Positions 1 to 64,000 of a stretch of DNA of 64,000 bases are shown here, one piece after another. Position 1 is the first letter of the stretch. The number at the start of each line of letters is the position of its first letter. The notes below the pieces were generated by a model that ran no database searches, had not been told where the DNA came from, and was given only the letters and a program-made list of their open reading frames with translations. The translations under genes were made by a program, and so were the position numbers. The stretch is from contig AP018533.1 of NCBI GenBank assembly GCA_003573975.1, positions 3,100,319-3,164,318 on the forward strand. The letters are read 5' to 3'. The stretch comes from Clostridiales bacterium CCNA10 (lineage in GTDB: Bacteria; Bacillota; Clostridia; Oscillospirales; Oscillospiraceae).

Positions 1-411
1 CGCCTTGCCTCCTACGAAGTCAACAACACCTGTCCTGGGGTTGTAGGCCAGAGCGTTCATGGTGAAGTCCCGGCGCTCAAGATCGTCCTTCAGGCTGCGG
101 GTAAAGCTGACTGAGTCCGGATGCCGATGGTCGGAGTAGTCCCCGTCAACGCGATAGGTCGTGATTTCTAGAGGCTCTTGGTCGATCACAACAGTTACAG
201 TCCCATGCTTCAAGCCAGTCTCAATCAGGTGGTAGCCTGTAAAGATCTCCTCCACCTGCTCTGGGAGCGCGTTGGTGGTGATGTCCCAATCCTTCGCAGG
301 ACTGTTGTCACGCACATAATCACGCACTGCGCCACCAACAAGGTACGCCTCATAGCCGGCCGCTTCAAGCATCTCAAATGCTGTATTCACTTGTGGTGGC
401 AATTTCATCAT
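1..411 (-). CDS. cca: CCA-adding tRNA nucleotidyltransferase, N-terminal part (cut by window edge)
   Basis: The first 137 residues of a class II CCA-adding enzyme / poly(A) polymerase family protein are visible; the C-terminus lies beyond base 1. The family adds or repairs the 3' CCA end of tRNA from CTP and ATP. Visible motifs are the GGAVRD signature at about residue 25, the catalytic carboxylate pair in KDWDITT shortly after, and RRDFTMNA near residue 120. The start is the ATG pair at 411/408, a few bases after the stop of the upstream RlaP-like gene, so the two are probably cotranscribed. Its place at the end of an RtcB/Ro-like cassette suggests a role in restoring RNA 3' ends; that role is inference. 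Family assignment is secure. Confidence 0.9.
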   Translation of the reverse strand, partial: MMKLPPQVNTAFEMLEAAGYEAYLVGGAVRDYVRDNSPAKDWDITTNALPEQVEEIFTGYHLIETGLKHGTVTVVIDQEPLEITTYRVDGDYSDHRHPDSVSFTRSLKDDLERRDFTMNALAYNPRTGVVDFVGGKA

Positions 412-415
412 AAGA

Positions 416-1180
416 TCACATCTCCAGTGCGGCGAGGAACAGCGCATTGAGTTCCTCCCAGTCCTTCGTGATTTCTCTCGGATACTGCTCCACCAGAGCA
501 CGCACCTCTGCAATGCTCCGATCCATGTAAGCGTTGAGGATATCGATTCTCGGGATCATCTTCACCTCAGGGGAGTTCATCTTCAGATCAAGCAGCTTCG
601 CAACGGTTTTCTCCAGGTAGTCCGGAAGCTGGCTCGCCGCCAGTTCAGAAAAGAGCATTGGGGGCGGAGTACCTTTTTCAAGGATCCACCGGCAAGCAAG
701 GATTGGCCGCAGTACATAGAAGTACTTCTTGGCCTTCACCATGTCGCCGCGCAGGTATTCTCGATAGTTTCCTTCCGCCATCTGCAGATAGTGCCAAAGG
801 CCACTCTTGGACGAGAAGTAGCGCCGCATGACGGGCTTAAACGCCTCAGTGAAGTCAGTGGTCTGATACACGATGGGAGAGGAAAACCACTCAAATACGG
901 TGGGGTTGGATTTATGGAGCAACTTCAGTGTCTTGTCCACATCCCAACCGTTGATGTCCAGAACACCATTGATGGGCAGCTCGATCACATCACGGACCCG
1001 GTTGAGCCTGAGATAGCTCTCTCTGGGGCGCACATAAATGAAGCGCACATCATAGTCGCTGTCCGGAGAAGCAAAGCCCCAAGCACGGCTACCGGACTCC
1101 ACGGCCAAAAGGATGCGGCAGTTCTCCCGCTGCTCGATTTCATGAAGCTTTTCTTTGATCAATGCTTCCACGGTCAACAC
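416..1180 (-). CDS. RlaP/YcgL-type DNA polymerase beta family nucleotidyltransferase
   Basis: This 254-residue protein has the minimal nucleotidyltransferase signature: SGSRAWGFASPDSDYDVRF near residue 30 contains the GS motif and the DxD metal ligands. It continues with the alpha-helical tail typical of the YcgL/RlaP family (about 250 aa). The family is repeatedly encoded next to RtcB and is thought to act in RNA repair, though its exact reaction is not settled. It sits 20 bp after rtcB and its stop is 5 bp before cca. The start is uncertain: GTG at 1180, TTG at 1177 and GTG at 1171 are all in frame behind an AAAGG ribosome site. Confidence 0.85.
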   Translation of the reverse strand: MLTVEALIKEKLHEIEQRENCRILLAVESGSRAWGFASPDSDYDVRFIYVRPRESYLRLNRVRDVIELPINGVLDINGWDVDKTLKLLHKSNPTVFEWFSSPIVYQTTDFTEAFKPVMRRYFSSKSGLWHYLQMAEGNYREYLRGDMVKAKKYFYVLRPILACRWILEKGTPPPMLFSELAASQLPDYLEKTVAKLLDLKMNSPEVKMIPRIDILNAYMDRSIAEVRALVEQYPREITKDWEELNALFLAALEM

Positions 1181-1199
1181 CGCCTTTCATCATTGTATT

Positions 1200-2402
1200 T
1201 CAGTCTGCTGCCTTAAAGTTATAGACAGGACGGATCCGCTCAATAATCTCCGCAGTAGGGCCGATTTGAGCGACGATCTCCTCCATGCTCTTATAGGCCA
1301 TGGGAGACTCGTCCAGCGTGTCGGGCACAACACAGGTGGTGTAGATACCCTCCATTTCCTTCTGGAACTCCTCCATGGACAGAGCATTGAAGGCCGCCTT
1401 GCGGCTCATCAGCCGGCCGGCGCCATGAGGTGCGGAGCAATTCCAATCCTCGTTGCCCTTGCCGCTGCAGATCAGGCTACCGTCACGCATGTTGATGGGG
1501 ATCAGCAGCTTCTCGCCGGCCTTGGCGGAGACAGAGCCCTTACGCAGGATCATGGCGTCCGTATCAATATAGTTGTGGATGGTGGTGAAGGTCTCCACCG
1601 CCGTGAAGCCCATGCCAGTCATGATAACATCCACCATGGCCTTGCGGTTGAGCATGGCGAACTGCTGTGTCAGCTTCATATCGTGGATATAGTCCTCGAA
1701 CAGCTTACCCTCCACATAGGCCAGATCTTTTGGGATATTCAGCTCGTGCTCCTTCTTGAGCGCCTTGATGGTCTTCTGGATCTCCTGGAACCGGCCCTCG
1801 GCCTTCAGCTGGTCAATGGCGGCTTGAACTTGATGCTGGGCGCCGCCCCAAAGGGCACGCCGACCCTCATTCTGGTAGTGCTCAGCCACCTCGGTGCCCA
1901 GATGACGGCTGCCAGAGTGGACCACCAGGAACAACCGGCCATCCTCCGCGCGATCCACCTCAATGAAGTGGTTGCCGCCACCCAAAGAGCCGATGCTGCG
2001 CATGGCCCGGTTGAGATTGACTTGATCTGTGCAGCGGAGGTGAGTCAGATCGATCTCAGCGTTCAGTGCATGAGGAATGTCTCGAACCTCACGGCCATAG
2101 GGGATCTCCCTGCGGATTAGGGCGTCCAGCTTCTCAAAGTCGACCTCCCGCTCACGAAGCTCAACAGTCTCCATACCGCAGCCGATATCGACGCCAACCA
2201 TACCGGGCACGATCTTGTCCTGGATGGTCATGGTGGTACCGATGGTACAGCCCTTGCCAGCGTGGACATCGGGCATGATCCGGATCTTGCAGCCGGCAAA
2301 CTCGGCCTGATCGCAAACGGTCTGGATCTGCTTGCGGGCTGCCTCCTCCAACTCGGGGGTGTAACAGACCGCAGTATTATATAAACCTTGAATCGTAATC
2401 AT
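1200..2402 (-). CDS. rtcB: RtcB RNA 3'-phosphate/5'-hydroxyl ligase
   Basis: RtcB seals RNA ends carrying 2',3'-cyclic or 3' phosphate to 5'-OH ends using GTP and Mn2+. The product is about 400 aa, matching the shorter bacterial RtcB branch. Family landmarks are DVHAGKGCTIGTT near residue 42, GVDIGCGMETV near residue 66, GTLGGGNHF-like GSLGGGNHFIEVD near residue 140, the VVHSGSRHLG motif, and APHGAGRLMSR containing the guanylylated histidine. The start MITIQG at 2402 is preceded by an AGGGAG ribosome site; the longer reading frame upstream is not needed. It follows the Ro-like gene after a terminator-like hairpin and a TTGACA box, so it may also be transcribed separately. Confidence 0.96.
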   Translation of the reverse strand: MITIQGLYNTAVCYTPELEEAARKQIQTVCDQAEFAGCKIRIMPDVHAGKGCTIGTTMTIQDKIVPGMVGVDIGCGMETVELREREVDFEKLDALIRREIPYGREVRDIPHALNAEIDLTHLRCTDQVNLNRAMRSIGSLGGGNHFIEVDRAEDGRLFLVVHSGSRHLGTEVAEHYQNEGRRALWGGAQHQVQAAIDQLKAEGRFQEIQKTIKALKKEHELNIPKDLAYVEGKLFEDYIHDMKLTQQFAMLNRKAMVDVIMTGMGFTAVETFTTIHNYIDTDAMILRKGSVSAKAGEKLLIPINMRDGSLICSGKGNEDWNCSAPHGAGRLMSRKAAFNALSMEEFQKEMEGIYTTCVVPDTLDESPMAYKSMEEIVAQIGPTAEIIERIRPVYNFKAAD

Positions 2403-2425
2403 AACGATCTCCCTTTCCTTCATAC

Positions 2426-2453
2426 TCTTTATTTTACGGTTCATCTCTGTCAA
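2426..2453 (-). promoter_or_regulatory. Putative rtcB promoter
   Basis: Reading the minus strand, a perfect TTGACA box (2453-2448) is followed after 16 bp by TAAAGA (2431-2426), a weak -10. It lies between the terminator after the Ro-like gene and the rtcB ribosome site. No sigma-54 promoter typical of RtcR-controlled rtc operons is seen. Confidence 0.4.
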
Positions 2454-2470
2454 CAGCAACACTTTTGTTG

Positions 2471-2517
2471 GGAAAGAAAAAGCAGGAGGCGATAACATAC
2501 CTGCTATCACCTCCTGC
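2471..2517 (-). terminator. Rho-independent terminator after the Ro-like gene
   Basis: On the minus strand a 13-bp stem (GCAGGAGGTGATA with its complement, one mismatch) and a 10-base loop are followed by TTTTTCTTT. It lies just after the stop of the Ro-like gene and before rtcB, so it should separate or attenuate the two. Confidence 0.8.
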
Positions 2518-2527
2518 GTCAGCTCTA

Positions 2528-3988
2528 TTATGCCACGATCGCCGCGTAACGCTCGGAACCCAGAACATCCATCATGAAGGCATAGGGGGAAAGAATGCCG
2601 GCTTTCAGCATGGAGAAGATTCGGGGATTACAGCCGGATACCAGCGCAACGCCCTGGTCGTTGATCTTGACGGGCTGCTGCTGATTACGGCTTGCCACAT
2701 TCCAGAACATCACCTCGGGCAGCTGGTAGCCATGTTCCTCGAAGAGCCGCTGCGTATACTCGAAGTTGGTCAAGGAGCAATCTTCAGTACAGTAGTCGAA
2801 CTCCATATCGGAGATAATGAAGATCTTGGCAGGCATATCCTTCTGGGGCACACGGTTCTTCACAGCAGTCTTGAGGATCAACTCAAACACACGCTGGATA
2901 TTGGTGTTGGCGACCTCGTTGAACTGGTGACAGTACCGCACCTTTTCGTAGATATCCTTGCCCTTAATCTCCACCAGCTTGGGATTCTCAGAGAATGTGA
3001 TGAAGTGGTTTTGGAATGCGCCGGTGTTGCGCTCGGCATAGTAGATACCAAGAGACAGCGCCACAGTGGCGGGGATGGGATCAGCACCACCGTACATGGA
3101 GCCGGAGCCATCAATGACGACCAGAGCGTTCTCACCGCCAGTGAAATCCTCCTGTGTCTTCCATGTTGCGTCAATGGCCTTGCGCTCCTGATCGGAGATA
3201 TCGCCGCGACCGAAGAAGGGCTTGATCATCTCATAGGGCATCAGGGTGCCAGTGTGGAGCTGCTCCGTACCCTCGGCGACACGGCTCATGAATTCATCAT
3301 AGCGGTCTCCATCATTTCGCATGAAGGCCTTACGATACTTGAACATGGCCTTGGAGGGCTGCTTGGAGTAATCGAAGGTGTAGTCTTTTTCGCGCAGGTT
3401 GTTCTCGATGATGCTGATCTTGGTGCGCAGGGCGCTCAGCGTTTTGCGGTACTGGGCGTCGTTCATACCCATCGCACGGGCAATTCGCTTCGCCTGCCGG
3501 ATCGCATCCTCGTTGGAGGCATTGACGGAAGGAAGCCACTTGGCCAGCAGCGACACGGACTCGCCAGCCTCCAGAGCGGCACAGTCGGCTGCCAGCTGTT
3601 TTTTGATCAGATGCAGCACCTTGCCTTCGCATGTGGTGCCCATCAGGACCAGCAGGTCATCGTAGCGTCCATACTCTGCAATGTACTGGATGTTCTTCTC
3701 CAGGGATTGCGGCTCGTTGTCGGCCAGCCACTTCAGAATGGTACGGAAGACACGGCGCTCGCCGATACCGCCACGAATATCTCTCGCAAAGAACAGGGTC
3801 TTCATGGCCAGATCAGCGTCTTCGGCATAGGCGCGGAGGAAGCGATTCGTGATCTCCTCGTCACGCTCTCTGCGCAGGGCGCCGATCGTAGCGAACAGAT
3901 CCAGACATTCAGACTGGGTGGAACGATATGTAACTGCGCCATTTTCCGTATGGGTCATATTTGCTTCTTTCTTTAGAAACTTCAGCAT
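2528..3988 (-). CDS. Ro60/TROVE-related DUF2828-type protein with C-terminal vWA domain
   Basis: A 486-residue protein of the TROVE/DUF2828 type. Ro60 proteins are rings that bind Y RNAs and misfolded or damaged RNA. The N-terminal half is helical, with RDIRGGIGERRVFRTI near residue 70 and YIAEYGRYDDLL near 105. The C-terminal vWA domain carries the MIDAS motif DGSGSMYGG near residue 285, plus ANTNIQRVFELIL and IISDMEFDY, patterns I know from DUF2828 proteins. ATG 3988 is chosen because GGAGGAG lies 8 bp upstream; a GTG at 3997 overlaps that site. Immediately upstream is an array of six Y-RNA-like transcripts, and rtcB follows, matching the Ro-Y RNA-RtcB arrangement known in other bacteria. 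RNA binding is inferred. Confidence 0.85.
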   Translation of the reverse strand: MLKFLKKEANMTHTENGAVTYRSTQSECLDLFATIGALRRERDEEITNRFLRAYAEDADLAMKTLFFARDIRGGIGERRVFRTILKWLADNEPQSLEKNIQYIAEYGRYDDLLVLMGTTCEGKVLHLIKKQLAADCAALEAGESVSLLAKWLPSVNASNEDAIRQAKRIARAMGMNDAQYRKTLSALRTKISIIENNLREKDYTFDYSKQPSKAMFKYRKAFMRNDGDRYDEFMSRVAEGTEQLHTGTLMPYEMIKPFFGRGDISDQERKAIDATWKTQEDFTGGENALVVIDGSGSMYGGADPIPATVALSLGIYYAERNTGAFQNHFITFSENPKLVEIKGKDIYEKVRYCHQFNEVANTNIQRVFELILKTAVKNRVPQKDMPAKIFIISDMEFDYCTEDCSLTNFEYTQRLFEEHGYQLPEVMFWNVASRNQQQPVKINDQGVALVSGCNPRIFSMLKAGILSPYAFMMDVLGSERYAAIVA

Positions 3989-4021
3989 GGAAATCACTCC
4001 TCCGTGATGAATTGGTTATAC

Positions 4022-4098
4022 AAGGCACCATCAGGGATTTGAACCCGAAAGTACGATTTCTAGTCGTAGTTGTTACCAAGAATTGCTGTTGGTGCCTT
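4022..4098 (-). ncRNA. Y-RNA-like tRNA mimic, copy 1
   Basis: The 77-base minus-strand RNA has perfectly complementary ends, AAGGCACCA with TGGTGCCTT (9 bp). The 5' strand is followed by ACAGC. The interior looks like a reduced tRNA: a GG-containing D-like loop, an anticodon-like arm TACGA-CTAGAAA-TCGTA with a 7-base loop (AGA at the anticodon position), and a T-like arm with the loop TTCAAAT. It lacks a normal 7-bp acceptor stem with 3' CCA. The 3' end is 19 bp from the Ro-like gene's ribosome site. Called a Y RNA because the stem-plus-tRNA-like-module design and the linkage to a Ro-like gene match bacterial YrlA RNAs. Confidence 0.65.
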
Positions 4099-4102
4099 TC
4101 AC

Positions 4103-4205
4103 AAGATGCCTGACATATCGCAAGTCCTAAGCCGCCAGTTGACCGGCGCCCTGACCTCTGCATCGGATCGGATTCAAGACCGTTGGGTGTTGCTGTGGGC
4201 ATCTT
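4103..4205 (-). ncRNA. Y-RNA-like structured RNA, copy 2
   Basis: Ends AAGATGCC and GGCATCTT form an 8-bp closing stem; the 5' strand runs into CACAGCA, the motif shared with the neighbours. The interior is less tRNA-like than in the other copies: one clear hairpin CGCC-GGTCAACT-GGCG is seen, with a weakly paired remainder. It lies 4 bp from copy 1 and 12 bp from copy 3, consistent with processing from one transcript. Membership in the array is well supported by the stem and motif; its interior fold is uncertain. Confidence 0.5.
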
Positions 4206-4217
4206 TATTGATAAAAC

Positions 4218-4314
4218 AAGGCACCATGTGAAGTGGGAATCGAACCCACGAACGACGGGTATGAACCGCCTGCTATAACCATCTTAGCTATTCAATCTTT
4301 GCTGTTGGTGCCTT
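4218..4314 (-). ncRNA. Y-RNA-like tRNA mimic, copy 3 (CAT anticodon-like loop)
   Basis: The same 9-bp closing stem as copy 1 (AAGGCACCA/TGGTGCCTT) and the same ACAGCAA after it. The interior is the best tRNA mimic: a short TGAA/TTCA stem in place of the acceptor, a D arm GCTA...TAGC with GG in the loop, an anticodon arm GGCGG-TTCATAC-CCGTC (CAT), and a T arm GTGGG-TTCGATT-CCCAC with a canonical T loop. An internal loop (ACAGCAAAGAT opposite CA) separates this module from the closing stem. It cannot be a functional tRNA, because a tRNA acceptor stem is missing. Confidence 0.7.
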
Positions 4315-4328
4315 TTTGTCTAAGGAGT

Positions 4329-4414
4329 GAATACATCATCCGGGTGGGGCTCGAACCCACGACACAGAGATTGGGGTCTCCCGTTCTACCATCTGAACTA
4401 CCGGAGATGTATTC
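4329..4414 (-). ncRNA. tRNA-like RNA with bulged, extended stem, copy 4 of array
   Basis: GAATACATC pairs with GATGTATTC (9 bp). After a single bulged U on the 3' side, TCCGG pairs with CCGGA (5 bp), running straight into a tRNA-like body. The D arm is GTTC-AGATGGTA-GAAC and the T arm GTGGG-TTCGAGC-CCCAC. The anticodon arm GGAGA/TCTCT encloses only six bases (CCCCAA), abnormal for a tRNA. This copy lacks the ACAGC motif of the others, so it may be a different class or a decayed tRNA. Spacing to its neighbours (3 and 14 bp) fits the array. Confidence 0.6.
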
Positions 4415-4417
4415 GAC

Positions 4418-4528
4418 AAGACGCTGTCCTTTATCATCATAAAGGGGGTCTCACCCTTTGTCGGCCTGCCCCGAAAGCAGGTGCTCCTTCGTTGAGCTAA
4501 TGTTAATAGATAATGCTGTTAGCGTCTT
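4418..4528 (-). ncRNA. Y-RNA-like tRNA mimic, copy 5 (TCG anticodon-like loop)
   Basis: Ends AAGACGCT and AGCGTCTT form an 8-bp closing stem followed by AACAGCA. Inside are a D-like arm GCTC-AACGAAG-GAGC, an anticodon arm CCTGC-TTTCGGG-GCAGG with TCG at the anticodon position, and a T-like arm AAAGGG-TGAGACC-CCCTTT. The last could compete with another hairpin, CCTTTA-TGATGA-TAAAGG, suggesting a possible switch between folds. The closing-stem sequence differs from copies 1 and 3 while pairing is kept, which is covariation evidence for the stem. Confidence 0.65.
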
Positions 4529-4532
4529 TTAC

Positions 4533-4626
4533 AAAGCGCATTCTTTATTCCGGAGAGGTTACTACGCCAGACCAGAACAGCGTCTATGATTAAAAGTCAT
4601 ATGCATGGGTTTGCTGTATGCGCTTT
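4533..4626 (-). ncRNA. Y-RNA-like tRNA mimic, copy 6 (first in the array, TTT anticodon-like loop)
   Basis: Ends AAAGCGCAT and ATGCGCTTT form a 9-bp closing stem, followed by ACAGCAA. The interior has an anticodon-like arm TATGA-CTTTTAA-TCATA with TTT at the anticodon position and a looser hairpin ACGC...GCGT in place of a T arm. It is the most upstream RNA. A TATTCT box at 4642-4637 would place a transcription start near 4630, close to its 5' end, but no good -35 is seen. The region 4627-4817 holds no gene. Confidence 0.6.
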
Positions 4627-4817
4627 TCGTGATTTAAGAATACTGCCTGTTCAGAGGAAAAACACGGAAAAAAAGTTGCGAACTCAAGAGCAACTACCTA
4701 AAAGTCTGCGAAAAATTGGTTCAAACCCATTCCAGACCGCAGTTGGCAAGGAGCTGTTCTTTCATTTGGACACCTCCTGTGGTAAAATGAGGCCATAAAC
4801 TGCAGGAGGTGGATTTC

Positions 4818-6065
4818 GTGGCATATAGTGAGTTGGTCAAGAGTTTTGAGCGTATCCGGAGCTACATGCGCGAATTCTATGTCTATGGGTTTAAGAGTCG
4901 GGAAGAGTACAGCATCAAGAGTGCCCGCAGCTACGATAATGAGCGGCGAAGAATTGAGAGTTGGATCGGCGACTTTATGTCCTTCCATCAGGACACATCC
5001 GGCAAGAATGTATTCCTCTCGGTTGACAGCAGGCGGATCCCACACAACCCGCTCCACAAGGCTTTTAAAGCCAAAAGCTTTACCGATAAGGACATCACCC
5101 TCCACTTCTATGTGATGGACCTGCTGGCCGATGGCAGCGCGCTTTCTTCCAGAGAGATTGTCGATTGCATCAATGATGACTATCTCTCTCATTTCAGCGG
5201 CGCCTTCTCTCCAGACGAATCCACCGTGCGGAAAAAGCTCAAGGAATATGAGGCGCTTGGTCTGCTAAGCTCCGAGAAATGCGGTCGTGAGGTACTCTAC
5301 CGGAGAACGGATGATAACACCGTTGATTTGAATACCTGGGCAGACGCCCTATCCTTTTTCTCCGAGGAGGATCCACTCGGGGTGATTGGCTCCTTCTTGA
5401 TCGATAAATTGGAAAAACCTTCTGATAGCTTCCGATTCAAACATCACTACATGCTCCACGCCCTGGACAGTGATGTCCTCTGTGATCTGTTGGCGGCAAT
5501 CGATGAAAAAAGAGCTGCGGAACTGACCGTCAGGAGCCTGCGGAGTGGCCGCGACTATCAAAGGACGGTTTGTCCTCTGAAGATCTATGTCAGCACCCAG
5601 TCCGGGCGCCAGTATCTGCTCGGCTACCATTACCGGGGGCGGCACTTATCTTTCTTCCGGTTGGATGCCATCAAAAAGGTCACGATTGGGAATGTCGAGA
5701 AACACTACAGCAAGTACTTAGGGTACCAGGAGAAGTTTGACCAGCACCTTTGGGGTGTCTCAACGGGTCCCGACCATAATTTGGATCATATTGAAATGAC
5801 GGTCCATTTTGACCCGGGCGAGGAATTCGTGCTGCACCGCCTGGAGCGCGAGAAGCGCCATGGTACAGTCGAACTATTGGACTCACAGACTTGCAGGTTT
5901 TCAGCCGATGTCTATGATGCCTCAGAGATACTGCCCTGGCTGCGCACCTTCATCGGCCGCATTGTAGATCTCAAATGCTCCAGCCAGTATGTTTTGGATA
6001 TGTTCCAAGAAGATTTGGCTCGGATGGACGCTCTGTACGGAGGTGGCAACGATGTTATTCAGTGA
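4818..6065 (+). CDS. WYL-domain transcriptional regulator (first of a pair)
   Basis: A 415-residue protein with an N-terminal helical region, a winged-helix segment around residues 95-160 (SSREIVDCIN... DESTVRKKLKEYEALGLL), and a WYL domain at about residues 245-300 (RQYLLGYHYRGRHLSFFRLDAIKKV). A C-terminal extension typical of ligand-sensing WYL repressors follows. Such proteins often control phage-defence or damage-response operons. The GTG at 4818 is chosen because AGGAGG lies 8 bp upstream; the GTG at 4809 overlaps that site. Its stop overlaps the next gene by 14 bp, so the two WYL proteins are translationally coupled and may form a heteromer (inference). Confidence 0.85.
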   Translation: MAYSELVKSFERIRSYMREFYVYGFKSREEYSIKSARSYDNERRRIESWIGDFMSFHQDTSGKNVFLSVDSRRIPHNPLHKAFKAKSFTDKDITLHFYVMDLLADGSALSSREIVDCINDDYLSHFSGAFSPDESTVRKKLKEYEALGLLSSEKCGREVLYRRTDDNTVDLNTWADALSFFSEEDPLGVIGSFLIDKLEKPSDSFRFKHHYMLHALDSDVLCDLLAAIDEKRAAELTVRSLRSGRDYQRTVCPLKIYVSTQSGRQYLLGYHYRGRHLSFFRLDAIKKVTIGNVEKHYSKYLGYQEKFDQHLWGVSTGPDHNLDHIEMTVHFDPGEEFVLHRLEREKRHGTVELLDSQTCRFSADVYDASEILPWLRTFIGRIVDLKCSSQYVLDMFQEDLARMDALYGGGNDVIQ

Positions 6066-6963
6066 GATCTACGGAAGCTATTTCAATGTCGTCGCAGCTG
6101 TCCTTTCCGAAGCATCCGATGGGAAGTTGACAGATCGAAGAATGACCGAGCTTGTCCGGGAAAAGGCTTTCGCGGAAAGCGCGCTTGCAATTCCGGCAGC
6201 GCTGAAATCCGGAACCTGGCCTTTACTCGATCAGGAGTATCATTCCATACTTCACCACAAGCCAACCATGCCTTTGACAATGCTCCAAAAGAGATGGCTC
6301 AAAGCGCTGCTGTCTGATCCCAGAATCGCTCTGTTTGATCCGGACACGACCGGGCTGGAAGATGTTGATCCGCTGTATGCTCAGGACACCTTCATTCTCT
6401 TTGACCAGTACGCGGACGGAGATCCGTATGGGGATCCCGCCTACATAGCTTGCTTCCAAACAGCACTGAAGGCAATTCGAAAGAAGAGAAAACTGCGTAT
6501 CCGGTTCCGTGGCCATACCGGCGCCCGCCATTCGATCGAGTGTATACCTTACCGCCTGGAATATTCCGCCAAGGACGATAAGTTCAGGTTACTGGCAACC
6601 GGCAAGCGACGGCTCAACACGATCAATATGGCTCGTGTGCGTTCATGCGAGTTGCTGGATGCCTATGATCCCAAATCCATCACGCTGCCTCAGGAAAATT
6701 CCGAAGAGCTTGTAATGCTGCTTCATGACGAGCGCAACGGGCTGGAACGTGTGCTGCTACACTTCTCCCATTTTGAAAAAGAGACTCAGAAGTTGGCCGA
6801 TCGGCTCTATCAGATCAGGCTCCGTTACGACAAGGACGATGAGACCGAGCTGCTTATTAGGGTGCTGTCCTTCGGCCCGGTGCTGGAAGTCATTGAACCA
6901 AGCGCTTTTGTCACGCTGATGAGAAAGCGGATTGCCGTTCAGAAACAGCGCTTCTGCCAATAA
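6052..6963 (+). CDS. WYL-domain protein (second of a pair)
   Basis: A 303-residue protein with WYL-type features: FRGHTGARHSIECIPYRLEYSAKDDKFRL around residues 150-180 and RRLNTINMARVRSCEL after it match the beta-barrel core and its ligand-facing arginines. No clear winged helix is visible at the N-terminus, unlike its upstream partner. ATG 6052 follows GGAGG by 8 bp; the longer upstream frame overlaps the previous gene and is rejected. It is followed 51 bp later by a MoxR ATPase gene, so it probably belongs to the same transcription unit and regulates it. Confidence 0.75.
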   Translation: MLFSEIYGSYFNVVAAVLSEASDGKLTDRRMTELVREKAFAESALAIPAALKSGTWPLLDQEYHSILHHKPTMPLTMLQKRWLKALLSDPRIALFDPDTTGLEDVDPLYAQDTFILFDQYADGDPYGDPAYIACFQTALKAIRKKRKLRIRFRGHTGARHSIECIPYRLEYSAKDDKFRLLATGKRRLNTINMARVRSCELLDAYDPKSITLPQENSEELVMLLHDERNGLERVLLHFSHFEKETQKLADRLYQIRLRYDKDDETELLIRVLSFGPVLEVIEPSAFVTLMRKRIAVQKQRFCQ

Positions 6964-7014
6964 TTCTCCTAAGCACAGAAAAAACCATCATTCGTCAGAA
7001 AGGCTGCACGAGAA

Positions 7015-8103
7015 ATGACTGATAACGAAACCAATTTGACCTTACTGAATGTGAATCAGATTGTGAGCCTATTGTCCCGGGCCTATATCAAGCTCATCAA
7101 AAACGGTACCCCACTAAAATCTTTTCCCTCCGTGATGCTGTGGGGGCCTCCGGGTATCGGCAAATCCCAGGGTGTTCGTGAGATAGCGTGCAACATCCAG
7201 GCTAAGACCGGAAAAAAGGTTTCCATCACAGATGTACGCCTGTTGCTATTCAACCCGGTAGATCTCAGAGGCATCCCGACGACCAACGCGGATAAAACCC
7301 TATCGGTGTGGCTGAAGCCTCAGATTTTCCAGATGGATGAAAGTGAAGATGTGATCAACATCCTCTTCCTAGACGAGATCACCGCCGCACCGCAGTCGGT
7401 GCAGGCCGCTGCCTATCAGATCACGCTGGATCGCGTTATTGGTGAGCATAAGCTGCCGGAGAACTGTATCGTCATTGCCGCTGGCAACCGCGTTACCGAT
7501 AAATCCGTTGCCTATAATATGCCACGCGCATTAGCCAACCGTCTCTTGCACATTACTGTGAAGGGCGATCCTGACTCCTGGCACGACTGGGCTGTCAAAT
7601 CAGGCATTCACCGCTTTGTCACCAGTTTTCTGGAGTATAACCCAACCGCTCTCATGCGCTCCGATAGCCCTGAATCCACCTTGGCTTTTCCAACACCTCG
7701 TTCCTGGGAGATGGTCAGCAACATCCTTACCAATATCTCAGAAAACATGGACGCAATTCAGCCTTTGATATCCGGCTGTATCGGGGCAAGCGTAACTTAC
7801 AATTTTGCGAAATGGTGCACTCTGTTTTCAAACCTGCCTTCAATCGAAGACATCTTCGCCGGGAAAAAGACTGCTGTTGAGAAGTCTCCGGAAATGCAGG
7901 AGGCCCTTAGGGCTGAGATGGTCGCCTATGCGCGTCAGCATCCGGGAAAGGAGCTCATCAACAACTCTATAGTATTCGCTTGTGATCTTCCTTGGACTTT
8001 CCGCACCAACCTCCTCCATGATTATCAGCTCATCCCTAAGCTCCGCCCCATTCTTGCAGAAAACGCAATATACCTGGATGCGGTTAAGGCAGGCATGAAA
8101 TGA
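7015..8103 (+). CDS. MoxR-type AAA+ ATPase
   Basis: A 362-residue AAA+ protein. Walker A is WGPPGIGKSQ near residue 43; Walker B is ILFLDEITAAP near residue 120; sensor-type and arginine segments follow (VIAAGNRVTDKS, ANRLLHITVKGDP). MoxR ATPases act as chaperones or remodelers together with vWA-domain partners. The stop overlaps the start of the downstream vWA gene (ATGA), the standard MoxR-vWA arrangement, so the two proteins almost certainly work together. The substrate is unknown. Confidence 0.88.
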   Translation: MTDNETNLTLLNVNQIVSLLSRAYIKLIKNGTPLKSFPSVMLWGPPGIGKSQGVREIACNIQAKTGKKVSITDVRLLLFNPVDLRGIPTTNADKTLSVWLKPQIFQMDESEDVINILFLDEITAAPQSVQAAAYQITLDRVIGEHKLPENCIVIAAGNRVTDKSVAYNMPRALANRLLHITVKGDPDSWHDWAVKSGIHRFVTSFLEYNPTALMRSDSPESTLAFPTPRSWEMVSNILTNISENMDAIQPLISGCIGASVTYNFAKWCTLFSNLPSIEDIFAGKKTAVEKSPEMQEALRAEMVAYARQHPGKELINNSIVFACDLPWTFRTNLLHDYQLIPKLRPILAENAIYLDAVKAGMK

Positions 8104-9467
8104 CTGATAAGCGAATCAATAAGCTCAAAAGAAAACTCCAGGAGGCCCGGTATCGGCTTCTGACACGGGAGCCGGAGTTGGCGGCGCCGCTGGTAGAGAT
8201 GTTGTTTGTCACCAATGTGGATGTGCGCCGGATGTCAACAAACGGGAGTTGCATCTACTTTGACGCGAGCTGGTTGGAAAAGCTCGACGACAACAGCTTG
8301 GATTTTGCGCTCTGCCACCAGCTCATGCATATCCGGTTAGGGCATCTCTCACGCCCGCAGTTTTATAAAGGTGACCGTTTTCACTTTGCCTGCAATATCG
8401 TTGTCAACTCCTCGCTTATCCGGTATGACTTCACGGATGACAAGCTCCCTGGAATCGGCGAGATCCACCATGAGACTTTTTATCCCAAAGTTGAAGGCTG
8501 CGAGTTGACGCCTTACGAGGCATTTCAGATGACACCTTTGGATCCTTCCACGTTGAGTGATGCGCAGCGCCGCAATCTCCTGCTGGATTCAGATGAGTGG
8601 TGGGATAGGCCGAACGCCCGCACCGAGGATGGGGTCCTGATTCTCAGCCCGGATGACCCTGATCCCGATGACCTAATTCCATCTGAGCGCATTCGAGGAA
8701 TCATCGAGCGAGTGTGCAAAGGGTTCCGCAAGCAGGAGATGCCTGAAGTATATCGCCCGGAAGCAGATGATGATGACGAACTGGACGATCTCATCTTCGA
8801 GTATACAACACGCCCGAGTGCGAATCTCAAAGAGGCAATTCGGGAAATCCGGGGTTCAAAGGACCGCGATGCAGAAAACTATGACAGTAGCACCCTTTGT
8901 GAGCGCGTCCTTCACCGATCGAAAATCACGACTCACGATTGGCAATCTCTCTTGAACCACTTTATCATGGACGAAACAAGGGACTACAGCTTTACCCCTC
9001 CCGATCGCAGGCTGCAGGACCTGGACTTCTTTCTGCCGGATTACAACGAGTCTGAAACGCCCAGGCTCAATGTTTTGTTCATGGTTGATATCTCTGCCTC
9101 TTTGAAAGATCAGGAAGTGGCCATGGCCGCCGCCGAGATCTGCGCAGCTATTGAGCAATTCGGCGGGATGCTTAGCGGCTCCATCGGTTTCTTTGATTCG
9201 GAAGTCCGACGGGTAGTTCCCATTACCAGTGCGGAAAACCTGCTGCAACTGAAGCCATATAGCGGAGGCGGGACAAGTTTCCAGTGCATTTTTGATTATG
9301 TTCGGGAACATATGTCTGACAATGTTCCTTCAGAAATCGTCATCATGACAGATGGGAAAAGCGATTTCCCGGAATATGAGGCCTCATCCGGCATACCTGT
9401 GCTCTGGCTGCTCACCAATAACCGTGTTAGGATCCCCTGGGGGCAGGCGGCGTACTTCCGAAAATAG
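8100..9467 (+). CDS. vWA-domain protein with degenerate metallopeptidase-like N-terminus
   Basis: A 455-residue protein of the DUF2201 type. The N-terminal half resembles a zincin: CHQLMHIRLGHL near residue 78 sits where related proteins have HExxH...GH, but the catalytic Glu is Gln (HQLMH), so peptidase activity is doubtful. An acidic linker (EADDDDELDDL) follows. The C-terminal vWA domain has MIDAS residues in VDISASLKD near residue 330, a Thr site in GGGTSFQ and a late TDGKSD. It overlaps the MoxR gene by 4 bp. Likely the metal-dependent adaptor or effector partner of that ATPase. Confidence 0.85.
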   Translation: MTDKRINKLKRKLQEARYRLLTREPELAAPLVEMLFVTNVDVRRMSTNGSCIYFDASWLEKLDDNSLDFALCHQLMHIRLGHLSRPQFYKGDRFHFACNIVVNSSLIRYDFTDDKLPGIGEIHHETFYPKVEGCELTPYEAFQMTPLDPSTLSDAQRRNLLLDSDEWWDRPNARTEDGVLILSPDDPDPDDLIPSERIRGIIERVCKGFRKQEMPEVYRPEADDDDELDDLIFEYTTRPSANLKEAIREIRGSKDRDAENYDSSTLCERVLHRSKITTHDWQSLLNHFIMDETRDYSFTPPDRRLQDLDFFLPDYNESETPRLNVLFMVDISASLKDQEVAMAAAEICAAIEQFGGMLSGSIGFFDSEVRRVVPITSAENLLQLKPYSGGGTSFQCIFDYVREHMSDNVPSEIVIMTDGKSDFPEYEASSGIPVLWLLTNNRVRIPWGQAAYFRK

Positions 9468-9476
9468 GAGGTATTT

Positions 9477-9611
9477 GTGCATACACAGGAACAACGTATT
9501 AGTCAAAATGCATTGACTTGCCAATTCCGGCCATTAACGGTACAATATGAGCACAGAATCATCACCATGGAGGTATTGCAATGGCAACGGATAGCACCCT
9601 TCAAAAAATAG
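9477..9611 (+). CDS. Possible 44-aa peptide ORF overlapping the next gene
   Basis: A GTG codon 5 bp after a perfect GGAGG opens a 44-codon frame ending 31 bp inside the next gene. No family is recognised. A promoter for the next gene lies inside it. It may be a small coupled peptide, or the ribosome site may be incidental. Confidence 0.2.
   Translation: MHTQEQRISQNALTCQFRPLTVQYEHRIITMEVLQWQRIAPFKK
9518..9546 (+). promoter_or_regulatory. Promoter for the TPR/nuclease gene
   Basis: TTGCCA (9518-9523) and TACAAT (9541-9546) are separated by 17 bp, a good sigma-A match. It would start transcription about 30 bp before the ATG at 9581, giving the TPR gene its own expression besides readthrough. 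Confidence 0.6.
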
Positions 9612-11125
9612 CCGATAATCTTCTCGCGCAATTCGACAAGACTCTACTTGATAATTCAACAGATTTTTCTTCTTGCGACCAAATATTGAACGCAGCTCCC
9701 TCTGAACACAAAGGTGGGTTGGAGTCCCTTTACTGTGATCTACTTTTGGACGCACTTATTTCGGGTTACTACAGGTATTCCGAGATGGACACCAAGCAGT
9801 TGGTCGATGACCCACTATATACAAAATTCAAGAAAATGGTATATGGACTCGATAGATCGGATCCATACAATTTGCTGTACTACGCCATTATTGATTTGGT
9901 ATCCGGAAAGAAAGAGAATGTTCTTCAGTACTTGTCGGCTTACCTAGATGAAAAAATCAAAAGCCTCAAAACAGAGTCTGGGATATTCACAGCTGAGGAT
10001 TTCACATACATTCTGGTGGTTCCACTGAAAGAGGGCTTTCCCGGTATGTGGAGCGCCATAGGAAGAATGCTGGATAGAGACGATGTTGAAGCAGGAATCC
10101 CTGAAATGTGTGCTGCTCTGGATCACCTGTATTATGACTCTAAGAATGAGAGCATCATCGAGTCACTTACCCAGGTCTTACAGTGTAATCCGAAGATCCT
10201 GTTAGCAAAAGAACTCCTCGGATATACCTACTACAATATGCAGATGTTGGGAAATGCACTCTCATATTTTGAGCAATTTGAAGATGGAAAACCCACATCT
10301 CGCATTTTCCTTGAGGGCACCGTCTACTTCTGGATGGCATGGTGCTACGGAAAGAAAAAGGACTGTCTCAAGGAAGAAGAATACTATCGGAAGTCACTTG
10401 AGGCTCTTCCTGTCGGCGAAAATACCCTAAATAATCTAGGGTACTCGCTGTATAAACAGAGGAAATTCAAAGAAGCCCAAAGCGTATTTGAAGACTGCCT
10501 GCGGCAGAATCGAGATGTGCGCTATGCCGCAAATAATCTCGTGCGAACCCTTCTCGCCCAAGGCAAGAATGGAGAGGCTCAGAGAGTCATCCAAGAGCAT
10601 GAGCGTTTTGTCTCAAAGGATTTGAAGAAGAGGGCTGAAAAGCCAGTTGGCAAAGTAAAAATCGCTGTCCCAGAGCCTGCCGTTACTGATGTTGAGGCGG
10701 AAACGATCGTAGACATCGGCGTAAAAAAACAGCAATTCTCCAGCGAAAAGCTTCTCGAAGATGAACTGGTGCAGCGGATGGAAATTGGCATTCCTGTATT
10801 TGGGATGCCGCTCCGTATATATCAGAAGCGAGGTGTCTATGGCAGGCAATTTGTTTTGAGGAATGGCAGGCTTGATATCCTTGGGATTGATACCGCTGGA
10901 GACCTGTATGTTATCGAGTTGAAAAAGGACTCTGGCTATGATGACGCTTATGCACAAACGCGAGAGTATATCGATTGGATTGAGGAAGATGTTGCAGTCA
11001 AAGGACAGCGTGTATTTGGCATAATATGTTTGAATGATCCGACAAAAGATCTCATTGAAAAAGTCAAGGCTGACGATCAGATGCGGCTATTTGAGTACTC
11101 CATTTCCTATTCAGAGATTATCTAA
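9581..11125 (+). CDS. TPR-repeat protein with C-terminal NucS/DUF91-like nuclease domain
   Basis: A 514-residue protein. Residues about 190-350 hold TPR-like helical repeats (for example ENTLNNLGYSLYKQRKFKEA and LAKELLGYTYYNMQMLGNAL). Residues about 390-510 form a PD-(D/E)xK-type domain like NucS: RNGRLDILGID and LYVIELKKD supply the Asp and the ExK. NucS-family nucleases cut mismatched or branched DNA; here the TPRs probably recruit a protein partner. ATG 9581 has GGAGG 7 bp upstream. It stands at the end of the WYL-MoxR-vWA cluster and could be its nuclease effector (inference). Confidence 0.75.
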   Translation: MATDSTLQKIADNLLAQFDKTLLDNSTDFSSCDQILNAAPSEHKGGLESLYCDLLLDALISGYYRYSEMDTKQLVDDPLYTKFKKMVYGLDRSDPYNLLYYAIIDLVSGKKENVLQYLSAYLDEKIKSLKTESGIFTAEDFTYILVVPLKEGFPGMWSAIGRMLDRDDVEAGIPEMCAALDHLYYDSKNESIIESLTQVLQCNPKILLAKELLGYTYYNMQMLGNALSYFEQFEDGKPTSRIFLEGTVYFWMAWCYGKKKDCLKEEEYYRKSLEALPVGENTLNNLGYSLYKQRKFKEAQSVFEDCLRQNRDVRYAANNLVRTLLAQGKNGEAQRVIQEHERFVSKDLKKRAEKPVGKVKIAVPEPAVTDVEAETIVDIGVKKQQFSSEKLLEDELVQRMEIGIPVFGMPLRIYQKRGVYGRQFVLRNGRLDILGIDTAGDLYVIELKKDSGYDDAYAQTREYIDWIEEDVAVKGQRVFGIICLNDPTKDLIEKVKADDQMRLFEYSISYSEII

Positions 11126-11181
11126 CGAAGAAGGCATGTATCCAGCAAGACCGTCCGATCAACTAGACAATCCTCGTTTCC

Positions 11182-11280
11182 TTGAATGAAATATGTTTTA
11201 TTCCTCTAATCGGTACGGATAAAGGCAAAGAAGTGATGAAGAATCTTTTCAAAGAGCAGCTTAAACGCCAGAAAAAGTAA
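11182..11280 (+). pseudogene. Possible gene remnant (33 codons)
   Basis: A short open frame reading GTDKGKEVMKNLFKEQLKRQ near its end looks protein-like but has no ribosome site and only a TTG or internal ATG as start. It could be the 3' end of a lost gene. The rest of 11126-11325 shows nothing else. Confidence 0.2.
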
Positions 11281-11325
11281 TGTCAAAAGGCATACTTTTT
11301 GACGGACTGAACTGAACATGAAAAG

Positions 11326-11376
11326 CACGCCCCAAGAGTGCGCCAAAACATCGGCGTTCACTTTTGGGGCGTGTCA
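11326..11376. terminator. Bidirectional terminator
   Basis: A long hairpin (ACGCCCCAAGAGTG-CGCC with its near-complement) followed by CATTTT on the plus strand and GCTTTT on the minus strand. It separates the convergent TPR/nuclease and HTH-AbrB genes. Confidence 0.75.
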
Positions 11377-11425
11377 TTTTCGCTTCATACATTTTGGGTC
11401 AGCGGGGGCAACGAGGAGCTTCCCA

Positions 11426-11974
11426 CTAGCCCTCAGCTTTTGTAAAGATTATTTTGTTATCAACGACTTCGAAAAGCAACTCATCTCCGTCATTAAGATC
11501 CAATGCATTTCGCACCCATTTTGCAATATGGATCTGCCCATCACTAAACATAGTTGTAACATACGAATTAAGGCTCTCTCTAGTTACTCCTGGGATCAAG
11601 CCATCATCAATAGCGCTGTAAATCGTTGCTCGAGCTTTTGGGGCAGTGCTCCACTTTTCTTCTTGCAATCTATCAATAATTCTTGCTGGGCTTAATTTTT
11701 CTTCTAGGATTAGCCTTGCAATGTGCTGAGCCAGCTCAGGAGAAATAGAGCAAATTGCCGGTCGTCCCTTTTCGGATAAATGACCTCTGTATTGTTCCTC
11801 AGCATGGCCCGGATCATAGATTCCATTGATGGAGCCTCGATCTATTTCCCGATAAATCGTTGCGTTATGGATGCCTAATGCACGAGCGATATCCACTTTC
11901 TTAGTGCCTTTGTCTAACAATTCTTTTATCCTTAGTCTTTGCTCATATGATAGGTGACTGTATGTTCTTGGCAT
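11426..11974 (-). CDS. IS30-type HTH fused to AbrB/SpoVT-like DNA-binding domain
   Basis: A 182-residue protein. The N-terminus (YSHLSYEQRLRIKELLDKG, KKVDIARALGIHNATIYREI) is the helix-turn-helix seen at the start of IS30-family transposases, but no DDE catalytic domain follows. Residues about 130-182 (RESLNSYVTTMFSDGQIHIAKWVRNALDLNDGDELLFEVVDN) match the swapped-hairpin AbrB fold used by antitoxins and transition-state regulators. It is therefore a regulator, not a transposase. ATG 11974 is preferred; an in-frame ATG at 11992 is also possible. It stands alone, read toward a bidirectional terminator. Confidence 0.7.
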   Translation of the reverse strand: MPRTYSHLSYEQRLRIKELLDKGTKKVDIARALGIHNATIYREIDRGSINGIYDPGHAEEQYRGHLSEKGRPAICSISPELAQHIARLILEEKLSPARIIDRLQEEKWSTAPKARATIYSAIDDGLIPGVTRESLNSYVTTMFSDGQIHIAKWVRNALDLNDGDELLFEVVDNKIIFTKAEG

Positions 11975-12054
11975 GCATCGCGCCCCCAACATTTATTCTC
12001 ATTATTATTCTATAATCCTGTTCTTCCCGTGCGATGAACAATTTAGGGCAAATC

Positions 12055-12294
12055 TTATTTCGGAGTGCAGGCACCACCCTGCATGGGCAGCTTGTTGACA
12101 CCCTTGTAGTCCACGAACTTGCTGGCAGATGGTTTTGCAGCCGGCACTTTCTGTACGGTGCTGCCCATCATTGCCTTCATCTTTTCGATCTTCTTATCGA
12201 GTTTAGGGGTAGGTTGTCCATTCCGGGTTGCCTGCGCCTTGGCCTGCGTGAGCCGCTGGTATTGTTGTTTCAGAGAGAGTTCCTGCTTTGCCAT
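12055..12294 (-). CDS. Small basic protein, function unknown
   Basis: A 79-residue lysine/glutamine-rich protein with AAGGAG 6 bp before its ATG. The first half is predicted coiled or helical (LSLKQQYQRLTQAKAQATRN); the second has a low-complexity KVPAAKPSASK stretch. No family is recognised. It lies between the AbrB-like regulator and the silent hsdS cassettes, and its ribosome site makes it more likely real than a shadow frame. Confidence 0.5.
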   Translation of the reverse strand: MAKQELSLKQQYQRLTQAKAQATRNGQPTPKLDKKIEKMKAMMGSTVQKVPAAKPSASKFVDYKGVNKLPMQGGACTPK

Positions 12295-12378
12295 GCTGTG
12301 CTCCTTTCTATTACAAGACCCCTATTTTCTTTATAATATCAAATAATGTGCTTTTCTTCAAGCAATGCCCAGTTTCTT

Positions 12379-12468
12379 ATAATACTCCTTATGAGAAAAT
12401 CGGCGATGAAGTGCGGTCGCTGGCGGATGAGGTACCGTTCGACATCCCCGATTCATGGGAGTGGGTGC
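12379..12468 (+). repeat. Inverted repeat A, silent copy (hsdS TRD1 boundary)
   Basis: A 90-bp segment beginning ATAATACTCC that matches 16611-16700 in inverted orientation with about three mismatches. It marks the start of the first target-recognition domain and is a likely crossover site for swapping TRD1. Confidence 0.85.
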
Positions 12469-13019
12469 GGCTCATTGATGTCTGTGAGTACATCCAGCGT
12501 GGAAAGTCACCGAAGTATTCTCCAATCAAAAAGTACCCTGTTGTCGCCCAAAAGTGCAATCAATGGAGCGGTTTTTCGATTGAAAAGGCACAGTTTATTG
12601 AGCCGAATTCTCTGTCCTCCTATGGGCCTGAGCGTCTTTTGCAGGACAACGACCTAATGTGGAACTCTACTGGCCTTGGCACACTTGGACGAATGGCTAT
12701 TTACAAAACCACAGCTAATCCGTATGAGCTGGCTGTTGCTGATAGCCATGTCACCGTTATACGCCCTCTGAAACAGTTTGTTCTCCCGGAATACTTGTAC
12801 TACTACTTTGCCAATCCAAGCGTACAAAGCGTTATAGAAGATCAGGCAGACGGTACTACGAAGCAGAAGGAACTTGCCACAGCGACCATCAAAGCGTATC
12901 TAACACCAATTCCTCCCCTTGATGAGCAACGCCGTATTTTGGCGAAACTGTCGGAAGTCCTACCAGTAGTGAAGAACTATGGCGTAGTATACGATGAAAC
13001 CACAGCAATGCAGGAAGCC

Positions 13020-13220
13020 TTCCCTGAGTCCCTCAAGAAGTCGATTTTACATGAGGCAGTCCAGGGCAAGCTGGTACCGCAAGACCCATCTGACGAGCCT
13101 GCAGAGGCTCTGCTGGAGCGTATCCGGGTGGAGAAGCAGCGGCTCATCAAGGAAGGCAAAATCAAAAAGAACAAGCACGAATCTGTCATTTTCAGACGGG
13201 ATAATTCTCATTATGAAAAG
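13020..13220 (+). repeat. Inverted repeat B, silent copy (central hsdS spacer)
   Basis: A 201-bp region encoding the conserved central HsdS helices; it matches 15874-16074 inverted with scattered mismatches and a long perfect core around CCCATCTGACGAGCCTGCAG. It gives a third place for recombination between silent and expressed alleles. Confidence 0.8.
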
Positions 13221-13810
13221 CGTGGCTCAGAAGAGGTTTGCATCGACGATGAGATACCATTTGAAGTGCCGCCCTCTTGGGCTTTAATAAGGTTGGACAA
13301 CATAGGCATCTATAGAAAGGGACCCTTCGGCAGCAGCTTAACCAAGAGTATGTTCGTACCAAAGGGTGCTGATACAGTAAAAGTGTATGAGCAAAAGAAC
13401 GCTATTCAGAAGGACCACACTCTCGGAACATATTATATTACCCGCCAATATTACGAATCAAAAATGAGAAGTTTCACAGTCGAGCCGGGTGATATTCTTG
13501 TTAGCTGTGCAGGAACCATCGGGGAAACCTATGTCCTACCAGAGCAGATTGAGCTTGGCATTATAAATCAGGCTCTTATGCGAATGACAATTTTTGCGCC
13601 GATAGACTTGGATTACTTTCTCCTGTATTTCGACTATGTCCTAAAACAGACGGCAAAAGAGATCAGTAAGGGTTCCGCCATAAAGAACATACCGCCATTC
13701 GAAATATTCAAGAAACTGATTCTGCCGCTCCCGCCATTAGAGGAGCAAAAACGCATAGTCGAGAAAGTGCGTGAACTCGAAAGTCTCTGCAATTCGCTAT
13801 GTTCATAAAC

Positions 13811-14399
13811 TCATTATTCTCATTATGAGAAGTTGGACGGTGTGGAGCGGTGTATCGATGATGAACTGCCGTTTGAGATACCTGATTCGTGGGTATGGGT
13901 GCGCCTTGGAACTGTTTTGGAAATTGCACGAGGAGGTTCGCCCCGGCCAATTCAGCAATATCTTACAACCGAGCCAGACGGGATAAACTGGATCAAAATC
14001 GGCGATACGGATAAAGGCGGAAAGTACATTTACAAAACGAAGGAAAAAATCCGCCCGGAAGGGGTTACAAAAAGTCGTATGGTCCATAGTGGCGACTTTT
14101 TACTCACAAATTCAATGAGCTTCGGACGCCCCTATATTCTCAAGACTGATGGCTGTATCCACGACGGGTGGCTCGTATTGTCGAATAGATTTGATTGTTA
14201 CTCTGTGGATTTCCTTTACTACATTCTTTCATCGCCGTTTGCATACTACCAGTTTTGCGATAGCGTTAGTGGTGCTGTGGTAAAAAACTTGAACAGCGAT
14301 AAAGTGTCAAATGCGCTCTTTCCACTTCCTCCGCTCAACGAACAGCGCCGCATTGTCCAGCGTATTGAAGAGTTGTTCCCGTTGGTCAAGGGACTGTAA
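13811..14399 (+). pseudogene. Silent hsdS cassette 2 (single TRD2)
   Basis: A lone target-recognition domain starting with repeat C and reading LPFEIPDSWVWVRLGTVLEI, ending in the spacer PPLNEQRRIVQRIEELFPL. It has no start or ribosome site. With cassette 1 and the active gene it gives at least three alternative TRD2 modules. The frame opens three bases after the end of cassette 1. Confidence 0.85.
13816..13882 (+). repeat. Inverted repeat C, silent copy (hsdS TRD2 boundary)
   Basis: A 67-bp segment beginning ATTCTCATTATGAGAAG that matches 15824-15890 in inverted orientation with about six mismatches. A shorter related copy starts at 13204. It lies at the start of TRD2 and is the likely crossover point for swapping that domain. 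Confidence 0.85.
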
Positions 14400-14410
14400 A
14401 AAGAATACGG

Positions 14411-14443
14411 TATAATCATAGTGAAAGGAGGTCTTTCACTATG
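14411..14443 (+). promoter_or_regulatory. -10 box and ribosome-site hairpin before the recombinase
   Basis: TATAAT (14411-14416) is followed by a perfect 11-bp inverted repeat CATAGTGAAAG / CTTTCACTATG (14417-14427 and 14433-14443) with GAGGT as its loop. The loop is the core of the ribosome site and the right arm contains the ATG, so the RNA hairpin would partly hide the start. No clear -35 is seen. Confidence 0.55.
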
Positions 14444-15244
14444 ATAGAAGAATTCGAAAGACACTTGAGAGGCACAAACCTCTCGGAAAACACGATATCC
14501 TCGTACCTTTTTGCCATTCGGCAATATAACTCGCAGTACGACGGTATCACGAAAAAGAACCTGCGGGCGTATAAGGTGTGGTTGATAGAGAACTACAAAC
14601 CAAAGACTGTCAATCTGCGTCTGAGGGCAATCAACTGCTACTTGGAGAGCATCGGCAAAGAAAGCTGGAAAATGCCGTTTGTACGAGTGCAGCAGAAAGC
14701 CTTTCTGGAAAATGTTGTCAGCGAGGCCGACTATGAATATTTTAAAACCTGCCTCAAACGAGATGATGAGCTGTTCTGGTATTTTGTAATACGCTTTCTG
14801 GCCGCAACTGGCGCACGGGTCAGTGAGCTCATACAGATCAAGGTGGAACACATCAAGCTGGGGCATTTGGATTTATGCTCGAAGGGTGGTAAGCTCCGAC
14901 GAATATACATACCAAAAGCTCTGCAAAATGAAGCCCTTTCTTGGCTGATCGATAAGCACCAAGAAAGCGGCTTCATTTTTTTAAATAAATACGGGGACAG
15001 AATCACCACCAGAGGTATTTCCGGGCAGTTAAAAAAGATGGCTGTCCGGTATGGCATCGACCCAGTGGTCATTTACCCACATTCCTTCCGCCATCGCTTT
15101 GCAAAGAGCTTCTTGGAGCGCTGCAATGACATCGCATTCCTCGCCGACCTTATGGGGCATGAGAGTATTGAAACCACCCGCATATACCTCCGCAAAACCT
15201 CGACTGAACAACGGGCTATCGTTGATGAGGTCATAGACTGGTAA
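14441..15244 (+). CDS. XerC/D-type tyrosine recombinase of the hsdS locus
   Basis: A 267-residue tyrosine recombinase. An N-terminal SAM-like core-binding domain spans about residues 1-95. The catalytic set is visible: Arg in TGARVSEL near 130, the HSFRHRF box near 207, His in MGHES near 233 and the nucleophile Tyr in TRIYLRKT near 243. Length and domain order match enzymes that invert hsdS genes in other Firmicutes. It lies between the silent cassettes and the active hsdS, so all inversions via repeats A-C would carry it along. Its ribosome site sits in a hairpin loop, suggesting limited expression. Confidence 0.92.
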   Translation: MIEEFERHLRGTNLSENTISSYLFAIRQYNSQYDGITKKNLRAYKVWLIENYKPKTVNLRLRAINCYLESIGKESWKMPFVRVQQKAFLENVVSEADYEYFKTCLKRDDELFWYFVIRFLAATGARVSELIQIKVEHIKLGHLDLCSKGGKLRRIYIPKALQNEALSWLIDKHQESGFIFLNKYGDRITTRGISGQLKKMAVRYGIDPVVIYPHSFRHRFAKSFLERCNDIAFLADLMGHESIETTRIYLRKTSTEQRAIVDEVIDW

Positions 15245-15250
15245 AATAAG

Positions 15251-15294
15251 AACCCAGGCATACGCTCTGCTTTGGCGTATGCCTGGGTTTTTCT
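15251..15294. terminator. Bidirectional terminator between recombinase and hsdS
   Basis: A perfect 15-bp stem AACCCAGGCATACGC with its complement, followed by TTTTTCTGGTTTT on the plus strand and TTCTTATTTTA on the minus strand. It serves the convergent recombinase and hsdS genes. Confidence 0.88.
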
Positions 15295-15300
15295 GGTTTT

Positions 15301-16887
15301 TTAGAGTTTATCTATGTGTATTTGTAGGCGTTCAGTCTGATCGACTATTCGCTGCTGTTCCATAAGCGGCGGTAGTGGAATCAAATACTCGTTTGCCTTT
15401 ACAATGGTGATTGTACCCACTGTAGTACCCGCAGAGTTCTGCTTGATTTGTTCCTCCATATATGGCGAGTACATCAAGAGTTTCAGATACGCGGGGTTAA
15501 TTTTACCGAAATTCTCAAAGCAAATAACGCTGGCGTCCTTATAATAAAAACGGTCGCCGTCCTTGACAATGTAAGTTTTTCCGAGTGTACCAACGGCCGT
15601 GACCATCAGATCCCCAGGATGCGGTACACCACTGGAAGAGAATTCGGTATACTGCGCTTCTGTGATAAACAGTTCGTTATTCACAGAGCCCGTATCTGCC
15701 AATTTCCCAATCTCCCTGGCTCTGTAAAACGGGACTCCTTCGCTACGCCAATCGGACTGGTGAACACGCCGAGCTGAAACAACATTGACGATTGATTTTA
15801 AGCGGCACCAGCACCAGTTCTCTGGTATCTCAAAGGGCAGTTCATCGTCGATACAACACGCCACACCATCCAACTTCTCATAATGAGAATTATCCCGTCT
15901 GAAAATGACGGATTCGTGCTTGTCCTTTTTGATTTTGCCCTCCTTGATGAGCCGCCGCTTCTCCGCCCGGATACGCTCCAGCAGAGCCTCTGCAGGCTCG
16001 TCAGATGGGTCTTGGGGTACCAGCTTACCCTGGACGGCTTCTTGCAGTATCGACTTTTTGAGGGCTTCTGGGAAGGTACCTTCCAGAGCCTGTAGCATAG
16101 TGGCTTTTTGGGCATAATCCTTGATAACTAATTCAAGATTCTGAATTCGTGCTACAATCTTTTCTTGTTCTGCAAGCGGCGGAACAGGGAGAAGAATTGT
16201 TCCAAGTTTATCTCCGGAGATGTGAACGATTATATCCCCAGTCGCTAATGCAACCTTACGGCTGATAATATACGGCGAGGCCATAATATAGGAAAGAAAT
16301 AGCGGATTCATTCCGTGCCGTGTCCAAAAGGCAAGATCACCGCCAGCGGCAACTGGATTAGCTCCTAAATACGCTACTGCTTTGGCAATATCCGGCTTAT
16401 TCTCGCCGGTGAGTGTCATAAGCACATCACCATAGGAAAAATGTTTGCATTTTTCATCGAGTTCGGCAGAGATGAATGAAGTGGCAGCAGTGAACGATGT
16501 CTGATAGGTTGTATAAAGCTCTCCATATCGGACGCATGGACATCCCTGCGGGACTGTTTCATTCCGTTTAATACCGCTTCCGCGCACAATCTCACCCAAT
16601 GAACGAATACGCACCCATTCCCACGAATCGGGGATGTCGAACGGCACCTCATCCGCCAGCGACCGCACTTCATCGCCGATTTTCTCATAAGGAGTATTAT
16701 CGGCACCTTTGAAGATGACGGAGGGGTTCTTTTCGCGCTTGATTTTCTTCTCTTTGATGAGCCGCTCTTTCTCTGCATGGATGCGTTCCAGCAAAACGCT
16801 AGCGGGTTCGTCATTTGGGTCCTGCGGCACAAGCTTGCCCTGAACAGCCATCAGGAGAATGGAGTTTTTCAGTTGCTGCGCAGTCAT
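15301..16887 (-). CDS. hsdS: Type I restriction specificity subunit HsdS (expressed copy)
   Basis: A 528-residue HsdS with two target-recognition domains and two conserved spacer helices. The order is: N-terminal MTAQQLKNSILL and KLVPQDPNDEPA helices, TRD1 from about residue 85 to 225 ending PPLAEQEKIVARI, a central repeat ALKKSILQEAVQGKLVPQD, TRD2 from about 340 to 505, and PPLMEQQRIVDQT. HsdS determines the DNA sequence methylated and cut. Its start overlaps the hsdM stop by 4 bp. The TRD boundaries coincide with repeats A and C, so the present recognition sequence is one of several possible. Confidence 0.95.
   Translation of the reverse strand: MTAQQLKNSILLMAVQGKLVPQDPNDEPASVLLERIHAEKERLIKEKKIKREKNPSVIFKGADNTPYEKIGDEVRSLADEVPFDIPDSWEWVRIRSLGEIVRGSGIKRNETVPQGCPCVRYGELYTTYQTSFTAATSFISAELDEKCKHFSYGDVLMTLTGENKPDIAKAVAYLGANPVAAGGDLAFWTRHGMNPLFLSYIMASPYIISRKVALATGDIIVHISGDKLGTILLPVPPLAEQEKIVARIQNLELVIKDYAQKATMLQALEGTFPEALKKSILQEAVQGKLVPQDPSDEPAEALLERIRAEKRRLIKEGKIKKDKHESVIFRRDNSHYEKLDGVACCIDDELPFEIPENWCWCRLKSIVNVVSARRVHQSDWRSEGVPFYRAREIGKLADTGSVNNELFITEAQYTEFSSSGVPHPGDLMVTAVGTLGKTYIVKDGDRFYYKDASVICFENFGKINPAYLKLLMYSPYMEEQIKQNSAGTTVGTITIVKANEYLIPLPPLMEQQRIVDQTERLQIHIDKL
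15824..15890 (-). repeat. Inverted repeat C, expressed copy
   Basis: Partner of 13816-13882 within the active hsdS, at the TRD2 boundary (encoding NSHYEKLDGVACCIDDELPF). Confidence 0.85.
15874..16074 (-). repeat. Inverted repeat B, expressed copy
   Basis: Partner of 13020-13220, encoding the central conserved helices of the active HsdS. Confidence 0.8.
16611..16700 (-). repeat. Inverted repeat A, expressed copy
   Basis: Partner of 12379-12468 within the active hsdS, at the TRD1 boundary (encoding NTPYEKIGDEVRSLADEVPF). Confidence 0.85.
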
Positions 16888-18374
16888 TCGGCGGCCTCCT
16901 CCGTAATGTCAATGCCAAGGATATCGGTGATCTGGGCAAGGATGCGGTCAATGTCAGCATTCAGGCTGGCCCGTTTTTCCTGATACTGCAGAATCAGTTC
17001 CTTCGGCGGAAGGATCTCCTCCTCTTCATGAGGATAGCCGCAAAGATCAATATTGTAATTCCGCGCCTTCAGCTCTTCAACAGAATATTTCTTCGCCTTG
17101 TCAAAGCCGCCAATAGTGATCTCCTCACGATTGTCCCACCACTCAACGGCCGGAGCAAAATGCTCCAGCTTCATGGGCTTCGTCTTGGAGAAGTTCTTAT
17201 ATCCTTCCGGCATATCCAAGCGGTAGAACCAAGTTTCCGTCGTGGGATGCGTCCGATCGAAGAACAGAATATTTGTCGTGATAGAGGTGTACGGTGCAAA
17301 AACGCTATGCGGCATGCGTATAATAGTGTGAAGGTTAAATTCAGATAGCAGTTTTTCCTTAATTGCAATCTTTGCATTATCAGTGCCGAACAGGAAACCA
17401 TCGGGGAGAATGACAGCGGCACGGCCATTCTGTTTGAGCCGATACATAATCACGGACATGAAGAGGTCGGCAGTTTCACTACTTGCAAGATCTGCAGGAA
17501 AGTGATTCTTGACCTCTGTTTTTTCATGTCCGCCGTAAGGGGGATTCATAAGAACTACATCGAACTGATCTTCCTCGGTATAATCAAGCACATCCCGCAG
17601 AAGTGAGTTGTCATGATACACCATCGGAACATCAATGCCGTGCAGCAGCATGTTCGTGATGCACAGAGTATACGGGAAAGGCTTCTTCTCAATCCCATAA
17701 ATAGAGGTTGCATACTCCTGCTGGTCTTCTGCCGTTACGACCTGCTTACTCAGTTCATTCAACCAACTAGTCAGAAAGCCCCCTGTGCCGCACGCAAAGT
17801 CTGCGACCTTTTCGCCGAGCTTCGGTTTAATTGTCTTCGCCATAAAATCAGTCACAGCACGAGGCGTATAGAATTCACCAGAGGATCCGGCGCTCTGGAG
17901 TTCCCGTAAAATGGACTCATATATTTCCCCAAACGCATGGCTCTCCTCGTAATCATCCAAATCCAGGTCATCGATGATATTGATCACTTGGCGCAGCAAA
18001 ACGCCGTCCTTCATGTAATTGTTCGCATCCTCAAAGGTTGTCTTGACAATAGCCTTTTTGATGGGTGTTGCTGCAGTCACATTAAGCCCCTTCAGAGTTG
18101 GGAAGAGTTTATTATTCACAAAATCAAGAAGCGCGTCGCCCGTCATCGCCTTACCCGACTTATCATCAGCGGCCCAGTTATTCCAGCGGCATTCTTCTGG
18201 AATAATTGATGTATAGGGCCGATCTGTATATCGCCATTCCTCTTCCTTTGTATTGTAGACTTTCAAGAAAAGGATCCAGGCCATCTGCTCAATGCGCTGA
18301 GCGTCACCATTCACTCCCGCATCATTCCACATGATGTCCCGAATGCGCTTTACAAAACCTGTTAAACTACTCAT
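16884..18374 (-). CDS. hsdM: Type I restriction DNA methyltransferase subunit HsdM
   Basis: A 496-residue N6-adenine methyltransferase. The SAM-binding motif I is DFACGTGGFLTS near residue 190 and the catalytic NPPY motif is DVVLMNPPYGGHE near residue 280; the N-terminal helical HsdM_N domain is also clear. It forms the M2S1 methylase and, with HsdR, the restriction complex. It starts 2 bp after the hsdR stop and overlaps hsdS by 4 bp, so R, M and S are translated from one message. Confidence 0.96.
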   Translation of the reverse strand: MSSLTGFVKRIRDIMWNDAGVNGDAQRIEQMAWILFLKVYNTKEEEWRYTDRPYTSIIPEECRWNNWAADDKSGKAMTGDALLDFVNNKLFPTLKGLNVTAATPIKKAIVKTTFEDANNYMKDGVLLRQVINIIDDLDLDDYEESHAFGEIYESILRELQSAGSSGEFYTPRAVTDFMAKTIKPKLGEKVADFACGTGGFLTSWLNELSKQVVTAEDQQEYATSIYGIEKKPFPYTLCITNMLLHGIDVPMVYHDNSLLRDVLDYTEEDQFDVVLMNPPYGGHEKTEVKNHFPADLASSETADLFMSVIMYRLKQNGRAAVILPDGFLFGTDNAKIAIKEKLLSEFNLHTIIRMPHSVFAPYTSITTNILFFDRTHPTTETWFYRLDMPEGYKNFSKTKPMKLEHFAPAVEWWDNREEITIGGFDKAKKYSVEELKARNYNIDLCGYPHEEEEILPPKELILQYQEKRASLNADIDRILAQITDILGIDITEEAAE

Positions 18375-18376
18375 GA

Positions 18377-20758
18377 TTAACCCGCCTCATATAATTCATT
18401 CTCAAGTTCATGAACAGCTTCGTTATACTTATCCTCGCCGCCGAAGAACTTGAATATCCTCTGGATCTTCCCAAATTTTGCGAATTGTGGAGTTGTCAGA
18501 ATAGCTTCATGCTCTAACTCATAGATTCCGACATTCATATACTGATCCAGAAGTGCTTCCAAGACCTCTCTTGCCACCCCACTATACTTGCTGAGGAAAT
18601 CCCGCTTCTTCACATTGTTGGCTCTCTCTTTTCTGGTAAGCGGCTTTTTGTCAAAGGCAACATGGCAGATGAAATCGAAGTCATCTACATCGCTCATATG
18701 CTGATCCGCTTTCAGTGCTTCAAGGTCAATCCCCTTGCTGGCCAACAATTCTTGAATCTTCTTTTTCTTTTCCTCGGATGTCCACTGCCGAATAAAGTTG
18801 TCGAGGGAAGCGTATGTACCAATAATATTCGTTTTGGTGTAATCGACAATGCTCTCCTGCCGCAGGAGTTTCCCATTCGTATCATACACAGAGACCGTTT
18901 TATTGATTATGCGGACACGACACCCATTTTCATCAACAATGGGCTTTTCTTCTGGTGGATACGGTGGATCAACTGGGTCAGGGTCGGGATTTGGTTTAGG
19001 TCCAGGAGGACAGGGACCGGGACCACGCTTTTCTCTCCCATAATCTTCATCAATTTCAATCGGGCCATCCCAATCAGGATCAGCAAAAAGGGCTGTAACA
19101 CCGCGAATGTCCATAACTATAAAATAGGTCTTTCCATCTTTTTCGCGTATTCTTGTGCCTCTTCCGATAATCTGCTTAAACTCAGTCATTGAGTTGATCC
19201 ACTCGTCTAAAACGATGAGCTTTGTCATCTTGCAGTCGGCTCCAGTTGACAACAGCTTAGATGTCGTTGCAATGACCGGCGTTTTCGACCCGACCGAAAT
19301 GAAGTAGTCGAGTTTATCCTTGCCAAAAGTATCGTTGCCGGTAATGCGTACAACATAGTCGGGATACTTTTGCATCATATCAGGATTCTGCCTTGCGAGC
19401 TCATTTCTCATACGAAGTGCAGCATCTTCTGTTGCGCAGAACACAATGGTTTTGGACATCCGATCAGTCGCTTTGAGGTAGTCTGTTATTTCTTTTGCGA
19501 CTTGGACAATGCGGTCTTCAATTATGATGTTATAGTCATAATCCCTGTTATTATAAATTCGGTCGGGGATCTCATGCCCGTAAATATCAAGTTGACCTTT
19601 CCGTGGGCGCCAACCATCGCCAATGTCGGTCGTTATATTGATGACTTTGAAAGGCGCCAGGAAACCATCCTCGATGCCATCTTTCAGGCTATAGACATAT
19701 ACCGGCTCGCCAAAATAATCTATGTTGGAAACATACTTAGTCTCTTTTGGGGTTGCGGTCATGCCAATCTGGGTTGCCGAGGAGAAATACTCCAAGATCT
19801 TCCGCCAATTGCTTTCCTTCTTGGCTGAGCCGCGATGACACTCATCAACGATTACGAGATCGAAAAAGTCTTTGCTGAATAGCTGAGCAAGGCGTTCGAC
19901 AGTCTCATCCCCATCTTCTGTATCGTCATCGTCTTTTCCCGCAAGTTGTTGGTAGAGTGAAAAGAATATCTCGTGCGAGGTAATCGTAAGAGGATCGTCC
20001 TTCACAAAATTGACTTTATGAATCGTTTTTTCGAGCGGAGCAAAATCCTGTTGGATTGATTGATCGACCAAGATGTTACGATCAGCCAAATACAATATTT
20101 TTTTCTTCATTCCGCTCTTTAGAAGGCGATATACAATTTGGAATGCAGTATAGGTTTTGCCTGTACCTGTGGCCATCACCAGCAAGATGCGATCTTGACC
20201 TCTGGCAATCGCATCAAGAGTCCTATTGACAGCGTTACGCTGATAATAGCGAGGGGGATATGTATTCTGCCCTGAATAGAACGGCTGCCGAATGACGGAT
20301 TCCTCTTGCTGCGTGAGCCCTTCTCCATGGTTGGCTCCAGCCTTGAATCTCGCATAGAGAGCATCAGGAGCTGGAAAATCCTCCATAGAAATGCTGCGCT
20401 CTTCTCCGGTGAGGAAATCATGCTCCATAAAACCATCACCATTAGAACTGTAGGCAAATGGAATGTCCATCATTATGGCGTATTGCATTGCCTGCTGCAG
20501 CCCATCTCCGACAGCATGCTTGTTATCTTTCGCCTCAACGATTGCAATTGGAGTGCTTTCGTTCAAATAAAGAATATAGTCTGCTTTCTTGGCTTCCTTG
20601 CGGGAGACCATATTTCCTCTCAAGTTGATTTGTCCATCTGTAATTCTTGTCTCCATTGTAATGAGACTAAGCGCCCACTTTTTTGTTATGGCAGGCGTAA
20701 TAAACTGAAGCTTGATATCCTCTTCAGTCATCTGCCTTTTCGATAAGACTGCTGCCAT
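18377..20758 (-). CDS. hsdR: Type I restriction endonuclease subunit HsdR
   Basis: A 793-residue motor nuclease. The N-terminal PD-(D/E)xK domain is represented by ADYILYLN and PIAIVEAKDN around residue 70. The SF2 translocase follows with Walker A MATGTGKTY near residue 195 and the DECH box IVDECHRGS; late helicase motifs include QIIGRGTRIR. A proline-rich linker (PGPCPPGPKPNPDPDPVDPP, about residue 590) precedes the C-terminal helical domain. ATG 20758 is chosen because GGAGG lies 8 bp upstream. It cuts unmethylated invading DNA. Confidence 0.95.
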   Translation of the reverse strand: MAAVLSKRQMTEEDIKLQFITPAITKKWALSLITMETRITDGQINLRGNMVSRKEAKKADYILYLNESTPIAIVEAKDNKHAVGDGLQQAMQYAIMMDIPFAYSSNGDGFMEHDFLTGEERSISMEDFPAPDALYARFKAGANHGEGLTQQEESVIRQPFYSGQNTYPPRYYQRNAVNRTLDAIARGQDRILLVMATGTGKTYTAFQIVYRLLKSGMKKKILYLADRNILVDQSIQQDFAPLEKTIHKVNFVKDDPLTITSHEIFFSLYQQLAGKDDDDTEDGDETVERLAQLFSKDFFDLVIVDECHRGSAKKESNWRKILEYFSSATQIGMTATPKETKYVSNIDYFGEPVYVYSLKDGIEDGFLAPFKVINITTDIGDGWRPRKGQLDIYGHEIPDRIYNNRDYDYNIIIEDRIVQVAKEITDYLKATDRMSKTIVFCATEDAALRMRNELARQNPDMMQKYPDYVVRITGNDTFGKDKLDYFISVGSKTPVIATTSKLLSTGADCKMTKLIVLDEWINSMTEFKQIIGRGTRIREKDGKTYFIVMDIRGVTALFADPDWDGPIEIDEDYGREKRGPGPCPPGPKPNPDPDPVDPPYPPEEKPIVDENGCRVRIINKTVSVYDTNGKLLRQESIVDYTKTNIIGTYASLDNFIRQWTSEEKKKKIQELLASKGIDLEALKADQHMSDVDDFDFICHVAFDKKPLTRKERANNVKKRDFLSKYSGVAREVLEALLDQYMNVGIYELEHEAILTTPQFAKFGKIQRIFKFFGGEDKYNEAVHELENELYEAG

Positions 20759-20817
20759 GCGATTATCCTCCAAACTTCCGATAGTTGCTGATTATCAGAA
20801 CTTGATGCATATAAGAA

Positions 20818-23361
20818 TTATGCCAGAAACTGCTTTGTCGCAGCAAACAAGGCCTTTGCTCGTTGAATATGGAAAGCGCTCATTACTGGCCAGTCTTCCT
20901 CATTTTTGATGCTGACCTCTTTAATCTCATCGTAGACTTTGCAGGCTCTAACATCGTCTTGGCAGATCCAATGCAGGCTTTTTCCGTATGCAGCCTCAAT
21001 GGCATCCCGGTTTTGCTCAAGGTGATTATAGATCGTCCGATTCTTTTGATAATCACCCTGATCAATAAATATTTCGACACGGGCAGAGTCATAGTTCGCT
21101 ACGCAGCAAAGGTAAACACCACTACGTGCCGTGGCTCCCATGATAGAGTTATTCTTAGATGGGCTAATATTTAAGAAAGTACCCGTTGCCTCTTGAAGTG
21201 ATGGAAGGACACTCTCCCAATACTTCCGACGAATCTTGTAGCGTTCGATCTCCTCATCTGAACCAATGCCTCTACTATCATCGAGGAAGAATACGAGATC
21301 GGACGGATCCTGCTTATACTGTTCGAAGAACTTCCGCAGTAGATTGACTTTATACTGAGTCGCGGTACCAGTCCAGATATAAATATCATCATCAATTTTT
21401 ACACTGCTGGAGAATTCATCTGGTGATCTGGTAACCTGGATCGACAGATCTACACTATCATCGGCATCGGCAAGGTAATTGAGATATGCCTTATTTCCAT
21501 TATGCAGTTCTTTTAGAACCTCAGTGTACATTTCTACCCACGAAGTTGTTTCATGCTCAATACCACGGAAGCGGTACTTCACGATGCTATGACCGGTAAG
21601 TGTGATATCATCATCCAGCGACACTTCCTCATACTGCTTCTGTGGCGGAGTATAGCAGCTATCAGCATAGGGCCACAGCAACACAGCTTGCTGTGTAAGG
21701 TATTTACAGCGTTCTTCAAGTTCAGGAAGCCCCCAGTGTTCTTTCTGTGCGACCCATTGAGTCATTCTGATACCGCTCTGAAGATACCCATCCTCCATTG
21801 TTTTTTTCTCGCTAAAGGGAGCATTGCTATATTTCGAGTTATAGGCTGTAAGTGTCAGATTCGCCAACGTGTGCAGCCATTCTCCATGTATATTCTCTGC
21901 ATCTTGCCCAAGCTCACTAGTCCAAGCGGGGGTCAATTTCTGAGGCATAATATGTTCAACTGTGTACTCACCGCTATCGAGGCGCCCGTAGACGTCCTTA
22001 TACTCATTGCTGTCACCGTTTTCCAGGCGTTCAAACAGATACGCTTTGTAACGTGGGAGCATAGCGTAGATATTCTTGGTCCGCAGACAATCTGCAAAAG
22101 TCTCGTTATCAGGGAATGCGGCCTTTTCCTTTTTGGAGGTCAGTACATATTTCATTTTTTCAATGAAATTGCTGTAGGTACCGTCAAATCGCTTGATATC
22201 GGAACTCATTGTAAGGAATACCTTTGCAAGTGTATTAGAAGGCAGGTCACAAATGATACGGCGCAAGAGGTAGGATTCTACGATTCTGCAAATCTCGGCA
22301 ACCTCATCCAAGGTCAAGAGGCTGCTTTCCTGTAGCCTCATTACTTCCATCAGAAACGGTCTTGTGACGCTGCTTTCAAAACGATTCAAGCGGAAAAGAG
22401 ACGCCTTCAGCTTCGCAGGAAAACTCGGATGGCCAAGCAGAAGCTTGTTATACCGCTTAGCATAGCCTAGGAGATCTTTCATGATAGATTCCATTTCACC
22501 GGGCATCTTTTCGGCATATGCCTTAAACTCGGTGTAGATATCCTTCATCCCGGTGATCTTCTTCTGTTTGATGCTCAGGTAGTCGCGGATGAACGGGCTG
22601 ACATCGTAGGAGTTGTTCTGCTTATCGTAGCCCGCATTCTTCTCAATGGGGTTCCAGTAATTATCGTAGTAACGCTCCTGTTCCTCAATGTCGAGGCCCA
22701 TCAGGACGAAGTTCCGGATCTTGTCGCCCTCATTCAGTTCGAGTCCGGTAGAGTTGAGGCTCTCAAAAACGAGCTGAGGATCATCGTCAGGAGGTGTCAG
22801 CGTAATGTCGATAATCTGCAGCTTTTCAACGGCCTTGAAGAGCTGGTCGATTGTAATGGCTTGCTTTTGGATCTCATTGTAGAAGAAAAGATAGTTCTGA
22901 GTGATGTTTGAAGAGCGTGCGAAGTTTTCAGGATCTCCCCACAGGCGATCATAGGCATCCTGGTCACCCTTGATAGGTTTCAATTTGACCTTTCGGTTCT
23001 TAGGGTTAATCTCATCCACCAAATATTTCTTGGTGATCTGCGCATAAAGAGTATCGTCCTCAGGAACAACCTTTCCATCTTTGATCAGGTTGGCCATAGC
23101 CAAAAGGAGCAGGGAAACGGTCGTAATGCGCTGCTGGCCATCAATAACAAGGTAGTCAGAACTACTGCCCATAGGGTCGCTTACAGACACGATGCCGCCA
23201 AAGAAGTGCCACCGCTTCTTGTTTTGGATCGTCCGAACAAGATCCTGGTACAGCTTTTTGCAGTGCTCCTCGCGCCAATCATAGTTTCGCTGATAGACAG
23301 GAATGATCAGCTTGTCCGCATTTTTCAAATAATGAGTAAGAAGTTTTCCTTGGCCGTTCAT
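20818..23361 (-). CDS. DUF262/DUF1524 (GmrSD-like) nuclease embedded in the hsd operon
   Basis: An 847-residue protein. The N-terminal DUF262 ParB-like NTPase/nuclease part has PVYQRNYDW near residue 20 and the diagnostic VIDGQQRITT near 75. The middle has the DUF1524 HNH-type core TVEHIMPQKL near 470 with LANLTLTAYNSKYSN after it. The C-terminus (from about 690) resembles DUF4268 (YWESVLPSLQ... GVYLCCVANY). GmrS/GmrD relatives cut modified phage DNA. Placement directly upstream of hsdR, and 4-bp overlap with the small HTH gene, indicate an accessory type IV-like restriction arm that could cover phages with modified bases. Substrate is inferred. Confidence 0.88.
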   Translation of the reverse strand: MNGQGKLLTHYLKNADKLIIPVYQRNYDWREEHCKKLYQDLVRTIQNKKRWHFFGGIVSVSDPMGSSSDYLVIDGQQRITTVSLLLLAMANLIKDGKVVPEDDTLYAQITKKYLVDEINPKNRKVKLKPIKGDQDAYDRLWGDPENFARSSNITQNYLFFYNEIQKQAITIDQLFKAVEKLQIIDITLTPPDDDPQLVFESLNSTGLELNEGDKIRNFVLMGLDIEEQERYYDNYWNPIEKNAGYDKQNNSYDVSPFIRDYLSIKQKKITGMKDIYTEFKAYAEKMPGEMESIMKDLLGYAKRYNKLLLGHPSFPAKLKASLFRLNRFESSVTRPFLMEVMRLQESSLLTLDEVAEICRIVESYLLRRIICDLPSNTLAKVFLTMSSDIKRFDGTYSNFIEKMKYVLTSKKEKAAFPDNETFADCLRTKNIYAMLPRYKAYLFERLENGDSNEYKDVYGRLDSGEYTVEHIMPQKLTPAWTSELGQDAENIHGEWLHTLANLTLTAYNSKYSNAPFSEKKTMEDGYLQSGIRMTQWVAQKEHWGLPELEERCKYLTQQAVLLWPYADSCYTPPQKQYEEVSLDDDITLTGHSIVKYRFRGIEHETTSWVEMYTEVLKELHNGNKAYLNYLADADDSVDLSIQVTRSPDEFSSSVKIDDDIYIWTGTATQYKVNLLRKFFEQYKQDPSDLVFFLDDSRGIGSDEEIERYKIRRKYWESVLPSLQEATGTFLNISPSKNNSIMGATARSGVYLCCVANYDSARVEIFIDQGDYQKNRTIYNHLEQNRDAIEAAYGKSLHWICQDDVRACKVYDEIKEVSIKNEEDWPVMSAFHIQRAKALFAATKQFLA

Positions 23362-23603
23362 GATTTACCCTCCAGCCCATCAGTGGCGTTCTTCTTGCCG
23401 GGTTTCTTATATTTCTCGGAGTAACCGATATACTTTCCGCTCTTTATTCTGGCATCCACTGGCTTTTCTGCGTCTTTCGGAAGGAGCCAACAATAACCAG
23501 CACGCTCTGCGCCCGGTATCCGCCCTTGAGAGCAAAGCGTTTGAATACGCCTGTTAGATAGGTTCCATTTAGTCGCTGCTTCGCTTATGGTCATATAATC
23601 CAT
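23358..23603 (-). CDS. Small helix-turn-helix protein, first gene of the restriction operon
   Basis: An 81-residue protein whose first 50 residues (YMTISEAATKWNLSNRRIQTLCSQGRIPGAER) form the excisionase/MerR-like winged HTH; a lysine-rich tail follows. Proteins of this kind frequently precede type I restriction genes. It overlaps the DUF262 gene by 4 bp. It may autoregulate the operon or be a recombination directionality factor; the operon position favours regulation. Confidence 0.8.
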   Translation of the reverse strand: MDYMTISEAATKWNLSNRRIQTLCSQGRIPGAERAGYCWLLPKDAEKPVDARIKSGKYIGYSEKYKKPGKKNATDGLEGKS

Positions 23604-23625
23604 CTCGACACCTCACACATAACAA

Positions 23626-23651
23626 AGAGGTCCTGTCGTGGCAGAACCTCT
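23626..23651 (-). promoter_or_regulatory. Leader hairpin of the restriction operon
   Basis: AGAGGTTCTG pairs with CAGGACCTCT across a 6-base loop, with one mismatch, followed by TTTGTT on the minus strand. It lies downstream of the promoter at 23700-23728 and before the first gene, so it could be an attenuator. It might also simply end transcripts from the upstream gene. Confidence 0.45.
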
Positions 23652-23699
23652 AAATGGCTGCCAAAGTACGCAGCTGTAAAACTATCAAGTATCAAGTTA

Positions 23700-23728
23700 A
23701 TAATACACCATCATGCGAATAATATCAA
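23700..23728 (-). promoter_or_regulatory. Promoter of the restriction operon
   Basis: On the minus strand TTGATA (23728-23723), 17 bp, then TATTAT (23705-23700): a strong sigma-A match placed 97 bp before the HTH gene. Confidence 0.7.
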
Positions 23729-23742
23729 GTCAGCTATGTGGA

Positions 23743-24939
23743 TTAGCTACGACCATTTCGTGAACAATCGGCACAGACTCCCCGGTTTGCACCTCCCTTG
23801 CCACCGTAATAGGACATCTGCGCATCCTGCTTAATTCGGCCGCAAACCGTACACATGATCCATCGCCGATTGTAGCGATCCACTGTCCATTCTTCAGAGG
23901 ATGGGTCATAGCTCTGGCAGATCCGGATATATTCCGCATCCAGCTCCTCTTGCGTAGGACCGGCTGGAACCACAGGCCTAGTAGCATACGGTGTTGGACG
24001 AGTATAGACTGATCTTCGCTCGAAAGATCTTTCTCGTTCTTCACGCAGCCGGATCTCTTCTTCATTCGTTCTCCTGATCTTATCGATGTCGAATAGCCGA
24101 TCTTGCAAATCTCTCTTGAAGTCTTCTTTCTTTTGAATTCCCGCACCTGCAACGCAGAGGCAGCAAGGTGGCTGCGCAACATTGAAATGACAATGGGCAC
24201 AATCGATCCACCGAGCAGAATACTTGCCCTTATATTTTCCAAATGAAATCGGGCACAGGTTGCCGGTTCCATGCTCTGGGGGCGAAACCGCTACAGCGTA
24301 GTACTTTTGCTTCCACTGTTCTTCCAGACGGCTGAAGACCCATTCGGTGCGGTCGTTATCTTGAAGTACGCTTTGAAGTCTATCCGGGGTAAACTCCGTA
24401 TCTTGGTCAATCTTCGGCATGGAGATTAACAAAAGCGAGTAGTCCTCCGCTTTTGCTTCATCCGCCAGTTTCACCCTATCATCGTCATCATAATAGCGGT
24501 CAAAATCCAACAGGATTCTTAACGGTGTCCCTTGCATGGTCACGCGCAGCAGCGGTGGATAAGACAGGGGTTCGCACTCGAAAGCGACAGAGTCAATCTT
24601 CAAGCTTCGTGTTTCCTGCAAAAGTTCTGGATCATTCCATGCCGGAAACCGCAACATCACTGGGGGCAACGCCAAAAAGCCACTCTGTTTCAACGCTTCG
24701 GCAAACGCCTTATAGATGGCCACCTCGCTTGCATACATACACTCGTAATTTGAAACATGTGCAAAGTGGTGGCGCCGCTGCGTTCCTTTTCGTGCCTCAA
24801 ATGGTTGCAGACAAGCTGCACAGATGCAGTTGCACTTTTGACCGCTGGGCACCTCGGAGATATGCTTCAACTCGCCGGTTAGCTTATTGACGCCGAAATA
24901 GATATGGCTCGCTGAACGCTTTTTGATGTTCTTTGCCAT
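23743..24939 (-). CDS. CoiA-like zinc-finger protein 1
   Basis: A 398-residue protein. The N-terminus has the CoiA-like treble-clef segment CICAACLQPFEARKGTQRRHHFAH (Cys pair, then HFAH, residues about 35-60). The middle (residues 85-210) could be a divergent nuclease core; a second Cys/His cluster (WIDCAHCHF, CCLCVAG) lies near 245-265, and the C-terminus ends with a Cys-x2-Cys zinc ribbon (CTVCGRI...CADCSRN). CoiA is a competence-associated nuclease, but here the gene is in an accessory region with no competence genes. ATG 24939 follows GAGG. Confidence 0.6.
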   Translation of the reverse strand: MAKNIKKRSASHIYFGVNKLTGELKHISEVPSGQKCNCICAACLQPFEARKGTQRRHHFAHVSNYECMYASEVAIYKAFAEALKQSGFLALPPVMLRFPAWNDPELLQETRSLKIDSVAFECEPLSYPPLLRVTMQGTPLRILLDFDRYYDDDDRVKLADEAKAEDYSLLLISMPKIDQDTEFTPDRLQSVLQDNDRTEWVFSRLEEQWKQKYYAVAVSPPEHGTGNLCPISFGKYKGKYSARWIDCAHCHFNVAQPPCCLCVAGAGIQKKEDFKRDLQDRLFDIDKIRRTNEEEIRLREERERSFERRSVYTRPTPYATRPVVPAGPTQEELDAEYIRICQSYDPSSEEWTVDRYNRRWIMCTVCGRIKQDAQMSYYGGKGGANRGVCADCSRNGRS

Positions 24940-24978
24940 ATGCACCTCGCTATATTCTACCGAGATTATCTTTGAAGA

Positions 24979-25353
24979 TCACTTGCGTTCGAATACAAAA
25001 CTGATACGGTCTTGGTATTCAGGCAACTGCTCCAGATAGGCATTAAGGCGCCGTTCTACCTCAGCACGCTCCAAAGCTGATGCTTCTACCGGGCTTAGGT
25101 CGTGTCCACCTTCCTCCATGATATCCACTGCCATTTCATACAGCAGTTTATCCAGAAGCTCTTCGGGGCTATCAATTGCAAGGCAGTCCATGTCGCCGAC
25201 AGTACCGCGGCAACTATCGATGCTGATGTAGATATACCCGACCTTACCAGACCATACAATATCGAAGTATGGAGTTGTTTTGATGTACTCGGAGAATACG
25301 CTCATGACTCGTTCAATGGCCTCTTTCACGCTGGTGTCATATTCCTTTTTCAT
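24979..25353 (-). CDS. Hypothetical protein, 124 aa
   Basis: A small acidic protein starting MKKEYDTSVKEAIERVMS, with an AAGGAGGG ribosome site; the longer upstream frame is rejected. YFDIVWSGKVGYIYISID suggests a beta-rich core, and the C-terminus is helical. No family is recognised. It lies between two CoiA-like genes and is probably part of the same message. Confidence 0.6.
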   Translation of the reverse strand: MKKEYDTSVKEAIERVMSVFSEYIKTTPYFDIVWSGKVGYIYISIDSCRGTVGDMDCLAIDSPEELLDKLLYEMAVDIMEEGGHDLSPVEASALERAEVERRLNAYLEQLPEYQDRISFVFERK

Positions 25354-25366
25354 GTCGGAGCCCTCC

Positions 25367-26320
25367 TTAAAATCGAATGGATGGGAGATGCACCTCTCCA
25401 TACTTATCTGCTTCATGGATAATGCGAGGATAAGCACAGTAGAAGAACAAACCTCCTTGCCTATAATCCGTTCCTGTCCGGAACTCGTTGATTAAATTGT
25501 TCTGACATTCCCGGCATTGGTTGTTATGCCAATCGTGCGTTTTCGGGCATATGTACCAGTCCCGTGGATTACCCTTGATTCGGCTGCACTTCGGCGCATA
25601 GGGTTGGTTATCACGGAGGAAGGCATCAAACCGCTTCCGCTTGCTCAACAGAATGTTTTGTAGGCCGTCTTCAGTAAAAAGATCTGGCGCAAAACCATCA
25701 TCAATGAAGAATCGGCGATAGTCGGCATACCCGTCATCGTCTACGATCGCCCACTCCACCTTCACGAGCCATTCGCAACCGTCGTCATCATGGTCTTCGG
25801 TGAGCTGCAGAACGATTGCTATATCTGTGGATCGCTGAGGAACAACTGAAGCGAGCGCGCGATTCGGCCACTTCCACACAAACTTGTTCTCATCATCCAG
25901 GCTGCTGGAGATATACTCATTCCCAAAGGCGTAGGTCTCATCGAACACCCAAATCACCTTATAGCCGGCCCTCATGTAGAACTTATTGCGCCGTTCAAAT
26001 TCACCGGCAGAAATCGGACTGTGCTGAAACTCAATGACATAGCCGCCCATCAAGATGTCTGCACGATGGCATTCGCCCCTGTGTTCCACGACAATCTCAC
26101 GAACATTTTCGGGAAAACGCGATTGCCATCCTCGGTGCCATTCAGACATATCGTATTTCCAGTCATCCATACACGAGGTCACATGAGCGAAGTGCCACGA
26201 ATTGACTTCGCCCTGGCGAGGAATCACCTGGTTGCCGCACACAGGACAGTAATACTCTTGCCCCTTCTCCGCATCAAATGCGTGAACGCGGTGATGATCC
26301 GCTGTCAAAGCATATTCCAA
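25367..26320 (-). CDS. CoiA-like nuclease 2
   Basis: A 317-residue protein more typical of the CoiA family. It has a zinc knuckle YYCPVCGNQVIPRQGE followed by WHFAH near residues 22-45, then a restriction-like core: HRADILMGGYVIEFQHSPIS near residue 85, where RAD and EFQ supply the catalytic Asp, Glu and Gln. C-terminal Cys pairs (CPKTH, CRECQNN) may bind another zinc. The start is TTG with GGAGG 7 bp upstream. Probably a DNA nuclease for defence or recombination; the true substrate is unknown. Confidence 0.75.
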   Translation of the reverse strand: MEYALTADHHRVHAFDAEKGQEYYCPVCGNQVIPRQGEVNSWHFAHVTSCMDDWKYDMSEWHRGWQSRFPENVREIVVEHRGECHRADILMGGYVIEFQHSPISAGEFERRNKFYMRAGYKVIWVFDETYAFGNEYISSSLDDENKFVWKWPNRALASVVPQRSTDIAIVLQLTEDHDDDGCEWLVKVEWAIVDDDGYADYRRFFIDDGFAPDLFTEDGLQNILLSKRKRFDAFLRDNQPYAPKCSRIKGNPRDWYICPKTHDWHNNQCRECQNNLINEFRTGTDYRQGGLFFYCAYPRIIHEADKYGEVHLPSIRF

Positions 26321-26344
26321 AGTGATCCCTCCTCACAGAATAAT

Positions 26345-27322
26345 CTAATCGCTGTCTTCTTGGCTGCTCGCGTCTCTCTGGAAGCCATACTCAAAAAAGC
26401 ACATGTCTAGGATTTTGGCTGCCGGATACTCAATTCGGCTGCCGCAATGTTTCCGGAGCTTTTCAAACTCATCCTCATGGTCAAGATACAGGTTGCCAAG
26501 GGTTCGGATGGATTTCGCACTGAATACTTGGGGTGCTGCACCGGTATCAGCAAGAGCCTTTTTGAAATACCGATCATAGGCGGGTACGCAGCCCACAGTA
26601 CCCAGCAAGATCTTGGTAAGCAAGGTATCCGTTGGGATGCCGGCACCGGACGCCACATAAGCTTCTGTAATGCTCTCGCTAAGTTTCATGATGCGGTCAG
26701 CATAATACTCCTGCGAGAGTTTCTCGGGAGAAAGGTCCCAGAGATCATCCCACTCCGGCTGATAAATCAAACGGACAACATCCGCATGGATCTTGTAATC
26801 CTTCTGCATGAGGAAAGAGTTTCGAAGCATACCCCAACTGGCCAAATACCAAGCCAAGTGCAGGCAGAGATAGTCGATCGTGGCGTCAATCTGCGGGCGC
26901 CTATTCAGCCGAAACGCTTCATGGCAGTACTCCCAAGAGAGATACCGGTGATGTGGATCATCCTTCATACTGTCATAGCACTCGTATCCGGCTTGAATGG
27001 CTTCAGCAAGTTTTTTCTGATCCACAACACGATAGGGCGGCTTACTATGGTGCGTGTGGCCCTGTACTTCGCCTTTCCTGAATACGACCCATTGTTCCTC
27101 TAAACTAATGGAATCCACGACATATCCCGCACTGATCCAGCTGGAGCAAAAGGATGCAGGGTTTGAGAGATTTGCCCAGGATGGTCTGTTCTTATATGCG
27201 TGGTTAGGGATTGGGATGATCTGGTTCAACTCATCGAAAGTAAGCTTAACAGAGTCTCCTCCGTGTTCCTTCAACCAATTTCCAAGTGGAGCATATTTCT
27301 CTCCAATAGCCATATCCGTCAC
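26345..27322 (-). CDS. Protein with N-terminal DUF7662-like domain, 325 aa
   Basis: The first 75 residues (KYAPLGNWLKEHGGDSVKLT, then LSNPASFCSSWISAGYVVD) resemble the small domain often found in toxins and ParE-like neighbours now called DUF7662. The remaining 220 residues are helical with LHLAWYLASWGMLRNSFLMQ near residue 150, and I do not recognise them. The GTG at 27322 overlaps the stop of the upstream exonuclease gene; an ATG three codons later is also possible. Confidence 0.6.
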   Translation of the reverse strand: MTDMAIGEKYAPLGNWLKEHGGDSVKLTFDELNQIIPIPNHAYKNRPSWANLSNPASFCSSWISAGYVVDSISLEEQWVVFRKGEVQGHTHHSKPPYRVVDQKKLAEAIQAGYECYDSMKDDPHHRYLSWEYCHEAFRLNRRPQIDATIDYLCLHLAWYLASWGMLRNSFLMQKDYKIHADVVRLIYQPEWDDLWDLSPEKLSQEYYADRIMKLSESITEAYVASGAGIPTDTLLTKILLGTVGCVPAYDRYFKKALADTGAAPQVFSAKSIRTLGNLYLDHEDEFEKLRKHCGSRIEYPAAKILDMCFFEYGFQRDASSQEDSD

Positions 27323-28278
27323 CCATTCAGTTCATGAGGCTTGAACACTCTTTTGTCCAGCGCGAAGATGCGACTGCTCACCTCTCCCACCTGGAGACCG
27401 GCCAAGGTCTCGCGGTAGATTTCCATCCGGCTGTCAAGCATATCGATCTGGGAGAGCAGCTCGCTCTCCGCACAGATGGGCTTCACTGCAGCGCCGAATT
27501 CTGGCTCTCCGTGATGGGAAAGAATCATGTGCTGCAGCAAAACGGACTTGTCTTCAGGGATCCCCAGTTCCGAAGCTACGGAAGCAACTTCCTGTGCACC
27601 CATTACGAGATGGCCAAGGAGCTGTCCTTTCACCGAATACTCCGTGACGAGGCCGAGCTGAGAAAAGGTAAACTCCTTCTCTTTGGCAAAGTCATGCAGG
27701 AACGTGCCTGCAAGCAGCAGGCTGCGATCGATGATATCCCCGTAAAGGCCGGCCAGGAAATCAGCCGTTTTCATCATGGTCGCAGTGTGCATCAGAAGTC
27801 CAGAGATAAAGCCGTGGTGGACGCTTTTAGCGGCCGGGATCGTTTTTAGGGACTCCTTATGGCGGGCCATCATCGTGCTGCAGATCTTCCTGTAATCAGC
27901 ATCCGTAATCGAACTGATCAGTCTCTCCACTTCTGCCATCGTAGTGTCCACATCAATGGGAGCCACCGGGACCAAGGCGGACAGGTCGTAAGTATCATTG
28001 TCGTCAGCCAAACGGATCCGATCGACAGTAATCTGCGGGGTGCCTCTGAACTCGGAGACAGTGCCACGGATCTTCACAACATTGCCTTCATCTGCAGAGG
28101 AGATGGGGCCAGAATAGTCCCATACTTTTATTTCGATGGAGTCGGATCGATCCGACAGAGAGGCACTCAAAAACGGCTTGCCGGTTGCGGTTGTCTTGGG
28201 ATATGCAGCTTTCAAAACATAGAAGCCCTCCACCTCATCTGAAAGGGACATCTCTGCGATCAATTTGTTATACTCCAT
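27319..28278 (-). CDS. YhaM-like 3'-5' exoribonuclease (OB fold plus HD domain)
   Basis: A 319-residue protein of the YhaM/Cbf1 family. The N-terminal OB-fold region spans about residues 10-100 (SIEIKVWDYSG, NVVKIRGTVSEF). The HD-domain metal ligands are visible in GLLMHTATMM near residue 160, FLHDFAKEKEF near 195, and LSHHGEPEFGA near 255. YhaM degrades RNA or single-stranded DNA from the 3' end. It overlaps the following gene by 4 bp. In a region otherwise rich in nucleases and RNA-repair genes it may be an element-borne RNA-processing enzyme. Confidence 0.88.
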   Translation of the reverse strand: MEYNKLIAEMSLSDEVEGFYVLKAAYPKTTATGKPFLSASLSDRSDSIEIKVWDYSGPISSADEGNVVKIRGTVSEFRGTPQITVDRIRLADDNDTYDLSALVPVAPIDVDTTMAEVERLISSITDADYRKICSTMMARHKESLKTIPAAKSVHHGFISGLLMHTATMMKTADFLAGLYGDIIDRSLLLAGTFLHDFAKEKEFTFSQLGLVTEYSVKGQLLGHLVMGAQEVASVASELGIPEDKSVLLQHMILSHHGEPEFGAAVKPICAESELLSQIDMLDSRMEIYRETLAGLQVGEVSSRIFALDKRVFKPHELNG

Positions 28279-28305
28279 CTTTATTCCTCCGTAGTCTGTC
28301 TTCGT

Positions 28306-29442
28306 TTACTCGCCTTTGACACGAACCCCAAAACCATTGACTTCAATATCCTCGTCTGCGGGAATGAGCAGGTACTTCCGGCCATCAATGATCCTTGCCT
28401 CAACCAAGTAGCTATGCTCCGGATCGACCGAAATTGTCGCATCGGCGGTCTTAACTTCAAAGCGGCTGCTATCAATCAGATTGGCCGGGTTCAGCGATGC
28501 TCCATCGCCGAACTGAGTGGTACAACTATCACAGAACGCAAGGATTTTTTCCTCTTCCACACCGTTATCGCGCAGGATTTCTGCCGCATCACTGACGGAG
28601 AGTTCCAGCGGTTCAGGGTCATGGCTCTCTTTATGCTGTTCAATCTGGTCACGGAGTCTGTCGTGGATAGACTGGACCAGTTCCATATTGCAGGCATCAC
28701 CCAAAGCATCGCTGAGTGCATTCTGGAATGCTTCCTTTTGCTCAGCGGCAGACATGGGGGCTGTGGTATGAAATACGCTGTCGATGACTTCCTGGTGAAT
28801 CTCATCTGCCTTTCTGGAATAGAACAAGGCATTGTAGATATTAGCCGCACGATCGTCAAAGGTGGGGAACATGAATCCAAGTTCCGGTGCGGCAACGATC
28901 TGGCCGACACAACTGTGGAACTCGTTGTCTCCGGGGAAGAATCCCAACTCAGCTTTGCGCTCCTTCACAGGACAGACACAGCAAACGACATAGGAGAATA
29001 CGGCATCGGATGCATCCGCGTCCATCTCGTCGTTTTTGTTCTTACGGGGGACATCGTATGAGTCATGTGCCAGGAGGATGAGGTAGTTGCTATCCCCAAG
29101 GTCAAGAGAGTTGATGATTTTCTGATAGAACTCCTCACGGATGTCACCGTCTTTCAGTTGCGAATCGCGCAGCGCCATGAGGAGGCGATGCTCATCACTG
29201 TCAGCTACCTGCTCCGTGGAGAAGATAATATCGATCAGGTTCTTCCCAAGTTTGCCGGAAAGAGCCTTCTTCAGCAGATTCAGGTACTTCTCTGCTTCGT
29301 CCTGCGGGAGAATCCCCATGGATTCATCAATGTATGAAACGATTTCACGGCTGCTATTGACAAAACAGCCATAGATACGGCTGATAGCATTCCGATCCAT
29401 ACGAAAACGGCGGCGCAGTTCGCTTACTTCTTTCAAATTCAA
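28306..29442 (-). CDS. DUF4317 family protein
   Basis: A 378-residue protein starting with the recognisable DUF4317 pattern NLKEVSELRRRFRMDRNAISRIYGCFVNSSREI. It is usually about 380 aa and common in Clostridia; its function is unknown. A cysteine pair (VVCCVC near residue 155) and an acidic C-terminus are noted. The start is TTG at 29442 with GAGG 9 bp upstream. It lies 27 bp before the YhaM-like gene in the same direction. Confidence 0.85.
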   Translation of the reverse strand: MNLKEVSELRRRFRMDRNAISRIYGCFVNSSREIVSYIDESMGILPQDEAEKYLNLLKKALSGKLGKNLIDIIFSTEQVADSDEHRLLMALRDSQLKDGDIREEFYQKIINSLDLGDSNYLILLAHDSYDVPRKNKNDEMDADASDAVFSYVVCCVCPVKERKAELGFFPGDNEFHSCVGQIVAAPELGFMFPTFDDRAANIYNALFYSRKADEIHQEVIDSVFHTTAPMSAAEQKEAFQNALSDALGDACNMELVQSIHDRLRDQIEQHKESHDPEPLELSVSDAAEILRDNGVEEEKILAFCDSCTTQFGDGASLNPANLIDSSRFEVKTADATISVDPEHSYLVEARIIDGRKYLLIPADEDIEVNGFGVRVKGE

Positions 29443-29542
29443 TTTAGGTTACCTCACTTATCAAATTGGTCTGGCTGCTTGAAGCAGCAACCTCATCATA
29501 TCACAGTCTGCCGATTCTGTCACATTCCGAGAACTCGTTGAA

Positions 29543-29785
29543 TTATTCCTGCCAATCATCCTCATAGCCAGTTTCTTGAGCAATCATTACGCAGTATCGG
29601 AGAAAACGAAGCAGTGTTTCTGCTCAGAACAAGGACACTGACAGGCCATTCTCTCTGGCTTGCTGACTCACGGTTTTGTATTGATTGTTGATTACATCCA
29701 AACAGCGTGTTCTGATGTAATCAATCGAATAGTCCCTCAAGTGTTCCACAATCGTTTCACCACACTTAACAAGAAATAAGATTTC
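29543..29785 (-). pseudogene. Small broken gene with in-frame TGA
   Basis: The minus strand reads convincingly as protein: GETIVEHLRDYSIDYIRTRC ... ARENGLSVSLF, then TGA (29626-29624), then AETLLRFLRYCVMIAQETGY to a TAA at 29545-29543, all in one frame. The likeliest meaning is a nonsense mutation (TGT or TGC to TGA would restore Cys). A GTG at 29749 is the only reasonable start. An 11-bp inverted repeat (29688-29698 and 29714-29724) lies inside. The rest of the gap 29443-29801 shows nothing else. Confidence 0.45.
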
Positions 29786-29801
29786 CTACTTGGCCGACCA
29801 G

Positions 29802-30944
29802 TCAAGGCTTGCAACGGCCACAGGGAGAATACCCATTTGAAATGGCCTCATCGCGGGTGCCGAAGAACTCCTGCTTGTTCTTTTCCTTCATATCGTTCAC
29901 GCTGGAACAGGTGGGATAGTGGAACTTCTTCGTGTTGGTATTAAGGATATAATCTGCCTGCGACGCCTCACTTCCGGTCACTGGCTCCTGCTTTTCAGGC
30001 TCTGGGGAAGGTGTGGGAGTTACCGTAGCCGTCTTCTGCTCCTCGTGCTGAGCACCATCTGACAGCTTGCTCTCGCCTGTGGCATAGTCAATCTCAATGC
30101 CCGGCTGGACATTGTAGGCAAAGACGCAGTAGGAAACCCCGGCACCCTTGTCTTCCACAGAATAGCCTTCCATCAAAACACCGTTAGCCAGCAGGTTATT
30201 CCCTTCAAAGATTGGGGTCACGCGATATAGGACATGGTTATTAGTCTCCTGGATGTAGTCGGCAACCATGTTCTCAAAGGGCAACATTCCCTCAATATTC
30301 AGATACCGTGTGCCCGTGATGAGGTTCTTCGTATTGGCGTTTTCACCAGTCAGCTGATAGCCAATGAGATGGCAGCGGTTATATAAGTACTTGCCATCAA
30401 CCAAATCATCATAGCGGACGGTGTGCCAGCCGGTCGGCTTTACCATGCCGATGGATCCGCGCTCCTCGGTAGGCATCAAATCCTTCCCAATACATGCGTA
30501 AGTCACTCCGCAGCGACCGAGACTATCCAAATCACTGTAGGTCTCAAAGGATTGGGTTGTCAGCTCTGCAGCGGAGAAATAAGGAACATTCCCATTGACC
30601 GAGGTATATGCCTTACCGCTATACGCAGGCACATCGCTCGTAGAGAACCGAGAGGCTGTCGTGATCTCTGCAGGAGCACTCGATTCAGCTTGCTGATCCG
30701 GCGGTGTGGCCGGTTCTACCACTTGACTTGGCTCCGCTTCTCCCTCGCTTGAATCATCGTCAGAGGTTCCAGCGGGATCCGTCTCTGAGGGCTCCACCGG
30801 CGTGCTATCCTGCGAGTCAGAGATCTCGGTCTGCAAGGACGAGCTCGGACTATGATCGGACGGTGCCGTGTTACTGCCGCAGGCAGAAAGCATAGAAAAA
30901 CAGAGTGCAAAGATCAAAAAGCAGGAGAGGATGCGCAATTTCAT
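29802..30944 (-). CDS. Secreted DNA/RNA non-specific endonuclease lipoprotein
   Basis: A 380-residue exported protein. It starts with a lipoprotein signal peptide ending in LSAC (Cys near residue 22), then a Ser/Pro/Glu-rich linker to about residue 100. The nuclease domain (about 105-270) shows the beta-beta-alpha-metal core NRCHLIGYQLTGENANTKNL near residue 185, where family members usually have DRGH and Asn. The C-terminal 45 residues (NTNTKKFHYPTCSSV... CGRCKP) form an Ada-like Cys-rich unit often attached to these nucleases. It overlaps the upstream gene by 4 bp. Confidence 0.88.
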   Translation of the reverse strand: MKLRILSCFLIFALCFSMLSACGSNTAPSDHSPSSSLQTEISDSQDSTPVEPSETDPAGTSDDDSSEGEAEPSQVVEPATPPDQQAESSAPAEITTASRFSTSDVPAYSGKAYTSVNGNVPYFSAAELTTQSFETYSDLDSLGRCGVTYACIGKDLMPTEERGSIGMVKPTGWHTVRYDDLVDGKYLYNRCHLIGYQLTGENANTKNLITGTRYLNIEGMLPFENMVADYIQETNNHVLYRVTPIFEGNNLLANGVLMEGYSVEDKGAGVSYCVFAYNVQPGIEIDYATGESKLSDGAQHEEQKTATVTPTPSPEPEKQEPVTGSEASQADYILNTNTKKFHYPTCSSVNDMKEKNKQEFFGTRDEAISNGYSPCGRCKP

Positions 30945-31354
30945 CTCAGATAAACCTCAATGGTAATTCGCTCGTGAGAGTGCCCGGTAAACTCAACCGA
31001 CTCACATATTTTCCAGTTGCCTCCGGAGAGGTCTATATCAAAGTGCTGATCAGCGGGGTAGGTTCTGTGCCATCTGAAAATGATGATCTTCTCAATCCAC
31101 CGTTCAAATGGTGCCAGAGCGGCATCTTCAACAAAACAGTAATCGCCATCAACCGCTTCCTGCAGGAAAGCGTCATCCACATTCAGGTGCTGAATGGATT
31201 CCGCATCAAATTGTTGGGCTGAGTAGTGGTTCATCCAGAGCCTAGCATCACCGACCAGCGCGGCAATATGCGCCCGCAGCATTCTGTCTTGGCTCTGACG
31301 TCGATGGTTGAACATCATGCCTCCATTATCATCTAAGCAGGCAATCACGATCAT
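30941..31354 (-). CDS. Hypothetical protein, 137 aa
   Basis: A soluble alpha/beta protein starting MIVIACLDDNGGMMFNHRRQ with an AAGGAAGG ribosome site. It contains an acidic centre (VDGDYCFVEDAALAPFE) and a beta-rich end. I recognise it only as a type common next to the nuclease lipoprotein in Clostridia; no function can be given. Stop-start overlap with that lipoprotein gene indicates cotranscription. Confidence 0.6.
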   Translation of the reverse strand: MIVIACLDDNGGMMFNHRRQSQDRMLRAHIAALVGDARLWMNHYSAQQFDAESIQHLNVDDAFLQEAVDGDYCFVEDAALAPFERWIEKIIIFRWHRTYPADQHFDIDLSGGNWKICESVEFTGHSHERITIEVYLR

Positions 31355-31370
31355 AGCGAAATCCCTTCCT

Positions 31371-31598
31371 TCAGTCTTCCACCTCGGTTGCGGTGAACTG
31401 CGTCATGTCACAGAACCCTTTCTCGGCCAACTCCTTGATCATGGAATCGGCATTGGCCCGCACGATTCTTGACACCTCATAATTGGTTCCACTTGCAGCG
31501 TACAGCAGCAACAACTGATCCTCCGGATCATAAACGGCCTCTTCCACTTCCAGCGCGATCAGAGCCTGATCCTCGGCATCTCTCAACAGTGCTCTCAT
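31371..31598 (-). CDS. Hypothetical acidic protein, 75 aa
   Basis: A 75-residue acidic protein with a perfect GGAGG 6 bp before its ATG. It is rich in Ala, Glu and Asp; no family is recognised. It lies 16 bp before the 137-aa gene. Confidence 0.5.
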   Translation of the reverse strand: MRALLRDAEDQALIALEVEEAVYDPEDQLLLLYAASGTNYEVSRIVRANADSMIKELAEKGFCDMTQFTATEVED

Positions 31599-31610
31599 AG
31601 GTTACCTCCG

Positions 31611-31934
31611 TCAGTCATCCAGCAATTCTTCGATTTCCTCGATCTTTTCATCGAGATCTTCACATCGCTCCTCCCACTCATCGTAGGCATCGCTGCAAGG
31701 ATCGTCCGGCTCCTCATCTTCCAGATCTTCGCGTTGCTCTTGGAGTTCCTCCAGAAGGCTCTCAAGCTCATCGCGATCCATGCTCTCGTAGTCCTCATCG
31801 CCACCGGTGGAGGCCTTGATTGTTATCTTCACCTCGGCTTCAGTCTCAGATAAGGCGGCCAGAATAGCGCCAAGACCAAATGCTTGCTCGCTGCTGCTCA
31901 CTTCACCATCCCGATTGAAATCGAATATACTCAT
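31611..31934 (-). CDS. Acidic coiled-coil protein with an EF-hand-like loop
   Basis: A 107-residue protein starting at ATG 31934. Residues 5-16 (DFNRDGEVSSSE) match a calcium-binding EF-hand or dockerin-type loop with Asp, Asn, Asp, Gly and Glu in the expected places. From about residue 50 it is an extremely acidic coiled coil (ELESLLEELQEQREDLEDEE). Its function is unknown; such proteins may act as DNA mimics or scaffolds, but nothing here proves it. Confidence 0.6.
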   Translation of the reverse strand: MSIFDFNRDGEVSSSEQAFGLGAILAALSETEAEVKITIKASTGGDEDYESMDRDELESLLEELQEQREDLEDEEPDDPCSDAYDEWEERCEDLDEKIEEIEELLDD

Positions 31935-32071
31935 CTGTCTTGCTCCTCTCTTTGATACGATAATGTGGGAACTATACGCATCATAGCAGGGGCTCTGTCC
32001 AAAAATACGGACAGAGCTCGCCAAAAACAACAAAAGATGTGAGGCCGCCATGCGGAAGCCCCACATCCTAC

Positions 32072-32656
32072 TTAATCTACAAAGGTCAATCCTTCCGCAA
32101 TTCCTAGCACGATAAGCTCCATCTCCGACCGAACTATGGCCTCAGACACTGTAATCCGGTAATCTCGGATAGTGTAGTCAGCTCCAACGGTAGCAGGATA
32201 GATATCAATGGCATCTTCGACATAAAGGTCAGCCAGAACAAAACCATTCTCGGCGTGGTCCTTCAAGAGAACTCGGCAATCCAAGCAAAAGTGAGAAACC
32301 TTCAGTCCCTTCGTCTCTATTGGAAGATCTACGGTACAGGTGTGGGAGCAGGTATCGCGCCGCTCGGTATAGCCGGCGCATGATGCAAAGCTAAAGGTTC
32401 CAGTGGTCTGAATGGGCGCAATCTCATACTCCGAAAAAGGCAAATCAGGATCGTAAATCCGCATTTCATTGCTCTGACCGGTTGTGAGATTGAGGATCAC
32501 CGGCGCCTGATAACGCTCCCGCTTTCCACTCCCACAAAGGGAACACGCCTCTGGCTGGCGATAGGTCAGATAAAGCGCAGTACTAGAGATTACGATTGCA
32601 GTACATAGTAAGCCTACCATCAGATGCCTCCAGTTGCCTCTGATCCACCCTCGCAT
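32072..32656 (-). CDS. Membrane-anchored Cys-rich protein, 194 aa
   Basis: One N-terminal transmembrane helix (residues about 12-30, HLMVGLLCTAIVISSTALYL) precedes an exported domain with a CSLCGSG motif and further cysteines (SCAGYT, CSHTCTV, CLDC), suggesting disulfides or bound metal. AGGAGG precedes the ATG. Divergent from an XRE regulator across a 105-bp region with two operator-like repeats. No family is recognised. Confidence 0.6.
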   Translation of the reverse strand: MRGWIRGNWRHLMVGLLCTAIVISSTALYLTYRQPEACSLCGSGKRERYQAPVILNLTTGQSNEMRIYDPDLPFSEYEIAPIQTTGTFSFASCAGYTERRDTCSHTCTVDLPIETKGLKVSHFCLDCRVLLKDHAENGFVLADLYVEDAIDIYPATVGADYTIRDYRITVSEAIVRSEMELIVLGIAEGLTFVD

Positions 32657-32675
32657 AAGATCCTCCTCATAAGCT

Positions 32676-32747
32676 GACCAATATCACGGTCAACATTTTC
32701 TCTCATTGTACCGTAAAATGATGATGATTGCAACCAATACTGGTCAA
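32676..32747. promoter_or_regulatory. Two operator-like repeats between divergent genes
   Basis: ACCAATATCACGGTCAA (32677-32693) and ACCAATACTGGTCAA (32733-32747) share ACCAATA and GGTCAA halves. The first contains the dyad TGACC/GGTCA. They bracket the start regions of the divergent membrane-protein and XRE genes and are good candidates for binding by the XRE protein. Confidence 0.5.
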
Positions 32748-32761
32748 TGGGGAGAGATCAT

Positions 32762-33004
32762 ATGGAACAGAAAATCCGTCGTGACCGCAACATGGGGTCT
32801 AATCTCAGGCGGCTGCGTGATCAGTATGGCATTTCACAAGAGAAGCTCTGCGCTGAGCTCCAGCGTCGCGGCTGTGATATCGGTCGAACCGCTTATGCCA
32901 AGTACGAATCTGGAGAATTGAACATCAAGGCAAGCGTCATTATTGAGCTGCGCAAATTCTACAACTGCAGCTATGACGAGTTCTTTGCCGGCTTAGACGA
33001 ATAA
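32762..33004 (+). CDS. XRE-family HTH regulator, 80 aa
   Basis: A single-domain Cro/C1-type regulator. Residues about 10-65 form the HTH: NLRRLRDQYGISQEKLCAEL with the recognition helix in CDIGRTAYAKYESGELN. ATG 32762 follows GGGGAGAG. It is the only plus-strand gene in the 24-51 kb stretch, ends at a strong terminator, and lies opposite the divergent minus-strand genes, so it probably controls them through the adjacent repeats. Confidence 0.88.
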   Translation: MEQKIRRDRNMGSNLRRLRDQYGISQEKLCAELQRRGCDIGRTAYAKYESGELNIKASVIIELRKFYNCSYDEFFAGLDE

Positions 33005-33039
33005 ATCGGGGCAGCACGCTTGTGCTACCCCGATTTTCT
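33004..33039 (+). terminator. Rho-independent terminator after the XRE gene
   Basis: AATCGGGG(C)AGCAC and GTGCTACCCCGATT form a stem with a short loop, followed by TTTTCT. The space 33040-33167 also contains a short minus-strand open frame (33043-33159) without a start, not counted as a gene. Confidence 0.85.
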
Positions 33040-33167
33040 ATTCCTTGAGTTCGAAGATGTACTTCAGTGAGAAAGTGCGCCTTAGCAGTACATCGCTGAG
33101 TTTGATGAGGTTGATAGGTGCTTTGAATTCTTTGCTCGTAACAGTAACACAGCTTTACCTGATAACG

Positions 33168-33353
33168 CTATGTCTCTTTAAGTCCAAAACCTCTGTGGCA
33201 GAAGCCTGTCAGATTGGACAAATAATCGGAGATTTCCTCCGTATCTGTCATCCCATCCGGTATCTGGACCTCTTTGGGCAGCGAATCAAGATCCTCCGCC
33301 AAGTCCACATCCCACTCGATGTTGACGGCTTTCAAATAACGATTGGTATCCAT
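33168..33353 (-). CDS. Small conserved protein, 61 aa
   Basis: Starting at ATG 33353 behind GAGG, the protein reads MDTNRYLKAVNIEWDVDLAE ... MTDTEEISDYLSNLTGFCHRGF. I recognise this as a small conserved type common in clostridial mobile DNA, of unknown function. The longer frame upstream overlaps the preceding gene and is rejected. Confidence 0.65.
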   Translation of the reverse strand: MDTNRYLKAVNIEWDVDLAEDLDSLPKEVQIPDGMTDTEEISDYLSNLTGFCHRGFGLKET

Positions 33354-33363
33354 ATTCAGTTCC

Positions 33364-33675
33364 TCACTCTGACAGTTTTCCAAGACACCCGCTGAGCAGA
33401 AGTCCTTCAAGATTTTTAGGTGAATTGATTCTTCCTACGGGAGGAGGATTGTCACCGAGTTTCAACTCGGTGACAATTCCACTCTTGAAATGAAGAAATA
33501 CACGATATCCATTATCCAGCAACCATGTAGATAAAAACACCGACTGATCCGTGTGGATGTTCTCTACATGAAATCGAATTGCCCGCTGCGTCTGGTAATA
33601 GCCGATGAAGAACTGATGTCCTTTCGGCAGGTTACGAGGCATGGTCCAATAGTCTTCGTACCAGTGATACTCCAT
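33364..33675 (-). CDS. Hypothetical protein, 103 aa
   Basis: A 103-residue protein starting MEYHWYEDYWTMPRNLPKGH, with a GGAGGG ribosome site. It looks like a single alpha/beta domain; no family is recognised. It is 2 bp after the preceding gene's stop, consistent with one operon. Confidence 0.5.
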   Translation of the reverse strand: MEYHWYEDYWTMPRNLPKGHQFFIGYYQTQRAIRFHVENIHTDQSVFLSTWLLDNGYRVFLHFKSGIVTELKLGDNPPPVGRINSPKNLEGLLLSGCLGKLSE

Positions 33676-33677
33676 AA

Positions 33678-34631
33678 TCAGCCCTCCGTTTCAGCGCAGA
33701 CATTGTGGATCAGCTCACTCATGCAGTCGAAAAACCGCTGGGAGCACTGGGCACCCTTAGCTCTCATGTACCGCAGGTGCTCACACTTCCCATTTTCGAT
33801 CGTGACGCTGGTCAGCTTCTCATTGATCCATCCCTGTGTGCGGAGAGGGACATTGACTCCATATTTCCGCATCAGGTAGTTGACAATAGAAAAAGCGTTG
33901 CAGCGGTACCGACTGCGATAGAACTTCACCGTCTGGTTTTGCAGGACACCACCATCTTTGATGGTTCGGATCGCTTCTTGAACGGCCTGCTCGGACAGTC
34001 GATTCTGCTCTTCACAGAATGCTCTCTCTTCGGCTTCGGCCTTAGCTCTCCGCTCCTTCGCCACTTCGTCTTCCTTCTTTCGATACACAGCTGACAGTGC
34101 AACGCACTTATCAAGCTCACCGAGGATCAGGGCACCGACATAATCCGGGAAACTTTCGCCTCCGTTTTCTTTGGATGCTCCAAAACACGCAACATTGTTG
34201 TCAAACAGTTGCTTGATATAGGATGCTTGGCAAGCTGGGTCGCTGCCCAGGAGCATGATTCTCTCCCGCTCACGCCGGACAGCTTCCAAGACAGCATCAT
34301 CGCCAGACTTGCGGAGATTATCGAAATAATCATTGCGGGCATCCTTGTTACCATACAACTCTGCGACAGCTGCAGGGTATCCGGCGTGGTCAATCAGATA
34401 GAAATCCGTGATTCGCAGAGGAACCAGATAGTCCCGGATCTCCGCATAAAGGAGATAGTTATCATTCTCTGCGCGGGGATACTGGATGTCCGGCTTCCCG
34501 TCGCTTCTCCATAGCCGATAGGAAACCGTGCCATCGGAGATTTCTCGTTCGAAAACAGCTCTCATTTTCTTACCATCTCGGTTAAAATTGCCATCATAAA
34601 ACAGCGGTTTCATCAATCGCGCATTGCTCAC
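33678..34631 (-). CDS. Hypothetical protein with coiled-coil, about 317 aa
   Basis: The GTG at 34631 is favoured because GGAGG lies 7 bp upstream, although an ATG at 34649 overlapping the previous stop is in frame. A charged coiled coil (KEDEVAKERRAKAEAEERAF) spans about residues 190-230, followed by a basic C-terminal segment (KFYRSRYRCNAFSIVNYLMR). No family is recognised. Confidence 0.55.
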   Translation of the reverse strand: MSNARLMKPLFYDGNFNRDGKKMRAVFEREISDGTVSYRLWRSDGKPDIQYPRAENDNYLLYAEIRDYLVPLRITDFYLIDHAGYPAAVAELYGNKDARNDYFDNLRKSGDDAVLEAVRRERERIMLLGSDPACQASYIKQLFDNNVACFGASKENGGESFPDYVGALILGELDKCVALSAVYRKKEDEVAKERRAKAEAEERAFCEEQNRLSEQAVQEAIRTIKDGGVLQNQTVKFYRSRYRCNAFSIVNYLMRKYGVNVPLRTQGWINEKLTSVTIENGKCEHLRYMRAKGAQCSQRFFDCMSELIHNVCAETEG

Positions 34632-34645
34632 AATCGTTCCTCCAA

Positions 34646-34906
34646 TCATTCAAAAGTCTTCAGGATGTGTTCGTGTTCAATAAGATGCGTGAAATCATCT
34701 GCATTGCCATCGCCATAGACAATGGTCTGCAGGCACTGCTTGTCCGAAGAATACTCCACCCAAGCAAGGCGGACAGTGCCCTCTTTGAAGCGGTCATTGA
34801 GATGTTCTCCACGCAGCTCTACAAAGATGCCGGGATAGTCGTGGTCAGACTTGATCCCGACCACGATCTCGCCAATTGGTGTCTTGGCAATCAGTTCATC
34901 ATTCAT
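34646..34906 (-). CDS. Hypothetical protein, 86 aa
   Basis: ATG 34906 is placed 9 bp after GGAGG; its first codons overlap the end of the DUF2786 gene. The sequence (TPIGEIVVGIKSDHDYPGIF ... WVEYSSDKQCLQ) predicts a small beta-sheet domain. No family is recognised. Confidence 0.5.
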   Translation of the reverse strand: MNDELIAKTPIGEIVVGIKSDHDYPGIFVELRGEHLNDRFKEGTVRLAWVEYSSDKQCLQTIVYGDGNADDFTHLIEHEHILKTFE

Positions 34907-35456
34907 CGTCATCATCCTCCATAGAACCAGGCAGTGCCTTACTCCGTGTGCGCCGGTCAATACCGCTCATCATCGCTCTCACTTTCTCAAGCCGAACCAG
35001 ATCGATTTCATCGTCATCGCTGGGCGAGGCCAGTTCCGGTGGTGGGAAAATGTCATTCTTCGAAATAAATGCAGAATAGAAGATGGCAAGTTCTTCCTCC
35101 CAAGCGGCCTTGTAAAACTCAAAGTCGGCCTCAATCTCAATGTACTGGGCCGGCGTACAAGTCACACAGATCTTCTTGTGCGGCCGTCCCGATTGGGTGC
35201 CGACCGTACCGCAGCAGTGACCGCTGCCAAGATGCTTGTAGGCAATCTGTACGATGAGCTTTCTCTCCCAAAAATTGTGATACCGGATGAAGTAGTCTCG
35301 CTCTGCGGTGTCTTCAATGTCCTCTTCTGAAATGCTATACTTGGCCATCAGGCGGTTGAGAAGTGCTTCGGCATTCTCTTTTTCGCCGCCAACGCCACGC
35401 TCGGCCAGGGCCTTCACGCGTTCCAGGCGCCGCAACAATTCCTCTCGCTCAGTCAT
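34899..35456 (-). CDS. DUF2786 family protein
   Basis: A 185-residue protein with the N-terminal DUF2786 motif: LLRRLERVKALAERGVGGEK then ENAEALLNRLMAKYSISEED. DUF2786 is common on plasmids and phages, with no known function. The tail ends in an acidic stretch (SMEDDDDE). It overlaps both neighbours by a few bases. Confidence 0.75.
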   Translation of the reverse strand: MTEREELLRRLERVKALAERGVGGEKENAEALLNRLMAKYSISEEDIEDTAERDYFIRYHNFWERKLIVQIAYKHLGSGHCCGTVGTQSGRPHKKICVTCTPAQYIEIEADFEFYKAAWEEELAIFYSAFISKNDIFPPPELASPSDDDEIDLVRLEKVRAMMSGIDRRTRSKALPGSMEDDDDE

Positions 35457-35653
35457 ACCGCTTCCACCCCCTCTGCAGGAACGAAGTTCGCAAACTCGGT
35501 TTCGGCGTTAGGCCGGTGGAGGCACAGGTCAACGATGTCAATGCAGTTATAACAAGGCGACTGGTATGTCGCCTTGTTCTTATGCAGGCAGAGTCCGCAA
35601 GGCGGTATATCTGCCATCTGACCGTCAGATCGTCTTTGGTAGAAACCTTTCAT
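35453..35653 (-). CDS. Small Cys-rich protein, 66 aa
   Basis: A 66-residue protein with CGLCLHKNKATYQSPCYNCI: two CxxC-type pairs that could hold a zinc ion. GGAGG precedes the ATG by 6 bp. It overlaps the DUF2786 gene by 4 bp. Function unknown; possibly a zinc-ribbon adaptor. Confidence 0.6.
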   Translation of the reverse strand: MKGFYQRRSDGQMADIPPCGLCLHKNKATYQSPCYNCIDIVDLCLHRPNAETEFANFVPAEGVEAV

Positions 35654-35665
35654 TTCACACCTCCA

Positions 35666-36157
35666 TCAGCGCTGTTTCTGACCAAGCAGGCCAGAGCAGA
35701 TACTGCCGCTGATTTCCACGCCGCACCGCTTCTGCAAAAAGCCCTCCAGAAAGCGGAGCGCAATCATGGCCAAGGCTGCATCGTCCACGCTGGGGCCCAC
35801 AGGCTCAACTTTAGCCTGCTGCGTAAGAGGATGGATACCGAGAGATTTCATAAGTGCCATATCTACCTGCTCCATTTCCCCGTCCGTCAAATGGCCTTTA
35901 TAGTCACCGAGCCGGCTGACATCCACAGAGGTGATCTGCTCACAGAGGGCCGTAGAGCGCCGACCAATGCTTTCGATCCGCACATGAGTGGGCATGGGCT
36001 TTTTGTACTGGCAGGTCAGGTACACGACCTCGACCACAGGACTGTGCTCATTGCACTCTGGATTGGATACGATAATGGCGGGCCTGCCGGACCGCTGCTC
36101 GGAGCCTATGGTCTCACTGCGATTCACATAGAATACATCGCCACGGTTGATTCCCAT
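35666..36157 (-). CDS. MazF/PemK-like endoribonuclease toxin with C-terminal extension
   Basis: A 163-residue protein. Residues 1-110 match the MazF/PemK fold: RGDVFYVNRSETIGSEQRSG, RPAIIVSNPECNEHS, VVYLTCQYKKPMPTHVRI, and ALCEQITSVDVSRLG. MazF toxins cut mRNA at short sequences. About 50 extra C-terminal residues are unusual. No typical antitoxin gene is adjacent, so it may be orphan or controlled differently. ATG 36157 follows AAAGGAAG; the longer frame is rejected. Confidence 0.85.
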   Translation of the reverse strand: MGINRGDVFYVNRSETIGSEQRSGRPAIIVSNPECNEHSPVVEVVYLTCQYKKPMPTHVRIESIGRRSTALCEQITSVDVSRLGDYKGHLTDGEMEQVDMALMKSLGIHPLTQQAKVEPVGPSVDDAALAMIALRFLEGFLQKRCGVEISGSICSGLLGQKQR

Positions 36158-36179
36158 AAACAAATCTTCCTTTCTATCA

Positions 36180-36812
36180 TCACGAATTTCTGCCTTGCTC
36201 AAAGGCATAGAAGTCTTCATCGCATTTGAAGCACTGGTAAGCATACCCGGAGATGTCACTCGGAAACAGTGGATCTCCGCAGCGAAAGCAGGTACCGACA
36301 CTCTTTCGGAAGACCATATCTTCCATCTCGTCTTCGGTTACACCATGCTCACGCAGGTACACCTTTGCCGCTTCAACACCTGCAAAGTAGATCACTTCAT
36401 CTGCGTCGTTCTTCAGGTATTCAAGCCCATTCAGGGATATCCCGTTGATGTACCGGCCAACAATGACAGGATCGGATGAACCATCTGACAACTGCGTTTG
36501 CCGATTGAGAATGGGTATCCCCAATTCCCGCGCTCTTCGGATTTCCTCCTTCATGCCACTACTGATGCGGTCGCCATAGATGACCAAGCGATCACACAGG
36601 GCAAGCAGGCTTGCGTCAAAAGATAGGGCAAGTGCTCGTTCTTCCGGATTGGAATCGTCAAGCAGATAGGGTAAATAAGCGTGCGGGGCAACTGCGCGGC
36701 AGCCGAACTCCCGCTCACACATTGTCATATACGTGCGTGCTCTTTGGGCATTCACCATGATCTCAGCCCGTGTAGGGGCAGAGAGGGGCGAGCACACATA
36801 GGTAAGAGCCAT
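36180..36812 (-). CDS. DUF4406-like (nucleoside deoxyribosyltransferase fold) protein with zinc ribbon
   Basis: A 210-residue protein. The first 120 residues (YVCSPLSAPTRAEIMVNAQR ... LALCDRLVIYGDRISSGMKE) resemble DUF4406/DUF7768-type proteins distantly related to nucleoside 2-deoxyribosyltransferases. The C-terminus has two CxxC pairs (CFRCGDP, CFKCDED), a zinc ribbon. ATG 36812 follows GGAGG by 9 bp. Possibly nucleotide sensing or modification; not shown. Confidence 0.65.
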   Translation of the reverse strand: MALTYVCSPLSAPTRAEIMVNAQRARTYMTMCEREFGCRAVAPHAYLPYLLDDSNPEERALALSFDASLLALCDRLVIYGDRISSGMKEEIRRARELGIPILNRQTQLSDGSSDPVIVGRYINGISLNGLEYLKNDADEVIYFAGVEAAKVYLREHGVTEDEMEDMVFRKSVGTCFRCGDPLFPSDISGYAYQCFKCDEDFYAFEQGRNS

Positions 36813-36843
36813 TCTAAACAACCTCCTTCATACATAATGCGAA

Positions 36844-36888
36844 GGCCCGAAGACGAGGTGCTATTGCAACTCTCGTCTCCGGGTCTTC
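36844..36888. other. Intergenic hairpin
   Basis: GCCCGAAGACGAG pairs with CTCGTCTCCGGGT over a 14-base loop, with one mismatch, but no T run follows on the minus strand. It lies between two minus-strand genes and may be a processing or weak termination site. Confidence 0.4.
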
Positions 36889-36896
36889 TTCAAAAA

Positions 36897-37913
36897 TCAG
36901 ATATGGCAATCGACGATGGCAAGGAAGTCATCATCTTTCGCCTCATTCATGAGCTTCTGGATCTCATCGTTCCAAGCTCGCTCGTCCTTATCGTTGCTGG
37001 AGATCCCGAACCAGCCCATGTCACCGGAACCGGTCCAATCTCCATTGCGATCAATGAATGCGTAAGTGTGGCACATGTATCGATCCAAATCGGTAGCGCC
37101 TTTCCGAGCCTTATACTCATCAAGAGTTTCACCTTTCAGATACAGCATTTCGCCCCAGGCTGAAATGCCCTCATCAAGGATCCTGCACAGAGGGCCGAAA
37201 TCGGTAATGTCTTTGGTCTCAAATGCTCTTACACACTTCTGATACCGTTTCTCGACCGTATCGACAGCGATCTTACGCATGACATCCCAACAGATATCCT
37301 TCTTGCGCGCGGCATCGGCATACTGATACCCCTCAGGAGGGATAGCGGATTCGCCATCATCGTCTTTCGCAGAAGGAATGCAGTCCTGCAGCCCTGCCGA
37401 AACTAAGAACCGATTCGGGAATCTACCGCCGATCTGCCACCAGTCCCATTTTGCGTTGGGGTTGCAAGTGTAGCCCCATCGTCCATCTGAAGCCTTCACA
37501 AAGCCGCGATGTTCATCGCAGTAAGCCTCGAATGAGGGATACCACGATTTGACGGGGTAATCTGTCACCAACTCCAGCGCTTTGGACTCCTCCGTCTGGA
37601 GTTTGCTCTTTCGGTCCCGGTTTGGGCCGAACGCATAGATCTTGTCTTCCTCAACGAAGAAGAACTTGTTGAAGGCATCATCGTAAATGGAGTGGATGCT
37701 GCCATCCGGGAACCGGACGACACGCATGGTGTCATTCTCAAAGTCGGCTTTTGCCTCTTCCGTGCGATCTTCGAATTCGCGGTACTTCTCTTCCTCTGTC
37801 TGTTCATCGAAGGGTGCCAGAACAGGAATCAGGTGGTCTTCCAGATTATTGGCATGGATGTTGTTGACAACGCCATCGTCAGGAACAATAACACAAACAG
37901 AAAAGTGACTCAT
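36897..37913 (-). CDS. Conserved phage/plasmid-type hypothetical protein, 338 aa
   Basis: The start MSHFSVCVIVPDDG, the segment IPVLAPFDEQTEEEKYREFE and NPNAKWDWWQIGGRFPNRF (near residue 155) define a family I recognise from phages and plasmids, with no assigned function. It is acidic and Asp-rich at the end (KDDDFLAIVDCHI). It starts 4 bp after the sigma-like gene ends. Confidence 0.7.
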   Translation of the reverse strand: MSHFSVCVIVPDDGVVNNIHANNLEDHLIPVLAPFDEQTEEEKYREFEDRTEEAKADFENDTMRVVRFPDGSIHSIYDDAFNKFFFVEEDKIYAFGPNRDRKSKLQTEESKALELVTDYPVKSWYPSFEAYCDEHRGFVKASDGRWGYTCNPNAKWDWWQIGGRFPNRFLVSAGLQDCIPSAKDDDGESAIPPEGYQYADAARKKDICWDVMRKIAVDTVEKRYQKCVRAFETKDITDFGPLCRILDEGISAWGEMLYLKGETLDEYKARKGATDLDRYMCHTYAFIDRNGDWTGSGDMGWFGISSNDKDERAWNDEIQKLMNEAKDDDFLAIVDCHI

Positions 37914-37916
37914 AAT

Positions 37917-38399
37917 TCAATTCTCCTTATAATCAGATAGTATTTTGCGGATCCGGGCAAAGCGCTTTTCAATCGCTTTGCGACCGACTCCGCATAGTTC
38001 AGCAATTTCACGATTGGTGTAGCCTTGGTTGCGGAACTGGATCGCCTCAAACTGCTTATAGGTGAGGTTATCTTCGATCACGCGCCAGAGGCCATCATCA
38101 ATCGGAACAATTTCAGGTGCAGGGATCTCACAATAGAACTCGATTGGGATCTCCTGCAGTTTTCCGACTTGATCTCGTGCATAGTTCGATAGCTCTGAAC
38201 GCAGATGGTACCAAACCACCGTGGAGAAGCTGTACTTACGCAGCGCTTCCTCCGACAGGTATCGTACCACCACTTTCAGGTACCGATTAGCCAAGAGGTC
38301 GTAGTAGTCATCCCCAAGGCTGTGCTTTGCCATGAAGTCAAGAAGGAGACCATGATGCTCCTCTGCAAAAGCCTGCTGCTCGGGGGTGAGTGGCTTCAT
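37917..38399 (-). CDS. Sigma-70-like factor or HTH regulator
   Basis: A 160-residue protein with a helical N-terminal region (YYDLLANRYLKVVVRYLSEE ... SFSTVVWYHLRSELSNYARD) comparable to sigma region 2, and a region-4-type HTH near the C-terminus (LTYKQFEAIQFRNQGYTNRE, then LCGVGRKAIEKRFARIRK). It may direct RNA polymerase to element promoters. It is one of two such factors in this gene run. Confidence 0.75.
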   Translation of the reverse strand: MKPLTPEQQAFAEEHHGLLLDFMAKHSLGDDYYDLLANRYLKVVVRYLSEEALRKYSFSTVVWYHLRSELSNYARDQVGKLQEIPIEFYCEIPAPEIVPIDDGLWRVIEDNLTYKQFEAIQFRNQGYTNREIAELCGVGRKAIEKRFARIRKILSDYKEN

Positions 38400-38412
38400 G
38401 TCCTTTCACCAC

Positions 38413-38643
38413 CTAACCTCTTATCTTCGCAAGCCCTTCTGCGCACTTGTAGTATTCAAGTGCAGTCAGGATCACCTGTCTCGTTTCCTCCGACCAACCT
38501 CGGATTCGGAATTGTTTACGGACCTCATCCTTATCAACCCGCATATCGCTCATGTGCTCAATGCTGCTTTCAAAAAGCTCTACGAACTCCTCAGCTCTAT
38601 TGATTTGCGGGAGAAAAACATAATTATACTCTTGGGCCGTCAT
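38413..38643 (-). CDS. Hypothetical protein, 76 aa
   Basis: A 76-residue helical protein with GGAGG before its ATG. It starts 13 bp upstream of the sigma-like gene and is likely cotranscribed with it. No family is recognised. Confidence 0.5.
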   Translation of the reverse strand: MTAQEYNYVFLPQINRAEEFVELFESSIEHMSDMRVDKDEVRKQFRIRGWSEETRQVILTALEYYKCAEGLAKIRG

Positions 38644-38657
38644 GTTCCATTTGCCTC

Positions 38658-38834
38658 CTATTCATCCGTGTCATCTTCTTCGTCATCGGAGAAACGGTTG
38701 AAGATTTCATCATATGCACTATTAACAGAGCAAAATTCGCAGCCATCAGATTCACAGTGCCCTTTGTTGATTTCTTGTCTACAGTACTTACTGAAGAGTT
38801 CGCGAAACGCTTGCATTTCTTGTTTATTCATCAT
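38658..38834 (-). CDS. Small acidic Cys-containing protein, 58 aa
   Basis: A short frame starting ATGATGAATAAA (38834 or 38831) behind AAAGGAG. It encodes a helical start (NKQEMQAFRELFSKYCRQEI), a Cys cluster CESDGCEFC, and an acidic end. It fills the space between two genes with typical 15-18 bp spacing, so it is probably real. Confidence 0.5.
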   Translation of the reverse strand: MMNKQEMQAFRELFSKYCRQEINKGHCESDGCEFCSVNSAYDEIFNRFSDDEEDDTDE

Positions 38835-38851
38835 CAGATACTCCTTTTCTT

Positions 38852-39385
38852 TCAGGCTGGCTTCTGCAGAACAGCTTGGATCCCGACCAACTCGTCATAC
38901 TTGCCACGGTCGATTGGTCGGAACTGCTGCTCGCGAATGAAGCAGTACAGGCGTACCGCCATCACGAGATACTCCACGAGATCGACATAGAATGCCATCA
39001 AATTCGTGTAGTCGTAATCCGGAGTAAAGCGATCCATAGCAAGCTGATAATCGACCCAGTAGGGATTACTCTCCTGGTAATAGGAGCAGTGGCCCGCAGC
39101 GTCCTTCGGCTGATCACCAAGCACATCATCCGAAAACCAAGCGGATGTGGAATTGACAACCATCGCAAATACCTGCTCCTCTGTCTGCCGGCACATGAAG
39201 CCCGGCAAAGCGGATATCATGACCAGAAGCTTTCGGAGCATTGTTACGCGGCACTCGAGCTCTTTGAAGAGCCAATAGTAGCGGGAATCCGTCTGATTGA
39301 AAGACTTGGAAAGAGCAAGGGACAAGCGCTGCTCATAGTGTCTTTGAAGGTGATGGAGAAGATCGACTCCGAAGTAGAAATCCAT
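38852..39385 (-). CDS. Hypothetical protein, 177 aa
   Basis: A mostly helical protein starting MDFYFGVDLLHHLQRHYEQR with a GGAGG ribosome site. Aromatic-rich C-terminal part (YTNLMAFYVDLVEYLVMAVR). It starts 1 bp after the next gene's stop. No family is recognised. Confidence 0.5.
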   Translation of the reverse strand: MDFYFGVDLLHHLQRHYEQRLSLALSKSFNQTDSRYYWLFKELECRVTMLRKLLVMISALPGFMCRQTEEQVFAMVVNSTSAWFSDDVLGDQPKDAAGHCSYYQESNPYWVDYQLAMDRFTPDYDYTNLMAFYVDLVEYLVMAVRLYCFIREQQFRPIDRGKYDELVGIQAVLQKPA

Positions 39386-39386
39386 C

Positions 39387-39839
39387 CTATTGCACCTCCA
39401 GCTTCACGTCTGGGAGCGGGCCGTTTGTAAGCTGCTCCCTCGTGATTCCGAACACGCGAGTAAAGAGATCCATGTACCGCTCTTGAGCCGGTTGGCTTAG
39501 CATGTTGTTGGGCGAAATGATCGCCCACATCGCAAGCTCCTCCTCCGGAACGGAGAATGGATCTTCCCGCCAGGTACCATAGTTGTACACTGGCTTTGGC
39601 GGTTCGGATGCGCGCTTTACTTCATTCGCGGTCTCTGCTTTCAAGATCAGCTTGAGCTTCTTATCCAAAATGACGTCGAGAAGATCTCGGCGGATGCCGC
39701 GCTTTTCATACTGAAGCATCAGATCTTTGGCCTTCTGAAAAGCATGCAGTTTGATATCCAGCAGACTGCTTGGCTGCTGTGGATCAACAAGCAGTTCACT
39801 GATGGCTAAAACAAGTGAAAAATCCCAATTTGAGATCAT
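39387..39839 (-). CDS. Hypothetical protein, 150 aa
   Basis: A soluble helical protein starting MISNWDFSLVLAISELLVDP. A segment YNYGTWREDPFSVPEEE lies near residue 90. GGAGG precedes the ATG by 10 bp. It is cotranscribed with the 177-aa gene by spacing. No family is recognised. Confidence 0.5.
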   Translation of the reverse strand: MISNWDFSLVLAISELLVDPQQPSSLLDIKLHAFQKAKDLMLQYEKRGIRRDLLDVILDKKLKLILKAETANEVKRASEPPKPVYNYGTWREDPFSVPEEELAMWAIISPNNMLSQPAQERYMDLFTRVFGITREQLTNGPLPDVKLEVQ

Positions 39840-39907
39840 GGCTTATGCACCTCCTCTACGGGGCAGGGGAGTGCCGAAGCACTCCCCTGCAAAAAACGGT
39901 TATTTCC

Positions 39908-40462
39908 TCAAATAAACACAATGAATGCAAAGTCAATTACCCCATTCTCATCAGCGTGTGTATAGCAGGTATAGCCGCCATCGCCGAAACCGGACGATGA
40001 GACCGCACCATAAGGCAACACGCCGGCTGACATCTTGCTGAGTGTGATGTCGCACACATGGCGATACCAGAGATCACCAATAGCGAAACCCGGTGCAGGC
40101 AGTTCCTCAAAAACCGTATCGTTCTGATAGAACGCATCATCAAAGAACCCTGCCTGTCCGGAATCAACGCCGACCTCAAATGACTGCTCGACACATTTGC
40201 ACGCCACTTTGCGCACTTTGCCTAAGCGGATCACATTGAAATCTGGACCAGTATCCTTATGACGGACGGCAAGGACGGCACAGCGTGTGCCCCATTCGCC
40301 TTCATCCGTCTTCAGGACGCCTGCCTCCCAAGTCCCGAGTTTGCAATGGTCAACGGTGCCACAGCACCAGACATCACGCTCGTAACAGGGGTCGCTGACA
40401 CGCATGACCGGAGAAGTCATCTCAAATTCACCGAGGTTGATAAACTCGCGATTTTTCTTCAT
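39908..40462 (-). CDS. DUF4241-like protein
   Basis: A 184-residue protein with DUF4241-type features: GEFEMTSPVMRVSDPCYERD near the start, SGQAGFFDDAFYQND in the middle, and FGDGGYTCYTHADENG near the end. DUF4241 proteins are found in phages and mobile elements; function unknown. GAGGAGG lies before the ATG. Confidence 0.7.
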   Translation of the reverse strand: MKKNREFINLGEFEMTSPVMRVSDPCYERDVWCCGTVDHCKLGTWEAGVLKTDEGEWGTRCAVLAVRHKDTGPDFNVIRLGKVRKVACKCVEQSFEVGVDSGQAGFFDDAFYQNDTVFEELPAPGFAIGDLWYRHVCDITLSKMSAGVLPYGAVSSSGFGDGGYTCYTHADENGVIDFAFIVFI

Positions 40463-40477
40463 ACTGACTGCACCTCC

Positions 40478-41125
40478 TCACTGCTGCGCCGCCGCGCGCT
40501 GCTCACTCAGCAGCTTTCTGGCGTCGCGAATCAGCTTCGGGCCGTAAGTCAACTCCCACGACTCAATGAATCGTGTCGTGCGGTAGACAAGATTGAAGAA
40601 GTCCAGATCGCTGATGTTGACATACACAGAACGCTGCTTTTTGTAGGTGCCCGACTTGATATGGGTGCCTCCCGTCGCAGTTTTCTCTTTGACAGCGCGG
40701 CCATTTTCCACGATGACGCACCAAGGATAATTCCTGGGCTTTCCATCGGTTCCAACCGACGCGCGCTTGACCGAGAGCTTTGTCACCGTACTCAGCCCAT
40801 GCTCGTCCGGCTCACCGAAGATCTTATCCTCTGTGAAATCGAAGCGATCCAGATCGTTCTGCATTCTGCTGAGAACGAAGGGGAAAAATCCAGGGGAGAG
40901 ATTCGCTGTGACACGAACGGTCTTGTCGCCAGTACCGTTGGAGTAATCCTGCAGCACAACACCAATGCAAGAGTAGGCACGGATACCATCCGCCTGCTCC
41001 TCGCCCTGGGCATGCATATGAGCATAGTACTCGATCGGTGCAGGTTTGAGTTTGTCCGTAAACTCGCAGAGTTTCTTGTTGGTCATGTAGATCGCGATCT
41101 GGTTTTGAATGCGATTATCTTCCAT
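40478..41125 (-). CDS. Hypothetical protein, 215 aa
   Basis: A 215-residue alpha/beta protein starting MEDNRIQNQIAIYMTNKKLC. A central beta-rich region (SCIGVVLQDYSNGTGDKTVR) and a C-terminal helical end (LLSEQRAAAQQ) are visible. It starts 2 bp after the following gene. No family is recognised. Confidence 0.5.
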   Translation of the reverse strand: MEDNRIQNQIAIYMTNKKLCEFTDKLKPAPIEYYAHMHAQGEEQADGIRAYSCIGVVLQDYSNGTGDKTVRVTANLSPGFFPFVLSRMQNDLDRFDFTEDKIFGEPDEHGLSTVTKLSVKRASVGTDGKPRNYPWCVIVENGRAVKEKTATGGTHIKSGTYKKQRSVYVNISDLDFFNLVYRTTRFIESWELTYGPKLIRDARKLLSEQRAAAQQ

Positions 41126-41127
41126 TT

Positions 41128-41733
41128 TCAGGTATCCTCACTTTCTTCACATGCGTAGAATTCATCCACATAGGTTGCGTCCGGAATGAATTCCTCAGAA
41201 GTCACTTTGTCGCCATCCACCGTGATCGTGTAGTAGGACATGCCGCCCTCGACCACAGCGAACATCTTGCCATCGAGGTGATAGCCAAGCTTCGAGAGCC
41301 ACTCGGCAATGTATCCGATCCAATCCGTGATGTAGTAGGCTTTTTCAGCCTCATTCCACCCAAGATAGGAGTGTCCGTTGTCAGGATCGTTCCGAAGCTC
41401 CAGATCACAATAAAGGCTCGGGCAGGGGCCGGGCGTCATATTCATGTCACGCTCATCTGTGAGCCCTTCCGCATAGCATTCGTGCAAACAGATGCGGCGC
41501 GTGAGATCCCTCGTATGGATGGGCAGGAAGAATGCACCATCCTCTCCAAAATCTCCATCGCCAAACAGCGTGACAGCTTTGCGCTCTTCCAATGTTGGGA
41601 AAAGGGCTTCCAGTATTTTGACATCCCGCTTCATATGCCGGATGCCGAGAAACTGACGAAATCTTCCCGCCAACGGTTCTTTCAGACAAGGGGTAATGCG
41701 GATGGCACCTGTAAAATCGGTATAGGTTCCCAT
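41128..41733 (-). CDS. Hypothetical protein, 201 aa
   Basis: A 201-residue protein with GPCPSLYCDLELRNDPDNGH and YLGWNEAEKAYYITDWIGYI, typical of small phage-related proteins that predict viral surface or anti-host roles only loosely. An acidic end (YACEESEDT). The ribosome site GGAG precedes ATG 41733. No secure family. Confidence 0.5.
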   Translation of the reverse strand: MGTYTDFTGAIRITPCLKEPLAGRFRQFLGIRHMKRDVKILEALFPTLEERKAVTLFGDGDFGEDGAFFLPIHTRDLTRRICLHECYAEGLTDERDMNMTPGPCPSLYCDLELRNDPDNGHSYLGWNEAEKAYYITDWIGYIAEWLSKLGYHLDGKMFAVVEGGMSYYTITVDGDKVTSEEFIPDATYVDEFYACEESEDT

Positions 41734-41751
41734 AATGCGCTGCTCCTCTTC

Positions 41752-42228
41752 TCAAAAGTGATAGTCGAGTGTCCCACCAAAATAAAAAGACTCGCTGAGA
41801 TCAGTCTCGCGAATCCATTCATCCAGTGTTTTCAATTCATCTTGGTAGTAGATGTAGAAACTGAACTTATCCTGGTAGGCTTCATTCAGCTTATACATGG
41901 CCATGCCAATGTCGTAAGGGGTCTCAGCACAGAAGGCTTCGATTGAGATGTCTGTCAGCTCTCTCGCTTTATCCAGGAAGGCGTAGTACTGTCTGTGGAA
42001 GTACTTCTTCTTGGCATTCGGCTTGAACGTAAAGCTCTCTCCATCCTCAGCGACATCCACGATGTGGGCAACGATTTCCAGGAACCATTTCAGGTCTTCA
42101 TCCCGGTCCGTTTCCGCATCCGTGTAGTCCGCAATCGAGTGGTAGAACCATTCCGGCACACTGCACTCTCCCATACGCTCATCAGGTAAAATGGGCGCAT
42201 TGCCCAGTTCAATAATTCTGCTATGCAT
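41752..42228 (-). CDS. Conserved hypothetical protein, 158 aa
   Basis: ATG 42228 follows GAGGAGG. The segment AMYKLNEAYQDKFSFYIYYQDELKTLDEW is a conserved pattern I associate with a clostridial mobile-element family of unknown function. The N-terminal half is acidic and aromatic. The longer frame to 42246 lacks a ribosome site. Confidence 0.55.
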   Translation of the reverse strand: MHSRIIELGNAPILPDERMGECSVPEWFYHSIADYTDAETDRDEDLKWFLEIVAHIVDVAEDGESFTFKPNAKKKYFHRQYYAFLDKARELTDISIEAFCAETPYDIGMAMYKLNEAYQDKFSFYIYYQDELKTLDEWIRETDLSESFYFGGTLDYHF

Positions 42229-42238
42229 TTGTTCCTCC

Positions 42239-42637
42239 TCAATCAAATCGGTCGAGATGTGTGGCTACGAATTCATTTGCGTAGTAGCAAATGAGGTTGA
42301 CCAGCATTCCCACTGCCAAGTACGACTCCTTGTCCTGCTTCAAGGTCTTGAGCACATAGACGCGGGCGCGGCTTTTGAACGGGTCATCCCGCTCTTTGGA
42401 CCAGTTGCCATACAGGAAGATATCTCCGTAGATACCCTCGCTGCTGCCGTAGGTCACTTCGCCTACCACATCGAACTCGCACCTGTAGAGCTTGTCGCAC
42501 TTGCATGTGCTGCAGAGCAGGTCATAGTCCAGCTCACAGATCTTGCTGTACTCTTCATATCGAGGATCCGTCTTTGCCCGCGTGACCGCCTGCTCAAATA
42601 TGTCCTTGACAGAAAAGTAGCGCTTCTCATCAGCCAT
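42239..42637 (-). CDS. Hypothetical protein with CxxC motif, 132 aa
   Basis: ATG 42637 follows GGGGGTG. CSTCKCDKLYRCEFD near residue 45 could bind a metal. The C-terminal part (VGMLVNLICYYANEFVATHL) is helical. It overlaps the preceding gene by 8 bp. No family is recognised. Confidence 0.5.
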   Translation of the reverse strand: MADEKRYFSVKDIFEQAVTRAKTDPRYEEYSKICELDYDLLCSTCKCDKLYRCEFDVVGEVTYGSSEGIYGDIFLYGNWSKERDDPFKSRARVYVLKTLKQDKESYLAVGMLVNLICYYANEFVATHLDRFD

Positions 42638-42995
42638 CGTCATCACCCCCTTCCTCAGGATCTTCTTCCCGTTCGGAAGGCTGCACCTTAGGCCGCCCGG
42701 AGGCATCCTTGAAGACACAGTGTGGATTATCACAACGATTGCCGAGGTAGCACGGGAGCCTGTCCAACTCCTGATAGAATGGATGGCAGTAATAGCCGAT
42801 CTGAGCTTCTACCGCGTTGATAGCGCCCTCTACAACATTGGCAATCATCTCATCGTCCCGTTGAGGAATGGATAACTCGAACTTCCTCGGCGGCGCCGAT
42901 TTGGCCGTCAGGGCGATGATAAGCTCGTAGGCAGCATTATTGATCACGTCTTTCTTGGTCTTGCAGTACCAGTCGAAATCCACGGGGTTCTTCAC
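42630..42995 (-). CDS. Cys/His small protein, paralogue 1
   Basis: A 121-residue protein sharing a pattern with its immediate upstream neighbour: DVINNAAYELIIALTA at the start, then YYCHPFY, PCYLGNRCDNPHCVF. The conserved Cys and His residues suggest a zinc-binding fold. GTG 42995 follows GGAGG and overlaps the upstream stop. A long acidic tail is unique to this copy. Function unknown. Confidence 0.6.
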   Translation of the reverse strand: MKNPVDFDWYCKTKKDVINNAAYELIIALTAKSAPPRKFELSIPQRDDEMIANVVEGAINAVEAQIGYYCHPFYQELDRLPCYLGNRCDNPHCVFKDASGRPKVQPSEREEDPEEGGDDDG

Positions 42996-43297
42996 ATGTC
43001 TCCCTCCTTTGAGTCAGTCTGTAGGAAAGCGCAATACTGATTTTTGCAATCTCCAGTCTGATAACAAGGAATACTGTCGCAGTAGAATGGGTGACAGGTG
43101 TGTCCAGCCTTCTCTTGGATGATCTCCTCCGCTGCATCGACCAATTCGCCGATGATTTCCATGTTCCAATCCGGAACGGCAGGATCATCTTCTTTCGGCT
43201 CGTTGTGATCTTGCGCGGTCATGGCGCAGATTAACTGATACGCAGCGTTGTCAATCGCATCATTTCGGTTACACAAATAGTCTTCAAAAGATATCAT
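42992..43297 (-). CDS. Cys/His small protein, paralogue 2
   Basis: A 101-residue protein with the same layout as its downstream neighbour: DAIDNAAYQLICAMTA, then HTCHPFY, IPCYQTGDCKNQYCAF. The tandem arrangement and shared motif point to local duplication. AAAGGGG precedes ATG 43297. Function unknown. Confidence 0.6.
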   Translation of the reverse strand: MISFEDYLCNRNDAIDNAAYQLICAMTAQDHNEPKEDDPAVPDWNMEIIGELVDAAEEIIQEKAGHTCHPFYCDSIPCYQTGDCKNQYCAFLQTDSKEGDM

Positions 43298-43317
43298 TCG
43301 TAGTTTCCCCTTTCTAT

Positions 43318-45492
43318 TTAGTGTGGGAGGCTACGCACGATCAGGTTCGTCAGCATTACCGGCAGTTCTTGGAGATTGGTGATGTCCAAATAGCCATCAC
43401 CATAGATCCGCTCAATTCGTGGGCGGTCTTCACCAATGGCTGCCGCGTAGATTTTGACACCTTTTCGCGCATACTCCAGTTTGATCCCACGCAGATCAGC
43501 TTCTGCTGCAGATCCGGAGTAACCGTCATCATTTGGCTGCCCATCGCAGATGATCATGAGGATTTTCACCTCAGATGTCTGCTTAGAGAGTTTTTCCGCC
43601 ACAAAGCGCAACGCGGCGCCGTCACGGTTACAGTCTCTGGCACTCATGTCCATCAGCCGATAGCGGTTATTCTTATCGTAGGTATCGAAGTCCGAGTAGG
43701 AAAACAGTTCAACATGTGAGCTCCAGGCGGTATGACCAACGACCAGCAGCGGGATGCCAAGCGACTCGCAGAAGTCCTGGATCACAATGGCAGTTGCTCT
43801 GGCTCTGGTAATGCGGTCATTTGAACACATGGAGCCACTCTCGTCGATGAGCAGGCCAACGGAAAGGTTGATCGGCTCCGTCGGGAGTCGGGAATTATAG
43901 AAGATACGGCCATCGTTCCGATAGAGCGCGTGCTGATTGAGTCGTTTCCCAATCAGGAGCCCGGTCTGTTTCCCGCCCTGCCGCCGATCGCGGAGAGCGG
44001 AACTGACACTACGCTGCAATCGTTTGGAGAGCATTAAAAGCTCCGGAGCCACACGGTTATAGCTGTCGATGAGGTTCTGATCCACATGCGCCATACGATT
44101 GACGGTCACATGGATGTTGCGATGCGCATTACCATATCGGATGTCATTCGCTTCTCGCTGTAGTCCCTCAGATAGTTCTTCTTCCAATTCCTCCGTCACC
44201 TTTTCCTCCGCCATGGAGGATAAGAGACGCTCAATGTCATCAGCCGCATGTTCATAATCGTTGCCTTCATACTCGTTGTTCTGGTCAACGCCACCATTTC
44301 CACTACTTGTGATGCCATTCGTCAGATGGGCGGCAATACGGCTTGTCTCCTCAGCAATCACACGCTCGACCTGTGCCCGGATCGCGTTCATCTGACCGGG
44401 ATTGGGAGTAAAGGTGCCATTACTGGGAACCGGCTTGGTTTTGATGGTGAAGTTAGCTGCCGCTTTCGGGAGTTGGCTGGAGAGGTCTTCCTCAACCGCC
44501 TGTTGTCCCTGCTGGCTGCCATCATTTTCATCATCGCCGCTGCCGGGCTGGCCAGAACCACTCCCGGAACCGCCTTTGCCGGTGTGCTGGGAGGATTGCT
44601 GCGCCTGCTGCTGGGCTTGCTTCTGTTTATCGCGCAGAGCGTCGAAGCAGCGCTGCATCATGGGCCAAAGATCCACAAGGATCCTATTGGCAGCCTCACA
44701 GCGGGATCTGGCATCGTCATCATAGACAGACTCATCGATCCAGGGGATATACTCATACAGCTTGTCGATGAACTCACCGGTGTAACCGGATAGGTTGTTG
44801 ACCTCATGCGCCCTGACATACTGGATCAGGAGATTGACTACGATCGAATGGTCATAGTACTTGCGATTGATCATCTCCGTGATCTCCGGCATGGTATCCG
44901 CATAGCGCAGGTTATTGAGCGCGATCCCTTTGGCGGGGGAGCCAGGAAACTCATACGAGTACCTGGCATCCACATATCCGTCTTCTAAGATGTTGCTCAA
45001 CGCATGCGCTGTGCTCATGATGACCTGCATGGGGACTGTGTCTGTATCGTCTGTAAGCGCCTCAAGGATGTCTTTTGCATAGAGCTTTTGCATACTGTCC
45101 AGACCATCAGGCATCTTCGGATAGAATTTGCCTTTAGCTAGTCCGGCGAAGTAGCTGTGCCAAATGCGCTCGTCGGTGAACAGGTTATGCCCGCACTCAT
45201 GCGCATTCAGGCCTTCTAGACTCATGGAACGAAGGAGCCTTGAAGGAAAGCTCCAGGTGATGTGGTTACAGGCATTGATGTAGATTCCGTGGTAATCCGT
45301 AAAGGCAACGGTCTCATCATCATGATCTGCAACGACTCGCACACGCAGCGGACGCTTATAGCGTTTTGTCGCTGCTTCCGCAAGATCCGTCAAATACCCG
45401 TTATAGGCCCTGGAGGAGAAGAACTCCTCGTCGGTGATCTTGCTCTTGGCGTCGAGGATCCTCTTTCGGATCTGGCGGTGGGATGTTCTCAT
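43318..45492 (-). CDS. CobT-like protein: zincin motif plus C-terminal vWA domain
   Basis: A 724-residue protein. Near residue 100 it has LNAHECGHNLFTD, an intact HExxH zinc-peptidase motif. A Gln/Gly/Ser-rich linker spans about 285-345. The C-terminal vWA domain starts near 540 with MIDAS DESGSMCSND and later IICDGQPNDDG. This matches CobT-like proteins of phages and plasmids that pair with CobS-like AAA+ ATPases, present two genes upstream. ATG 45492 follows GGGAGG. Unlike the vWA protein near 8-9 kb, its zincin residues look complete. Confidence 0.85.
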   Translation of the reverse strand: MRTSHRQIRKRILDAKSKITDEEFFSSRAYNGYLTDLAEAATKRYKRPLRVRVVADHDDETVAFTDYHGIYINACNHITWSFPSRLLRSMSLEGLNAHECGHNLFTDERIWHSYFAGLAKGKFYPKMPDGLDSMQKLYAKDILEALTDDTDTVPMQVIMSTAHALSNILEDGYVDARYSYEFPGSPAKGIALNNLRYADTMPEITEMINRKYYDHSIVVNLLIQYVRAHEVNNLSGYTGEFIDKLYEYIPWIDESVYDDDARSRCEAANRILVDLWPMMQRCFDALRDKQKQAQQQAQQSSQHTGKGGSGSGSGQPGSGDDENDGSQQGQQAVEEDLSSQLPKAAANFTIKTKPVPSNGTFTPNPGQMNAIRAQVERVIAEETSRIAAHLTNGITSSGNGGVDQNNEYEGNDYEHAADDIERLLSSMAEEKVTEELEEELSEGLQREANDIRYGNAHRNIHVTVNRMAHVDQNLIDSYNRVAPELLMLSKRLQRSVSSALRDRRQGGKQTGLLIGKRLNQHALYRNDGRIFYNSRLPTEPINLSVGLLIDESGSMCSNDRITRARATAIVIQDFCESLGIPLLVVGHTAWSSHVELFSYSDFDTYDKNNRYRLMDMSARDCNRDGAALRFVAEKLSKQTSEVKILMIICDGQPNDDGYSGSAAEADLRGIKLEYARKGVKIYAAAIGEDRPRIERIYGDGYLDITNLQELPVMLTNLIVRSLPH

Positions 45493-45507
45493 ATGCACAG
45501 CCTCCCA

Positions 45508-45843
45508 TCATGCCGGGATACTATCGCAGCTGATAGGGATCTCGCCGAGCATCGCGGAGAGTGCATCGCACATTTCCTCAAAGGACTGCTGCGGGTAGAA
45601 CCAAAAGAGATGCTGCTGCACACCAGCCATGCTGATAATAAGCGGCATCTTGCTGGAAGCAGGATAGTTCTCCATAGGCTCCACCTGGACATTCGATGCG
45701 TCAGGCCCGAGTGCCATGTCAATGACCCACTTCACGAGCTGCGCCGCCTCCTCAGAGGTCATTGCTCGGTCAGTAGGCAGGTCGTAGCATGCCAGCGCGA
45801 CAGCGACAGCAAAACGGATAAAGTACTCTCGATCAATTCTCAT
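45508..45843 (-). CDS. Hypothetical protein between the CobT-like and CobS-like genes, 111 aa
   Basis: A 111-residue protein starting MRIDREYFIRFAVAVALACY. It has a helical N-terminus, a middle with TSEEAAQLVKWVIDMALGPD, and an aromatic segment HLFWFYPQQSFEEM. ATG 45843 follows AGAGG. Its fixed position inside an AAA+/vWA pair suggests an adaptor or substrate role (inference). No family is recognised. Confidence 0.6.
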   Translation of the reverse strand: MRIDREYFIRFAVAVALACYDLPTDRAMTSEEAAQLVKWVIDMALGPDASNVQVEPMENYPASSKMPLIISMAGVQQHLFWFYPQQSFEEMCDALSAMLGEIPISCDSIPA

Positions 45844-45861
45844 CAAATCACACCTCTTTTA

Positions 45862-47670
45862 TCAAATCGTTTTGGAATACTGGGGTTCAAGGCAAGCGGA
45901 GATCAGCTCAGCACGATTATCCGGATCCGCTGAAGCGGAAGAGATGATCGTAGATAAGGCTGACTCATAAGGATCATTCGTCACCATCGTGGAGAGCACC
46001 CAACTCTTGAATTCACGCATACCGCAGCTGCCGTCCGTGATCATCGTTTGACGGCAACGCTCTGCAATATCGCGCACGACAATGGCCATCTTTGTCGCTT
46101 CCTGCTCATCGGTAAATCCGGTGACATTCATCACGCGCTTGACCATCGTGTTCAAATCAGGCGCTTCCATGTCGTAGATCAGATCCATTCGGGAGATCAC
46201 GCTCTGGTTCATGTCGCGGCAGCCGGAGTAGTCGGAGTTTGTCGTAACGACAATGACTGTATCCGGATGGCGTCGCACACGCTCACCAGTCGGCAGAGTA
46301 ATTACCTGGCAGTTGTCCAGCAAGGAATTCAAGCCGACTAAGACACCTGGATTCGCGATACAGGAAGGTTCCTGCAGCTCACAGACATACCCATGCCTAA
46401 TCGCCTCGACGAGAGGCGTATCCACATAACGGATGCGCTGGCCAGCAGGATCCTCTTTCTCCATGAGATTGCCAACGGCAATCTCAATGAGTTTCTGCAG
46501 CACATCATCTTCCGTCTTGGACTCATCGTATTCGCCGGTTAGCATCATATAGACACTGGGCGGATGCATGGTGATGTCGGAGATCTTCGGGAGATCCTCG
46601 ATAGGAGTACTGCCATGAAAGCCGTTGGTATCAGGAATAAACTGTCCAACCAAGTCGGTAATCTCCGTATTGGCACTACAGGTCATCAGGGTATAAGGCA
46701 GATTTAAGCCAGCAGCGATAGCCTGTGCGCCCATAGTCTTGCCGGTACCCGCCTCACCGCGAAACAGGAAGTTTCGCATTGGCTGGTTGGATGCCGTCGT
46801 CGCTTTGGCATGCTCGCACACGCGAACGACCTCTTTGGGAATGATGTACCAGTCGGGCAGCGTGGGTACCATTGCCTTCTCCCGATCTGTGAGGATCCGA
46901 TTAGAGAGGGCGTACTTTCCGACAAAGTCTTCCTTCTGAAACGAGGTGGCTTTTGCCGTAGCGTTACCTGACAGCTGCATGATGGTGAAGTTGCCATAAG
47001 AGGCACCAGTCGGCGCATAGTTCCCGCTATCCATTGCCATCTGTGTGATGACTGAGATATTGCCAGTAGTGGGAATGGAGATCTTGACGCCATCCGTACC
47101 CAACTGCTTGCTGTTCTCAATTCGACGATAGACATTGTCGCAGAGGACAAGCGCACATTCAAACGCAGCGTCCATATCAGCCCAACCGTTCTCGTAATGT
47201 GAGGTGAACTCCTGAAATTTCTGGCGGAACTCATCATCTTCATTGAGAACGGGCATCAGGCAGAATAGTAGGGCAGATCCAGAACCATTACCAGCGCCCA
47301 GAGAATAGGGCTTCAGAACCTGCGAGCCGTCCTCAATCTGCACCGCGCTGAACTTGCCGGTAACTGGATTGAATACGACACAATCGGTCTTGTTGGCAGA
47401 TCGGTACTCGCTGATCCGGTAGGTATTGCCTTGATGACCGATGGCACCGAGGTTATCCACACTCTGCCCATTCTCCGTTGCGCTTACAAGCTTTGCATAG
47501 GCCAGCAGGGCGCGAAGAGTAGGTGCGTGGAGTGTAGCCTTCTGAGCGGTACTGGAAGTGTTGTACTGCGAAAAGCCCATCGGTTTTGCTCCGGAGTATT
47601 TTGGGTCATCAAAAGGCGGTGGGAGCTGGAGTCGGAAAGTCCAAGATTCGAAAAGCTTCGTCTTTGCCAT
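45862..47670 (-). CDS. CobS/MoxR-like AAA+ ATPase
   Basis: A 602-residue protein. The first 270 residues are a beta-rich region of unknown role (possible substrate domain). The AAA+ domain has Walker A FRGEAGTGKTMGAQ near residue 297, a Walker B-like segment ending in ELQEPSCI near 410, and sensor I-type VIVVTTNSDYSGCRD near 475. It resembles CobS-like ATPases and pairs with the downstream zincin-vWA protein. GAGG precedes ATG 47670 by 7 bp. Confidence 0.85.
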   Translation of the reverse strand: MAKTKLFESWTFRLQLPPPFDDPKYSGAKPMGFSQYNTSSTAQKATLHAPTLRALLAYAKLVSATENGQSVDNLGAIGHQGNTYRISEYRSANKTDCVVFNPVTGKFSAVQIEDGSQVLKPYSLGAGNGSGSALLFCLMPVLNEDDEFRQKFQEFTSHYENGWADMDAAFECALVLCDNVYRRIENSKQLGTDGVKISIPTTGNISVITQMAMDSGNYAPTGASYGNFTIMQLSGNATAKATSFQKEDFVGKYALSNRILTDREKAMVPTLPDWYIIPKEVVRVCEHAKATTASNQPMRNFLFRGEAGTGKTMGAQAIAAGLNLPYTLMTCSANTEITDLVGQFIPDTNGFHGSTPIEDLPKISDITMHPPSVYMMLTGEYDESKTEDDVLQKLIEIAVGNLMEKEDPAGQRIRYVDTPLVEAIRHGYVCELQEPSCIANPGVLVGLNSLLDNCQVITLPTGERVRRHPDTVIVVTTNSDYSGCRDMNQSVISRMDLIYDMEAPDLNTMVKRVMNVTGFTDEQEATKMAIVVRDIAERCRQTMITDGSCGMREFKSWVLSTMVTNDPYESALSTIISSASADPDNRAELISACLEPQYSKTI

Positions 47671-47692
47671 AATTACACCTCATCATGATCAA

Positions 47693-48511
47693 TTAAGGCC
47701 AGGACACAGCAAGTTCCTGGCCACGCACTTCTGCAGAGATATCGTCTTCGCGAGCGAGTACACAAAGATCGTCCCAAGCGGGGCGAGGGGGAAAGTCAGG
47801 GATGGTATCTACCGCCTGTTCCTTTCCCTCGACGGTAACGAGGACATCACCATTTTCATGAATGACAAGCCGCTTATGGCCTTGCACATTCAGCTCATCG
47901 ATCAATACGCTGAGTAGAGCAATACCTGTTTCCGTGTACCATTGCTTCACATCGTTACGAGAGAGAATGTCCTTTTCCTCCAAGTCTTCATCACTCTTCG
48001 GCTGCACCTCTGCTTCAGCAAGAGGCACGAGCTGAATGAGCGCGATTTCCAGCTTCCCAGACGCGCTCAGTGTCACCTCCCCAAAATTGAAGGGGTCACA
48101 GTGATAGAGCTTGATACGTTTCGTACAGCCTCTGTTGATATCTTCCGATGAAGGACGCGTATCCCAAAGCCATGATACTGTGGGATAGCTCTGCTTCAGC
48201 TGCTCCATGATTCGATAGTTGACCTGTCTGAGCAAGCTCAGTCGGGTATCATCATCTGCTTCTTGCGGAGTCTCCGTTAGCGGTTTGGCCTCCTGCTTCG
48301 CAGGAAAGGCCTTTTGCTCTGCGGGCATCTTTTTGCAGTGTTTTCTGTGCGAGCGAAATAGCTTCGAGATCACGAAACACACCCAGACAAAAAGCGCAGC
48401 GCAAGCGATCCATTGGAATATGGGGCGCTTGAAGATCGCGCAGAGAAACAGACAGGGTACAACAAGAACCCTCAGCAGGGTCCATGCGTCAATTCGGCTT
48501 TTGACAGCCAC
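47693..48511 (-). CDS. Membrane-anchored hypothetical protein, 272 aa
   Basis: Two hydrophobic helices lie near residues 11-26 and 31-51 (WTLLRVLVVPCLFLCAIF, FQWIACAALFVWVCFVIS), then a basic stretch, a charged linker and a soluble domain. The start is GTG with AAAGGAC upstream. It lies 22 bp before the AAA+ gene and may anchor the AAA+/vWA machine to the membrane (inference). Confidence 0.55.
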   Translation of the reverse strand: MAVKSRIDAWTLLRVLVVPCLFLCAIFKRPIFQWIACAALFVWVCFVISKLFRSHRKHCKKMPAEQKAFPAKQEAKPLTETPQEADDDTRLSLLRQVNYRIMEQLKQSYPTVSWLWDTRPSSEDINRGCTKRIKLYHCDPFNFGEVTLSASGKLEIALIQLVPLAEAEVQPKSDEDLEEKDILSRNDVKQWYTETGIALLSVLIDELNVQGHKRLVIHENGDVLVTVEGKEQAVDTIPDFPPRPAWDDLCVLAREDDISAEVRGQELAVSWP

Positions 48512-48550
48512 AAATAGTCAGTCCTTTCGTATGTAGATTTTGGAATGGAC

Positions 48551-48593
48551 AAAACAAAATGGGCTGCAAGCATTCACAACACTTACAGCCCAT
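48551..48593 (-). terminator. Rho-independent terminator after ssb
   Basis: On the minus strand ATGGGCTGTAAGTGT pairs with ATGCTTGCAGCCCAT across a short loop, followed by TTTGTTTTG. It ends the ssb transcript before the membrane-protein gene. Confidence 0.75.
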
Positions 48594-48608
48594 ATATGTA
48601 TGTCCAGA

Positions 48609-49040
48609 TCAGAGGGGGAGGTCGTCATCGTCATCGCCACTTGGAATCGTCTGCTCCGGGCGTACCTTACCAGTGCTCTTCTGTGCGGTTTTTGTCGTAC
48701 CCTGCGAAGAGTCCGCCTCATCGCCTTTCGGCTTTGAACCAGTAAAGTGCCACTCGAGGACACTGACATCCGCAGAGATCTGACGGATGCCCTCATCCGT
48801 CTCGTAGGGACGCAGATTCAGATTACCGATGATCTCGATCAGACGGCCCTTCTTGATGCCGGCCTTCTGCATCCGATTGGCGATGTACTCGCTTGCGGTG
48901 CAGTTGAAGAAAGAGGCGTTGTCCTGATTTCCATATTTTGTGTTGACCACAAATCGGAATGTGCAGTAGTCTCCATTCTTTCCGCTCTTGATCTCCGGAT
49001 CGGTGACCAGACGGCCCTCCATAATGATGGTTGCGTGCAT
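48609..49040 (-). CDS. ssb: Single-stranded DNA-binding protein
   Basis: A 143-residue SSB: OB-fold residues about 1-105 (MEGRLVTDPEIKSG, YCTFRFVVNTKYG, FFNCTASEYIANRM, GRLIEIIGNLNLRPYE), then a flexible linker and the acidic C-terminal tip DDDDDLPL, which recruits replication and repair proteins. Its presence suggests the element replicates or recombines its own DNA. It has its own flanking space and terminator. Confidence 0.92.
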   Translation of the reverse strand: MHATIIMEGRLVTDPEIKSGKNGDYCTFRFVVNTKYGNQDNASFFNCTASEYIANRMQKAGIKKGRLIEIIGNLNLRPYETDEGIRQISADVSVLEWHFTGSKPKGDEADSSQGTTKTAQKSTGKVRPEQTIPSGDDDDDLPL

Positions 49041-49128
49041 AATCCTTTTCCTTTCTGCCTTACGGCTTAAAATATTCCAAACACCTTACGGTGCATGGTT
49101 CAAAAGTTGCCAGCTGTTGCTTGGCATA

Positions 49129-49174
49129 GAAAAAGACAGACGCAGGTTGAATCTTTCAAACCGCAAGTCTGTCT
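49129..49174 (-). terminator. Rho-independent terminator
   Basis: AGACAGAC and GTCTGTCT, with an inner TTGA/TTCAA pairing, are followed on the minus strand by TTTTTC. It closes the transcript of the 149-aa membrane-protein gene. The region 49041-49287 holds no gene. Confidence 0.75.
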
Positions 49175-49287
49175 AATATGCCTGCGTAAATGACACAGGC
49201 TCACATCTTAAAAAGCTCCCTGAGGAGAAGACATCTAATAAAGAACACTGTAAGCATAGCATTCCTATGATGCGCATTCCAGAGTAC

Positions 49288-49737
49288 CTAAATCTGCTTG
49301 CTTGTAGAAAAAGAGAGTTCTTCAAAGCCAAATACAGTCGAGGACGGCTGAAGGGCCTCCGGGAGATTCGGGAGATCATTGGTCGGTTTTTTGAGGTAAA
49401 ATCGATATAAGCTTCCAGCTTTGAGTTTATATCGTCCATCCAGAACCCGCTGTACGTGGCTTCCATTCTCCAGCTCCAGAACGATGGCGTGGCGCTTTCT
49501 ATGAATATTGACCTGCTCTTGGACAAGCAGTCCCTCGAGACACTCGTACTGCTGCCTGCTCACCTGTCGGTAGAAAGAACACGCCTTCACACCGCCCGTA
49601 ATCGCTACACCGGCGGACAGAATAAGTAACTTATGGTCATGTGAGATCATGGCAAAGATGACTCCCAAAACCGTGATCGACAGAATCGAGAATATCAGCT
49701 TGGCAAAACGAATAGCGATAGGGTTTGGCATTTTCAT
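49288..49737 (-). CDS. Membrane protein, 149 aa
   Basis: Two transmembrane helices (residues about 9-30 IRFAKLIFSILSITVLGVIF, and 36-55 LLILSAGVAITGG) precede a soluble domain with a beta-rich end (VQRVLDGRYKLKAGSLYRFY). GAAAGGAG precedes the ATG. Terminators on both sides suggest its own transcript. No family is recognised. Confidence 0.55.
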   Translation of the reverse strand: MKMPNPIAIRFAKLIFSILSITVLGVIFAMISHDHKLLILSAGVAITGGVKACSFYRQVSRQQYECLEGLLVQEQVNIHRKRHAIVLELENGSHVQRVLDGRYKLKAGSLYRFYLKKPTNDLPNLPEALQPSSTVFGFEELSFSTSKQI

Positions 49738-49769
49738 GGAATACTCCTTTCTCTACCGATATGGCAGGA

Positions 49770-49807
49770 CAAAATGAGGGCCGGAAAGATACTCTCCTTT
49801 CCGGCCC
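49770..49807 (-). terminator. Rho-independent terminator
   Basis: An 11-bp perfect stem GGGCCGGAAAG with its complement, followed by TCATTTTG on the minus strand, placed just after the stop at 49814. Confidence 0.85.
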
Positions 49808-49813
49808 GTGATA

Positions 49814-50500
49814 CTATGCGTGTTCCAGAATGACCTGGCGTGTCAAATACAAGTTTGTGGTTGCTTCCAGCACATCCTGCCTATGATTTGAAAGGCTACA
49901 TGCGTTGTTTAGCCGCGCCTGGTTGTCAGATTCTTCCGTATAAATGGCGGAAATCACTTTGTCGGCCGAGCTGACATCTCGAACATCGTTTTCAAAGCAT
50001 CGTACCAGCTCAGGGACGCTCAGCGGCGTCTGGGTAACCAACTTCATGATTCGCTGTTCCGCTTCTGTACCCTTATCTGGCTGCAGGAGGTAGACGGCCT
50101 CAAAGAAGTTGACTTTACCTTGCTTGAGCAGCTTTGCGATATTCAGCAAGCGCCGTGTACCCTGAACACCCCGCAGCGGTATGACATAGGTATCATAAAG
50201 CATGTTGTAGAGCGCATCCACACCGGTGTATCCAACACCTTTGATGATGAGCTTTCGCTTTACGAGTATCTCAAGTGCCTTCTCAAATCCGGAGGGATCC
50301 AATTTCACTTCCTCCATCTTTTCAAAATATTTCTTGCGGAGCTCGTCATGCGTCAGGACATCCCACAGCAACATACTCCAGATACTGAACTCCGGAATAG
50401 AAACTGGCTGGAGCTTCCCAAGCCGCATAATATAAGGCATATCTTTGCCGTCTTCATTGCGAATCTGATAACTGCCAGCGGCAGCATAGAATGTCATCAT
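49814..50500 (-). CDS. Hypothetical protein with winged-helix-like segments, 228 aa
   Basis: ATG 50500 follows GGAGGAG. The N-terminus reads MMTFYAAAGSYQIRNEDGKD and the middle is helical with a winged-helix-like pattern (FEKALEILVKRKLIIKGVGY). No family is recognised with confidence. It follows the second sigma factor in the same direction. Confidence 0.55.
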   Translation of the reverse strand: MMTFYAAAGSYQIRNEDGKDMPYIMRLGKLQPVSIPEFSIWSMLLWDVLTHDELRKKYFEKMEEVKLDPSGFEKALEILVKRKLIIKGVGYTGVDALYNMLYDTYVIPLRGVQGTRRLLNIAKLLKQGKVNFFEAVYLLQPDKGTEAEQRIMKLVTQTPLSVPELVRCFENDVRDVSSADKVISAIYTEESDNQARLNNACSLSNHRQDVLEATTNLYLTRQVILEHA

Positions 50501-50562
50501 AATGCTCTCCTCCTCAGCCATTCTGTTCTTTCTTACGAAGATACGAGACGAAGAACAACAAC

Positions 50563-51114
50563 TCAATACAGGATTTCCAATAATGCTGGCTCGTTACGGA
50601 GCTTGCTGCGAGCACGCGAGATCCATGCGTTGACGTTATTTACGCTCGTATCATAGTGTTTTGCGATCTCCGTGGCCTCATAGCCCTTCAGCTTCATCTC
50701 GATGGCTTCCACACCTTTTCGAGCGACGCCATTGTATTTCTCCTTACACGCAGCAAGCGCAGACATAGCGGTGGCATCCGTTACGGTCTCATCAAAATCA
50801 ACAGAAGTGCAAGTCAGCATATCGAGAAGAGAGGCATTTTCATCTTCGCTGATCTCTACACTTCTTTCCAGCCGGTAGTTCATTGCGCGGCAGTGATCTA
50901 CGATGGCATTGTAAATGTACCGGCAGGCGAAAGGTGCAAAAGCTCCCATATCCGGCTGATACTTCAGCGCCGCTCTGCAGATAGCCTCGCAACCAATGGC
51001 GTAAAAGTCATCATAGGTCAGGAGCGGACGGTTCGGAATGGAAATGCGCGTGCGGATGACCCAGTTGACCAGGTCCAAATTCTCCAGCACCAGGGCGTCT
51101 TGATAATCAGTCAT
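50563..51114 (-). CDS. Sigma-70 family factor, 183 aa
   Basis: Sigma region 2 is clear (YDDFYAIGCEAICRAALKYQ, then FAPFACRYIYNAIVDHCRAM) and region 4 forms an HTH at the end (MKLKGYEATEIAKHYDTSVN, then NAWISRARSKLR). ATG 51114 follows AAAGGAGG by 8 bp. It is small and diverged, like element-encoded or sporulation-type sigma factors, and is placed at the head of the minus-strand run, so it may drive it (inference). Confidence 0.85.
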   Translation of the reverse strand: MTDYQDALVLENLDLVNWVIRTRISIPNRPLLTYDDFYAIGCEAICRAALKYQPDMGAFAPFACRYIYNAIVDHCRAMNYRLERSVEISEDENASLLDMLTCTSVDFDETVTDATAMSALAACKEKYNGVARKGVEAIEMKLKGYEATEIAKHYDTSVNNVNAWISRARSKLRNEPALLEILY

Positions 51115-51128
51115 GTCGAGCACCTCCT

Positions 51129-51560
51129 TTAAGCGACACAGTTGTTTCTGGCAAGTACTTCATTGCAGAGGCGGATCAGCTCACGGCATCGATACTCACT
51201 GCACATGCCGATGTGAGCGTCACACAGGCTAAGTCCGAATGAATCCGCGAACCAGCGATAAGCTTCTTCACGAGTCATGATCCCGTTCTTCCAGATAAGG
51301 TCGAACTTTCGATGCGCCTGAATACGGAGATTCCGGAGATTCCCATTCGCCGGTACACCCATTGGTTTGTCAGTATTCGGGTGTGCCGCAACATAGGTGT
51401 TACAGGCGGGATAGTTGTGACATACATAGAGCTTTCGGTCAGATTTCGCATCATGATAGATTTCAGATGCAGGTCTCAGGATCATGGCCGCCCCGCAATG
51501 CGGACAGCGGAAGGATCTACTGCGCTGGGCTCGGGTCTTTCTTTTTTTCAAAATGGTCAT
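51129..51560 (-). CDS. DUF3268-like zinc-finger protein, 143 aa
   Basis: The sequence FRCPHCGAAMILRPASEIYH ... YVCHNYPACNTYVAAHP fits the DUF3268 zinc-finger family. The later part, with RKFDLIWKNGIMTREEAYRW near residue 85, is its usual helical end. It precedes the sigma factor by 15 bp. Its function is unknown; nucleic-acid binding is likely. Confidence 0.75.
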   Translation of the reverse strand: MTILKKRKTRAQRSRSFRCPHCGAAMILRPASEIYHDAKSDRKLYVCHNYPACNTYVAAHPNTDKPMGVPANGNLRNLRIQAHRKFDLIWKNGIMTREEAYRWFADSFGLSLCDAHIGMCSEYRCRELIRLCNEVLARNNCVA

Positions 51561-51655
51561 CTCCTTTTTTGCGTTCTACTAGAGTTCACTCAAAAAACAG
51601 GGGGGTACCCCCCGTCGCTTTGAAAAGAAATTTGTAAACTTTTTGTGAACGGATG

Positions 51656-51691
51656 TAAAAAGAGCTATTGCACGCAAAATGCAATAGCTCT
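51656..51691 (-). terminator. Strong minus-strand terminator
   Basis: A perfect 12-bp stem AGAGCTATTGCA with its complement, 7-base loop, then TTTTT on the minus strand. It sits before the DUF3268 gene and could end a short RNA starting in 51700-51800. Confidence 0.85.
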
Positions 51692-51710
51692 AAAACGGGA
51701 TATTGAGTTC

Positions 51711-51781
51711 TGTAGGATAAGTCAGACTTGAACCGGAGGCTTAACCGTGTTAGGCAAAGGTTGTCCTTTCTATTGGACAGG
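51711..51781 (-). ncRNA. Possible tRNA-derived RNA
   Basis: The minus strand shows three tRNA-like pieces in order: a D-arm-like hairpin TGTCC-AATAGAAA-GGACA, an AACC...GGTT arm with a large loop, and a T-like segment CCGGTTCAAGTCTGAC. An acceptor stem cannot be formed. A terminator lies 20 bp downstream. It may be a decayed tRNA or a further Y-like RNA without the ACAGC motif. Confidence 0.3.
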
Positions 51782-51800
51782 TTTTATGCTATGATATAAT
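51773..51800 (+). promoter_or_regulatory. Promoter of the WYL regulator
   Basis: TTGGAC (51773-51778), 16 bp, TATAAT (51795-51800). It lies 46 bp before the ATG at 51847 and probably drives the plus-strand run that follows. Confidence 0.7.
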
Positions 51801-51846
51801 CGCTTGATAGAAATTGGTTCGACCAGGTTGAAAGGATGATGAACAT

Positions 51847-52836
51847 ATGCCTCGCTCCTCATTTCAGAAGCTGAAGATTATCTACATCATGGAGTACCTG
51901 CTGAAGAACTCAGATGAAGACCATGCCGTAACCACCAGCCAGATCATTGCCTACCTGAAGTCTCATGATATTACTGCGGAGAGAAAGACGATCTATAGTG
52001 ATATCGATGCTCTACGAGATTTTGGATTGGACATCATCCAGGTATCTGAGGGGAACAATCACGGCTACTACGTGGCAAGCCGTGACTTTGAACTACCGGA
52101 GCTCAAGCTCCTCGTGGATAGCGTCCAATCCTCGAAATTTATTACCCATAAGAAAACGCTGTCCCTGATCAAAAAGATTGAAAAGCTGGCCAGCATCCAT
52201 AGCGCACAACTGCTCAACCGGCAGGTATTCGTGAAGAACAGGATCAAGACGATGAATGAGTCCATCTACTATAATGTCGATGAGATTCATAACGGCATCT
52301 CAAGCAATCGGAAGATCCGGTTCCTGTATTTCGAGTATAATGTCGCCAAGGAGCGCGTGTACCGACATGGTGGAGCTTATTATGTTGTCAGCCCATTTGC
52401 AATGACATGGGACGATGAGAACTACTACATGGTGGCCTTTGATTCTGCTGCAGGAATCATCAAACACTACCGCGTCGATAAGATGGAAAAGATCACCGTT
52501 CTGGATGAAGGACGAGATGGTCAGGACGCTTACGAGGCGCTCGATATGGCCGTCTATGCGCGTAAGACATTCGGCATGTTCACCGGCGAGGAGGTCAAGG
52601 TTCATCTCCGTTTCGAAAATCATCTCGTGGGCGCCGTACTCGACCGTCTCGGGCGGGATGTGATCTTAGTCCCGGATGGAGAAGATCACTTTACAGTATG
52701 GACAGATGTGATCGTCAGCCCGCAGTTCTTTGCATGGCTCTGCGGATTTCAGACGGCGGCGAAGGTCATTGGGCCTGATGATGTAGTCAAGCAGATGGCA
52801 GAGCATGTCAAGTCGATCGCCGAGCAATACGAATAA
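51847..52836 (+). CDS. WYL-domain transcriptional regulator
   Basis: A 329-residue protein in the classic layout. An HTH occupies residues 5-70 (SFQKLKIIYIMEYLLKNSDE, then TAERKTIYSDIDALRDFGLD). The WYL domain spans about 140-215 (RKIRFLYFEYNVAKERVYRH, YYVVSPFAMTWDDENYYMVA, FDSAAGIIKHYRVDKMEKI), and a WCX-type C-terminal extension follows. It stands first in the plus-strand run and likely represses or activates it in response to a nucleic-acid or nucleotide ligand. Confidence 0.92.
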   Translation: MPRSSFQKLKIIYIMEYLLKNSDEDHAVTTSQIIAYLKSHDITAERKTIYSDIDALRDFGLDIIQVSEGNNHGYYVASRDFELPELKLLVDSVQSSKFITHKKTLSLIKKIEKLASIHSAQLLNRQVFVKNRIKTMNESIYYNVDEIHNGISSNRKIRFLYFEYNVAKERVYRHGGAYYVVSPFAMTWDDENYYMVAFDSAAGIIKHYRVDKMEKITVLDEGRDGQDAYEALDMAVYARKTFGMFTGEEVKVHLRFENHLVGAVLDRLGRDVILVPDGEDHFTVWTDVIVSPQFFAWLCGFQTAAKVIGPDDVVKQMAEHVKSIAEQYE

Positions 52837-52867
52837 CGCCTGAATTATGGAAGCGGAGGAACGGTAT

Positions 52868-53848
52868 ATGTCCTATCCAAAACCACTATCGGAGAAATCT
52901 CTGAATCGGCTATATATGCAGGCGGGTTTATCGACGGAGGCGTGTGATTTCCTTCATTCGTTATTTGCCGCCTGTGCAAATCTATATGGCACCATCGCCC
53001 TTCGCGATGTATGGTCGGTTTATCAGAAGCTAAAAAGCGATGTGCCGCGGATTCATCGACGCGATCTTATCGCCTTTTCCTCTATTGTCCGTCGAGAGGT
53101 GCAACCCTATTGGGTTTATGAGATTGAAGAACTGTACACGGAAGAACCGCACAATGATCTGGATCGGCACATCGTATCAAAAGAATTGATTGGTGCTGGC
53201 TATGGTAAGATGTTTTCCTTCTATGCACTGATGGACGAGCGCGATGATCGCCCCTATTGTGTCCCCGATGATTTTCTCTCATATGCGGAACCAACAGCAT
53301 CTGTAGAGGAGAAATCACTCGCAGATTTTATTGGGAACCTGAAGTCCACGGCGATGGAGTGCGCCCCAAAACAACGTAAAACCTATCCGAATGAGAATCG
53401 CGGGAAGAAATTAAACGAGTTTCCTTTTCTCAATTTGAACGAGCGGTTCAATTTGGATTATTACAAGAAAGTCCCCGCCACTTATTCTGCCCTGTTGGCA
53501 GAGTACAGCGGTACAGAGGTGGAAAAGATTATGCGGTTTCATCGGCGAGCCGAGAATGTTGGTCATCTGCGCACAACGGATATGATCCAGAATGTGCTGA
53601 TTGAATTGTGCGAGGTAGGTGTCCGCCTGACGGAAAAGCAGCAAGATACTCTTATGCAGCTCATCGTGCAGTATCACAATGGAAGCCGCTTGTGGTGTAC
53701 CTGCGGTTGGAAACCGGATGAGCTAGCAGCTAAGTTTAACGGTATCGGAGCATTCCCTGGTCAGGAGGCATCATCTCCAGAGGGAATGATGGATGAGAAA
53801 GATATCATTCGCAAGATGAAAGAGTTGGGACTGAAGGTCTTGGAGTGA
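52868..53848 (+). CDS. Hypothetical protein, 326 aa
   Basis: ATG 52868 follows GGAGG by 8 bp; the longer frame upstream is rejected. The sequence is helical throughout, with EEIEELYTEEPHND-like acidic parts and a segment GSRLWCTCGWKPDELAA near the end. No family is recognised. It lies between the WYL regulator and DUF4186 in one direction, so probably under the same control. Confidence 0.55.
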   Translation: MSYPKPLSEKSLNRLYMQAGLSTEACDFLHSLFAACANLYGTIALRDVWSVYQKLKSDVPRIHRRDLIAFSSIVRREVQPYWVYEIEELYTEEPHNDLDRHIVSKELIGAGYGKMFSFYALMDERDDRPYCVPDDFLSYAEPTASVEEKSLADFIGNLKSTAMECAPKQRKTYPNENRGKKLNEFPFLNLNERFNLDYYKKVPATYSALLAEYSGTEVEKIMRFHRRAENVGHLRTTDMIQNVLIELCEVGVRLTEKQQDTLMQLIVQYHNGSRLWCTCGWKPDELAAKFNGIGAFPGQEASSPEGMMDEKDIIRKMKELGLKVLE

Positions 53849-53853
53849 GCAAC

Positions 53854-54219
53854 ATGTCAACCATTGAGCAAACACTTTTACGCCTACAAATGTCTGCTTT
53901 CCGCGCAAAGTTCCATTTGAGTGAAAAGGACAGGCAGTACATAATGGGCAAGGGCATGGAAACCATTCAGCATCATGCGGCCGACTTCATCCGAATGCGG
54001 CTTGCGCCGGCGATCATCCCAAATGACGGCAAACAGACACCGATGCGCGGGCATCCAGTGTTTATTGCCCAGCATGCCTGCGCCTGCTGCTGTCGCAGCT
54101 GCTTAAACAAGTGGTATCATGTCCCGATAGGGCGTGAGCTGACGGAGGATGAGCAGAAACGCATCGTGAGGTTGCTGATGGCATGGATCGAGCGACAGCT
54201 TGCAACGGATGCGAAATAG
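53854..54219 (+). CDS. DUF4186 family protein
   Basis: A 121-residue protein matching DUF4186 over its length: MSAFRAKFHLSEKDRQYIMG, ADFIRMRLAPAIIPNDGKQT, RGHPVFIAQHACACCCRSCL, then a helical end. The conserved His and Cys cluster suggests metal binding; function unknown. ATG 53854 follows GGAG; its first codons follow the previous stop. Confidence 0.85.
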   Translation: MSTIEQTLLRLQMSAFRAKFHLSEKDRQYIMGKGMETIQHHAADFIRMRLAPAIIPNDGKQTPMRGHPVFIAQHACACCCRSCLNKWYHVPIGRELTEDEQKRIVRLLMAWIERQLATDAK

Positions 54220-54240
54220 CGAGAAATTGAGGTGACAACT

Positions 54241-54600
54241 ATGTCTATGATTGGAAATATTCTTTGGTTCCTATTTGGAGGATTGATCGGCGGGCTTGCC
54301 TGGGTACTGGCCGGTTGTCTTTGGTGCATCACCATCATCGGCATACCCGTTGGCCTGCAATGCTTCAAATTCGCAAGTCTCGCCTTTTTCCCGTTTGGGA
54401 AAGAAGTTGTGTATGGCGGTGGAGGCTTTTCCTTCCTCGTCAACCTAATTTGGATCATTTTCTTTGGCCTTGAGATGGCAATCGGATACTGCATTCTGGG
54501 CTGTCTCTGGTGCATCACGATCCTTGGCATTCCAATCGGAAAGCAATGCTTCAAAATGGCCAAGCTGTCTTTAATGCCCTTCGGGGCATCGGTCGTGTAA
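54241..54600 (+). CDS. YccF-family inner membrane protein
   Basis: A 119-residue membrane protein made of two similar YccF units: GNILWFLFGGLIGGLAWVLA and LNLIWIIFF-like LIWIIFFGLEMAIGYC, each followed by the signature CLWCITIIGIPVGLQCFK / CLWCITILGIPIGKQCFK and the PFG motif. Four hydrophobic helices are expected. Function unknown. ATG 54241 follows GAGG. Confidence 0.9.
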   Translation: MSMIGNILWFLFGGLIGGLAWVLAGCLWCITIIGIPVGLQCFKFASLAFFPFGKEVVYGGGGFSFLVNLIWIIFFGLEMAIGYCILGCLWCITILGIPIGKQCFKMAKLSLMPFGASVV

Positions 54601-54702
54601 AGCAATATTGTATGCGACCGCTCCCACATGGCCTTTTTCCAATCCGCGAAAAAAGCAACGACTCTAATGAGAACACTCTCAATCGATTGAGGAGGATAAG
54701 AC

Positions 54703-55929
54703 ATGGGAGAGATCATCAATACGAATACCGCTATAGAGACTCAGCCTGGCGGTGATACGGTGGCATTATTGGATGTTACCCAAAGCCTCTTGGCGGATGC
54801 AAGGACTGCTCTAAACGACAGAGACGTATTAAGCGTTCCCATTGCGGAACTCTCTACGCTTGGCGCTGGAGTCTCTTCGCTCATCCCTGCGTTGAATACT
54901 GTTACGCAGACGACGAGCATCGCAGCGGATGGACTCTATACGATAGCCAACGCTGGTGTCGGTGATGTACTGAAAGCGGCAAAGAACGGAAACTTCTGGG
55001 CCTCACTCAAAACTGCGGATGGAGCGTCTAAAATGGTTCAGCTGCAGGAAGCAGAAGCAATTACCGCTACCACACAGACAGCGGCAGCATTCAATCCCGC
55101 CACTATGATGATGGCGGTCGCACTATTCTCAATCGAACAGGAACTTGGGAAAATTGAGGATATGCAGAGGCGGATCATCTCGTTCCTTGAAATCGAAAAG
55201 GAATCTGAGATAGAAGCGGATGTTGAAAGCCTCATGAGCATCATCAAAAAGTATAAGGATAACTGGGACAACGAGCATTTCGTCAGCGGCAATCATAATC
55301 AGGTCCTCACCTATCAGAATCGCGCACGCAAGAACATGCTTGGTTACCAGAAGAAGATCGCCGAGTCGATTGGGAAGAAGCCGCATATCGTCACGCAGGC
55401 TGGCGTGAAGCAGGCATTCACCTCTGTGGAGAAGGAATTCAAATACTACCGCTTGTCCCTTTATACATTCTCACTGTCTTCTCTCATGGAGGTCATGCTC
55501 AGCGGCAATTTCAAAGAATCCTATATTTCCGGGATTCGGGATGAACTGCAGCAGATGTCGGACGCTTACCACGATTTGTTCGAGGAGAGTTCACACTATT
55601 TAGAGAAACTGAGTAACTCAGCAGTAGATGCTAATGTCATGAAAGGTATCGGCACGGCAGGAAATGCAGTCGGGAAATTCATTGGAAGTATCCCTCTCGT
55701 AAAAGAGGGGCCAGTTGATGAATTCCTTCAGGATGGCGGAACGCACTTGAAGAAGAGTGCTCTCGATATGGAAAAGGATGCCGTACACCGATTCGCTTCC
55801 ATAGGCAATCCAGGGACACGGATGTTCATGGAAAAGATGGATGAGATGATCCAGATCTATAACCGCACCGAGCAAATCTGCTTCGATGATAAGAAGATAT
55901 ATCTATTGCCGAGTAAGCTCGCTGTTTAA
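54703..55929 (+). CDS. Hypothetical helical protein, 408 aa
   Basis: A long helical protein with a hydrophobic stretch near residues 125-150 (AAAFNPATMMMAVALFSIEQ), then a coiled-coil (LGKIEDMQRRIISFLEIEKE). A Gly-rich segment near residue 310 (MKGIGTAGNAVGKFIGSIPL) resembles membrane-interacting helices of pore-forming or tail-like proteins. No family is recognised. A role as a membrane-acting effector is possible but speculative. Confidence 0.5.
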   Translation: MGEIINTNTAIETQPGGDTVALLDVTQSLLADARTALNDRDVLSVPIAELSTLGAGVSSLIPALNTVTQTTSIAADGLYTIANAGVGDVLKAAKNGNFWASLKTADGASKMVQLQEAEAITATTQTAAAFNPATMMMAVALFSIEQELGKIEDMQRRIISFLEIEKESEIEADVESLMSIIKKYKDNWDNEHFVSGNHNQVLTYQNRARKNMLGYQKKIAESIGKKPHIVTQAGVKQAFTSVEKEFKYYRLSLYTFSLSSLMEVMLSGNFKESYISGIRDELQQMSDAYHDLFEESSHYLEKLSNSAVDANVMKGIGTAGNAVGKFIGSIPLVKEGPVDEFLQDGGTHLKKSALDMEKDAVHRFASIGNPGTRMFMEKMDEMIQIYNRTEQICFDDKKIYLLPSKLAV

Positions 55930-55964
55930 TCACTCAAAAGGCAGCTATCACAGGAGGTCCATTT

Positions 55965-56960
55965 ATGCCGCTCCAGATTGTAAGAAATGACATCACAAAG
56001 ATGAAAGTTGACGCGATCGTCAATGCCGCAAACAGTTCTCTCTTGGGTGGTGGCGGCGTAGATGGCTGCATTCATCGCGCCGCCGGCCCGGAACTCCTAG
56101 TCGAATGCGAAAAGCTCAATGGGTGCAAAACTGGCAGTGCCAAGATAACAAAGGGATATAAGCTGCCATGCAAATATGTGGTCCATGCGGTTGGCCCTCG
56201 CTGGTACGGTGGGCAGTATGGGGAGCATGACAAGCTTGTCTCGTGCTACCAGACGTCGCTCGCGCTCGCAAAGGAGCATGGTTGCGAGTCGGTCGCATTC
56301 CCTCTGATCTCTTCGGGAATCTTCGGCTATCCAAAGGATGAGGCGCTCAAAGTAGCTATCGACACGATCAGCAGGTTTTTGCTTGAAAATGATATGATGG
56401 TTTACATCGTCATCTTCGATCGCAAGGCGTATCAGATCAGCAGCAAGTTGTTTGTGGACATCAACGCCTACATAGACGACCGATATGTCGAAGAGCATCG
56501 AGACAGCTATGCTGAGCGGATCAGCCGGCTGCATAGCCTTGCAGCGGAAGAGAGCTGCCCAATCCCCGCTGCCCCTATGGTAACAAAGGCAGCATCCCTG
56601 GACGATGCGCTGAAGCAGATCGACGAGAGCTTTTCCGTGATGCTTCTGCGTAAGATTGATGAGTGTGGCATGACGGATGCAGAGTGCTATAAGAAGGCCA
56701 ACATCGATCGAAAGCTGTTCTCAAAGATTCGGACGGATAAGCTCTATCGACCATCAAAGCCTACTGTGATTGCCTTTGCGCTTGCACTCGAATTGCCACT
56801 TAACGAATTGAAGGATATGCTCTCGAAAGCAGGATTTGCCCTGTCGCACTCCAGCAAATTTGACATCATCGTGGAGTATTTTGTCGAGCGAGGAAACTAC
56901 AATGTATTTGAGATCAATGAGGCGCTGTTTGCATTTGACCAAAGCCTGATTGGCGCATAA
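55965..56960 (+). CDS. Macrodomain ADP-ribose hydrolase with C-terminal HTH
   Basis: A 331-residue protein. Residues 1-165 are a macrodomain: DAIVNAANSSLLGGGGVDGCIH, then GPRWYGGQYGEHDKL and FPLISSGIFGYPKDEAL, with the ligand loops intact. It should bind or remove ADP-ribose. Residues about 220-310 form an XRE-like HTH (DECGMTDAECYKKANIDRKL, then PSKPTVIAFALALELPLNEL). The fusion suggests an ADP-ribose-sensing regulator or an enzyme recruited to DNA. Confidence 0.88.
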   Translation: MPLQIVRNDITKMKVDAIVNAANSSLLGGGGVDGCIHRAAGPELLVECEKLNGCKTGSAKITKGYKLPCKYVVHAVGPRWYGGQYGEHDKLVSCYQTSLALAKEHGCESVAFPLISSGIFGYPKDEALKVAIDTISRFLLENDMMVYIVIFDRKAYQISSKLFVDINAYIDDRYVEEHRDSYAERISRLHSLAAEESCPIPAAPMVTKAASLDDALKQIDESFSVMLLRKIDECGMTDAECYKKANIDRKLFSKIRTDKLYRPSKPTVIAFALALELPLNELKDMLSKAGFALSHSSKFDIIVEYFVERGNYNVFEINEALFAFDQSLIGA

Positions 56961-57034
56961 TAGTTATCAGGTGCTGCGACTTTTCGTCGGTGGAACCCTG
57001 ATTGATATGGTATCTTTTCCGGAGGTGTGCTGCG

Positions 57035-57253
57035 ATGGAACAAAACGAGCTTGAGTATCTGCGTCAGGTAGAAGATCATGCTTCACGGACAGGCTGGGTG
57101 TCTCCGTTGACTCGTGAGGACAAAGAGTATTTTGCCTATTTGCGTCAGGTCAGTAAGCGGTATAACATCGACATGTCCAAGGCAAATCGACTGGGATACA
57201 ATTTCGTGATTCGTGTTGCAGAGAGCGAGTTTTACGCACATCACACATCCTGA
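57035..57253 (+). CDS. Small hypothetical protein, 72 aa
   Basis: ATG 57035 follows GGAGG by 8 bp. The repeated EYLRQVED / AYLRQVSK pattern suggests two helical units; a terminator lies just after it. No family is recognised. Confidence 0.55.
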   Translation: MEQNELEYLRQVEDHASRTGWVSPLTREDKEYFAYLRQVSKRYNIDMSKANRLGYNFVIRVAESEFYAHHTS

Positions 57254-57262
57254 GAAATCCAG

Positions 57263-57292
57263 AGGCGCAAGCATCTTTGCTTGCGCCTTTCA
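57263..57292 (+). terminator. Rho-independent terminator
   Basis: A perfect 10-bp stem AGGCGCAAGC with its complement, 6-base loop, then TTC. It ends the plus-strand run started at the WYL regulator. Confidence 0.8.
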
Positions 57293-57395
57293 TTGAATTG
57301 TCGCTTAACAAGCGACCAAATGAAGCGAATATCAAAGTAAGATATGGCTGTAAGGTGAAACACCAAACAGCCATAATTTATTGGAGGTATTTGCA

Positions 57396-58052
57396 ATGAA
57401 TAAGAATCTGACTGAGATCGTCTTTATCCTTGACCGCAGCGGTTCCATGAGTGGACTTGAGTCCGACACAATCGGCGGCTTCAACGCCATGATTGAAAAG
57501 CAGAAGAAAGCTCCCGGCGAAGCGCTGGTCTCCACTATCCTCTTTGACAATGTCAGCGAAGTGATCCATGACCGCGTCAATATCCGAGACATCAAGCCCA
57601 TGACGGATAGCGAGTATTGCGTGCGCGGCTGCACCGCCTTGTTGGATGCGATTGGAGGCGCGATCCACCACATCGGCAACGTCCACAAGTATGCGCGGGA
57701 GGAAGATGTTCCAGCGCATACCCTGTTTGTTATCACGACGGATGGAATGGAAAATGCAAGCCGTCTCTATGATAGCGCCCGTGTTAAACAGATGATCGAG
57801 CATGAGAAGAGCAAGTATGGTTGGGAATTCCTGTTCCTCGGCGCCAATATTGACGCCGTCGAGACGGCGAAGCATTTTGGTATTAGTGAAGACCGCGCGG
57901 TCAATTACCACTCCGACAGCGTGGGGACAAGACTGAACTATGAAGTGGTCAGTTGCGCGATTACAAGCATGAGAAGCGGAGCTCCTATGAGTGCCGATTG
58001 GAAAGCGCCAATTGAAGCGGACTATAAGACCCGGAAGGGTGAAAAAGACTAA
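57396..58052 (+). CDS. Stand-alone vWA-domain protein, 218 aa
   Basis: The MIDAS motif is LDRSGSMSG at residues 11-20, with a Thr site in RGCTALLDAIGG near 76 and an Asp in TTDGMEN near 110, so the metal site looks intact. Similar single-domain vWA proteins (TerY type) work with AAA+ ATPases. No ATPase is adjacent here, but two AAA+/vWA pairs are elsewhere in the window. GGAGG precedes ATG 57396. Confidence 0.88.
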   Translation: MNKNLTEIVFILDRSGSMSGLESDTIGGFNAMIEKQKKAPGEALVSTILFDNVSEVIHDRVNIRDIKPMTDSEYCVRGCTALLDAIGGAIHHIGNVHKYAREEDVPAHTLFVITTDGMENASRLYDSARVKQMIEHEKSKYGWEFLFLGANIDAVETAKHFGISEDRAVNYHSDSVGTRLNYEVVSCAITSMRSGAPMSADWKAPIEADYKTRKGEKD

Positions 58053-58088
58053 CCGCATCGATTTCGACACGGTTCGTACTATCTCCTA

Positions 58089-58119
58089 AGCCGCACCATG
58101 TAAATGGTGCGGCTTTTTC
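58089..58119 (+). terminator. Rho-independent terminator after the vWA gene
   Basis: AGCCGCACCAT pairs with ATGGTGCGGCT across GTAA, followed by TTTTTC. Confidence 0.9.
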
Positions 58120-58172
58120 ATTTGATGCATACTCGTCAGTTTACGTATGTATCAAAATATATGTTAGTTCTA

Positions 58173-58201
58173 TTGACACTTCCGCTCGTTGCGGATATAA
58201 T
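58173..58201 (+). promoter_or_regulatory. Strong sigma-A promoter of the HipA-like kinase operon
   Basis: TTGACA (58173-58178), 17 bp, TATAAT (58196-58201): a consensus promoter. The spacer contains the palindrome CCGC-TCGTT-GCGG (58182-58194), a candidate operator. Confidence 0.9.
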
Positions 58202-58231
58202 AATGGTGAAGATCAAAATTGGAGGTCTATC

Positions 58232-59077
58232 ATGAGAGATTACAGCAAGTACGAAAAGACACCCGTGTTATTCTCTGGGGCAGAAAAGAAGTTTGAAATC
58301 ATCATTGACGGGTTTCGTTATATTGTTAAGTTTCAGAAGAATTCCGAAGTGGGCTTGACCTTCAATTATGTTTCTGAGTATTTGGGAAGCCATATTTTTC
58401 AACTACTTGGCATTCCCGTACAGGAAACCTTCCTTGGCACTTATGAGGGCAAGAATGTAGTCGTTATGAAGAATTTCTTAGGGCCCGAGGATGATCTTGT
58501 TGCCTTCAACGGTGTCGGCGAAAGCTCGCTGGAAAGGGACAAGGAGCTCTATCAGTACACTTATGAAGATATTACCGCAATGCTGCGCGAGAATATGAAG
58601 TCAACAAATGTTGAGGAGACAATCGACCGTTTCTGGGATATGTTCATCGTGGATGCTTTGATTGGTAATTTTGACCGGCATGGCGGGAACTGGGGCTTCA
58701 TTAAGAAAGATAATCAATACCGCATCGCCCCGGTATATGACAATGGCTCAAGCCTGTATCCGAAGCTGAATACGGACGAGAAGCTGGAGGCCGTACTCTC
58801 CTCCGAGGAAGAAATTGACCAACGGATCTATAAGTTCCCCACCTCCCACATCAAGGTGAAGAATCGCAAGAGTTCCTATTTTGAAGTAATCAGCAGCTTG
58901 CAATTCGAAGCTTGCAATGATGCCCTAAAGCGAATTGTTCCTCGCATCGATTTTAATCAAATCAATACTCTTATTGACGAAGTGGAAGGGATCTCGGAGG
59001 TGCGTAAGCGTTTCTATAAAGTCATGCTGCAGCAACGGTATGAAAAGATCCTTATGTACGCATATCGCCAGTTGTGA
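58232..59077 (+). CDS. HipA/CtkA-like serine/threonine kinase
   Basis: A 281-residue protein. It shows the HipA C-terminal kinase core: YRYIVKF-like RYIVKFQKN near residue 30, DALIGNFDRHGGNWGF near 145 with the catalytic Asp and Asn, and RIAPVYDNGSSL with the metal-binding Asp. It lacks the HipA N-terminal domain, resembling CtkA of Helicobacter. HipA kinases halt growth by phosphorylating translation factors. GGAGG precedes the ATG. It is followed 18 bp later by a partner gene, suggesting a toxin-antitoxin-like pair. Confidence 0.85.
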   Translation: MRDYSKYEKTPVLFSGAEKKFEIIIDGFRYIVKFQKNSEVGLTFNYVSEYLGSHIFQLLGIPVQETFLGTYEGKNVVVMKNFLGPEDDLVAFNGVGESSLERDKELYQYTYEDITAMLRENMKSTNVEETIDRFWDMFIVDALIGNFDRHGGNWGFIKKDNQYRIAPVYDNGSSLYPKLNTDEKLEAVLSSEEEIDQRIYKFPTSHIKVKNRKSSYFEVISSLQFEACNDALKRIVPRIDFNQINTLIDEVEGISEVRKRFYKVMLQQRYEKILMYAYRQL

Positions 59078-59095
59078 CATGGAAAGGAGTGGCTC

Positions 59096-59989
59096 ATGAG
59101 GCCTGTTACGCATGATTACCAAAGCCTAAACGAATATACGCTTCCCCTGCAGGGAAAGCCCTATTACCGCAGCAGCGGCATAATCTATGCCGTGGACCGC
59201 ACCGGCAATAAGTATGCTGTGGGGCGAGTTGATCTTGAGCGCTTTGATGATCAGAACTTCCAGTATGTCTTTACTCCTGAATGGAGTGTAATTGATACCC
59301 TGCCGTCCTCCATTTTCCAGGGTATTCCCGGACTCGACATGTCCATGCGGCTTGAGCGATACTATCGTGTTAATATGACGCCGTACTTCATCTCTGAGCG
59401 TACACCCAGCGAAAGTCGAGAGGATCTCTGGGAACTCCTTGACGCAGTTGGTCTGGATTACTATGATCGCTTTGAGTGGCTGCTCCGGACGGATATGCGC
59501 TGCGGTACCGATAACCTGATCGTTGAGCGGGCGGAAGCTGCTCGGACTATCACATTTGAATCGGTCAACAGCCTGCCGTCCGATCTCCAGCCAGCCGACC
59601 TTGTTTCGATTCAGGGATTTCAAAGTATCGCGAAGACCAGCCACCAGCTCAGAAAGATTCTCCTTCAGATTTTGAGGAGTGGCGCTCATATCTGGGATGA
59701 AACAGACTCGCGCCAGCTCTCTGAAGAGGAGTGCAGTCTGCTGCTAAACCTGCTCATGGTTCAGGAATCTATGGAGGCGAAGCAGAATAAGCAGCGTCAC
59801 CAAGAAGGTGTCGCACAGGCAAAGAACAGCGGAAAATACGTTGGTCGGAAGAAGATTGCAGTCGATCCAAATCTGTTCCGCCAAATCGCCAAGGATTTCC
59901 GCAACCATAAAGTAACGGAAGAAGAAGCCATGCATCGCGCCGGTATCAGTTCGAGATCAACATTCTACAGGCGCCTGAAAGAGATATAG
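59096..59989 (+). CDS. Partner of the HipA-like kinase with resolvase-type HTH
   Basis: A 297-residue protein. The first 200 residues are unrecognised. The C-terminus (RHQEGVAQAKNSGKYVGRKK, then VTEEEAMHRAGISSRSTFYR) is the DNA-binding HTH of serine resolvases, without the catalytic domain. It probably binds the operon promoter (the palindrome at 58182-58194 is a candidate) and might neutralise the kinase. AAAGGAG precedes the ATG. Confidence 0.65.
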   Translation: MRPVTHDYQSLNEYTLPLQGKPYYRSSGIIYAVDRTGNKYAVGRVDLERFDDQNFQYVFTPEWSVIDTLPSSIFQGIPGLDMSMRLERYYRVNMTPYFISERTPSESREDLWELLDAVGLDYYDRFEWLLRTDMRCGTDNLIVERAEAARTITFESVNSLPSDLQPADLVSIQGFQSIAKTSHQLRKILLQILRSGAHIWDETDSRQLSEEECSLLLNLLMVQESMEAKQNKQRHQEGVAQAKNSGKYVGRKKIAVDPNLFRQIAKDFRNHKVTEEEAMHRAGISSRSTFYRRLKEI

Positions 59990-59995
59990 ACTAAG

Positions 59996-60040
59996 AAACG
60001 AGAGGGTTCCCGCACATTGCGCTGCAGGAATCCTCTCTCT
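59996..60040. terminator. Weak bidirectional hairpin
   Basis: AGAGGGTTCC pairs with GGAATCCTCT, one mismatch, 16-base loop, between the convergent kinase-partner gene and the minus-strand genes. T runs are poor. Confidence 0.5.
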
Positions 60041-60042
60041 AG

Positions 60043-60396
60043 TTAATACAATGTCCACCAGTAGTCAAAAAGGCGCCGATAGTAGTTCCCCTTTCGGGGC
60101 AGATCCCTACAGTTCCGGGACTTTCGGCTGGTTTCTCGTTTCATCCACCGCTGGCAATTACTGTTCTTCGGATACTTGATGTACTTTCCCGAATGGAGCA
60201 GCGTGTCACCATCAAAGCCATAATCGATATAGCCGGCATGAGGCACATACTTTCTTGTGACAATGCGCATGAGCGCGTCATTCTTGCGGATGCGCATTTC
60301 TCTTCGATATGCAGAGCCAGTTCGCCTGGATGACTGCACGGGAGCTGACTCAGTCAGTAAATTCTCGATCTTCTCGTTTAACTCGATTTCGGTCAT
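60043..60396 (-). CDS. Small basic conserved protein, 117 aa
   Basis: Starting at ATG 60396 (or 60408), the protein is strongly basic toward its end: GKYIKYPKNSNCQRWMKRET and RKGNYYRRLFDYWW, a pattern common in element-encoded small proteins of unknown function. No clear ribosome site is seen; the start lies inside the preceding gene, so translation is probably coupled. Confidence 0.6.
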   Translation of the reverse strand: MTEIELNEKIENLLTESAPVQSSRRTGSAYRREMRIRKNDALMRIVTRKYVPHAGYIDYGFDGDTLLHSGKYIKYPKNSNCQRWMKRETSRKSRNCRDLPRKGNYYRRLFDYWWTLY

Positions 60397-60520
60397 AGGC
60401 TTTACCATTTGGAACAGTTCTTGTGACAGGAGAAATACCATACCAGCTACCGCGCTGCTTGGCATGTTGCTCCTTTTGCGCTTTCTTGCTCTGCTTTTTG
60501 AGCGGTATCATCTGTTTCAT
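60350..60520 (-). CDS. Small basic protein, 56 aa
   Basis: The sequence SKKAQKEQHAKQRGSWYGIS and TRTVPNGKAYDRNRVKREDR is a conserved small basic protein type. ATG 60520 follows GGAGG by 10 bp. It overlaps the end of the gene before it by 74 bp and the start of the next by 47 bp, in different frames. Function unknown. Confidence 0.6.
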   Translation of the reverse strand: MKQMIPLKKQSKKAQKEQHAKQRGSWYGISPVTRTVPNGKAYDRNRVKREDREFTD

Positions 60521-60860
60521 TGGTAAGAACACCTCCATTGTCTCGAACGGTTTGGACTTTCTTTTTAAGATCCTCGCAGAATGTTAAATAGTCAGGATGC
60601 CCGCACAGGAGCATCTTGTTGGGCAATTCACGGATCGCTGCCAGGAAAGCATCGACATCACGCTTCCGGCACTTGCACATGATGACACGATAGGGAGCAT
60701 CCGGGCAAACGAACTCAGGGCCAAACCAAACTCTGACCTGATGCTTGATAAAGAGCTGGTCAGCAAGGTAATCTGCTGTATCGATAATTGCGAAGTAGTT
60801 GTGGAAAAATGAAAACTTTTCGATCGTCCAGCAGCAGGATTCATTGTATTCTCGACTCAC
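60447..60860 (-). CDS. Hypothetical protein, 137 aa
   Basis: A 137-residue alpha/beta protein (CKCRKRDVDAFLAAIRELPN, MLLCGHPDYLTFCEDLKKKV), with an acidic low-complexity tail that overlaps the next gene. The start (ATG 60860) lies 123 bp upstream of the divergent XRE gene. No family is recognised. Confidence 0.55.
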   Translation of the reverse strand: MSREYNESCCWTIEKFSFFHNYFAIIDTADYLADQLFIKHQVRVWFGPEFVCPDAPYRVIMCKCRKRDVDAFLAAIRELPNKMLLCGHPDYLTFCEDLKKKVQTVRDNGGVLTNETDDTAQKAEQESAKGATCQAAR

Positions 60861-60982
60861 GATCGGGCCTCCTTATGTGACAGTTTCTTTACAAAATCGC
60901 GTTTGCTCTTGCTTTTTGAAGGTGCTTCCAGTATTCTGGAGTACTCCCGTTTGGGAAAACTCTTTAGATGGAGGCGATTGCC

Positions 60983-61330
60983 ATGAACATGAAGCAGTTT
61001 CCGGTCATTGATCCGATTGCGACCGGAAAGAACATCATCCGCCTTCGCGTCGAGCGCGGGATGAGTGTCCGCGACCTGCAGGCATACTTCGGTTTCGAAG
61101 AGCCACAGGCGATCTACAAATGGCAGCAAGGAAAGAGCCTGCCTTCCGTTGATAATCTGTATGCTCTCGGCGCGTTGTTCGAAGTACCAATGGAGGACAT
61201 CCTGGTATCCCGGACATCACAACTGAATCTGATTATTTGTGAGCAGCAGGCTGAAGCCTGCTGCTCGCCTCTATTTATGGGAGAACTGCTCCGACTATCA
61301 CGGATACGGCAGAGAGCCAAGATCGCTTAG
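60983..61330 (+). CDS. XRE-family HTH regulator, 115 aa
   Basis: The sequence FPVIDPIATGKNIIRLRVERG, then VRDLQAYFGFEEPQAIYKWQ and SLPSVDNLYALGALFEVPM, defines a clostridial XRE family I recognise; residues about 10-65 are the HTH. ATG 60983 follows GGAGG. Divergent from the minus-strand small genes, which it probably controls. Its last 13 codons fall in one arm of a 27-bp inverted repeat. Confidence 0.85.
   Translation: MNMKQFPVIDPIATGKNIIRLRVERGMSVRDLQAYFGFEEPQAIYKWQQGKSLPSVDNLYALGALFEVPMEDILVSRTSQLNLIICEQQAEACCSPLFMGELLRLSRIRQRAKIA
61287..61313. repeat. 27-bp inverted repeat, left arm
   Basis: TGCTCCGACTATCACGGATA plus seven bases, inside the 3' end of the XRE gene; matches 61671-61697 inverted with one mismatch. 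Confidence 0.8.
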
Positions 61331-61714
61331 ACCATTTTTGCCAAGGCCATGCGCTCGCTGACTCCCTGAGGAGCGGCAGTAGCATGCCTCGACGTATTAA
61401 CGGCTCAAAGGCCAGCAGTATCAAGATAGGAATTCTATCTATATCCAACAGAATAGGGAGATGTGAGGTGGCAAGGTTGGGATTCGGCGTTAGCGTATTC
61501 ACGATATCGTGCAACAGCGTTGAGCGCTGATGGATGGGAAGACGGTTCGTAGCATCCGTTAACGAGACGGATCATGTCTTCTTTTGGAGCTCAGAATCAA
61601 CCGAGCGGATTGTTTTGATTTGCAGCACTATAGTTCGTCTGCAACTGAACCGGTCGCCACGTTCTCTTCTTCTGCCGCATCCGTGATAGTCGGAGCAAAA
61701 CCGCAGGGGCTTGG
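61331..61714. other. Gene-poor segment
   Basis: No convincing gene is seen. A 48-codon plus-strand frame starting near 61384 follows GAGGAG but has no recognisable content. The segment is bounded by the arms of the 27-bp inverted repeat, so it could be invertible or a remnant of a rearranged gene. Confidence 0.45.
61671..61697. repeat. 27-bp inverted repeat, right arm
   Basis: Inverted match to 61287-61313, lying just after the stop of the minus-strand gene at 61715. Confidence 0.8.
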
Positions 61715-62356
61715 TCAGCTCAGTGCGGACATATGCGCTTCAAAAGCCTCTGCGAAAGTCTCGTTCACATCGAACGGAGCTTCGTACTCCACCGGGGTGT
61801 TGACCAGAGCGGCATCCAGAGCGGCAGAGGTCTCATCGGACTTCTTGCTCAGATCAGCGCACATCTTTCGAATCTTATTGCGATCGAAATTGATGGTGGT
61901 CACACGCTTGACATCGCAGCGGTAGGAGACCTGATTCCCCTCGTTGTTGAACCGATAGCCAACTCCCCCGTTAGAGATCAAAACCTCGCCATTGCGCAGG
62001 CCGGCCATGTGACGGAGCAGAGTGGCGATCTCCTGGCGCTTCCCGTTGAGGCTCACTTCGCCATCCAGGCCAGCGCCAAGCGGAAGGGATACCTTCGCCT
62101 GATGGATTGCGGCGCTCAGCTTTTCCCGCTCGTCCAGGAGGAACAGCAGGAATTCTGCCATCTCGGTGATATTCTCGCTATACTCGGTGGAGGGGGCCTC
62201 CATAGTGACCTCATCCTCCACCTCTGCCATGACCTTGTGGCGGAGATAAGTGTTCTGTACCTTGGTAATGTTGCCATTGTTGCCGAGGATGCTCTGCGCA
62301 TCGGCCATCATGGACTGCAGCTTATTCTGAAAGCGGAAAGCTTCTTTGAGATTCAT
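61715..62356 (-). CDS. Hypothetical protein, 213 aa
   Basis: ATG 62356 follows AAGGAG by 8 bp. The protein begins MNLKEAFRFQNKLQSMMADA; it is helical and has a short hydrophobic stretch near residue 70 (ITEMAEFLLFLLDEREKLSA). The later part contains FNNEGNQVSYRCDVKRVTTINF. It looks like a septicolysin/DIP1984-type cytosolic protein only in general shape; no family is assigned. Confidence 0.6.
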   Translation of the reverse strand: MNLKEAFRFQNKLQSMMADAQSILGNNGNITKVQNTYLRHKVMAEVEDEVTMEAPSTEYSENITEMAEFLLFLLDEREKLSAAIHQAKVSLPLGAGLDGEVSLNGKRQEIATLLRHMAGLRNGEVLISNGGVGYRFNNEGNQVSYRCDVKRVTTINFDRNKIRKMCADLSKKSDETSAALDAALVNTPVEYEAPFDVNETFAEAFEAHMSALS

Positions 62357-62439
62357 ATCGCTCACTCCTTGTTCTTGTCGTTGATATCATGATAACCTTG
62401 TTTTTTGAAATTGTCATTGAACTGCTGGTTTAATAGCAA

Positions 62440-62474
62440 CAAAAATAGAACGAGAGGTCAAAGCCTCTCGTTCT
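62440..62474 (-). terminator. Rho-independent terminator after the NYN gene
   Basis: A perfect 11-bp stem AGAACGAGAGG with its complement, 6-base loop, followed by ATTTTTG on the minus strand. Confidence 0.88.
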
Positions 62475-62485
62475 AATATGCGGGA

Positions 62486-63880
62486 CTATTTTCCAAGCAC
62501 GATCGTTGCTTCCCCGTTGGGAGAGATATCAACATGCATGGTTTTAATGTACTTGTCATAAAATTGGTTCTTCTCTGCGGTCGTCATGTCAGCTCTGGTC
62601 GCTCTACAGGCCTCATCCAGAATATCTCGAACATTAAGGTGAAATGCCTGGTCGAGTTTCTGGCGAACCTCGCGAAGTACTGCCGCAACCTTGATATCAT
62701 TACTGTTACCAGTACAAAAATCGTCGATATAGCAATAAGAAATGCCAGCATTGATCAACGCATTTTTGATGGTCGGACTGCATTTCTCGCTTTCTACCAT
62801 CACGAAGAACCGAACCTCAGGCATTGCCGAAATCAGCCCCCAATAGTCGGAGTCGCTGGATACAAGAATGAACGAGTCCACATTGTTCTGATAATACTCA
62901 CGGCAGGTCCCGGTGGTCAAACGGATGTCAACAAGTGACTTGTTTTCTTTGATGCGTTCGATCAGGACATGCTCAATTGGAATTTGGGTGAAGCGCTCCA
63001 AAATCTTCCACGCCGATGTGGTATGAATATCATCATAGAGGATGATTTTACAAATCTTATTGAGTAGTGCTTCCTGATTAAGATTGTTCAAGGTTGCGTA
63101 CAGTTTGTAGGGATCGGAGTTTTCACAATCCACCACAACGACGACGCGCTCACTCTTGTCCAGGAACTTGTATATACCAGCCTTTGTGAGGTTACCGGCA
63201 TCAGACACTTTGCTCAAGTCTGTGAAATAATCCGCATTGGCTTCATATAAAAGCGAAACAAACTTCTTGTCATTGTAGAGGATGTTGCCAGAGTCCATGT
63301 AGGACCAATTGATATAGACTTGGTACGGGTACTTATTTTTGTTGGCGTAATAATCTGCCGCTGCTGCCTTGATGCCCTTCTCGTTGAGGCCATCCGGCAT
63401 GAGGAAGAGCTTCCGGACATATTCCCACTTCAGCCATAATGGAAACAGCGACTTGCAGTTGTTAATGCGGTTGCTGATATGCTTATTGATATCTACAATA
63501 TACTGGGCAGGCAAAGCTCTGGATCTAACAATCGTAATACCATCCTGCAAGAGTTCGTTCAGGCTATCCTGCGGAACATACTCTGGAAGCGAGTGGAGAT
63601 TGCACATATCGAAACGCATACGGTTATTGATGGCTTTAAAATTGAGTTCCAAAGCCGTTCGAATCATGCAGAGGTTGCGCACGATGCGGGCATTCTTGTC
63701 TGCGTGTAATTTCTCATACCATTCCATCTTTGGTGGTTCATATTCGTTTTCAAAAATGCGCTTTTGGACTCCGACTAAATAAGCCACCTTCGAAACAACA
63801 GTATAAGTACTGTTCTCATAGTCGGTATATGCTTTTCTCGGGTTCCGAGTCGCTGTATCATCGTATGCCTGGTTATTCAT
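62486..63880 (-). CDS. NYN-domain (PIN-like) nuclease
   Basis: A 464-residue protein. The N-terminal 230 residues are unrecognised. The NYN domain follows: VVVVVDCENSDPYKLYATLN near residue 250 with the first acidic site, and DSFILVSSDSDYWGLISAMP near 340 with the second Asp cluster. NYN proteins are metal-dependent ribonucleases related to PIN toxins. The unknown N-terminal part may recognise the target. It has its own promoter and terminator, so it is a single-gene unit. Ribosome site AGGGGG precedes ATG 63880. Confidence 0.82.
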   Translation of the reverse strand: MNNQAYDDTATRNPRKAYTDYENSTYTVVSKVAYLVGVQKRIFENEYEPPKMEWYEKLHADKNARIVRNLCMIRTALELNFKAINNRMRFDMCNLHSLPEYVPQDSLNELLQDGITIVRSRALPAQYIVDINKHISNRINNCKSLFPLWLKWEYVRKLFLMPDGLNEKGIKAAAADYYANKNKYPYQVYINWSYMDSGNILYNDKKFVSLLYEANADYFTDLSKVSDAGNLTKAGIYKFLDKSERVVVVVDCENSDPYKLYATLNNLNQEALLNKICKIILYDDIHTTSAWKILERFTQIPIEHVLIERIKENKSLVDIRLTTGTCREYYQNNVDSFILVSSDSDYWGLISAMPEVRFFVMVESEKCSPTIKNALINAGISYCYIDDFCTGNSNDIKVAAVLREVRQKLDQAFHLNVRDILDEACRATRADMTTAEKNQFYDKYIKTMHVDISPNGEATIVLGK

Positions 63881-63947
63881 AAAAGCCCCCTATTCCACGG
63901 GTCACGGTACAGCTAAATACTGCAAAAACTGATGTTTTCTTGCGCTT

Positions 63948-63976
63948 AGAATACCATATTCAAGGGCTTCTGTCCA
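63948..63976 (-). promoter_or_regulatory. Promoter of the NYN gene
   Basis: On the minus strand TGGACA (63976-63971), 17 bp, TATTCT (63953-63948), about 65 bp before the ATG. Nothing else is seen from 63881 to 64000. Confidence 0.6.
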
Positions 63977-64000
63977 TTGGTGCCGACAATTAACTGACCG

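What the first reader, a model, noticed from the sequence alone, without database searches (positions are those of the whole stretch)
4022..4626. Tandem array of six Y-RNA-like tRNA mimics upstream of a Ro60-like gene
The sequence shows six adjacent minus-strand units with complementary 8-9 bp ends and, in most, tRNA-like interiors with different anticodon-like loops (AGA, CAT, TCG, TTT). Known bacterial Ro loci usually carry one or two Y RNAs. An array of diverse mimics suggests a set of decoys, or adaptors that tether many tRNA-binding or RNA-damaging enzymes to the Ro-like ring.
Basis: partly seen in the sequence, partly recalled or inferred. Interest (0 to 1): 0.92.

Follow-up and report, generated by a model that had tools for sequence, protein, structure and literature searches.

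The report
Array of tRNA-mimicking Y-like RNAs
A gut bacterium carries, beside a Ro60-like protein and RNA-repair genes, a row of small RNAs that share one handle but carry different heads, many of them copies of tRNA anticodon arms, which suggests a bank of decoys against RNA-cutting enzymes.

The parts
4533..4626 (-). U6: Y-like unit, closing helix AAAGCGCAT/ATGCGCTTT, ACAGCAA, anticodon-like arm TATGA-CTTTTAA-TCATA (UUU, Lys-like)
   Evidence: orthologue in L001 reads CTGTTAA (GUU) on an arm with a mismatch next to the loop
4418..4528 (-). U5: Y-like unit, closing helix AAGACGCT/AGCGTCTT, ACAGCA, D-arm-like and anticodon-like arm CCTGC-TTTCGGG-GCAGG (UCG), T-arm-like hairpin
   Evidence: L001 orthologue CCTGA-CTTCGGG-TCAGG: stem changed on both sides, triplet kept
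4329..4414 (-). U4: tRNA-like element with its own GAATACATC/GATGTATTC stem; no ACAGC motif
   Evidence: Rfam tRNA 40.1 bits at 4336-4407; ARAGORN tRNA-???; L001 relative has GAATGCATC/GATGCATTC
4218..4314 (-). U3: Y-like unit, closing helix AAGGCACCA/TGGTGCCTT, ACAGCAA, cloverleaf-like interior with anticodon-like loop TTCATAC (CAU)
   Evidence: Rfam tRNA 44.6 bits; cloverleaf covariation over 10 loci
4103..4205 (-). U2: Y-like unit, closing helix AAGATGCC/GGCATCTT, ACAGCAA; putative anticodon-like loop CUUGAAU on a short stem
   Evidence: aligned places read UUUGGAU (L001) and UUUGCAU (L002)
4022..4098 (-). U1: Y-like unit, closing helix AAGGCACCA/TGGTGCCTT, ACAGCAA, anticodon-like arm TACGA-CTAGAAA-TCGTA (AGA), T-arm-like hairpin
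   Evidence: L002 orthologue reads CTGCAAA (GCA), L001 orthologue has lost the arm
4666..4682 (-). conserved TTCGCAACTTTTTTTCC element upstream of the array, candidate promoter/operator
   Evidence: same element on the gene's strand upstream of the array in L001, L002, L003, L004, L006, L017, L018, L058, L059; role inferred
2528..3988 (-). DUF2828 + DUF7788 (vWA) protein, Ro60-like fold; presumed RNA partner
   Evidence: Pfam; AlphaFold2 pLDDT 84.9; Foldseek and VIA-align to Ro60/TROVE structures
1200..2402 (-). RtcB RNA ligase
   Evidence: PF01139
416..1180 (-). RlaP nucleotidyltransferase (RNA repair pathway)
   Evidence: PF10127
4809..6065 (+). WYL-domain protein, divergent, presumed regulator
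   Evidence: PF13280; WYL pair found in 19 of 52 loci
5989..6963 (+). second WYL-like protein (true start probably later in frame)
   Evidence: WYL and WCX below cut-off in Pfam; PADLOC WYL model 1.5e-10

Best explanation
The array encodes a set of small Y-RNA-like RNAs. Shown by sequence: each handle-bearing unit has a conserved handle (closing helix, ACAGCAA, G) and a variable head; many heads are tRNA anticodon arms or tRNA bodies, and in some relatives a 23S rRNA hairpin; the handle occurs next to genes for a Ro60-fold protein. Inferred: the DUF2828 ring binds the handle and keeps the RNAs stable. The heads act as decoys or baits for enzymes that cut translation RNAs at those places (anticodon nucleases, MazF/VapC-like toxins, from phages, rivals or the cell itself), which spares real tRNAs and rRNA. 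Bait or tRNA that is cut is resealed by the neighbouring RtcB and RlaP, and the locus is switched by the WYL regulators through the conserved upstream element. Different heads cover different attackers, which would explain arrays and anticodon switching. In phages the same particle would protect the phage's translation.
For: Handle. Ro60 fold: with vWA residues D293, S295, G296, S297 invariant in 24 aligned proteins. Heads: 7-nt loops on 5-pair stems 109 observed against 25.2 shuffled; 41 of 118 distinct bacterial units with an anticodon-like arm against 5.7 shuffled, and 26 with a T-arm against 0.34; 23 of 185 loops on 4-pair stems identical to one of 45 anticodon loops read from this genome's fetched tRNA genes against 0.68 with letters permuted. 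Cloverleaf covariation with all five anticodon-stem pairs changed on both sides. 23S hairpin GTCAGGTAAGTTCTGAC exact in L005, L006, L009, variant in L007. Anticodon switching between orthologues. RtcB in 21 and RlaP in 7 of 52 loci. DUF2828 relatives in 673 of 50,697 phage records. PMC5408214 (passages): MazF toxins cut tRNA and helix/loop 70 of 23S rRNA, next to the copied hairpin. PMC7790460 (passages): its authors propose that YrlA's tRNA-like domain may inhibit an anticodon nuclease.
Against: No expression, binding or cleavage data for these RNAs. 77 of 118 bacterial units show no anticodon-like arm under the stem-4 rule, so most heads are unexplained. In the 33 phage units the anticodon-arm excess is weak (6 against 1.9, shuffles up to 6). 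Several loops (for example TTTCGGG, CTAGAAA) equal none of the 45 anticodon loops read. The copied 23S stretch is the hairpin beside the MazF site; the UUCCU site itself is not kept. Some orthologues decay instead of switching: U1 of L001 lost its arm, U6 of L002 has no clear arm, L002 has no U4 or U5 and its U2 lacks the motif. In Salmonella YrlA was not cut by the RecA-dependent nuclease (PMC7790460), so known Y RNAs are not shown to be cleaved baits. No RtcB hit in 31 of 52 loci, some of them truncated. PADLOC has no model matching DUF2828, RtcB or RlaP at E 0.01.
Confidence: 0.5

Rival explanations
1. Adaptors, not decoys: each head recruits a different tRNA- or rRNA-binding enzyme (nuclease, modification enzyme, PNPase-like exonuclease) to the Ro-like ring, as Y RNA tethers PNPase to Rsr in Deinococcus.
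For: Same handle-plus-head anatomy; the Deinococcus tether is described in PMC7790460 and PMC12282133 (passages). Heads without a recognisable anticodon arm (77 of 118) would fit a range of partners.
Against: The heads copy substrate loops, down to exact anticodon loops, and some switch anticodon between near relatives; a fixed partner enzyme would not predict switching of the triplet.
Confidence: 0.25
2. Sensors: a head is cut by a nuclease, the cut RNA changes the particle or frees an end, and this signal induces the repair genes through the WYL regulators.
For: WYL pair in 19 of 52 loci; conserved upstream element in 10 of 52 loci; the rtc operon of Salmonella is regulated by damaged tRNA (PMC7790460, title and passages).
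Against: 11 of 13 phage records with the gene show no RtcB or WYL hit to the window proteins; a sensor needs few heads, not five to nine.
Confidence: 0.13
3. Cis-acting leader: the units are structured 5' UTR elements or processing signals of the DUF2828 mRNA that let the protein regulate itself.
For: In the window and nearly all bacterial loci with units these lie upstream of the gene on the same strand.
Against: In phages L064, L065, L067 and L070 the strict units lie downstream of the gene; in the own genome six units sit in a tRNA cluster about 40 kb from the second DUF2828 gene.
Confidence: 0.06
4. Relics: decayed tRNA genes and chance inverted repeats.
For: Two heads (L018, L021) are 75% identical to tRNA-Ala over 60 bases; some orthologues have lost arms.
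Against: Handle counts, compensatory changes, loop enrichment.
Confidence: 0.02

Closest known systems
Bacterial Y RNAs (YrlA, RF02553) with Rsr/Ro60 (PF05731)
   Same: Small RNA with paired ends next to a Ro-fold protein gene, tRNA-like module, RtcB in some neighbourhoods; several phage units have the YrlA-type T-arm before D-arm order, and in 2 of 6 phage loci scanned three units score below the YrlA cut-off at 35.8-47.8 bits.
   Different: No YrlA match over cut-off; protein is DUF2828, not TROVE by sequence; handle is helix + ACAGCAA, absent from the YrlA consensus printed; arrays of up to nine strict units (L016); in the U3 family D-arm, anticodon arm and T-arm are in tRNA order and the handle replaces the acceptor end, so the anticodon is displayed; 23S rRNA heads.
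Phage DUF2828 'Ro-like RNA binding protein' loci (mycobacteriophage, Felixounavirus, Listeria phage CKA15)
   Same: Same protein family (phrog_850; annotations) and same RNA handle.
   Different: Often fewer units, sometimes the permuted YrlA-like head, sometimes downstream of the gene. The CKA15 paper (PMC12282133, passages and one section) proposes Y RNAs; the one region whose coordinates I saw there (26,236-26,727) is not my units (record about 25,290-25,552).
Phage tRNAs that evade anticodon nucleases
   Same: tRNA-type RNAs set against anticodon nucleases (PMC11455837, passages).
   Different: Those are working tRNAs that resist cutting; the units have no free acceptor end and could only act as decoys or adaptors (inference).

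Membership tests
Ro60/Rsr (TROVE) | TROVE domain by sequence (PF05731) | tested here: not met
   Only DUF7788 and DUF2828 match at E 0.001; no PF05731 match in the own genome
Ro60/Rsr (TROVE) | helical-repeat ring closed by a vWA domain | tested here: met
Ro60/Rsr (TROVE) | binds Y RNA | not testable with these tools
   -
YrlA Y RNA (RF02553) | covariance model score at or above 69 bits | tested here: not met
   window best 19.3 bits, spanning two units; phage units 47.8, 39.8, 35.8
YrlA Y RNA (RF02553) | 5' and 3' ends pair into a stem | tested here: met
YrlA Y RNA (RF02553) | tRNA-like module with T-arm before D-arm | tested here: not met
   U3 of the window canonical; of 16 units with both arms found, 9 canonical (all bacterial) and 7 scored permuted, one of these (L006) two units merged
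YrlA Y RNA (RF02553) | gene next to a Ro-fold protein | tested here: met
tRNA | cloverleaf at Rfam gathering score | tested here: inconclusive
   met by U3 (44.6 bits) and U4 (40.1 bits), not by U1, U2, U5, U6
tRNA | free acceptor end with CCA | tested here: not met
   ends closed by the handle helix in U1-U3, U5, U6 and by the GAATACATC stem in U4
anticodon-nuclease decoy RNA | reduces cutting of real tRNA | not testable with these tools
   -

The most novel reading that the evidence does not exclude
A modular RNA immunity bank: a Ro-like ring carries interchangeable RNA baits, each a copy of the site cut by one class of ribonuclease toxin or anticodon nuclease (tRNA anticodon loops, 23S helix 71 region), diversified by swapping heads and anticodons, with repair enzymes in the same operon. 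It is an RNA counterpart of polyimmunity loci, shared and traded between gut Clostridia and phages. The same handle also occurs inside the anticodon loop of whole tRNA genes, which gives a simple origin for circularly permuted Y RNAs.
Probability: 0.35. Interest if true: 0.95.

Novelty: new variant of a known kind. Interest (0 to 1): 0.87.

Why it matters
What bacterial Ro and Y RNAs do is still largely open (my reading of the field; PMC7790460 says its own study did not address it). Here nature has run the experiment many times: one conserved handle, many heads, and a good part of the heads can be read as copies of known RNA targets. That makes the decoy idea testable head by head, gives a sequence signature for finding further members, and links phage tRNA clusters, RNA repair and toxin warfare.

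Tried and rejected
Simple tRNA genes: rejected, as the ends are closed by a helix and ARAGORN finds one undetermined tRNA only. YrlA membership: below cut-off. TROVE in the own genome: none. Relatives in solved structures by sequence: best E 0.51, not useful. Sigma-70 promoter and terminator scan at 3980-4830: 2 promoter-like sites (1.1 expected) and no terminator, uninformative. Pattern hits at 1086198 and 2734231 in the own genome form no unit by my rule. Other rRNA sites: of eight 15-mer matches to 16S/23S in the 52 neighbourhoods, three are the copied hairpin; the other five are single matches at other sites and outside strict units. Papers: in the rows listed by ten searches I saw no description of such arrays; longer result lists were cut. 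Chen 2014, Sim 2020 and Burroughs & Aravind 2016 are not held, so I have not seen them. The 100% pairing is by construction and not used as evidence. Shuffle controls keep single-base content only; those (loops) and 101 keep dinucleotides.

Full report
The finding and the check. The window's minus strand holds six units at 4022-4626, read in the order U6 (4533-4626), U5 (4418-4528), U4 (4329-4414), U3 (4218-4314), U2 (4103-4205), U1 (4022-4098), followed 33 bases on by a DUF2828/DUF7788 gene (2528-3988), then RtcB and RlaP; two WYL genes, an AAA ATPase and a metallopeptidase-vWA gene diverge on the other side. U1, U2, U3, U5 and U6 share a closing helix of 8-9 pairs, the motif ACAGCA at the inner end of the 5' arm or one base past it, and a G after the 3' arm. 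U4 is a tRNA-like element with another stem and no motif; L001 has a relative of it with a matching base change on both sides of the stem.

Is it more than chance? L058 is a near-copy of the window locus (protein 98% identical). With a strict rule (7 or more pairs, at most one G-U, CAGCA at the fixed offset, G after the arm) there are 155 units on the gene's strand, 4 antisense and 1.8 in shuffled sequence; 46 of 52 loci have at least one, and L024, L051, L061, L072, L073 and L076 have none (L051 has two with CAGCC instead). The motif was defined on bacterial loci before the phage loci were read, so those are an independent test: 11 of the 13 phage records have strict units. Choosing sites by the motif alone, 114 of 176 ACAGCAA sites have a 7-base partner arm at exactly that offset, 4 if the arm's letters are shuffled, 0 to 7 at other offsets, and 0 of 36 on the other strand. 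In the own genome the pattern AARRYRCNNACAGCA has 11 hits and its reversed control none: 5 in the window's array, 2 at the second DUF2828 gene, 2 in a tRNA cluster, and 2 that form no unit.

The heads. In 118 distinct bacterial units (all non-phage loci plus L063 and L075), hairpins with 5-pair stems and 7-base loops are enriched (109 against 25.2), more than neighbouring loop sizes (5 bases: 59 against 26.0; 6 bases: 51 against 24.1; 8 bases: 35 against 23.7). An anticodon-like arm (Y32 U33, R37, 4-pair stem, T-loops left out) is present in 41 of 118 against 5.7 in shuffles, and a T-arm in 26 against 0.34; in 33 phage units the figures are 6 against 1.9 (shuffles up to 6, so not clear) and 8 against 0.17; over both sets 25 different triplets occur. 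I read 45 distinct anticodon loops from the tRNA genes fetched from the own genome, which include its phage-like cluster and are a part of its 95 tRNA hits. Of 185 bacterial 7-base loops on 4-pair stems, 23 are identical to one of them, 0.68 expected when letters are permuted, at most 5 in 500 rounds; for phage units 5 of 46 against 0.18. The U3 family in ten loci keeps a cloverleaf: 93.9% of cells paired against 78.3% in shuffles and at most 48.0% with the partners slid, 13 of 18 pairs with changes on both sides, all five anticodon-stem pairs among them. Its loop reads CAU (window, L001, L004), UAC (L002), GAA (L005, L018), CAC (L011) and AAA (L021); in L003 and L006 the loop is not of the standard form. 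Three relatives whose DUF2828 proteins are 98, 93 and 90% identical to the window's (L058, L001, L002) have orthologous units. L058 keeps every triplet. U1 reads AGA in the window and GCA in L002; U3 reads CAU in the window and L001, UAC in L002; U6 reads UUU in the window and GUU, with a mismatch beside the loop, in L001; U2, on a short stem, reads CUUGAAU, UUUGGAU (L001) and UUUGCAU (L002). Not all fit: U1 of L001 has lost the arm, U6 of L002 has no clear one, L002 has no U4 or U5 and its U2 lacks the motif.

Ribosomal RNA heads. Compared with the own rRNA operon, 158 interiors (strict and relaxed units) match, above the highest shuffled score (28.1 bits in ten rounds), only its tRNA genes and one 23S site: GTCAGGTAAGTTCTGAC and flanks, 40.5 bits in L005, 32.8 in L009, 31.2 in L006. 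L007 has a variant and L021 a looser one (25.0 bits, inside the shuffled range). Over all 52 neighbourhoods and both strands eight 15-mers match 16S or 23S rRNA; the three that lie in units are this site. I identify it as the helix 70/71 region from recall of 23S numbering; PMC5408214 (passages) says that MazF toxins cut UUCCU in helix/loop 70, a sequence that lies just before this hairpin in the own 23S gene, and that MazF-mt9 cuts tRNA. UUCCU itself is not kept in the heads, so the link is suggestive only.

A second and third layout. Some phage units, and one in L016, hold the T-arm before the D-arm, as in YrlA: of 16 units in which my patterns found both arms, 9 are canonical, all in bacterial loci, and 7 scored permuted, of which the L006 row is two units merged. 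Six phage loci scanned with Rfam give three sub-threshold YrlA scores, 47.8, 39.8 and 35.8 bits. In four loci (L049 in the own genome, L055, Cronobacter phage LPCS28 L070, Aeromonas phage LAh_9 L071) complete tRNA genes have 49-55 bases where the anticodon loop should be, holding the handle in permuted order: 3' arm, G, short loop, 5' arm, then the motif, ACAGCA in L049, L055 and L071 and TTCAGCA in L070 (the second L049 case was read by eye). A YrlA-type unit is what such a gene becomes by circular permutation (inference). The window's U3-type heads are the other way up: the handle sits at the acceptor end and the anticodon is displayed.

Context and mechanism. The window's RtcB has relatives in 21, the WYL pair in 19 and RlaP in 7 of 52 loci, some of which are cut short by contig ends. 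An element TTCGCAACTTTTTTTCC lies upstream of the array in ten of 52 loci. I read this as a switched operon in which a Ro-like ring carries baits and repair enzymes stand by. PMC7790460 (passages) raises the idea that YrlA's tRNA-like domain inhibits an anticodon nuclease, and reports that YrlA itself is not cut by the Salmonella nuclease. PMC12282133 (passages and one section) reports the Listeria phage DUF2828 protein in virions, and highly transcribed non-coding regions within 2 kb upstream; the one region whose coordinates I saw is not my units, so it is not evidence that they are expressed. Shown: RNA family, partner fold, mimicry, switching in some units. Inferred: binding, decoy action, repair coupling, regulation. 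Against: most heads (77 of 118) have no anticodon-like arm, several loops match no anticodon loop read here, no function is measured.

Novelty. It works like a Ro-Y RNA particle but is not filed as YrlA or TROVE, since a defining feature of each was tested and not met. I call it a new variant of a known kind. In the rows listed by ten literature searches I saw no such arrays, but three main papers on bacterial Y RNAs and RNA repair are not held.

Noticed in passing
L049 9313-9429 and 8776-8890 (-); L055 7222-7334; L070 5895-6015 and 6025-6137; L071 1367-1483: Complete tRNA genes with 49-55 bases in place of the anticodon loop that hold a permuted copy of the Y-like handle; L049 8975-9097 has a similar insert with a weaker motif.
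   Followed up: partly
G000:C1:1013977-1015479 and 1053778-1060141 (L049, L107): Second DUF2828 gene in the own genome and, about 40 kb on, a phage-like cluster of 22 tRNA genes and a tmRNA gene with six Y-like units between them.
   Followed up: partly
L018 4797-5391: A ROOL RNA (287.3 bits) lies just upstream of the Y-like array.
   Followed up: no
L005 about 5229-5437: Three tandem units of about 50 bases closed by ACACCG.../...CGGTGT, another kind of small hairpin array between the Y-like units.
   Followed up: no
window 9581-11125: TPR protein with a NucS-like C-terminal nuclease domain, similar to PADLOC families PDC-S02 and PDC-S11; it and the MoxR/DUF2201 pair were found again only in L058 among the 52 loci, though many loci are too short to show them.
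   Followed up: no
L022 94-2205: A tRNA-rich stretch with three Y-like units 4-5 kb upstream of a divergent DUF2828 gene in a Lachnospiraceae contig, probably phage-derived.
   Followed up: no
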